DNA of 25,453 nt from a virus. The stretch's first letter is position 1. Each line of letters begins with the position of its first letter. The position numbers were made by a program, and so were the translations under genes. The notes below the pieces were generated by a model. That model did no database searches. It worked only from the letters and a program-made list of their open reading frames with translations, and was not told the origin of the DNA. Shown one piece after another: positions 1 to 25,453 of the stretch. The stretch is taken from positions 1 through 25,453 of the IMG/VR virus record IMGVR_UViG_3300037843_000257. The stretch is one strand, 5' to 3'.

Positions 1-207
1 TAGCCGCTCAGTCCGGACACGTCTCCGCGCAGGCCCGTCACGTAGCCGCTCAGGCCGCTCACGTCGCCGGTCAGGCCGCTCACGTCGCCGCGCAGGCCCG
101 TCACGTCGCCGGTCAGGCCGCTCACGTAGCCGCTCAGGCCGGACACGTCTCCGCGCAGGCCGGACACGTTTCCGCTCAGGCCGGTCACGTCTCCGCTCAG
201 GCTCGAT
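1..207 (-). repeat. 21-base coding tandem repeats, array 1
   Basis: About ten imperfect 21-base units, each encoding one G-L-x-G-x-V-x heptad of the protein at 1-254. The units are contiguous with no unique spacers, so this is not a CRISPR array. A related array lies at 639-1004, so the two are potential substrates for unequal recombination. Confidence 0.85.
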
Positions 208-254
208 GTATCACCAGTTAATTTCGATTCTACTTTTTTGAGTGTTTTTTTCAT
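1..254 (-). CDS. heptad-repeat protein, C-terminus cut by the window edge
   Basis: I see an ATG at 254-252 opening a frame that runs off the left edge (84 codons visible). The first dozen residues are basic (MKKTLKKVESKLTGD). After that the protein is a run of 7-residue units of the form G-L-x-G-x-V-x, such as GLSGDVS, GLRGDVT and GLSGYVS. It is a paralogue of the protein at 571-1026, which begins MKKTL and has the same repeat. A purine-rich GGAAAG lies just upstream as ribosome binding site, next to a small GC hairpin. Regular Leu/Val spacing suggests a repetitive beta-solenoid-like or fibrous fold; that is inference. The function is unknown. The repetition is real coding sequence: the frame stays open and third positions vary synonymously between units. 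Confidence 0.7.
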   Translation of the reverse strand, partial: MKKTLKKVESKLTGDTSSLSGDVTGLSGNVSGLRGDVSGLSGYVSGLTGDVTGLRGDVSGLTGDVSGLSGYVTGLRGDVSGLSG

Positions 255-265
255 TTTCACTTTCC

Positions 266-279
266 GCCCCGCGAGGGGC
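266..279 (-). promoter_or_regulatory. short GC hairpin between stop codon and next ribosome binding site
   Basis: GCCCC and GGGGC arms (266-270 and 275-279) are separated by four bases. The hairpin begins one base after the TAA of the 280-537 gene and sits directly before the GGAAAG preceding the ATG at 254. On the minus strand no T-run follows, so it is a poor terminator. It could modulate ribosome access to the repeat-protein gene. Confidence 0.35.
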
Positions 280-537
280 TTAGTTTTTCGCCCTCACCAA
301 AGCCGATTGCGTAACGAAGTCTGGCGCGCCAGACTCGCTATTCGCCTTACAATGCCTTTGTGCCTTCTCCTCGGACGCGAAATAAGCTCTCGAATTGCTG
401 TCGATCGTTATGTTGCCGACCGCGTCAAGATATTGACTCTGAAATCCTGCCTCCGTCTGCACCTCTCTCCAGCAGAAGAATTTGTTCACACGTAACGGAA
501 CAAGAGGACTTTGGTCTTTGTGATAATTCATATTCAT
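280..537 (-). CDS. small hypothetical protein between the two heptad-repeat genes
   Basis: An 85-residue frame beginning MNMNYHKDQ (a second ATG lies two codons in). It is soluble and mixed in composition, with a central stretch FFCWREVQTEAGFQSQYLD that looks like folded protein and not like a shadow of another gene. No other frame in the interval is better. I do not recognise the family. There is no strong ribosome binding site before either ATG, only an A-rich ACGAAAATAAT. It sits between two paralogous repeat-protein genes and is probably co-transcribed with them from the promoter at 1090-1117. Its codons are less GC-rich than the replication genes. Confidence 0.5.
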   Translation of the reverse strand: MNMNYHKDQSPLVPLRVNKFFCWREVQTEAGFQSQYLDAVGNITIDSNSRAYFASEEKAQRHCKANSESGAPDFVTQSALVRAKN

Positions 538-570
538 ATTATTTTCGTTTTGGCGGGGCTACAAGGAAAA

Positions 571-1026
571 TCAAGCGGCGACCAGCGACGCGATCTCAAT
601 TCCGGCGGCGCGATCCGCATCTGTAATCTCGCACGTGTCCACGTCTCCGCTCAGGCCGGTCACGCATCCGCTCAGGCCGGACACGTCTCCGATCAGGTCA
701 GTCACGTCTCCGCGCAGGCAGGACACGTCTCCGCTCAGGCCGGTCACGTCTCCGATCAGGTCAGTCACGTCTCCGCGCAGGCAGGACACGTCTCCGCTCA
801 GGCCCGTCACGTTGCCGGTCAGGCCGCTCACGTCGCCGCTCAGGCCCGCCGTCACGTCGCCGCGCAGGCCGGTCAGGTCGCCGGTCAGGCCGCTCACGTC
901 GCCGCGCAGGCCGGTCACGTCTCCGATCAGGTCAGTCACGTCTCCGCGCAGGCAGGACACGTCTCCGCTCAGGCCGCTCACGTAGCCGCTCAGGCCGGGT
1001 ATTGTCTGTCTCAGTGTTTTCTTCAT
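571..1026 (-). CDS. heptad-repeat protein, full length
   Basis: 151 residues starting at the ATG 1026-1024, preceded by GAAAGG at good spacing. After MKKTLRQTIP come about seventeen heptads of the G-L-x-G-[DNY]-V-x type (residues about 11-127). One unit is broken by an extra Ala (DVTAGLSG). The protein ends in a non-repetitive cap containing CEITDADRAAGIEIASL. It lacks a signal peptide and membrane segment. Its paralogue is at 1-254. It is the first gene behind the duplicated promoter at 1090-1117, so it is a good candidate for strong or specially timed expression. The fold is probably a repeat solenoid or fibre (inference); a tail-associated or host-interaction role is possible but not shown by sequence. 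Confidence 0.75.
   Translation of the reverse strand: MKKTLRQTIPGLSGYVSGLSGDVSCLRGDVTDLIGDVTGLRGDVSGLTGDLTGLRGDVTAGLSGDVSGLTGNVTGLSGDVSCLRGDVTDLIGDVTGLSGDVSCLRGDVTDLIGDVSGLSGCVTGLSGDVDTCEITDADRAAGIEIASLVAA
639..1004 (-). repeat. 21-base coding tandem repeats, array 2
   Basis: About seventeen units of 21 bases inside the 571-1026 gene. Some higher-order pairs recur almost exactly, for example the units encoding DVSCLRGDVTDLIGDV, which occur three times. This points to expansion by block duplication. Units keep the reading frame, with one 3-base insertion near 849-851. Confidence 0.85.
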
Positions 1027-1060
1027 ATTCGCCTTTCGTTCGCCGGTTCTTGTTTGTTTT

Positions 1061-1154
1061 GGCCCCGGCGGGCCTCTTTCTTACCCCCCAATATACGCCC
1101 GCACTGGCACTTTGCAAGTAGTTTGCATTACAATTTTGCGGCAGTTTTGTAACC
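1061..1154 (-). repeat. 94-base promoter/leader repeat, copy 1
   Basis: Base-for-base identical to 10155-10248 in the same orientation. It contains the promoter, an upstream dyad and the start of the 5' leader, including a GGCCC/GGGCC hairpin at its left end. Similarity continues less perfectly to the start codon of each downstream gene (GAAAGGCGAATATGAA in both). Confidence 0.95.
1090..1117 (-). promoter_or_regulatory. sigma-70-type promoter for the heptad-repeat unit
   Basis: On the minus strand: -35 TTGCAA (1117-1112), 16-base spacer, -10 TATATT (1095-1090), then a G-run where transcription would begin. A dyad with arms TTACAA and TTGTAA, 13 bases apart, lies at 1128-1152 just upstream of the -35 and may be a regulator site. 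The leader of about 65 bases carries a GGCCC-GCCG-GGGCC hairpin before the GAAAGG ribosome binding site. An identical copy drives the operon starting at 10121. Confidence 0.65.
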
Positions 1155-1172
1155 ATTGCAACTGCCACAATG

Positions 1173-1991
1173 TCAACGCTTTACGTCGCCAACCGCTGCG
1201 CCAAGCGCCGCGAACCGCCCCGTCTTCGGCGGCTGCGCCGGTTCCGCCGACCGCCCGACCGCCCCCGCCGCGACCGGCAGCGCGTCCGCAAGCGACGCGG
1301 GGGGTATATTCGCCGCACTGGCCGCTTCCGGCGTTGTGGCGCCCCCTTGGGGCGCGGGCGGCGCGGTGATTTGAGGCTGAGGCTCTACTTGCGCCTCCAC
1401 CGCCACGTCCGGGTGTGCCTGGGGGCTTGCCGCACGCGGGTCGCCCTTGGCCAGCGGCAGGTCGTTCAGCCCGACGCACAGTATCGCTGGCGGTAGAGCC
1501 GCGCCGCCCGGCCCCTGCAAGGTCGCCTCCGTGCGCTCCTTCCACTGGTCGGGGGCGTGGTTCGTCAGGAACAGCTTCGCCGCCGCCACGTTCGGCGGGT
1601 ACTTCTCGGTGTAGGGGACTTTCGTTACCGTCGGCGTCCCTTCGTACGAGGTGACTGCTATGTGCATGGCCCGGTGCTTGAACCCGACCGCCGACTTCTT
1701 GACCGCGACGGCCACATCCGCGACCGCCTCTTCCCTTCCGCGCCGCAGCGCGCTGGCTAGCGGCGGGTAGCGGTCTTGCCATGCTGAAAAGGTCGTCAAC
1801 GAAACGTCAAAGAAACCGGCGATGTCGGTGTCCGTGAACCGCGCCAGCGCGAACTTGTAGGCCTGGTGCGCGTAGCCGGGCCGGTATTCGGTCGGTCGGC
1901 CGCCCTTGTTCACCACGCGGCGTTTGCTCCGCTGCGGCTTGCGCGGCGCGACTGCCTGGACGGCGGGTGGCTGTGTGGTTTCGCTGTTCAC
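1173..1991 (-). CDS. terminase-small-subunit-like DNA-binding protein
   Basis: 272 residues from a GTG at 1991-1989. The start is chosen because GGAGAGG precedes it and GTGA overlaps the TGA of the upstream gene. The order of parts is: a basic, Pro-rich N-terminus; KGGRPTEYRPGYAHQAYKFA and a helix-turn-helix (FTDTDIAGFFDVSLTTFSAW, residues about 48-68) that recognises DNA; a middle part with VPYTEKYPPNVAAAKLFLTN; then DQWKERTEA, typical of phage small terminases that bind packaging sites. The last 100 or so residues are Pro/Ala-rich and probably disordered. The large subunit is not in the window and would be expected further left. The next element is the promoter at 1090-1117, so this is the last gene of its unit. 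Confidence 0.7.
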   Translation of the reverse strand: MNSETTQPPAVQAVAPRKPQRSKRRVVNKGGRPTEYRPGYAHQAYKFALARFTDTDIAGFFDVSLTTFSAWQDRYPPLASALRRGREEAVADVAVAVKKSAVGFKHRAMHIAVTSYEGTPTVTKVPYTEKYPPNVAAAKLFLTNHAPDQWKERTEATLQGPGGAALPPAILCVGLNDLPLAKGDPRAASPQAHPDVAVEAQVEPQPQITAPPAPQGGATTPEAASAANIPPASLADALPVAAGAVGRSAEPAQPPKTGRFAALGAAVGDVKR

Positions 1992-2320
1992 GGTCGGAAC
2001 CTCTCCTCCAGCGCGGCGACGTGCGCGTCGAACGCCGGGTCCACCGAGCGCCTGTCGCCGACGTGCTTCACCGCGTGCAGCACCGTGCCGTGGTTGCGCC
2101 CGCCAAACTCGCGGCCCACCGCGTTCAGCGACAGCGTGGTCGCCCTGCGCATAAGGAACATTGCGACGTGCCGCGCCAGAGTGAACGGCTCGTCGCGGCG
2201 GGGGCACGTCAGGTCGCGCACGCTCACGCCCCACTCCTCGGCCACGCGGCGCTTGACCGCTTCCGCGGTCGATAGGGCCTCCATTGCGGTGGGCGCGGGA
2301 ACTGTGTGGAGTCGAAGCAC
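1988..2320 (-). CDS. stand-alone DnaA domain IV protein
   Basis: Up to 110 residues (GTG at 2320; an ATG at 2284 giving 98 residues is equally plausible, and neither has a clear ribosome binding site). It matches only the C-terminal DNA-binding domain of the initiator DnaA: a first helix with EEWGVSVRDL, then TLARHVAMFLMRR, LSLNAVGREFGGRNHGTVLH and AVKHV, which contains the DnaA signature G-G-R-[DN]-H-x-T-V-L-H. There is no AAA+ ATPase part. It could bind DnaA boxes in host or phage DNA, as a replication initiator accessory, a decoy or a regulator; which is inference. It overlaps the terminase-like gene by four bases (GTGA). Confidence 0.8.
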   Translation of the reverse strand: MLRLHTVPAPTAMEALSTAEAVKRRVAEEWGVSVRDLTCPRRDEPFTLARHVAMFLMRRATTLSLNAVGREFGGRNHGTVLHAVKHVGDRRSVDPAFDAHVAALEERFRP

Positions 2321-2359
2321 GGCAGCCGGGCGGGCTGCGGTTGGAGGGCGGCGCTCACG

Positions 2360-3325
2360 TCAGTCGGGCAGTTGTTGATGGTTGAGTTTGAAAGGGAGTT
2401 CGGCGCACACAAATCCGCACGCGCCACGGTGCCCGCCGCCGCCGTGCTTGACCGCAATCGCCGACAGGTCTATGTGCTCCTTGCCAGGCGCGTGGTACAT
2501 GCTCACCGTCCACTTGCCGCCGCGCCACGCAAAGCCAAGGCAGGCGTCGTGCTCCGGTTTCAGCCCGGCGGTAAATAGGAATGAATTGTAACGGGCGTGA
2601 TTGCATGCCAGAAAATGAAGCCCCTCGAAGTCCAGGTCGAATCCGGCAGCCTTGATGATGGACTCGTTTTCGCTGGTCTTGGCGTACTGGAGACACTCGC
2701 CTTGCGACAACAGTTCCAGCACCGTCATGTCGCTTTCAGCCGGAACAATGCCGTCACAAAGCAGCCTTTCCCAAACATCCGCCGTCAATTCTTGGCTACG
2801 CAGCCCGTGCTGAAAAAGCTCCGCGTTCGGGTCGCGCTTGTCCCAGATGTCATATTCCCCTGCAAGGCGGACAGCAAGCGGCTCATTCACCGTCCGATTG
2901 ATGAAGTCCTGTTTCATCGGCAACACACCAGCCGAAGCCATTGCACTGCTTCGTGGAGCAGGCCAGTTGCCGTCACAGCACTGGAACCATTGCCACGCCA
3001 GCCGACAGGCCGCAACACCGTCAATGCGGTAGCCGGGAATTGTTGACGACCACTTCTCAATGCTGCTTTTGTGATGGTCGATCCAGATCATCCGCACCGG
3101 GACTCCGGCTTCAGCATAATCTGGCAAACTCATTCCAGAACTTGAAACGAAGCAATCAGGCGACAAGTCCAGGACGTAAACCTGGCCCTTGTCTGGATAT
3201 GGAATAAGGGCGTCTTCGAAGTTCCACCCGATTAACTTCGCCTCTGGCAGAAACTTCCGGGCAATCTCCCGGCAGAAAATTCCGTCGAAATCGGCGGAAT
3301 GATAGATGACTGTCGTTTTGTTCAA
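2360..3325 (-). CDS. DHH-family phosphoesterase
   Basis: 321 residues from a TTG at 3325 with AAAGGA at ideal spacing. Metal-binding motifs of the DHH/DHHA1 superfamily are present: HSADFDG (residues 9-15), DLSP near 53, DHHKS near 88, and the C-terminal DHHA1 glycine motif GGGGHRGACGF near 297-307. Members hydrolyse phosphodiester bonds in oligonucleotides or cyclic nucleotides (NrnA/NrnB, RecJ and GdpP types). The short single-domain architecture best fits an oligoribonuclease or nano-RNase/cyclic-nucleotide hydrolase, so it may clear nucleotide fragments or counter a nucleotide second messenger (inference). The region is less GC-rich than its neighbours. Confidence 0.85.
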   Translation of the reverse strand: MNKTTVIYHSADFDGIFCREIARKFLPEAKLIGWNFEDALIPYPDKGQVYVLDLSPDCFVSSSGMSLPDYAEAGVPVRMIWIDHHKSSIEKWSSTIPGYRIDGVAACRLAWQWFQCCDGNWPAPRSSAMASAGVLPMKQDFINRTVNEPLAVRLAGEYDIWDKRDPNAELFQHGLRSQELTADVWERLLCDGIVPAESDMTVLELLSQGECLQYAKTSENESIIKAAGFDLDFEGLHFLACNHARYNSFLFTAGLKPEHDACLGFAWRGGKWTVSMYHAPGKEHIDLSAIAVKHGGGGHRGACGFVCAELPFKLNHQQLPD

Positions 3326-3370
3326 TTTCGTCCTTTCATCTCTGCAATCCGTTGTTCGCAGACAGTGTCG

Positions 3371-4579
3371 TCATATCGCCAACCCCGGCGTCACCGCGCA
3401 CCGCCGCCGCGCCAGCGCGCAGTATTCCGGGTTCAAGTCCACCCCGACCGAGGCTCGCCCCAGCTCCTGAGCGACCATGCACACCGTGCCGCTGCCGACG
3501 AACGGGTCGAGCACCGTGTCCCCCGGCCTGCTGCCCGCCAGCACGCACGTCTTCACCAGCGCCGACGGGAACGCCGCGAAGTGCTCCTCCCGCAGCGGAA
3601 CGGTGTTCACCGTCCAGACGCTCCTTTTGTTCACCATAACCTTGCCGGTGTAGATGCTCCCGTCCGAGTGTTTGCTCGTGTCGCCGTTGTGCTTGGTGCC
3701 CCCGAACTGGTCGGCCCGCTTCCGTGCGTTGGCGATTATTCGCTCCTTGACGGTGCTTGGATTCTGCTCCCCAGCAGCCTCGTACCCCTTGAGGCCGAGA
3801 TGCCCTTGGTATCCCTGCTCCATCTCAAGCAGCGTCGCGTCGGACGCCTCCTCCTTGATGGCCTCCGCGTCGTAGTAGTAGGTCGGCGACTTGGACAGGA
3901 GGAACACGTACTCGTGGTTGCGCGTCGGCCTGTCCCGCACGCTCTCCGGCATCCCGTTCGGTTTGTGCCAAATAATATCGCACCGCAACGTCCAGCCGTC
4001 CGTTTGTAGCGCGAACGCCACGCGCCAAGGGACGCCGAGGAGGTCTTTGGGTTTGAACCCCGGCGGTGGCACGTTGTTTCCCATACCAGAACGGTCGCAC
4101 CCGGCCAGCTTCACCGCCGCCTGCCCGGTGTTCGGCGTGCCGCGTGTCGCGTCGTCCCCGGCCTGACGTACGAAAGAATCTCCGATGTTGAGCCACAACG
4201 TCCCATCGGCCCGCAGCACGCGGCGCACTTCGCGGAACACCGCGACAAGGCTGGCCACGTACTCCTCCACCGTCCGTTCCATGCCTATTTGCCTGTCCAC
4301 GCGCATAGCACCGCACTTGCCACAGACCAACTTGAAAGTCTCGTTTCGTTGCTCGCCGGTGTTCGCCCTGCCGCGCCGCTGTGAACTAACCCCTTGCGTC
4401 TGGTGTGCCGTCTCTTGCTTGTGGTCACACGCCGGGTCGCCGCCTTCCCATTTTCCAGTCTTGTAATCCCGGAGACCATAATAAGCGGGCGACGTGACGC
4501 AGCACTGCACACTCTCCGCTGGCAGCGCCTTGAGCGCCTCGCGGCAGTCGCCACAGACTATCTCGCACGGCGGCGTCAC
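3371..4579 (-). CDS. DNA N4-cytosine/N6-adenine methyltransferase
   Basis: 403 residues from a GTG at 4579, chosen because GGAGG is 8 bases upstream and GTGA overlaps the J-domain gene's stop; GTG 4582 is an alternative. Catalytic motif IV TSPAYYGLRDY (near residues 28-38) precedes the SAM-binding motif DPFVGSGT (near 368), the order of beta-class amino-methyltransferases. A Cys-rich insertion follows motif IV (CDHKQE ... CGKCGAMR) and may bind zinc, as in many phage enzymes of this type. The C-terminus VGVDLNPEYCALARRR is typical. It transfers a methyl group to an exocyclic amine in a specific DNA site, probably to resist host restriction. All motifs are intact, unlike the other two methyltransferases in the window. 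Confidence 0.9.
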   Translation of the reverse strand: MTPPCEIVCGDCREALKALPAESVQCCVTSPAYYGLRDYKTGKWEGGDPACDHKQETAHQTQGVSSQRRGRANTGEQRNETFKLVCGKCGAMRVDRQIGMERTVEEYVASLVAVFREVRRVLRADGTLWLNIGDSFVRQAGDDATRGTPNTGQAAVKLAGCDRSGMGNNVPPPGFKPKDLLGVPWRVAFALQTDGWTLRCDIIWHKPNGMPESVRDRPTRNHEYVFLLSKSPTYYYDAEAIKEEASDATLLEMEQGYQGHLGLKGYEAAGEQNPSTVKERIIANARKRADQFGGTKHNGDTSKHSDGSIYTGKVMVNKRSVWTVNTVPLREEHFAAFPSALVKTCVLAGSRPGDTVLDPFVGSGTVCMVAQELGRASVGVDLNPEYCALARRRCAVTPGLAI

Positions 4580-5217
4580 CACGTTGTCCTCCCCATCATC
4601 TCTGTCAGCGCAGCCATGTCCAAGCTCACGCCATCGTAAAAGCACGGCGGCGGCTCGCTGCGGTAGCTGTGCTCCGCCGCCAGCGCGAGCGCCGCGTCCA
4701 GCTTGGCGACATCGAACCGAGCTCCCTTCACCCACGCCTCACCCTCCTCTGCCTTCGCCTCCAGTGCCGCGCATAGAGGCGACTCGCCGCCCATGCGAGA
4801 CAGGCGACCCGCAGCGGCTCGGAACTTCGCAACCTGCGCCTCGGCGTTCCTTATCGCCTTCTGCGATTTGCCGCGCTTGTCCAGCAGCAGTTGCGCCGCG
4901 TGCGACAGCACGTCGTGGGCCGCCACGTCCGGACAGGCGTCCACGCTGGCCACAAGCGCCGCAACCAGCTCGTCCTCAGCCTGCTGCGCCACGCTCCGCG
5001 TACCTTCGCTCGCCTCGCCGAACCTGTCGTAAGCCTCGCGCCTGGACGGGTCTTTGAGCACGCGGTAGGCGCGCTCCACGCGCTGAAACGATTCCTTGCC
5101 GCCCCCCGGCGCGTCCGGGTGCGTCACACGCGCCTTGCGCCGGTAGGCTCGCTTGAGGGTGGGGCCGTCAGCGTCGCGGGGGACGCCGAGAGTTGTGTAG
5201 TGGTCGGCCGCTTTCAT
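4576..5217 (-). CDS. J-domain (DnaJ-like) protein
   Basis: 213 residues. The N-terminal 65 residues are a J domain: YTTLGVPRDADGPTLKRAYR, then the diagnostic HPD at about 34-36 (VTHPDAPGG), then FQRVERAYRVLKDPSRREAYDRFG. The remaining 150 residues are Ala/Glu-rich and probably helical, without the zinc-finger or substrate domains of DnaJ. J domains stimulate DnaK ATPase, so the protein probably recruits host DnaK to a phage substrate, for example to remodel a replication complex (inference). Its ATG shares one base with the SSB stop (TGATG), which fits co-expression with SSB. Confidence 0.85.
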   Translation of the reverse strand: MKAADHYTTLGVPRDADGPTLKRAYRRKARVTHPDAPGGGKESFQRVERAYRVLKDPSRREAYDRFGEASEGTRSVAQQAEDELVAALVASVDACPDVAAHDVLSHAAQLLLDKRGKSQKAIRNAEAQVAKFRAAAGRLSRMGGESPLCAALEAKAEEGEAWVKGARFDVAKLDAALALAAEHSYRSEPPPCFYDGVSLDMAALTEMMGRTTW

Positions 5218-5702
5218 CAGAAGGGCACGTTATCCTCCTCTGGCGTCTCTGACGCTGCGGGAGCCGCAGCCGGAGCGTCCCGCCGCGCCTGCTCGCCCCC
5301 CGCCGCACGCACAGCCTCCCCCGCCGACGGGGCGCGGGTAGGGTTGTCCTTGCCGCCTCCGTTCCAGCCCCTCGCGTTCCCCGCGAAGCAGAACGACTCC
5401 ACCACCAGCTTGAGCTTGGTGCGCTTCTGCCCGGACTCCCTGTCCTCCCAGTTGTCCTGCTTGATGTGCCCCTGCAGCATTATCGGGTCGCCCTTGCGGT
5501 GATACTGCGCTATCACCTCGCCCGTCCGGTTCCACGCCTCACAGTCTATAAAAGTGACATCGTCGCGCTGCTCCCCACTCTCCGTCTTCCACTTGTGGTT
5601 GAGAGCCACGCCGAACGAGGCCACGCCCTTGCCGCTCTGCGTGAAGCGCGTCTCCACGTCCCTCGTCAGGTTGCCCAAGCAGATGAATTTGTTGAATGAC
5701 AT
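5217..5702 (-). CDS. ssb: single-stranded DNA-binding protein
   Basis: 161 residues from the ATG at 5702, with AAAGGACA upstream. The N-terminal 110 residues are an OB fold: MSFNKFICLGNLTRDVETR, SFGVALNHKW, DDVTFIDCEAWNRTGEVIAQ, GDPIMLQGHIKQDNWEDRESG, KLKLVVESFCF. A Gly/Ala-rich linker leads to the acidic tail EEDNVPF, the form that docks partner proteins in bacterial SSBs. It coats single-stranded DNA in replication and repair. It lies directly behind a broken methyltransferase and ahead of the J-domain gene. Confidence 0.95.
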   Translation of the reverse strand: MSFNKFICLGNLTRDVETRFTQSGKGVASFGVALNHKWKTESGEQRDDVTFIDCEAWNRTGEVIAQYHRKGDPIMLQGHIKQDNWEDRESGQKRTKLKLVVESFCFAGNARGWNGGGKDNPTRAPSAGEAVRAAGGEQARRDAPAAAPAASETPEEDNVPF

Positions 5703-5718
5703 CGGTTGTCCTTTCGTG

Positions 5719-6146
5719 TTATGCCAGCCCCAATTCCGCGTCCAGCGTATTCTTTCTGGCCACGAGAGGCAAGCTTTCCTGCTGCATCTTCCGGGCCGCA
5801 ATCTCGCACGCCGCCTCGTCTATTTCGCACCCTATCGCACGCCGACCCAAGTCCTTTGCGGCCCTCAACGTCGAACCAACTCCACAAAACGGGTCCAGCA
5901 CAAGTTCGCCAGGCGTCCGGGAAATTAAACGGCGCGGCAATTCAACCGGAAACTGAGCGATATGGTCTTTGTGCAATTCCCCGCCAAAACTCCGCTGCGG
6001 CCAACCGCGTTCACTCCATACGGCGGGTCAGTCAAGATAAGGTCAATCTTTATCACCCCCCCCCGTGCTATCTGCGGCAGCAACTCGCGGCTGTCGGCAT
6101 GGTAAATGGTGATACCCGCCCGTTCGTCTTGGTAATAATGGGTCAT
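5719..6146 (-). pseudogene. DNA amino-methyltransferase with internal deletion and frameshift
   Basis: The N-terminal piece starts at ATG 6146 (ATGA overlap with the upstream gene): MTHYYQDERAGITIYHADSR, then the catalytic motif LILTDPPYG. It soon runs out of frame and stops at 5925. A different frame then carries the C-terminal piece: WPQRSFGGELHKDHIAQFP, VELPRRLISRTPGELVLDPF, and the SAM-binding CGVGSTLRA with IGCEIDEAACE. In beta-class enzymes about 100 or more residues normally separate DPPYG from this C-terminal block; here they almost touch. The two frames meet near 6014-6020. So the target-recognition region is missing and the frame is shifted; no active enzyme is expected unless this is an assembly artefact. 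Confidence 0.75.
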
Positions 6147-7189
6147 ACCGCTTGAGTCGTCGCGGCAACGGTCGGCGCTGGTTGCGCCACTGGCGGCGGC
6201 AGGATGCCGCGCACATGCGGCAGCAACCCCTTCTTTTGCAGCGCGCTCCGGCACGCTCGAATGGTGTTATACGTCCGCTTCGGGTCAGCGTCAGGATAGG
6301 CCGCGACGGTCGCCGCAACCATCTCTTGCAACCCCATCGTCCGTTTGAGCAGTAACTCATTGATGAACGAGCACTTGCTCGGCCCGCGTGGCGCGGCGGT
6401 TGAAGCCGGCGCACTTGTGGTTGGCGATTCCAGCACTGGCGTTTCACCAAGCCAACCCGCCGTCTTGCCTTCGCAACGGAGTGAGTAGCGGCAGTTCCGC
6501 ACGGTCGCCTTCGCCTTAGCTGCGTCGTGGTTTGGATACGCGGCCAACAACGCCGCCGTGATTTCGGCGAGTGTGCTTTTACCGGCCAGCAGCATCGGCG
6601 CAATGACGGCATACTTGCCTTCGGTTTTGTGTTGTTTTGCAATAGGTCTTTTTTCTTTCTCCTCGTACTTGTAGCACGCGAACGGCCCGGCCGCCAGCTT
6701 GAGCGTCTCGGCTATGCTGTGCTTGCGCGGCGCTTCCGGCCTGCACTCGCTCACCTGCCCGTGCAACTCTCTGTAGTCGGGTACTGGGTCGTCTCGGAAT
6801 ATCTCGTCCAGTACTGCCAGTGATTCGGGGGCCATGCTATTCTCCTTGTGGTTCGTGGTGGTTCGTGGTGTCCCGTCCGCCCCGGTGGAGCGCCTGGCGG
6901 TCGGGGAAATTGTGGCTAGTGACACCGGCCTCTCGGCGCGGCGCTTGGCGAGCAGCTTGGCCGCGCCATCGTCTCCCAGCGGCTTGCTCGGCATCAGGCG
7001 CTCCGGCACCCATGACGGCGGCAGCGGCACCCATTCTCGTGGCGAGCTGTGCGCGGCGTCGTGCGCGGCGTTTAAGCGCCACATCGGCTCCGCCACGGCC
7101 TGCACGCCGCACGGGTCGCGGTACAAGTCGCCGAGGTATCCGTTGTTAGGTGCGTGTGAGTTCATTCCGGTGCATAGTCGTGCGCCCAT
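6143..7189 (-). CDS. protein with two copies of a small helical domain
   Basis: The frame is open from ATG 7189, two bases after the KTSC gene's TAG, to 6143: 348 residues. An internal ATG at 6835 has a much better ribosome binding site (AAGGAGAATAGC) and a leader-like repeat (cacgaaccac, twice) before it, so a 230-residue product, or two products, is likely. The well-supported part holds two related units: KYAVIAPMLLAGKSTLAEIT...AAYPNHDAAKAKATVRNCRYSL near the middle and KCSFINELLLKRTMGLQEMV...AAYPDADPKRTYNTIRACRSAL near the end. Both look like small DNA-binding helical bundles. A Pro/Ala-rich tail follows. I do not recognise the family. The N-terminal 118 residues share no visible repeat and may be a separate gene whose stop was lost. 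Confidence 0.65.
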   Translation of the reverse strand: MGARLCTGMNSHAPNNGYLGDLYRDPCGVQAVAEPMWRLNAAHDAAHSSPREWVPLPPSWVPERLMPSKPLGDDGAAKLLAKRRAERPVSLATISPTARRSTGADGTPRTTTNHKENSMAPESLAVLDEIFRDDPVPDYRELHGQVSECRPEAPRKHSIAETLKLAAGPFACYKYEEKEKRPIAKQHKTEGKYAVIAPMLLAGKSTLAEITAALLAAYPNHDAAKAKATVRNCRYSLRCEGKTAGWLGETPVLESPTTSAPASTAAPRGPSKCSFINELLLKRTMGLQEMVAATVAAYPDADPKRTYNTIRACRSALQKKGLLPHVRGILPPPVAQPAPTVAATTQAV

Positions 7190-7190
7190 A

Positions 7191-7655
7191 CTATGTCTTC
7201 CGCCCGTTGTGGTCAAGCGATTTCTTTTCAGCGGCCTGCCGCGCCGCCTGTTCCGCGTCCAGCCCCACAGCGAGCGCGGCGGCGAACTGCCGCGCAGCAT
7301 CGGCCTGGATGGCCGCGACGTTCTGCGCATTCACCTCAAACTCGTCCATGCCGCACGCCTTGCACCGGGCGTCCACCTCTGGCGTGCCAACCCACTCCTT
7401 GTGCTCGCACGGCGCTGGCGCTGGAGCGGCAGCGAGCGCCGCCTCCAGCAGCTTGCTCGCCGCGTGGTGCGGCTTCACCTGCCAGTGCAGGAAGCTGCCG
7501 ACGCTCGGCGCGTCCTGCATCGCCGCGAACTTTTCAGGCGGGACGTCCGCGTACTCCCACGTTCCGCCCTTGCGGAAGCGCACCCGCAGCGTGCGCGTGG
7601 CCGCGTCGTAGCCGAACGCCGCTACCTGGCTGCTCGCGCTGTCAATCATCGTCAT
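7191..7655 (-). CDS. KTSC-domain protein with Cys-rich segment
   Basis: 154 residues from ATG 7655, preceded by AAAGGACA; it overlaps the helicase gene's end by 14 bases. Residues about 3-60 form a KTSC domain (MIDSASSQVAAFGYDAATR, LRVRFRKGGTWEYADVPPEK, SVGSFLHWQVKPHH), named for the Lys-Thr-Ser-Cys residues of its family. It is often found beside or fused to nucleic-acid enzymes such as lysyl-tRNA synthetase or phage proteins. An Ala/Pro linker leads to a possible zinc site, CEHKEW ... CKACGMDEF. The C-terminus is helical and Ala-rich. The function is unknown; coupling to the helicase suggests a shared pathway. Confidence 0.75.
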   Translation of the reverse strand: MTMIDSASSQVAAFGYDAATRTLRVRFRKGGTWEYADVPPEKFAAMQDAPSVGSFLHWQVKPHHAASKLLEAALAAAPAPAPCEHKEWVGTPEVDARCKACGMDEFEVNAQNVAAIQADAARQFAAALAVGLDAEQAARQAAEKKSLDHNGRKT

Positions 7656-9714
7656 GGCTGCTGTCCTTTCTTTTGTTGGCCTTTTTGGCCTCCAGCACCA
7701 CGCCGCACGCCGCGAGTATTGCTTCGCCGAGTTGGCCGTGGTACTTGCGGATGACCTTGCGGCCAAGCGCCGCCTGCCGCTTGCTCAGGAACGACGCATC
7801 GGCCAACTGGTGCCCGATGTAGGTGTCCGCCTTGTTGAACCCGCACCCATCCAACCGCTGCGCCCCGTCGCACTTCCCCGCCAGCGTCCGCAGTGCGCGG
7901 TGGACGGTGAGACGCTGCTCGTCCGTAATCGTCTCCGCCTCCTCGGCCAACTGCTTGCGGGCGACCGTCTCCTCCTTGCTGCGCGGGAAGAATACCGGGT
8001 CGGGCGCGTACACAGGCGCTCCAGCGCGGTCCAGCGCCTTGTCGATGACTTCCTGCTTGGCGAGTATGATGTCCAGGAACCTGGCGTCCAGACTGCCGGG
8101 CAGTATCCAGTGCTTGACCAGCACGTTGTCCCGCTGGCCGATGCGGTGCGCCCTGTCCTCCGCCTGGGACAGCTTCGACGGGTTGAAGTCCAGTTCAGCG
8201 AACCCGACCGTCGTAGCCGCCGTCAGCGTGATTCCATCGCCGCACGCCCGTATCGAGCCGAAAAACAAGCGGCACGCCGGGTCGCTCTGGAACCGCTGCA
8301 CCGCCGCGTCCCTGTCCACTACCGGCGTCTCCCCGGTGACGAGCACCGAGCAGTCCCGGAACTCACCATAGAAAGCGTCCAGCACGTCGTGGTGGTGCGC
8401 GAACACTATGAGCTTGCCCGCACTGTCCTCCAGGAAGTCCCGGATGTTCTCCGCGACTTGCGGGGCCTTCACCAGCGCCGTCAAGTGCCGGACATGGGCC
8501 ATCTCGGTGAACTCGACCGAGTGCGCGCTCCTCAACCGCTCCACCGCCGCCTTGTAATCCTCCTCGCTGTCGCTCGCAGCGGCGAGGTCGACCTGGGCCT
8601 GCGCCGCTTCCAGCGCCGCTCCGTGGACGCGCATAACAGCCTGCTCGGCCTCCACCGCGCCATCGTCCGCTCCAAGCTCCACAACTTCCCTCGTCTTGGG
8701 GGGAAGGTCGGTTAGCACGTCGGCCTTGCGGCGGCGCACCATAACGGACTCGCGCAGCACCTTCTGGAGCTCCTCCAGGTTCGACGCACCAGTGAAGTCC
8801 CAGCCGAAGCCGTTATGGTACCCAGCGGCGTACCGCTTGCCGAACCGGAAGAAGTTGTCCCACCGCTTCGGGTCAACGAAATGCAGGGTCGTCCATATCT
8901 CGGCGGGCCGGTTCTCTATCGGCGTGCCCGTGAGCGCGAGGCGGAACCGGGCGTTGACGCCATTGGCTTCCTCGCTCCCTAAGACCGCCTTGGCGCGGAT
9001 GCTACGGCTGTTCTTTATGGTGTGGCTCTCGTCCAGCACCACCAAGTCCCAGCATTCGTTGAGCCGGGCGAGGTGCTTGGACAGGATGTCGTAGTTCGCC
9101 ACAACCACGTCCGTCGCCGGCCACTCCTTGCCCCACGCGACGCCGACGGTGAGCTTGCGCGTGAGCCATTTGTTCAGCTCGCGCTGCCAGTTGAGCTTGA
9201 GGGTCGCTTTGGTGACGACCAAAATCCGTTTAATGTCCGGACGAGCGTTGACCAGCCCGACGGCTTGTATGGTCTTGCCCAGCCCCATCTCATCGGCGAC
9301 CAGGCACCCGCCGCACTCCGCGAGCGACCGCAGCGCGAACGCCACACCCGCCCTCTGAAAACCCATGTAGGCCAGCCCGTCCGGGCACGGTAGTTCGACC
9401 GCCGCGTCGGCGGCTCGGCTGGCGACCGAGTTCTCCTCGCGCTTGGCGACCACCGCAGCGTCCACCTTACCCCACCAGCACACCTCCCACTCGTCGCTGC
9501 CGCGCGGCTTGCCGACGCTGACGCCGGCGGACTTGAGCGACTCCTTGTGCTCGCGCCACGCCGACCAGAACGTCTCGGTCGCCGGGGCAGTGCGGAGCGG
9601 TTTGGGGCCGAACTTGGTGTTGACTTCGCGGGGCGCACTCCACGCGCATAACGTTGCGACGTCGGGGGCAGCTTGGACAGCCGCCCCGCCAACCTGCTCG
9701 TACGCCGCGCTTAC
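7642..9714 (-). CDS. SNF2-family DNA helicase/translocase with damaged start codon
   Basis: Superfamily 2 ATPase. Counting from GTG 9483, motif I DEMGLGKTIQ is near residues 64-73, motif II LDESH near 152, motif III ALTGTPIENR, and the C-terminal lobe holds GDGITLTAATTVGFAELDFN and the arginine motif QAEDRAHRIGQ. It translocates on double-stranded DNA, resembling small SMARCAL1-like phage helicases. The same frame continues upstream with strongly coding-like sequence (VNTKFGPKPLRTAPATETFW, SAWREHKESLKSAGVSVGK) to 9714, but has no ATG, GTG or TTG there. At 9714-9712 the codon is GTA, six bases after AGGAGG and overlapping the previous stop as GTAA. A GTG start changed to GTA would explain this. 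The fallback start is GTG 9483 (613 residues), which leaves the motifs intact. Confidence 0.85.
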   Translation of the reverse strand, partial: VSAAYEQVGGAAVQAAPDVATLCAWSAPREVNTKFGPKPLRTAPATETFWSAWREHKESLKSAGVSVGKPRGSDEWEVCWWGKVDAAVVAKREENSVASRAADAAVELPCPDGLAYMGFQRAGVAFALRSLAECGGCLVADEMGLGKTIQAVGLVNARPDIKRILVVTKATLKLNWQRELNKWLTRKLTVGVAWGKEWPATDVVVANYDILSKHLARLNECWDLVVLDESHTIKNSRSIRAKAVLGSEEANGVNARFRLALTGTPIENRPAEIWTTLHFVDPKRWDNFFRFGKRYAAGYHNGFGWDFTGASNLEELQKVLRESVMVRRRKADVLTDLPPKTREVVELGADDGAVEAEQAVMRVHGAALEAAQAQVDLAAASDSEEDYKAAVERLRSAHSVEFTEMAHVRHLTALVKAPQVAENIRDFLEDSAGKLIVFAHHHDVLDAFYGEFRDCSVLVTGETPVVDRDAAVQRFQSDPACRLFFGSIRACGDGITLTAATTVGFAELDFNPSKLSQAEDRAHRIGQRDNVLVKHWILPGSLDARFLDIILAKQEVIDKALDRAGAPVYAPDPVFFPRSKEETVARKQLAEEAETITDEQRLTVHRALRTLAGKCDGAQRLDGCGFNKADTYIGHQLADASFLSKRQAALGRKVIRKYHGQLGEAILAACGVVLEAKKANKRKDSSHDDD

Positions 9715-10121
9715 GATGCGCCTCCTAACATGGCTTCCAGCCGCTTCGCCTGCTTGTAGATTGCGAGCGCCTGGCCCGGCTTGCCTTTGTTGCGGGCGTC
9801 GGCAGCGATAATGCGCAGCACCTCAACGCGGGTGGACATTTCGCCGCGCACCGCCGGCAGAAGCGCCGATGGAACGTGCCAGTAACCTCCCTGCTTCGGC
9901 AGCGCCGCGATGAGCGCGGCGACCGACTCCCGCGTGACGCCGTAGCTGTCCAGTAGGCCAGGATCGTCGCGCAGAACCTCCATTTTATGCTGAACCTCCT
10001 GCGCGTCCTCCACCGTGAGTCGGAACCGATTCACGCCGCGCCCGACGCGCGACACGATGTAGCAGTCGGGCACGAACGGCACCACCGCCTGCCCGCTCCC
10101 TGAAGTCTGTTCTGTATTCAT
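9711..10121 (-). CDS. hypothetical protein, first gene of the helicase operon
   Basis: 136 residues from ATG 10121, preceded by GAAAGGCGAAT; a longer open frame upstream is excluded because it runs through the promoter. The sequence begins MNTEQTSGSGQAVVPFVPDC, followed by YIVSRVGRGVNRFRLTVEDA. The second half is helical and Ala-rich, ending RLEAMLGGAS. I recognise no domain. It is led by the duplicated promoter at 10184-10211 and ends at the point where the helicase should start. Its AGGAGG near the stop codon serves the helicase gene. Confidence 0.75.
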   Translation of the reverse strand: MNTEQTSGSGQAVVPFVPDCYIVSRVGRGVNRFRLTVEDAQEVQHKMEVLRDDPGLLDSYGVTRESVAALIAALPKQGGYWHVPSALLPAVRGEMSTRVEVLRIIAADARNKGKPGQALAIYKQAKRLEAMLGGAS

Positions 10122-10154
10122 ATTCGCCTTTCTTTTCTTCGCCGGTTCTTGTTC

Positions 10155-10248
10155 GGCCCCGGCGGGCCTCTTTCTTACCCCCCAATATACGCCCGCACTG
10201 GCACTTTGCAAGTAGTTTGCATTACAATTTTGCGGCAGTTTTGTAACC
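10155..10248 (-). repeat. 94-base promoter/leader repeat, copy 2
   Basis: Identical at all 94 positions to 1061-1154. Flanking bases diverge: to the right, copy 2 reads ACTTACAAC before GGTTAC where copy 1 reads AGTTGCAAT. On the leader side the two differ by small indels but keep the ribosome binding site and the ATATG start. Confidence 0.95.
10184..10211 (-). promoter_or_regulatory. sigma-70-type promoter for the helicase-to-terminase operon
   Basis: -35 TTGCAA (10211-10206), 16-base spacer, -10 TATATT (10189-10184), followed by a G-run. The upstream dyad TTACAA/TTGTAA lies at 10222-10246. No gene occupies 10122-10383. The rest of that interval, toward the ATPase gene's stop, holds a weak GCCGC/CGGC hairpin without T-run and a second TTGCAA; I see no convincing terminator. 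Confidence 0.65.
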
Positions 10249-10383
10249 GTTGTAAGTATCTAACCCACAACGCTTTGCAAGTCCTTGAGGAACCTGCTCG
10301 GCTGGCGCTCCGTCGTGTCCCGCCGCCCCCAAGCCTCTTGCCGCGTGCGGCACCAAGACACGCCGAGGTGCGTCCGCGCCCGC

Positions 10384-12768
10384 CTACACGCGGATGACGC
10401 TGGCGAAGCCAAGGTTCGCCGCCGCAAACTCATCGTAGCACGCCGCGTCCGGCCCGTCCACCACGATGGCCTGGTGCAGCGTCCCGCCGCGCACCAGCGC
10501 CGCCAGCGCCTCCAGCACGCGCCCCTTGTTCGCGCCCACCAGCCGCGTCATCTCGTCCAGGATTGCCACCCGCCGCTCGGCCTTGGCCGCGAGCGCGACC
10601 GTCAACCCAGCGTAGGCCACGAGCTCTTCCGCGCCGGAAAACGTGCTCGCGCTGGCGAAGCTGCCGGCGTTCCAGTAACCCATCTCCCCTTGGAAATACA
10701 CTATGTCGTGGGACAGCACTGCACGGGTCAGTTTGTTGACGGTGCCGAGCAGCGACCCAAACGCCGAGCCGACCAGCGCCGCCTGCTTCTCCTCAAGCAA
10801 GTCCTTCACAGCCTTGAGCACGCCGCACTGCGCCTCCGCGTCCTCCGCTGCGCGCACCGCGTCCGTCTGGCGCTTGATGTCGGCCCGCTTGAGCACGATG
10901 CACTTCGCCTGTTGTTCCAAGTCTGCCACGGCACGCTGTCCCGCTTCCACCGCCGACTCAGCCTCGCTGTGCGCCTGGCGCGCCACAGCCTCGTCCACAC
11001 TGCCCAGCGCCGCGAGCTCGTCGTTCAGCGCCGCGAGCTTGTCCGCTGCGCTGGCTGCCTCCGCTGCGCGCTCCCCGGCCACACGCCATGCCTTTTCAGC
11101 CTTCGCGTGCTTATCGTCCTGATCCTTGGCCGCCGCGTGGCGCAGCTTCGCCGCCGCGAGCTGTTCAGCGACCTCCTTGGCCTGCTGCTCCTTGGCGGTC
11201 AATTTGGTCTTGAGCGCGGCCAGTTCCGCCGCAGCCTTGACAGCCGCGTCGGCAGCCACCTGAGCGGTCTTCACTTCCTGCTCTTTGGCGGTTAAAACGT
11301 GCCGCCACCTATGGTCTTCCTCGTCCTCCTCCCGCGCTTTGGTCAGCGCGGCCTTGGCGCGCTCCAGTTCGGCCTTGACCGCCGTCCCAGCCTCCGCCGA
11401 CACGTCCACGCGCTTCTTGATGACTTCCGCCAGCGCCTCCTTCTTCACCTGCATCCACGCCACCTTCCACGATGTGCCGGACGCAAGACAGACCGGGCAG
11501 TGGTCGTACTTGGTGAACTCCGCTATCTCGGTTTCAATTGCAACCGCCTGTTGCTTGGCGACGGTGTAGTCCGAGACCAGCTTGCTCCGCCGCTCCAGAA
11601 TCTTCTCAACCTCCGCCGCGACAGACGCGAGCGTGCGGTTGCGGAACGCCACGCGGGCGGCGCACTCCTTGGCTTTCTTTGCAGCTTCGTCCCGCGCCGC
11701 CACGGCGTCCTTCAGCCGCTCGGCAGCCCTGGTGTCCGCAGCCGCCTTCTCCAGCGCCGCAATCTCCTGCTGGCCGCGCCATACTTCGTCGCGCAGCCTA
11801 CGCGCCTGTTCCTCTAGCCGCGCCACCGCGCCCCATAATTGCTCGGTCGTGAACTCGCGCTGCTCACACGCCTTCTTCAACGCCTCGGCCTCCATGCCGA
11901 GCCGGTCGCGCTCCGCGTCTAGAGCGCCCTTGCGCCCGGCGAGCGCCGACAAGCTGTCCACATGGGCCTGCAAGTCGCCCAGGCGCTGCGCCTTGCTCTT
12001 GGCATCGTTGACCGCGAACGCAGCCGCCCCCGCCGCCGCTTGCAGGACGCCGAGCGCCGTGCGCGCCTCGCGCAGCCACGACTCCACGCCAACCGCGCAC
12101 CGCGCCTGCTCGCCGTCCATAGTCTGGAGCTGCGTGAGGCCGGTGTTCACCGAGGTCATCCGCTTGCGCGTGGCCGCTGCGACCTTGTGAGCGTCCTTTA
12201 CTTGGGTGAGCGCAATGGACAGCCAATCCAGTGCCGACAGCTTCGGAGTCAGCCCTACGATGCCTGCCAGCGCGTTGTAAGCCTCCATTACAGCCTTCTC
12301 GCTCGCTTCCGTGTTCTCTTCCAACCGCACGTTCTTCACCGCCGCGAGGATGGCCGGCACGCTGAACTCCTCCTTCCCATCCGCCTCCACCAGCGAGGCC
12401 ACCAGCGCCACGCGGGCCTCGTCGCTCAGTCCGAAGTAGAGGTCGTGGTCGCGCAGCAGCTTCGGGAACTCCATCTCCCCGTCCTTCTTGCACGTCACCG
12501 ACTCGCCGCGCCGCTCCAGCCGCCGCCACACGCGCTGCCCGTACGCCACCATCTCCGCCTGCATCGCCGGCCCCGACGCGAGCTTGAACAGGTCGGCGTT
12601 CGTCTTGCCCAGCGAACGCCGGGGGACGTAGCCGATGGTGAGCCAGTCCAGAGCGTCCAGGATGGCCGTCTTACCCGCCGCGTTCTGGCCGAGGATGGCC
12701 GTCACCGGGGTGAAAGTGTAGCTACCGCTGCGCCCCTTGATTGCGCTGAAAGAGAGGGAAGTTATCAC
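10384..12768 (-). CDS. SbcC/Rad50-like SMC-type ATPase
   Basis: 794 residues from a GTG at 12768 that overlaps the OB-fold gene's TGA (GTGA). Walker A GQNAAGKT is at residues 27-34. Long Ala/Glu/Lys-rich coiled coils flank a zinc-hook-like CPVC near residue 424 (YDHCPVCLASG). The C-terminal half-ATPase has the ABC signature STFSGAEELVAYAG near 709 and Walker B RVAILDEMTRL near 735. Rad50/SbcC proteins bridge DNA ends and act with an SbcD/Mre11 nuclease. No such nuclease is in the window, so a different partner, possibly the coupled OB-fold protein, is likely (inference). It is shorter than E. coli SbcC (about 1,050 residues), because the coils are shorter. Confidence 0.9.
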   Translation of the reverse strand: MITSLSFSAIKGRSGSYTFTPVTAILGQNAAGKTAILDALDWLTIGYVPRRSLGKTNADLFKLASGPAMQAEMVAYGQRVWRRLERRGESVTCKKDGEMEFPKLLRDHDLYFGLSDEARVALVASLVEADGKEEFSVPAILAAVKNVRLEENTEASEKAVMEAYNALAGIVGLTPKLSALDWLSIALTQVKDAHKVAAATRKRMTSVNTGLTQLQTMDGEQARCAVGVESWLREARTALGVLQAAAGAAAFAVNDAKSKAQRLGDLQAHVDSLSALAGRKGALDAERDRLGMEAEALKKACEQREFTTEQLWGAVARLEEQARRLRDEVWRGQQEIAALEKAAADTRAAERLKDAVAARDEAAKKAKECAARVAFRNRTLASVAAEVEKILERRSKLVSDYTVAKQQAVAIETEIAEFTKYDHCPVCLASGTSWKVAWMQVKKEALAEVIKKRVDVSAEAGTAVKAELERAKAALTKAREEDEEDHRWRHVLTAKEQEVKTAQVAADAAVKAAAELAALKTKLTAKEQQAKEVAEQLAAAKLRHAAAKDQDDKHAKAEKAWRVAGERAAEAASAADKLAALNDELAALGSVDEAVARQAHSEAESAVEAGQRAVADLEQQAKCIVLKRADIKRQTDAVRAAEDAEAQCGVLKAVKDLLEEKQAALVGSAFGSLLGTVNKLTRAVLSHDIVYFQGEMGYWNAGSFASASTFSGAEELVAYAGLTVALAAKAERRVAILDEMTRLVGANKGRVLEALAALVRGGTLHQAIVVDGPDAACYDEFAAANLGFASVIRV

Positions 12769-13577
12769 TTGGCACCGCCTTTCGGCTGCGGCGCGACCCC
12801 TTTAAAGGTGACTGGAAGGTGGTGGTGCAACCCGTCCCTCTGGCAGTCCATGTAGAGGCTGACGGCGACCTTCTGCACGTCGGTCGAGGCGAACTGCAAG
12901 ACGCCGCCGCTCTGCACGACCGTCTGCTCGGCGATGTAGCTCGCTCCCTTGACGCACTCGAACATGAGGTGAACCCGCCGCGCTATCGCCTTGCGAGCCT
13001 TCACCTCGTTGGCCTTGTCCTCCGCCGCTATCTGCTCCGCCGTCTTGGGCGGCGGCGGCGCTTCCTGCTGCCGGGGCGCTGGCCGAGGCGGCTGCGCCGG
13101 ACGCTGGGATTGCGGCGCCGGACGCTGGGATTGCGGCGCCGGACGCTGGGATTGCGGCGCCGGACGCTGCTGTGGAGGTGGACGCTGCGCCTGGCGCGGT
13201 GGAGGTGGTTCTTCCTGTCCGCCGCCGTCTTCCTGGCCCGCGCCGCCAGCCAGCACGATGTTGCCGGTCTGCGTCACCTTGATAATGCGCTCACCCCCGT
13301 CGTTGAAGGCGTACACGCCCGACAACCCGCGCTCCCCTGAATGTGACAGCAGCGTCGCCTCGCGCCCCTTCCAAGTGTGAGGAACCAAGTCCTTGTCCCA
13401 CAGCTTCACCTTGACCTCTATTTGCCCGTCCGTCAAGACGACCTCCTGCTTCGTCCAGTCCTTGCCATTGGAGTTGCCGGTGAACTGCTTTCCGACCTGA
13501 ACCACCTTCGCCTTGAGGGCTTCGATGGGTGCCTTGTGCGCCATTTCGGCGACTTCCCACAGTGCTGTGAATTTCAT
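12765..13577 (-). CDS. OB-fold nucleic-acid-binding protein with repeat linker
   Basis: 270 residues from ATG 13577; an upstream in-frame start at 13619 is less likely. The N-terminal 110 residues look like an OB fold (EALKAKVVQVGKQFTGNSNG, WTKQEVVLTDGQIEVKVKLW, GREATLLSHSGERGLSGVYA, ERIIKVTQTGNIVL). A Pro/Gln-rich linker contains three exact RPAPQSQ heptads. The C-terminal 90 residues form a second domain (ARRVHLMFECVKGASYIAEQ, VAVSLYMDCQRDGLHHHLPV). It probably binds single-stranded or structured DNA and feeds the SbcC-like ATPase with which it overlaps; the partner role is inference. No family name assigned. Confidence 0.75.
   Translation of the reverse strand: MKFTALWEVAEMAHKAPIEALKAKVVQVGKQFTGNSNGKDWTKQEVVLTDGQIEVKVKLWDKDLVPHTWKGREATLLSHSGERGLSGVYAFNDGGERIIKVTQTGNIVLAGGAGQEDGGGQEEPPPPRQAQRPPPQQRPAPQSQRPAPQSQRPAPQSQRPAQPPRPAPRQQEAPPPPKTAEQIAAEDKANEVKARKAIARRVHLMFECVKGASYIAEQTVVQSGGVLQFASTDVQKVAVSLYMDCQRDGLHHHLPVTFKGVAPQPKGGAK
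13099..13161 (-). repeat. three perfect 21-base tandem repeats in a protein linker
   Basis: Units at 13099-13119, 13120-13140 and 13141-13161 are identical and encode the RPAPQSQ heptads of the OB-fold protein. Perfect identity implies recent slippage. The unit is a multiple of three, so copy-number change alters linker length only. Confidence 0.95.
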
Positions 13578-13615
13578 GGTATCTACTTTCGTTTTGGGTT
13601 GTGCGTTATCATGCT

Positions 13616-14323
13616 TCAATACTGCGCTTGACGCGGCGCGGTGTCAACTTTGAAAGTGAAGACTGTGACAAACGGGTTGGCGTCCCATGACCCTTTGCCG
13701 TTGATGGACTCCCACAAGTGCCTGTAACACGCGACAGGGGCCGACCAACACGACTCTGAGTAAGGGAACCTGCCCTTCTCCAGATACGACCACGACGACC
13801 CGTTGAAGAAAAGCCCTTCCTCCTTGGCCCCTTCCGTTGTGATGTCCTGGAGCCGCTCCACTCGCACCGCCGTGCAGGCCAGCCATAGCCGCGCCTGCTC
13901 GCGGCGCATGAAGATGGACGGACGCCACTTGAACGGTACCCACTGCTTGCTTTCTGGTGAATATATGCTTTGCACGCCGTCATGGACGTCGATATCAATG
14001 TGGCGGTCGTCGTCTGCTCTGTACCATATCGGGTCGTGAGGGTAGTGATTGCGGAAGTCCGTGCTGAACGTCTCCTTGACGTAGATGCGAAACGGCGGCT
14101 CTGGCGCGGCGCACTTCGCGGCTATCCTCTCCATGCACTCTTTGCAGATGTGAACGTACCCCGCCGCGTGGCCGATGCTCTTAAGCTTCGCCGACCGCCA
14201 CTCGAAGTCGTCCGGGCCATGCTCCACTGGCTGCGGCTTGAGCAGCCGCCGCGTCGCCGTCTTGCGCCCGTCGCGCAGCGCGGCGACCATAGCGCCGCAG
14301 AACAGCATACCAATTTCTTTCAC
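13616..14323 (-). CDS. ASCH-type phage protein 1
   Basis: 235 residues from GTG 14323, which overlaps the preceding gene's stop as GTGA and has GAGGG upstream. The family pattern is: N-terminal MVAALRDGRKTATRRLLKPQ; a central RIYVKETFS; WRPSIFMRREQARLWLACTA; VRVERLQDITTEGAKEEGL; and C-terminal LWESINGKGSWDANPFV followed by a beta strand. Two Cys pairs (CKECMERIAAKC) are inserted near residues 60-70. ASCH domains resemble PUA folds and are thought to bind RNA or modified nucleic acid. A paralogue lies at 19545-20180. Its exact role in phage is unknown. Confidence 0.8.
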   Translation of the reverse strand: MKEIGMLFCGAMVAALRDGRKTATRRLLKPQPVEHGPDDFEWRSAKLKSIGHAAGYVHICKECMERIAAKCAAPEPPFRIYVKETFSTDFRNHYPHDPIWYRADDDRHIDIDVHDGVQSIYSPESKQWVPFKWRPSIFMRREQARLWLACTAVRVERLQDITTEGAKEEGLFFNGSSWSYLEKGRFPYSESCWSAPVACYRHLWESINGKGSWDANPFVTVFTFKVDTAPRQAQY

Positions 14324-14607
14324 GCAGCCCTCTTTTCTTCGGTCGCTCGGCGCGGGCGGCGCGCTCTGCCGCCGCCAGCGCGAACGCCTCATTGCTCAAC
14401 TGGCACCAGTACGCTCCGTAGCGGTTCACGTCTTTATGGGCTATCCGCCCGAACAGCACGAACTTCTCCGCGTTCCACCGCTCGGCGATGGCTGAGTCCT
14501 CGTCGTTCATGTGCCGAGTGTCCACGCGGCCCCCTTGGTTCACGGCGCAGCACTCCAAACAGCAGCAGCGACTTCTCCTCTTTGGTCATTGTGTCCAGTG
14601 TCTTCAT
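14320..14607 (-). pseudogene. small phage protein gene with two compensating frameshifts
   Basis: Start ATG 14607 overlaps the upstream stop (ATGA) and encodes MKTLDTMTKEEKSLLL. The family-like continuation LECCAVNQGGRVDTRHMNDE, DSAIAERWNAEKFVLFGRIA and WCQLSNEAFALAAAERAARA is one frame over, entered near 14558-14560 by skipping one T. The end returns to the first frame near 14335-14345 as TEEKRAA-stop, giving the GTGA overlap with the ASCH gene. Total length is an exact multiple of three (96 codons). As written, the ATG frame stops at 14434. Explanations are paired sequence errors, real decay, or recoding; the first two are likelier. The intact protein would be a 95-residue phage protein of unknown role. 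Confidence 0.65.
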
Positions 14608-14978
14608 AGCTTCGTTATCCTCACGATTGTCCCCTCGATTGGGGAGCAGATTGTCCGGCACTCCCAGTGTATCCCCCGCTGGTGGTCGTCGAGGCCGAGC
14701 CACTCGGCGACCCGGTCGCGCAGTTGCTTGTACCCGGCGCTCCCAGCGCGGTTGTCGTCGTCGCTGGAAAGCCGGGCGCAGCAGCACACGAACGTAACGC
14801 AGTACTCCAGGCTGTCCGAGCGGCGTCCCGTTGGCGTTTGTCGCTCGACCAGTGCCGGCCCCCTGTTCTGTTTCGGCTGGGCGGGACGTAACCCGGCAGC
14901 CAGAGCAGCAGCGTTCTCCGCCCGCCGCCGAGGGTCGCGGATGGAAGCGATGACGCGGGCGAGGTCACTGGCTTTCAT
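14604..14978 (-). CDS. RusA-like Holliday-junction resolvase candidate
   Basis: 124 residues from ATG 14978 (ATGA overlap with the upstream gene). The N-terminus is helical (MKASDLARVIASIRDPRRRA). The second half has a beta strand (DSLEYCVTFVCCCA), then SSDDDNRAGSAGYKQLRDRV, WLGLDDHQRGIHWE and a final strand GTIVRI. The D-x-D-N segment, followed about 25 residues later by another Asp cluster and an I-x-W-E strand, resembles the acidic catalytic layout of RusA endonucleases, which cut four-way junctions. The N-terminal extension is unusual for RusA, so this is a moderate call. Confidence 0.6.
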   Translation of the reverse strand: MKASDLARVIASIRDPRRRAENAAALAAGLRPAQPKQNRGPALVERQTPTGRRSDSLEYCVTFVCCCARLSSDDDNRAGSAGYKQLRDRVAEWLGLDDHQRGIHWECRTICSPIEGTIVRITKL

Positions 14979-15373
14979 GGTTGACGAGCGCACGCCCACT
15001 CCGCTGCCGCTGCGCGCCCCTTCGCCAGCACCGGTTCGACAGGGTGCTCGTCGTACCCGTTCCGCGCCTTGCCGCGCTGCTGCCGCCCGACGCGCTCGGC
15101 CAGCGCGTGCTCCGTCCACCGCACGGCCCCCGCCGAGCAGCCGCACACAGCCGCCACGCACGCCACGTCGAACCCGCGCTCAAGCGCCGCCAGCCGCGCC
15201 ACTTGGCGCAGCGTCCGCGCCGGCTCCCCGCCCTTCTTGCTCCTCGCGTCCTCCAAGGTGAATCCGAACGCCGCCATCACCGCCGCCACCAGCGCCGCGC
15301 ACTTGTCCTTGTCGAAAGCCTCAGCGCAGTCCAGCGCCGCCGTCGAACCCGTCTCTCCGTTGTTGGTTGTCAT
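14975..15373 (-). CDS. second DnaA domain-IV-like helix-turn-helix protein
   Basis: 132 residues from ATG 15373, with no clear ribosome binding site. Residues about 25-95 align by eye with DnaA domain IV: AAFGFTLEDARSKKGGEPAR, TLRQVARLAALERGFDVACV, AAVCGCSAGAVRWTEHAL. The helix-turn-helix layout is kept but the G-G-R-D-H-x-T-V-L-H signature is not; CSAGAVRWTEHA stands in its place, so DnaA-box specificity is probably altered. Its ATG lies immediately after the T-run of a predicted terminator (15376-15410), so expression may depend on read-through. Confidence 0.55.
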   Translation of the reverse strand: MTTNNGETGSTAALDCAEAFDKDKCAALVAAVMAAFGFTLEDARSKKGGEPARTLRQVARLAALERGFDVACVAAVCGCSAGAVRWTEHALAERVGRQQRGKARNGYDEHPVEPVLAKGRAAAAEWACARQP

Positions 15374-15375
15374 AG

Positions 15376-15410
15376 ATAAAAAAGAAGCGTGCCCCAAAAA
15401 GTCACACTTC
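15376..15410 (-). terminator. Rho-independent terminator overlapping a stop codon
   Basis: On the minus strand an 8-base-pair stem, GAAGTGTG and CACGCTTC (15410-15403 and 15391-15384, one G-U pair), has an 11-base loop and is followed by TTTTTTAT. The stop codon of the 15402-15704 gene lies in the stem and loop. The next gene starts at 15373, right after the T-run. Confidence 0.65.
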
Positions 15411-15704
15411 GATTGACCTCGGCACAAGCATCATGTCCAGGCGCGGCACCCCCGCCGCTTCCAGAGCCGCAGAGCACGCCGCGATGCCCGCCCGCGTCAG
15501 CCACAGCCGTCCGCCTTCGCGGCGCATGAACCACTCCGGCGCGAGCGACTCCGGCGCGGCGCAGTAAACCGCCACCGCGTCCACCGCGCCCTCCTCCCGG
15601 AACACTATCGGCAGCGCGAACCGCGCCTCGCAGCCGTCCACCGAGAGCGCCATGTCGTGGCCGTCCACCGACGTCCGGAGGTGCTGAAGTTGCATCGTTT
15701 TCAC
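15402..15704 (-). CDS. small hypothetical protein ahead of a terminator
   Basis: Up to 100 residues (GTG 15704; ATG 15695 gives 97). It begins MQLQHLRTSVDGHDMALSVD and is rich in beta-strand-like segments (ALPIVFREEG, AVDAVAVYCA), then EWFMRREGGRLWLTRAGIAA and a C-terminal strand RLDMMLVPRSIEV. The MRRE...RLWL segment recalls part of the ASCH proteins nearby but is too short to prove relation. No family assigned. The gene ends inside the terminator stem, so it may be the last of its transcript. Confidence 0.6.
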   Translation of the reverse strand: MKTMQLQHLRTSVDGHDMALSVDGCEARFALPIVFREEGAVDAVAVYCAAPESLAPEWFMRREGGRLWLTRAGIAACSAALEAAGVPRLDMMLVPRSIEV

Positions 15705-15723
15705 GCATACATTTTGCGATGAT

Positions 15724-16170
15724 TTACGGACTTTTGCAAGTGTTTTTGTCGCTTTCTTTTAAAACCTTGCACCACTCGCCCTCCGCGCACAGCAGCCCCA
15801 GCCGCCGCGCCTCCGCCGGGTTGTCTCCGATGAACCTGTGGCACTCGGCGCACACGGCCTTGAAGAAACGGACGTCGAACAGCAGCAGCCCGGCGCGCCC
15901 CTTTGTGTGGTGTACATGCTCCGGCGGGTTCGGCGCGGACGGCAGCGACCGCGCAATGCACCCGTCGCACGGCCTGCTGTCGCGCCAGTACCACTGGAGA
16001 AACAGCCGCGAAATAGCCGCGTACACCGCCATCCGCGCAGCCTCGCTGCCGCTGCGCTCCTTTACGCCCCCAGCCGCGCCAGCTTCCGGCCTAAGCGCAG
16101 ACTCCTGGCGCGGGAACGCACGCACCCACGGAGCCTTCGGCTGCCTCGGCTTGGGGAGCCTGCGATTCAT
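15724..16170 (-). CDS. HNH endonuclease-like protein
   Basis: 148 residues from ATG 16170, chosen because it overlaps the methyltransferase stop as ATGA; ATG 16185 would add five residues. After a basic, Pro-rich N-terminus it holds CDGCIARSL, EHVHHTKGRAGLLLFDVRFF and VCAECHRFIGDNPAEARRLG. This is the C-x2-C ... H-H-x-x-G-R ... C-x2-C-H pattern of phage HNH nucleases, where paired cysteines hold zinc and the HH motif binds the catalytic metal. It probably nicks or cuts DNA; free-standing HNH proteins of this kind often sit near packaging or modification genes. Confidence 0.8.
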   Translation of the reverse strand: MNRRLPKPRQPKAPWVRAFPRQESALRPEAGAAGGVKERSGSEAARMAVYAAISRLFLQWYWRDSRPCDGCIARSLPSAPNPPEHVHHTKGRAGLLLFDVRFFKAVCAECHRFIGDNPAEARRLGLLCAEGEWCKVLKESDKNTCKSP

Positions 16171-16898
16171 ATCAGCACGCGCCATGCGAGCGCAACCACT
16201 GCTGGAACCTGCCCGTCTCCAGCGGCTCCAATGCGGTCCAAGTTAACGGCCACCCCATCAGCCACTCCCATACTTCGCAGGACGCCCTCGTCCCATAGCG
16301 CGCTGCGTAGATGTAATGCACGTTTTGCTGCGAATAGTCGGCCCGCCCGCACTTTGCCAACGTCTCCGTTTTCATGTTCGCGTCCTTCGCCGTCTTCATG
16401 GGTGTGGGCCAGAACGAACAGCCTTTCACGCTCGTGTCGTGCTCCAACGTCGGCAGCGGAAAACACTCCCCACCTCGCATCGTACCCCATCTCGGAAAGC
16501 TGTCCAAGCACTCGTCCAAGCCCGCGAACAGTGAGCATTGGCGAGTTCTCCACGAGCACGTATGCCGGTCCCACCTCGCCAACAACTCGTGCCATTTCAA
16601 ACCAAAGTCCGCTCCGCTCCCCGTCGATTCCTTCGACGCGCTTGTCGGCGACGTGGAGCCTGACCCGGAGCAGGTGCTTGCACGCCGCTATCCACAGCGG
16701 CGATGGCGGCGGCGTCTTCTTGCCGTCCAACACCGGCTGCACCCGGCACTGGAAGTCGGGGCAGTCGCACTTGCCCGCCCCTTTGTTCGCCAGCGCGTCC
16801 ACGAAGTACGGGGCGTGGTTGGACTCGGACTGGACGCGGAACGTGAAGTCGTCCACCTCGGTCACTTCGAGCCTATGCCACGGGGTCGCGGTGTTCAC
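16167..16898 (-). CDS. SWIM zinc finger fused to C-terminal part of a cytosine-5 methyltransferase
   Basis: 243 residues from GTG 16898 (GTGA overlap with the KH gene). Residues 1-85 look like a SWIM protein: CDC at 44-46 and CKH at 73-75 give the C-x-C-x(n)-C-x-H zinc pattern. From about residue 84 it becomes a DNA cytosine methyltransferase in mid-protein: KRVEGIDGERSGLWFEMARV, VLVENSPML (motif VI, ENS at 117-119), LSEMGYDARWGVFSAADVGA, RHERERLFVLA (motif VIII, about 154-164) and DRIGAAGDGQVPAVVALAW (motif X). The SAM-binding F-x-G-x-G and the catalytic Pro-Cys loop are absent, so it cannot methylate alone. The join looks like a deletion that fused two neighbours. Another frame at 16172-16600 overlaps it. 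Confidence 0.75.
   Translation of the reverse strand: MNTATPWHRLEVTEVDDFTFRVQSESNHAPYFVDALANKGAGKCDCPDFQCRVQPVLDGKKTPPPSPLWIAACKHLLRVRLHVADKRVEGIDGERSGLWFEMARVVGEVGPAYVLVENSPMLTVRGLGRVLGQLSEMGYDARWGVFSAADVGARHERERLFVLAHTHEDGEGREHENGDVGKVRAGRLFAAKRALHLRSALWDEGVLRSMGVADGVAVNLDRIGAAGDGQVPAVVALAWRVLI
16172..16600 (-). CDS. overprinted frame encoding a methyltransferase-associated C-terminal protein
   Basis: 142 residues in a frame shifted by one base from the 16167-16898 gene. TTG 16600 is the only available start, with GGAGCGGA upstream; coding-like sequence (SGADFGLKWHELLARWD) begins a little before it. It contains a pattern I know from phage proteins accompanying cytosine methyltransferases: WDRHTCSWRTRQCSLF, SFPRWGTMRGGECFPLPTLE, FWPTPMKTA and EWLMGWPLTWTALEPLETG, then FQQWLRSHG. 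By hand count over the first 45 codons, third-position GC is about 76% here against about 58% in the overlapping methyltransferase frame. The sense of both frames suggests real overprinting. Translation from TTG is unproven, and its role (target recognition or regulation) is unknown. Confidence 0.5.
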   Translation of the reverse strand: MKWHELLARWDRHTCSWRTRQCSLFAGLDECLDSFPRWGTMRGGECFPLPTLEHDTSVKGCSFWPTPMKTAKDANMKTETLAKCGRADYSQQNVHYIYAARYGTRASCEVWEWLMGWPLTWTALEPLETGRFQQWLRSHGAC

Positions 16899-17578
16899 CG
16901 CACCACCTCCGCAAACCGCCCGTCGGCCCGCGCCGGCTGAGGCGCAGCCGCCCGCCGCCGCACGTAGTGTACCGCGACCTTCCTTCCCTTCGCCTTTCCC
17001 GCCGCCGCGAACACCGTGGACAGCGCCGCACCGAGAGCCGCGTCCCCGCGCACCGTGGTCGGTTCCCCTCCCCCGCTGTCCGGCGGCACCACGTAGGTCA
17101 GCGCCGCGACCTGCTCTGGCTCCCTGTCGTCCGGCACCACCTCGAACTCGCTGCGCTTACAGAACTCTGCCGCGCTCACCGACGCCGGGTACAGCAACAC
17201 CGCCCGGAGCACGCGCTCCAGGAGCGCACGCGCCCAGCGCCCGTCCTTCGCCGCGACCTCCGGCTCCGGCCTGTCCTGCTGCGCCGGGTTCGGCCCCCCG
17301 TCAGCCTGCACGCAGTAGTTGACCGCCCAGCCCGCCTTCGCGCCTGCCAGGCGCGCCAGCAGTTGAAACGCCTTAACCGTCCTGCCCTTGCGCCCGATGA
17401 GGTTCCCCGTGTCCTCCGCCGTTGGGTTGGACGCCACCGTCACAGACGCCGCGCCGTGGCGCACCTCCACCTCCAGCTTGTCGGGGTTTGACACCAGTGC
17501 CTTGGCGAGCGCGGTGAACAGCGAAGAGACGCCGCGCCACGCCGCCTGCTCTTGAGTCTGCTCTGTCGTGTCGTCCAT
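16895..17578 (-). CDS. tandem KH-domain RNA-binding protein
   Basis: 227 residues from ATG 17578; ATG 17674 (ATGA overlap upstream) would add 32 residues that look less coding. Residues about 18-95 are a KH-type domain like KhpA: SLFTALAKALVSNPDKLEVE, then GNLIGRKGRTVKAFQLLARL with the G-x-x-G loop that grips RNA. The second half repeats the pattern (ALLERVLRAVLLYP ... RGDAALGAALSTVFAAAG ... VAVHYV) but without a G-x-x-G loop, so it may be a degenerate partner domain. KH proteins bind single-stranded RNA; a phage protein of this type could steer mRNA fate. The frame's upstream extension through the hexamer repeat is not real coding. Confidence 0.7.
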   Translation of the reverse strand: MDDTTEQTQEQAAWRGVSSLFTALAKALVSNPDKLEVEVRHGAASVTVASNPTAEDTGNLIGRKGRTVKAFQLLARLAGAKAGWAVNYCVQADGGPNPAQQDRPEPEVAAKDGRWARALLERVLRAVLLYPASVSAAEFCKRSEFEVVPDDREPEQVAALTYVVPPDSGGGEPTTVRGDAALGAALSTVFAAAGKAKGRKVAVHYVRRRAAAPQPARADGRFAEVVR

Positions 17579-17670
17579 GTTCGTAACCGTAGGGTGCGCC
17601 TCGCGGTGGACCGTGTCAAGGGTCTTTGCAGCGCGGGCACTCCGCACTTGGTGAATAATTGGAAGTGTTT

Positions 17671-17722
17671 TCATCCCTCCTTCGGGTAAAGTGCTTCGAC
17701 CTCCCGCAATGATTCTGCGATG
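17671..17722 (-). pseudogene. duplicated gene tail (SLREVEALYPKE)
   Basis: The minus strand reads AESLREVEALYPKEG-stop, matching the C-terminal AESLREVEALYPKE of the 18295-18558 gene. Bases 17684-17709 are identical to 18329-18354. The fragment has no start of its own. Its TGA overlaps an ATG at 17674, so it probably marks the former end of the 87-residue gene before a two-gene block was inserted. Confidence 0.6.
17684..17709. repeat. 26-base direct repeat, left copy
   Basis: Perfect match to 18329-18354 in the same orientation. With 18329-18354 it brackets the hexamer-repeat gene and the 109-residue gene. Confidence 0.95.
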
Positions 17723-17729
17723 GCCTGAT

Positions 17730-17978
17730 TTAGCCCGACCGCGACCCCGACCGCGACCGCGCCCCCGACCGCGACCGCGACCCCGACCGCGACCCCGACC
17801 ACGACCCCGACCCCGACCACGACCCCGACCCCGACCCCGACCCCGACCACGACCGCGACCCCGACCGCGACCGCGACCCCGACCACGACCGCGACCCCGA
17901 CCGCGACCGCGACCGCGACCGCGACCCCGACCGCGACCCCGACCGCGACCATCCAATTGCTTGTATGGCTGCGTTCAT
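17730..17978 (-). CDS. hexanucleotide-repeat gene, Ser/Arg/Gly protein
   Basis: 82 residues from ATG 17978, which overlaps the upstream stop as ATGA. After MNAAIQAIGW the protein is almost only S-R-S-G and S-W-S-G units to the TAA at 17732-17730. All three minus-strand frames are open through the repeat (reading S-R-S-G, V-A-V-G or R-G-R-G), so openness alone is no evidence; the coupled start and the unique first ten residues favour this frame. I recall low-complexity S/G-rich proteins at this place in related phages, next to the 109-residue family. A basic, disordered, nucleic-acid- or phase-separating protein is conceivable. Confidence 0.5.
   Translation of the reverse strand: MNAAIQAIGWSRSGSRSGSRSRSRSRSGSRSWSGSRSRSGSRSWSGSGSGSGSWSGSGSWSGSRSGSRSRSGARSRSGSRSG
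17736..17950. repeat. hexanucleotide tandem repeat (CGACCN)n
   Basis: About 36 units of plus-strand CGACC plus a variable base (G, C or A). Unit length is a multiple of three, so gain or loss of units never shifts the frame. Short-read assembly may have collapsed or misjudged the true length. Confidence 0.95.
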
Positions 17979-18304
17979 TTAGTGGAGCTTGGAATGGTGG
18001 ATACTTCGGTGGCGTCAATGATCGCCCCACGCCCAATAATCACCCTGACGGGAGGAAACATTTCAACCTCATTGAATGAGCCGGTCTTGAGCGCCTCAGA
18101 GAAACTACCGTCGTCGGCAATCCATGCCGCGTTCTCCAACACCAATTCTTGGCCCGTCACCTGGACGAGCCTTCCTGTGTGATGATGGGTGACGGTGCGA
18201 ATGAAATAAAGCGCACCGACCTTGTATGGGTTTTCCGTCTGTTTATTACCGAGCAACGCGTTGATTTCGCGCAACTCGCCGATTGTGAGTTTGTCTATTT
18301 CCAT
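17975..18304 (-). CDS. conserved phage protein of unknown function
   Basis: 109 residues from ATG 18304, inside the last ten bases of the upstream gene. It begins MEIDKLTIGELREINALLG, then VGALYFIRTVTHHHTGRLVQ, ELVLENAAWIADDGSFSEAL, GSFNEVEMFPPVRVIIGRGA and ends IDATEVSTIPSSTK. I recognise this as a small beta-rich phage family with a conserved Y-F-I-R-T-V-T-x-H-x-x-G-R and a D-A-x-W-I-A-D segment; no function is known to me. It and the hexamer gene form the block between the 26-base direct repeats. Confidence 0.75.
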   Translation of the reverse strand: MEIDKLTIGELREINALLGNKQTENPYKVGALYFIRTVTHHHTGRLVQVTGQELVLENAAWIADDGSFSEALKTGSFNEVEMFPPVRVIIGRGAIIDATEVSTIPSSTK

Positions 18305-18558
18305 AAAATTCTTGCGCCATCCTCCTTTGGGTAAAGTGCTTCGACCTCCCGCAAGCTTTCAGCGTCATCGGCGCACTGGCGCACATCGTCGCTCATCTCA
18401 TTCCATTCTCCTGCCGTTCTGTCAATAGAACCTTCTAATTCATCAATGGCGGCTCGGATGTTCGCGGTTGTCTTGCCTCGCCAGCGCGCTAGAGGGCGGA
18501 GCGATTTCAAGGCCTCAATCTCGCGGTCAACTTCTTGTTGTGTTCGTTGTATATTCAT
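18295..18558 (-). CDS. small helical phage protein with duplicated tail
   Basis: 87 residues from ATG 18558 with AAAGGACC upstream. It is predominantly helical: QEVDREIEALKSLRPLARWR, TTANIRAAIDELEGSIDRTA, DDVRQCADDAESLREVEALY. The last residues (KEDGARILWK) appear rewritten: the copy of the tail at 17671-17722 ends KEG-stop and couples by ATGA to the next gene, which looks like the original arrangement. The function is unknown. Confidence 0.7.
   Translation of the reverse strand: MNIQRTQQEVDREIEALKSLRPLARWRGKTTANIRAAIDELEGSIDRTAGEWNEMSDDVRQCADDAESLREVEALYPKEDGARILWK
18329..18354. repeat. 26-base direct repeat, right copy
   Basis: Identical to 17684-17709. It lies in the C-terminal codons of the 18295-18558 gene. 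Confidence 0.95.
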
Positions 18559-18570
18559 AGGTTGGTCCTT

Positions 18571-19518
18571 TCAAAACTCCGGCACCTGGCGGATTTGTAA
18601 ATCATGGGGTCCCTCCGCCAGGTCGCCACCCTTCTTGTCGTGCAGGCACATCGCCGTCTCGGACGGGTCTTCGCCGCCGCGCTTGTGGGGGTTACTTCCG
18701 AATTGCTTCATAAAAAACAGGACACCAGCCGCCGCGCACTGGTCGCGCAAGTCCCTCGCCCAGGCGAGGTTGAACGGCCTCGCGCCGGGGCCGCTTTCGC
18801 CCCCGCAGATGACCCAATGAATTTGCTCGCCATATTTCACCGTCACTGGTTCGCCCGTCCTCTCCCGGCCACCCATTGTTTGCGTCGTGGCAAGCGCCTT
18901 GAACGCGGGTAGGTGCAGGTCAATCGCTTCCAGCATCGGCTCGACGCTCAGGAAGCGCCAGCGGGCCGGGGTCGCCAGCAGTTGCGGTATCCGCTCATCA
19001 GCCGCCTTCTGGTTCTCGACGCTCACGCCGATGGCGACGTTCGGTGGCGCTGTGCGTTGTCGAATCCATTCCCACGCGAATTGAAGTTCCGGATTGGCAT
19101 TGGCGGTCGCGGCGCGGGTACGCGCTTGAAACTTCTGCGGCCTCTTAGTCAATAGGAGATACCGCAGTTCCGGCGTCTTATAGATAATAACCAGCATCCG
19201 CGCCAGCCATTCGGCCTGGACTTCATCATCCAACCAGTCTCCGAGGCTGAAAAACACGCGGCGGCGGTGCATCTGTTGTCCTTGGTATGCAAAACACTCG
19301 CCCGTCAGGTCGCACACCCACGGCTTCTTGTTCCACCGCAGCGGCGCGTCAAAGTCTTTAGCTAACATGCGGGGAGCACCTTTGCCCCATTCTCCGCGAA
19401 GGCGCGTCGTGACCAGCTTCTCGGCGTAGCAGTGCGCGCATCCGGGCGAGACCTTGGTGCATCCCCTCCAAGGGTTCCAGGTAGCATCCGTCCATTCAAT
19501 GTTTGACTTCTCGCTCAT
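18571..19518 (-). CDS. DUF5131 (phage Gp37/Gp68) family protein
   Basis: 315 residues from ATG 19518. Family hallmarks: N-terminal SNIEWTDATWNPWRGCTKVS, PGCAHCYAEKL with cysteines spaced as in radical-SAM-like proteins (C-x6-C-x2-C), FFSLGDWLDD, LLLTKRPQKF, ERIPQLLATPARWRFLSVEP, HWVICGGESGPGARPFNLAW and a final FFMKQFGS. The fold resembles radical SAM TIM barrels, but the Cys spacing is not the classical C-x3-C-x2-C, so chemistry is uncertain. The family is frequent in phages; its target is unknown. Confidence 0.85.
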   Translation of the reverse strand: MSEKSNIEWTDATWNPWRGCTKVSPGCAHCYAEKLVTTRLRGEWGKGAPRMLAKDFDAPLRWNKKPWVCDLTGECFAYQGQQMHRRRVFFSLGDWLDDEVQAEWLARMLVIIYKTPELRYLLLTKRPQKFQARTRAATANANPELQFAWEWIRQRTAPPNVAIGVSVENQKAADERIPQLLATPARWRFLSVEPMLEAIDLHLPAFKALATTQTMGGRERTGEPVTVKYGEQIHWVICGGESGPGARPFNLAWARDLRDQCAAAGVLFFMKQFGSNPHKRGGEDPSETAMCLHDKKGGDLAEGPHDLQIRQVPEF

Positions 19519-19544
19519 GGCCTTTTATTCATCACGGTTCATGT

Positions 19545-20180
19545 TTATCCTCTCCATTTATCGAATTGATAGACAAAGACCCAGGGATTTAAGTCCCATG
19601 AGCCTCTGCCGTTGATGGATTCCCAAAGAAACTCATAGGCCGCACGCGCCGAGTGAAGGCCGCCCCCTTTTTCAGGGAAGGCCCGATAGACCATGACTTG
19701 ATTCACATGCGAACCACCGCCATGAATGACATGAGATGTAATCCCCTCCGCTTCCGCCCCCTCCTCCGTGATGTCTTGCAGCCGCTCAACGCGGATTGCC
19801 GTGCAAATCGGCAAGATGCGGGCGTGCTCCCGGCGCATGTGGATGCTCGGCTTCCATCCGCCATACAACCCGGATAGCCCAGCAGCCTCGCAGCCATCGT
19901 AATCGGCCCGGTAAATGGTGCCTGACTTTTTGGGGATGAAAGTTTCCCTGCCCCAAATCGTGTCGCCAGGAGCGCCTTTGGCGCGGGCCAAGAAATTGTA
20001 ATCTTCCCACCACAAGACCGCCATCCATTTGCCGCCCCGTATTCCCTGTTCCCCAAGGCTCCATTTATCCGGATTGTTGTTGACCGCCTCAAGCCCTCGC
20101 GTGCTTCGCGCCTCGGTCTTCCGCCGGTCGAAATACGCACGAACCCCCGGATCCGAAAATAATAGAGGGAATTCTTTCAC
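19545..20180 (-). CDS. ASCH-type phage protein 2
   Basis: 211 residues from GTG 20180 (GTGA overlap). It shares with the 13616-14323 protein the blocks KPSIHMRREHARILPICTAI, RVERLQDITEEGAEAEGI and LWESINGRGSWDLNPWVFVY. The N-terminal half has diverged: LLFSDPGVRAYFDRRKTEAR and GDTIWGRETFIPKKSGTIYR. It probably binds nucleic acid through a PUA-like fold. DNA here is noticeably less GC-rich, and the N-terminal half differs from its paralogue, so the two were probably acquired separately, not duplicated in place. Confidence 0.8.
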   Translation of the reverse strand: MKEFPLLFSDPGVRAYFDRRKTEARSTRGLEAVNNNPDKWSLGEQGIRGGKWMAVLWWEDYNFLARAKGAPGDTIWGRETFIPKKSGTIYRADYDGCEAAGLSGLYGGWKPSIHMRREHARILPICTAIRVERLQDITEEGAEAEGITSHVIHGGGSHVNQVMVYRAFPEKGGGLHSARAAYEFLWESINGRGSWDLNPWVFVYQFDKWRG

Positions 20181-20386
20181 GATTGACCTTGCTGTTTGAA
20201 CAACTCTAAGAGTTCGTTATCTGCCATCGGGTTGTCTATTATCGGCTTGCCGTCCATGCTCTGGTGTCGCCAGCCGCCAATCCGTAAAATCAGGACGGAT
20301 GGCTGGCCGCAGTTCCGCTCCCATTCGCACAGCGCGTCATTGAGTTGGTGAACCAAGTGCAGTATTTTGTCGGGCGGGTTAATCAT
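20177..20386 (-). CDS. small hypothetical protein
   Basis: 69 residues from ATG 20386, preceded by AAAGGAGAACC and overlapping the membrane-protein stop (ATGA). It contains INPPDKILHLVHQLNDALCE, CGQPSVLILRIGGWRHQ and a C-terminal helix MADNELLELFKQQGQS. Unrecognised; a compact alpha/beta protein. The strong ribosome binding site and coupled junctions at both ends support it. Confidence 0.7.
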   Translation of the reverse strand: MINPPDKILHLVHQLNDALCEWERNCGQPSVLILRIGGWRHQSMDGKPIIDNPMADNELLELFKQQGQS

Positions 20387-20604
20387 GGTTCTCCTTTCAG
20401 TATCTTCACCAGCATGGCCCGCCGCAGCGCCGGGTTCGCCGTCGGCGCGAGCCTCACCTTCCGCAGCGCCGACCGCGCCGAGCGCCGCTCCTTGCGCGCT
20501 GCGCGCCAGCGTTGCGCGGCCTCGTACACAGCGATTGTAAGGAACAAAGCCAGCGTCGCTGCAAGGCTGAGTTCTATGACTGTCTTGACGATTTCCGTTT
20601 TCAT
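20383..20604 (-). CDS. small single-pass membrane protein
   Basis: 73 residues from ATG 20604 (ATGA overlap). One hydrophobic segment, TVIELSLAATLALFLTIAVY (about residues 8-27), is followed by a long basic tail (WRAARKERRSARSALRKVRL). The positive-inside rule puts the tail in the cytoplasm. It could be an accessory lysis or membrane-anchoring protein, but the position in a replication region argues against a holin. Unrecognised. Confidence 0.7.
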   Translation of the reverse strand: MKTEIVKTVIELSLAATLALFLTIAVYEAAQRWRAARKERRSARSALRKVRLAPTANPALRRAMLVKILKGEP

Positions 20605-21023
20605 AGCTTCTGCGCCGAATTGTTGACTAGCTGCGGGAACATCTCCCGCTGGTCCGGCTCGTGCGGCACCTCGTTCCGCGCCAGGAACGTCTCCGCGACG
20701 CGCCACGCCGCGAGCCGCCACTCGGCTATCTCGCGTCCCTTGCTGGTTCCAGACCCGCTGCGCCTCCGCTTGCCGCCGCGCTCCATCAGCTTCACCTTAC
20801 CAAGCCAGCGCCACGCGGTGCCGACGCAGTTCTTGTCGTCGCCGGCCAGAAAAGAGACCACCGGGGCCAGCGCCGAGTCGTCCGGCCACACGGAGCCGCC
20901 GTTGGCCATAGCGGTGCGCAGTATCGCGCACGCGACGCGCCTCAACTTCGGACTCTTGAAGGCCGTCTGCGCGGCGAACACGTCCGCCATCTCCAAGTCC
21001 GCCTTGACAAGTGCTTCGTTCAT
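20601..21023 (-). CDS. winged-helix-like phage protein
   Basis: 140 residues from ATG 21023 (TGATG junction, GGGAGG upstream). Helices MADVFAAQTAFKSPKLRRVA and CAILRTAMANGGSVWPDDSA are followed by NCVGTAWRWLGKVKLMERGG, then KRRRSGSGTSKGREIAEWRL and a helical end. The G-T-A-W-R-W-L-x-K ... S-K-G-R-E-I-x-x-x-R-L pattern is one I associate with phage winged-helix proteins; it suggests DNA binding. The role is unknown. Confidence 0.7.
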   Translation of the reverse strand: MNEALVKADLEMADVFAAQTAFKSPKLRRVACAILRTAMANGGSVWPDDSALAPVVSFLAGDDKNCVGTAWRWLGKVKLMERGGKRRRSGSGTSKGREIAEWRLAAWRVAETFLARNEVPHEPDQREMFPQLVNNSAQKL

Positions 21024-21316
21024 CAGTCCTCCCACCTCAGGTCGTCCTTTCTTTTCAGCGGACACCATTGCGGCTGCACTTCGGTCTTGCCTATCGGCCT
21101 GCCGTTGCGCCGCACCACCGCGTCCACCTCCGCCGCAATAGCCGCGACCCTCGATGGCACCGCCTCTCCTTTCGGGTAGGCGTCCGGGTGCGTGCAGGCG
21201 TACTCCCGGTAGCCGCCGTGGCCGCTGCGAACGCACATCGCCGCCACCAACTTATGGAACTCGCACGGTTCGCACCGCGTCTCGCGCCGGGACGGTATGT
21301 CGAAGGTAGTTGGCAT
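21023..21316 (-). CDS. small Cys/His zinc-binding phage protein
   Basis: 97 residues from ATG 21316, seven bases after the loader's stop; no clear ribosome binding site. Potential ligands are CEPCEFHKLVAAMC near residues 15-28, YACTHPDAY near 40, and PQWCPLKRK near the end. This spread is typical of a small zinc-stabilised phage family that ends in I-G-K-x-x-x-x-P-x-W-C-P. The function is unknown. Confidence 0.7.
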   Translation of the reverse strand: MPTTFDIPSRRETRCEPCEFHKLVAAMCVRSGHGGYREYACTHPDAYPKGEAVPSRVAAIAAEVDAVVRRNGRPIGKTEVQPQWCPLKRKDDLRWED

Positions 21317-21322
21317 CTAAAG

Positions 21323-22015
21323 TCATTTCGTGAAAGCGACCGCCTTGCAGTGCTCCCGCAGCCGCTCCACGAGCGGCATTCCCCGGTCGGTTGTCATCCG
21401 GGCCATCAGCGACTCGCCGGTGTCGTTGAGTGTGACGACTATCGGCCTGCACCTGTCCACGCGCTCGTTCACCAGCGCGAACAGAGCGCCCTCGAAAGAA
21501 TCTGTCAGCCTGGCCTTCACACAGTCGTCAAGAAGCAGTATGTCCGCAGCGACGAACCGACGTAGCCACGCCGCCGCGTAGCTCGCACCCTCGGCGAAGC
21601 TGGCCGCGTAGTCCACGCCGCTCATGGCCGACATCGCACGCACGCTGCGGCCCGTGAAGTGCTCCCGACGCAGTAGTTCCCACGCGCACCGACTCTTGCC
21701 CGTCCTCGTCGGCCCGTGCAGCAGTAATCCCACACCGCCGCGCTCACAGCGCCACGCCAGCACCTCGTCCAGCTTGGACGGGTCAGGCAATAGCTCCCGC
21801 ACGGTCTGCCGGAACGCCTTCGGACACAGCGCCGCCCATGACGCCGCCCGGCGCTCCTGTTGAACCGCCACACGCTCCGCCTCGCGCCGCGACTCGGCCT
21901 CGGCACAGCACGCGCCGCAGAACCGAGCGTGCTTGGCGACCAGCGGGTCGGCTGGCACCGGAAAAGACGCCGCGCAACGCTCGCACTGCTTGAGGACTTG
22001 AGGTTCAGCGGTCAC
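21323..22015 (-). CDS. DnaC-like helicase loader ATPase
   Basis: 230 residues from GTG 22015 (AAAGGA eight bases upstream; TTG 22021 overlapping the previous stop is an alternative). An N-terminal zinc ribbon, CERC (11-14) and FCGACC, is followed by a helical linker and an AAA+ module: Walker A GPTRTGKS, Walker B ADILLLDD, sensor-1-like PIVVTLNDTG, and a final region with arginines. DnaC-type proteins load the replicative DnaB helicase on single-stranded DNA. Adjacent replication-type genes (22018-22530 and 23360-24160) support this. No phage DnaB is in the window, so it probably loads a host helicase or one encoded elsewhere. Confidence 0.85.
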   Translation of the reverse strand: MTAEPQVLKQCERCAASFPVPADPLVAKHARFCGACCAEAESRREAERVAVQQERRAASWAALCPKAFRQTVRELLPDPSKLDEVLAWRCERGGVGLLLHGPTRTGKSRCAWELLRREHFTGRSVRAMSAMSGVDYAASFAEGASYAAAWLRRFVAADILLLDDCVKARLTDSFEGALFALVNERVDRCRPIVVTLNDTGESLMARMTTDRGMPLVERLREHCKAVAFTK

Positions 22016-22017
22016 GG

Positions 22018-22530
22018 TCAAAATCCTTTCGAGTGGTCTGGCACGATGCCGCGCCTGCCGTTGCGCGTGTCCTTCCGCTCCCAGGTCGCTGGGTCGTCCT
22101 TGAACCGCTCTTGTCGAAACCATGTTGACGGATGAGGGACAAACTGCTTGTCATGCTCTTGCCACGTCGCAACCGCCGCCGCGTACATCTTCGTCAGCTT
22201 CAGCAACCCATCAGCGTCAGTTGGGGCAGTCCTCAGCGCCGCTGCTATCGCCTTCAGCGCCGCCGGTTTCCCCACTTTGCGCGGGTAGGCCGCGTATATC
22301 GCCTCGCACGCCGCGACCTCCTCCGCGCTTGGACGCTTGCCGCGCTCGAAGTAGCGGCGCTGCGCGTCCGCCGGTATCCGCAGGCCGACCTGCCACGGAA
22401 CCGCTCCGTCGTAGTCCTTGTGTTCGCGGCGGAACACCGCCTGAATGTCGTCGGCCTTCGCCACCAGCGAGAACAGTTCCCCGCCAGTCGCCGACACCGC
22501 CCGGTAAAGCCAGCAGTCTGTGAACTTCAT
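22018..22530 (-). CDS. replication-associated phage protein with conserved tail
   Basis: 170 residues from ATG 22530 (no clear ribosome binding site). It starts MKFTDCWLYRAVSATGGELF. The second half has YPRKVGKPAALKAIAAALRT, then KMYAAAVATW, FVPHPSTWFRQERFKDDPAT and WERK, a pattern I know from phage replication proteins next to helicase loaders. It ends RNGRRGIVPDHSKGF, almost the same tail as the 23360-24160 protein. It probably contacts the loader or origin DNA (inference). It overlaps or abuts the loader gene. Confidence 0.75.
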   Translation of the reverse strand: MKFTDCWLYRAVSATGGELFSLVAKADDIQAVFRREHKDYDGAVPWQVGLRIPADAQRRYFERGKRPSAEEVAACEAIYAAYPRKVGKPAALKAIAAALRTAPTDADGLLKLTKMYAAAVATWQEHDKQFVPHPSTWFRQERFKDDPATWERKDTRNGRRGIVPDHSKGF

Positions 22531-22555
22531 AATTGAGTTGTGTTCATTGCATGAT

Positions 22556-23356
22556 TCAACACTGCGCCGCCGCCACGAGGAACGCCTCGGCCAGTTCCAA
22601 GTCGAAGTAGTCCCCGTTGTCTGTGCCTGGACACCTCAGCGCCGTCTCCGTGTCCACCCATTGCGCCGCGCCCCCGCTCGCAGCCACTATGCGCGGCATC
22701 TGCTCCGCCAAGTTGTCCGGCGACAACCCTCCCGCGTACCCGCACGCCAGCCCAGCCATCGGCTTCGGCCACTCCTCCGGCAGCACCCCGCCGCCGTGCG
22801 ACAGGTCGAACAGCCCCGCCACGTTCTTCCGGCCCGCGTCCACCGCCATGCTCGCCGCGACGTTCCCCGCCTTGCCGTCCAGTTGGAACACCACCGTCTG
22901 CCCCCGCGCTCCCAGCAGCCCCGTGTTGCCGCGCACGGCGTACTTCGTGACAGTGTGGTCCAAACCGTGTGTGTTCAACTGCCATCGCTGAAAGACGTGC
23001 CCTATTCCAGCCACGTCATAAGCGACAGCGTCCGGCCACAAGCCTTCTAGCGCCCAGCGCACCCACTCCCCACAAATATGTCCGCTTAAATTCATCGGCT
23101 TACCAACCGCAGCCGCGTCATTCGCCACGCGAACAAGCTCCGTAAGCCACCTCCGCGACGGAAACCGTGGGCCACCGCCCGCGCCAGCCTCACTCGCCAG
23201 CAGTATCCCGAACTCCGCGTAAGGGAAGCGCCGCGCAAGCGCCCACAAGTCGCACGGCTTCACACTGTCGTCCGCGCCCGTGACCGTCACAAGACGGAGG
23301 ATGCGCTGCGGAGGCCGTGTTGTTGATTCACTGCACTGCGTTGCTGTCTGTTCCAT
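22556..23356 (-). CDS. phosphoribosylanthranilate-isomerase-like barrel protein
   Basis: 266 residues from ATG 23356. Strand/helix alternation suggests a TIM barrel: RLVTVTGADDSVKPCDLWAL, FPYAEFGILLASEAGAGGGP, NLSGHICGEWVRWALEG, TVVFQLDGKAGNVAASMAVD, VAGLFDLSHGGGVLPEEWP, ACGYAGGLSPDNLAEQMPRI and QWVDTETALR ... DNGDYFDLELAEAF. The phosphate-binding G-Y-A-G-G-L-S-P-D-N and final D-x-E segments are TrpF-like. A tryptophan-pathway role in a phage is doubtful; it may act on another ligand. No other trp gene is nearby. Confidence 0.6.
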   Translation of the reverse strand: MEQTATQCSESTTRPPQRILRLVTVTGADDSVKPCDLWALARRFPYAEFGILLASEAGAGGGPRFPSRRWLTELVRVANDAAAVGKPMNLSGHICGEWVRWALEGLWPDAVAYDVAGIGHVFQRWQLNTHGLDHTVTKYAVRGNTGLLGARGQTVVFQLDGKAGNVAASMAVDAGRKNVAGLFDLSHGGGVLPEEWPKPMAGLACGYAGGLSPDNLAEQMPRIVAASGGAAQWVDTETALRCPGTDNGDYFDLELAEAFLVAAAQC

Positions 23357-23359
23357 AAG

Positions 23360-24160
23360 TTAGAATCCTTTGCTATGGTCCGGAACGACGCCTCGCCGAC
23401 CGTTCCTTGAGTTGCCGCCCGGCTGTTCAATGACAGTCCGGTTATTGCGAATTGACCACTCTATCGCCTCGCACGCCGCCGCCTCTCCCATTGCGCGGCA
23501 CTCGTGCCATTGTGCTTCCAGCGCCGAATCAGTCGGCCCGTACACAAGTTCTTTCCCGTGCTTCAGCCACCGTTCCCACGCCGCCGCGAACTTTTCGCCC
23601 ATAGTACCGCCGTACGCCGTACGCCGTACGCCCCCCGCCAACGCCCCCGATACAGGACGGGGGTCTGCCGCAGATGTTTTTGCGTCGCTAACATTTGTAC
23701 GCAAATGCGCAAGTTCTTGACTAGCAGGTATTTCCGTAGAGTCGCCATTTTTCGGCTGTACTACACTTGTTTGCGCGTCACCAACATTTACTAACATTTG
23801 TACGCAACCGTTCGCACTTCCTAACGGTTCCGGCCATTTGGAAGCCTTTGCGCGCTTATTCTCTTTCCACTGCGTTAACATGAGGTAAGTCCGGTCGTCC
23901 ACGGTGTAGAATATCGCCAAGCCAGCGTTTTTGAGCTCCTCGCAGTAGCCAGCGACGTCAGGGATGCTGATGGTTGTGTCCAGGTGCTGATCGTTCCAGA
24001 CAGCGAACGCATCGCCGTGCAGGACGGCTGGCCTCCCGTCGTACCGCCCGAAGTCGTCAACAAGCGTGAGCAGAGCGACATAGAGTCGGGCCGCTGCGTG
24101 GGAGACGGCGTTCCATCGTGGGCTGGTGCGGATTTTTGGTCGTAGGAATCTTACAGGCAT
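23360..24160 (-). CDS. phage replication protein (initiator/primosomal type)
   Basis: 266 residues from ATG 24160 with a strong AAGGAGG. N-terminal MPVRFLRPKIRTSPRWNAVS, RLYVALLTLVDDFGRYDGRP, then a helical domain (DVAGYCEELKNAGLAIFYTV, YLMLTQWKENKRAKASKWPE) is a winged-helix layout typical of phage replisome organisers. A variable, less GC-rich linker follows. The C-terminal part (FAAAWERWLKHGKELVYGPT, CEAIEWSIRNNRTVI) is helical, and the tail is RNGRRGVVPDHSKGF. It probably binds origin DNA or the loader. It and 22018-22530 share only the tail. Confidence 0.75.
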   Translation of the reverse strand: MPVRFLRPKIRTSPRWNAVSHAAARLYVALLTLVDDFGRYDGRPAVLHGDAFAVWNDQHLDTTISIPDVAGYCEELKNAGLAIFYTVDDRTYLMLTQWKENKRAKASKWPEPLGSANGCVQMLVNVGDAQTSVVQPKNGDSTEIPASQELAHLRTNVSDAKTSAADPRPVSGALAGGVRRTAYGGTMGEKFAAAWERWLKHGKELVYGPTDSALEAQWHECRAMGEAAACEAIEWSIRNNRTVIEQPGGNSRNGRRGVVPDHSKGF

Positions 24161-24180
24161 CTTGTTCCTCCTTGGGAAAG

Positions 24181-24294
24181 TTAAAGCCCGCGCCCGCCAG
24201 CCCAGCGACGGTTGCCGAACACGGCCTTGGAAGGCAGTTTTGGCACCGGCAGGCGCAGGCTTGAATTTTCAACATGTTCGGCAGAACTAACCAT
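24181..24294 (-). CDS. very small hypothetical protein
   Basis: A 37-residue frame, ATG 24294 to TAA 24183-24181, two bases after the previous stop. It begins MVSSAEHVENSSLRLPVPKL and ends FGNRRWAGGRGL. The only support is position: it fills the gap between two coupled genes and its stop is followed by the next gene's AAGGAGG. It may be a non-coding leader instead. Confidence 0.35.
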   Translation of the reverse strand: MVSSAEHVENSSLRLPVPKLPSKAVFGNRRWAGGRGL

Positions 24295-24296
24295 CG

Positions 24297-24566
24297 CTAC
24301 CCCGACTCTGCGCCCGTTCGCGTTGGGTTGCAAGGATTATTTTTCGGTGCTTGCGGCGCTGCGTTCTCCAGCGCGTCGGCTGCGGCGCGGAGCACGCGCT
24401 GCACCTCGGCGGTCGTGGCCGCGCATTCGGTCGCCGCCTCCGCGGACTGCACCACGCGCAACCCGGAGAGCACCTGCCGCACCTCGCCGCTGTCCGGCGC
24501 GACGGCGTACAGGTCGAACGTCCCGTCCGGGTGCGCCGAGATGCGGAGGTTGACTGCGCTCTTCAC
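24297..24566 (-). CDS. small hypothetical protein
   Basis: 89 residues from GTG 24566, with GGGAGG upstream and a GTGA overlap with the preceding frame's stop. It reads KSAVNLRISAHPDGTFDLYA and VAPDSGEVRQVLSGLRVVQS, probably a beta-hairpin domain, followed by a helix (TTAEVQRVLRAAADALENAA) and a disordered, polar end. Unrecognised. Confidence 0.65.
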   Translation of the reverse strand: MKSAVNLRISAHPDGTFDLYAVAPDSGEVRQVLSGLRVVQSAEAATECAATTAEVQRVLRAAADALENAAPQAPKNNPCNPTRTGAESG

Positions 24567-25356
24567 GCGGCCTCCCTCTGCGGCTGGCAAGCCGCGCAAT
24601 TCCGCTGGTTGTCGGCGCTGTATGGGGTCGCCACGGCGTTTCCCGGCCCATGTCCGGCGCTCTCTGCGCCGCCTCGGCTCGCCCGTGCTCCTTGAGGTAT
24701 TGGGCGCTGGTGCCCTTCGGGTGGCGCTCCTTGGGGTGCCCGTACTTGGCGAGAGCCGCCTCCAGCCGGCCCATGCACGCCGCGTTTGGGCGCTTCCCCG
24801 CCGCGACGATGTGCGCCATAGCCGCCGTGACGCCGCACACCGCCCCCAGCCACTTCCACGTCACCGAGTCGCCTGGCGGCAGATCGGGTAGTGGCGCTCG
24901 CGCCGGAGACGGAGGATGGGCGGCGAGCACCGTAGGATCGAACGCGCCGGAAGCGCGCCACTTGAGAGCCACGCGGCGCATTTCCTCCACCTCCTGCTGG
25001 GAAACGGTTGTCTGTCGTCGAGTCGTCTGTTCCATAAATCGTATTCCGCGGGCCTTCAGCGCCGCAACCACGCGGCGTCGGGACAACACCCGCAGCCGCA
25101 GCCGGTAGCCGCAATCGGTACCTGTGACGCGGTACATGCGGCTGTAGTGGCCCGCGAACCCAGCCGCGAACGACCGCTCCACCGCGCTGCTGACCGCCGC
25201 CGAAGCCGACAGGGAGCGCGGCACTTCGCTGGGACGCATCCTGTCGTCTTCACACAAGCCGTCCTCCTCCGCTTCGATGGCCGCGAATAGCGCGCCTCGG
25301 TCTTCCGCCGTGTACGGCTGGTCGCCGCTCCACGTCTTATGGTTCAGCCTAGCCAC
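24563..25356 (-). CDS. hypothetical protein, probably two joined genes with a frameshift near the end
   Basis: From GTG 25356 (GGAGGCGGC upstream; MARLNHKTWSGDQPYTAEDR) one frame stays open well past 24563, but its last 100 or so codons overlap the next gene and look non-coding. An internal ATG at 25035 (MEQTTRRQTTVSQQEVEEMR) probably starts a second product: VTWKWLGAVCGVTAAMAHIV, ACMGRLEAALAKYGHPKERH. Near 24640-24660 coding character moves to another frame that reads NQRNCAACQPQREAA and stops at 24563, giving a GTGA overlap. So either a frameshift or an extra small gene (GTG 24634) lies here. No family recognised. Bases 25357-25453 hold only the ribosome binding site and an undetermined upstream gene end. 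Confidence 0.5.
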
Positions 25357-25453
25357 GCCGCCTCCGTGAAAGAAACGCCAGGCGCGGCGGCAAAAGGCGA
25401 ATAATGCCGCTCCACCCGCGAGGATGGCCCGCGCCCGGCGAAAATGTTGGTAC

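Follow-up and report, generated by a model that had tools for sequence, protein, structure and literature searches.

A probable two-polypeptide C5-cytosine DNA methyltransferase family with its subunits in two frames of the same DNA, and a 5'-truncated viral copy

A viral metagenomic contig (IMG/VR record IMGVR_UViG_3300037843_000257), analyzed over its full 25,453 nucleotides and called the window here, carries two open reading frames in overlapping registers of one DNA stretch. We consider this locus, with good confidence, to be a 5'-truncated member of a two-polypeptide C5-cytosine DNA methyltransferase family whose subunits are encoded in two frames of the same DNA. The family of frame A is named alpha, and that of frame B, which lies in the +1 register relative to frame A, is named beta. 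A sequence-only reading of the window had reported two recognizable methyltransferase-type proteins in this stretch; both frames are open on the minus strand where it placed them, every motif that it quoted was located, and its observation that one stretch encodes two real protein families is confirmed by sequence homology. Its interpretation of how the overlap arose and which frame is the more constrained is partly supported, as described below.

Two methyltransferase families in one stretch of the window

Database homologues exist for both frames. Frame A matched PF00145 in Pfam over residues 89-169 (E = 2.5e-13) and the PHROGs family phrog_363, 'DNA methyltransferase', over residues 89-241 (E = 5.8e-29), and it contains C5-methyltransferase motifs VI, VIII and X (Table 1), the last with an Asp replacing the Asn of GN.VP (GDGQVP). 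Frame B matched phrog_1008, also named 'DNA methyltransferase' (E = 8.3e-15), along with two small families of unknown function, phrog_26627 (E = 7.7e-11) and phrog_35493 (E = 5.9e-9), and its stop-to-stop frame (16175-16687) aligned with positions 83-254 of the beta profile (domain E = 2.9e-54). Frame B had no match in Pfam or NCBIfam, and searches with beta sequences in Pfam, NCBIfam and PDB found nothing significant. Families phrog_363 and phrog_1008 also match the two frames of intact relatives. When the frame A protein was held fixed and its synonymous codons were permuted, the openness of frame B over the 513-nt overlap had a P value of 0.0067, which is modest by itself, the homologues being decisive; the same test was non-significant in several other loci (for example, P = 0.30 in L007 and P = 0.16 in L004). 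An earlier hand count of third-position GC also holds, with 80% in frame B, 55% in frame A and 73-86% in the neighboring genes.

Table 1. Coordinates of the two frames, their motifs and the adjoining genes in the window
Feature	Position	Strand	Description
Frame A ORF (alpha')	16167..16898	minus	243 aa; GTG start; stop 16167-16169
Frame A make-up	16167..16898	minus	SWIM-like N-terminus fused in frame to C5-methyltransferase motifs V-VIII and X
Non-methyltransferase N-terminal segment	16644..16898	minus	CDCPDFQCR...CKHLL, SWIM-like by eye, in place of alpha motifs I-IV
Breakpoint	16642..16643	minus	Family homology of both frames begins here: alpha position 84 at 16643, beta position 83 at 16642
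Alpha-family portion of frame A	16170..16643	minus	Alpha profile positions 84-261, domain E = 7e-52
Frame A motif VI	16533-16559	minus	VLVENSPML
Frame A motif VIII	16416-16439	minus	RHERERLF
Frame A motif X	16182-16220	minus	GDGQVPAVVALAW
Frame B ORF (beta')	16172..16600	minus	142 aa; TTG start; recognition region and motif IX
Frame B motif	16442-16498	minus	FPRWGTMRGGECFPLPTLE
Frame B motif	16400-16414	minus	FWPTP
Frame B motif IX	16235-16267	minus	EWLMGWPLTWT
Frame B conserved tail	16181-16207	minus	FQQWLRSHG
Upstream gene, KH-domain protein	16895..17956	minus	PF13083, E = 1.8e-12; stop codon overlaps the frame A GTG
Downstream gene, weak HNH-like match	15724..16185	minus	phrog_740, E = 0.011; start codon within the ends of frames A and B

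Several other features of the window were recorded. The 5' part of the KH-domain ORF is made up of a long short-tandem-repeat run (17700-17956) that reads as (GR)n or (PR)n and produces spurious long ORFs on both strands. The window also holds two paralogous phrog_874 proteins of unknown function (13619-14392 and 19548-20180), a phage-family DUF5131 protein of unknown function (18571-19518; PF07505, E = 4.9e-70) and a second DNA methyltransferase gene (3374-4735; phrog_67, E = 3e-66), which the PF00145 search misses and which therefore falls outside the C5 type treated here.

The truncated copy and its SWIM-like segment

Frame A is an incomplete methyltransferase in the window, a point that the sequence-only reading overlooked. 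Its methyltransferase match is confined to residues 86-242, with the family profile matched only from position 84 and PF00145 only from position 81, and both the AdoMet-binding motif I and the catalytic PCQ of motif IV are absent. Most intact relatives have the full set of motifs I-VIII in the large polypeptide, and the window copy does not. We looked throughout the window for the missing alpha N-terminus, or for any other alpha or beta fragment, and found none. The segment that takes the place of motifs I-IV has a CxC...CxH pattern and no Pfam match at E < 1. The one relative that turned up, with 43% identity over 51 aa, is a stand-alone 107-aa ORF located about 2 kb from, and upstream of, the intact methyltransferase in locus L064; phage records and the viral-contig scan held no relative of the segment, and a search for sister contigs with the same fusion by way of the neighboring genes gave nothing usable.

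We propose that a single break at 16642/16643 took out alpha motifs I-IV together with the N-terminal part of beta, and that the remainder of alpha would then have been joined in frame to the SWIM-like segment. Because the catalytic Cys (PCQ) and motif I are gone, the window pair alone is predicted not to methylate DNA, and since the conserved shared start described below is also lost, beta' would start at the TTG at 16600. The window departs from conserved positions at 3 of 40 sites in one frame and 3 of 21 in the other, no more than intact relatives do, and this near-intact state is equally compatible with a recent truncation, with retained function and with an assembly chimera.

A deletion and an assembly chimera would in fact look the same in the window copy, and there is an appreciable chance, short of an even one, that the joint between the SWIM-like segment and alpha is chimeric and that the phage itself carries a SWIM-like gene apart from an intact alpha/beta gene. 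The joint comes from a single metagenomic contig with no second contig found to carry it, L064 has the SWIM-like and alpha/beta sequences as separate genes in one region, and neither window frame shows decay. However, the reading frame continues across the joint, and the gene is tightly packed with its neighbors, the overlapping start and stop codons giving an operon-like arrangement. It is unlikely that the window copy is instead a real, retained and non-methylating fusion, such as a sequence-specific DNA-binding alpha'/beta' pair that carries the SWIM-like segment. Nearly all conserved residues survive in both frames after the loss of motifs I-IV, but we found no relative with the same fusion and the N-terminal segment lacks a family match. 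A truncated member of the two-polypeptide family is the reading that we adopt for the locus.

Alpha and beta genes overlap across viruses and bacteria

Scans of viral contigs returned 9 loci with the frame B query and 80 with the frame A query, and in 91 of 91 viral loci both proteins were present, with B always +1 to A. When bacterial genomes were scanned with the beta profile alone, alpha overlapped beta in the same register in 79 of 80 loci, in a search that was seeded by the motif-IX peptide and would leave any beta lacking that peptide unseen. In 274 genomes drawn from a single class, a profile search found 12 matches, mostly distant, and all 12 overlapped an ORF resembling A in this same register. 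Homologues of the second protein are encoded over a methyltransferase in essentially every case, as the sequence-only reading had proposed to check. A beta without alpha was sought among the 80 bacterial loci and the 274-genome draw and none was found, locus L171 being an inserted or rearranged case.

The overlap had been described as one of methyltransferase C-termini. Both C-termini are present, but in intact relatives the overlap spans the whole gene, and its length, 513 nt in the window, is about 660-1145 nt in most relatives. The beta frame is open along the length of alpha in 85 of 87 viral loci, and the third frame has about 15 stops.

Some loci depart from this layout. In L171 (1-720), the motif IX/X region of alpha/beta contains an inserted HNH-type endonuclease frame with LMGWP repeated on both sides, resembling the homing insertions known from other phage methylases. 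About 0.6-0.75 kb interrupts the alpha and beta matches between the recognition region and motif IX/X in L010 (3190-3950), a likely insertion. An E. coli prophage copy (L095, 1501-2262) is annotated as a pseudogene and both of its frames have stops, within 7 nt of each other. In Mycobacterium phage Jinglebell (L094, 2090-3005) and several relatives, alpha is split by a frame change; the annotated genes of Jinglebell lie on the opposite strand.

A shared start and a division of roles between the subunits

In intact relatives, the beta start lies 4 nt after that of alpha (ATGAATGAG). Alpha opens with MNELALFAGAGGG, which is motif I, and beta opens four bases on with MSWLFSQALVEEYSA (NTGAATGAG). 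Of 117 distinct loci, 107 have a start codon at +4. Where the second codon of alpha encodes Asn, it is AAT in 94 of 95 cases and AAC in one; over the alpha/beta genes as a whole, AAC is the commoner Asn codon (AAC:AAT 414:247). The fixation of AAT at this codon keeps the ATG of beta. Three loci without the +4 site (L029, L035 and L084) retain the MSY/MSW/MTW start of beta from a nearby upstream ATG. A Shine-Dalgarno-like 4-mer precedes 92 of 110 shared starts, as against 24 of 110 random positions, and the beta start usually follows an in-frame stop. We infer that beta is translated, and that it would initiate at an ATG or GTG four bases past the alpha start, apparently by way of the same ribosome-binding site. 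Given such a shared site, alpha and beta would be made together, and they may then assemble into one enzyme.

The alpha profile aligns with residues 15-179 of M.HhaI, corresponding to motifs I-VIII. In the predicted structure of alpha, the catalytic domain is modeled with confidence and two C-terminal helices surround motif X; confidence is low for residues 171-208, where a recognition domain should sit. Foldseek placed the model on M.HaeIII and M.HhaI over about 167 residues. On the basis of this alignment, model and placement, alpha appears to have no recognition domain of its own. Beta, which is about 220-330 aa long in the relatives studied, carries a (F/W)PTP-type recognition region and a motif-IX-like EWLMGWPxGWT. 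A fold search of PDB with the beta model, which is poor (mean pLDDT of 60, with the N-terminal 95 residues low), gave no match, and it is the position of its motifs and constraint, rather than fold, that point to beta as the recognition subunit. In intact relatives, alpha, with motifs I-VIII plus X, would supply the domain for catalysis and AdoMet binding, and beta would contribute the target-recognition region and motif IX.

It is very unlikely that programmed ribosomal frameshifting joins alpha and beta into a single protein, in place of two independent starts. Beta is in the +1 frame throughout, which could suit such a mechanism, and the recognition region and motif IX would thereby become covalently joined to the catalytic domain. 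However, beta has the conserved start of its own described above, usually behind a stop, its N-terminal third is under constraint (omega 0.57, interval 0.43-0.74, covering alpha motifs I-III) and M.EcoHK31I works as two polypeptides. We retain the model of two separately started subunits.

Purifying selection on both frames

Frame-specific constraint was computed from 40 independent pairs (27 in an earlier run), with each change classed by its effect in both frames. As simple counts uncorrected for multiple hits or transitions, omega over the whole gene was 0.39 (0.34-0.44) for frame A and 0.51 (0.42-0.59) for frame B, compared to 1.49 (1.36-1.65) for the third-frame control; by these counts, purifying selection acts on both frames. 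In the part of the gene that covers motifs I-III, omega for A was 0.18. At motif IV, A was at 0.07 and B at 1.02, so B is unconstrained there. The two frames were at 0.26 and 0.53 over motifs V-VIII, at 0.80 and 0.48 in the recognition region, and at 0.52 and 0.50 over motifs IX/X (A and B, respectively). The suggestion that frame B is the more constrained of the two holds for the recognition region and fails for the gene as a whole.

The similarity of frame B among distant relatives exceeds the expectation from synonymous permutation (z = 6.1 overall, 5.5 for IX/X and 3.2 for V-VIII), which bears out the view that neither frame is a plain shadow; the same test on the N-terminal part of beta gave z = 1.9, a weaker support for selection. 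That frame B is a mechanical shadow, kept open by high GC and the conservation of alpha and never translated, is very unlikely and strongly disfavored. Alternative frames are often open in high-GC genes, the openness test alone is non-significant in L007 and L004 among others, and the motif-IV stretch of B is unconstrained, but the shadow reading is rejected by the selection, permutation and start-codon tests (B against the control frame, the excess similarity at IX/X and the fixed AAT that preserves the beta ATG), and phage protein families exist for frame B.

Origin of the overlap

It had been noted, correctly, that a motif-X tail translated one base over gives a WPIxWTD-like sequence, and this had been taken to suggest that frame B arose by overprinting of the methyltransferase C-terminus. 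The motif layout in three phages speaks against that origin. In the Streptomyces phages Vash and phiBT1 and the Gordonia phage Upyo, alpha ends after motif VIII, and the recognition region and motifs IX and X all lie in the +1 frame (EWMMGLEPGWVT...IGNGVVP); the motif-X part of the alpha profile matches the Vash beta frame (E = 0.002). This M.AquI-like state suggests that the C-terminal half of beta represents the original C-terminus of the methyltransferase. This half may have been split off by a frameshift after motif VIII, and a later length change between motifs IX and X would have returned motif X to frame A. Overprinting more likely produced the N-terminal half of beta, over motifs I-VIII, and the passage of alpha through the recognition region. 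The order of these states, AquI-like and then EcoHK31I-like, is our reading of an unrooted comparison.

Annotation and significance

In the phage records examined, usually frame A alone is annotated. Vash has two overlapping genes, both named DNA methylase, Upyo has two adjacent ones, and phiBT1 has only alpha, with a note of possible inactivity. The overlap is widespread and mostly unannotated. We searched the open-access literature for overlapping or nested phage methyltransferase genes and found no description beyond that of M.EcoHK31I as a split enzyme. The kind of enzyme is already known from the M.EcoHK31I layout, which the sequence-only reading had passed over, and is rare; its spread, shared start and dual selection appear to be undocumented in the open-access literature searched.

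We lean toward the view that, among the small C5-methyltransferases of phages and prophages that are annotated as one protein, a large share are obligate two-subunit enzymes, the recognition subunit being a systematically missed full-length +1 gene co-initiated 4 nt downstream, and that the superfamily keeps successive stages of gene splitting (AquI-like, then EcoHK31I-like). This would account for the many phage 'orphan' C5-methyltransferases that seem to be without a recognition domain, and for the inactive enzyme that could result when the annotated frame is expressed by itself, in recoded form or with an altered start. Long same-strand overlaps of two conserved functional families are rare in double-stranded DNA phages and bacteria; the one described here is conserved across many phyla, judged by contig titles, has measurable selection in both frames and would offer a tractable system for how one gene turns into two overlapping ones.

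Comparison with known systems

The family records returned for phrog_363 (alpha) and phrog_1008 (beta) do not present them as overlapping partners. Prophage m5C enzymes of Paracoccus and Sinorhizobium were dropped as functional proxies; they belong to another subfamily, since they are described as about 700 aa. The ShiLan domain is an out-of-frame HNH endonuclease within a phage methylase, a mobile insertion encoding a homing endonuclease (PMC11855218). In both cases a phage DNA methylase gene hides a second protein in one of its other frames, but beta is the enzyme's own C-terminal region with no insertion. A ShiLan-type HNH/LAGLIDADG insertion was rejected for the window, where frame B matches only methyltransferase-associated and unnamed phage families and no endonuclease.

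M.AquI has the specificity CYCGRG and M.EcoHK31I the specificity YGGCCR. The subunits of M.AquI overlap at their junction, whereas the overlap here is full-length. Vash, phiBT1 and Upyo (L190, L191 and L192) resemble M.AquI, with motifs I-VIII in alpha and the recognition region and motifs IX and X in the +1 frame; in the window and in most relatives, by contrast, motif X stays in alpha and the small subunit does not hold IX and X together. The small polypeptide of M.EcoHK31I is said, in the 1995 paper on this enzyme, to be read from an alternative frame inside the large gene, a trait that the +1 frame of beta would share throughout, and both polypeptides are reportedly required for activity. 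Beta here is longer than the reported 176 aa of its M.EcoHK31I counterpart, and starts 4 nt after alpha.

M.AquI and M.EcoHK31I each consist of two polypeptides (PMC3404938). In M.EcoHK31I, a C5-methyltransferase (Lee, Kam and Shaw 1995, cited in PMC3404938), the large polypeptide bears motifs I-VIII and X, and the small one motif IX only (PMC3404938). Compared by this published motif split and not by the sequence of M.EcoHK31I, the window has the same arrangement of X in frame A (GDGQVP) and IX in frame B (EWLMGWPLTWT), and intact relatives are split alike; the window copy differs in lacking motifs I-IV. The predicted recognition domain of M.EcoHK31I has been assigned to the large subunit (PMC3404938), whereas constraint and the alpha model put recognition in beta in the family described here.
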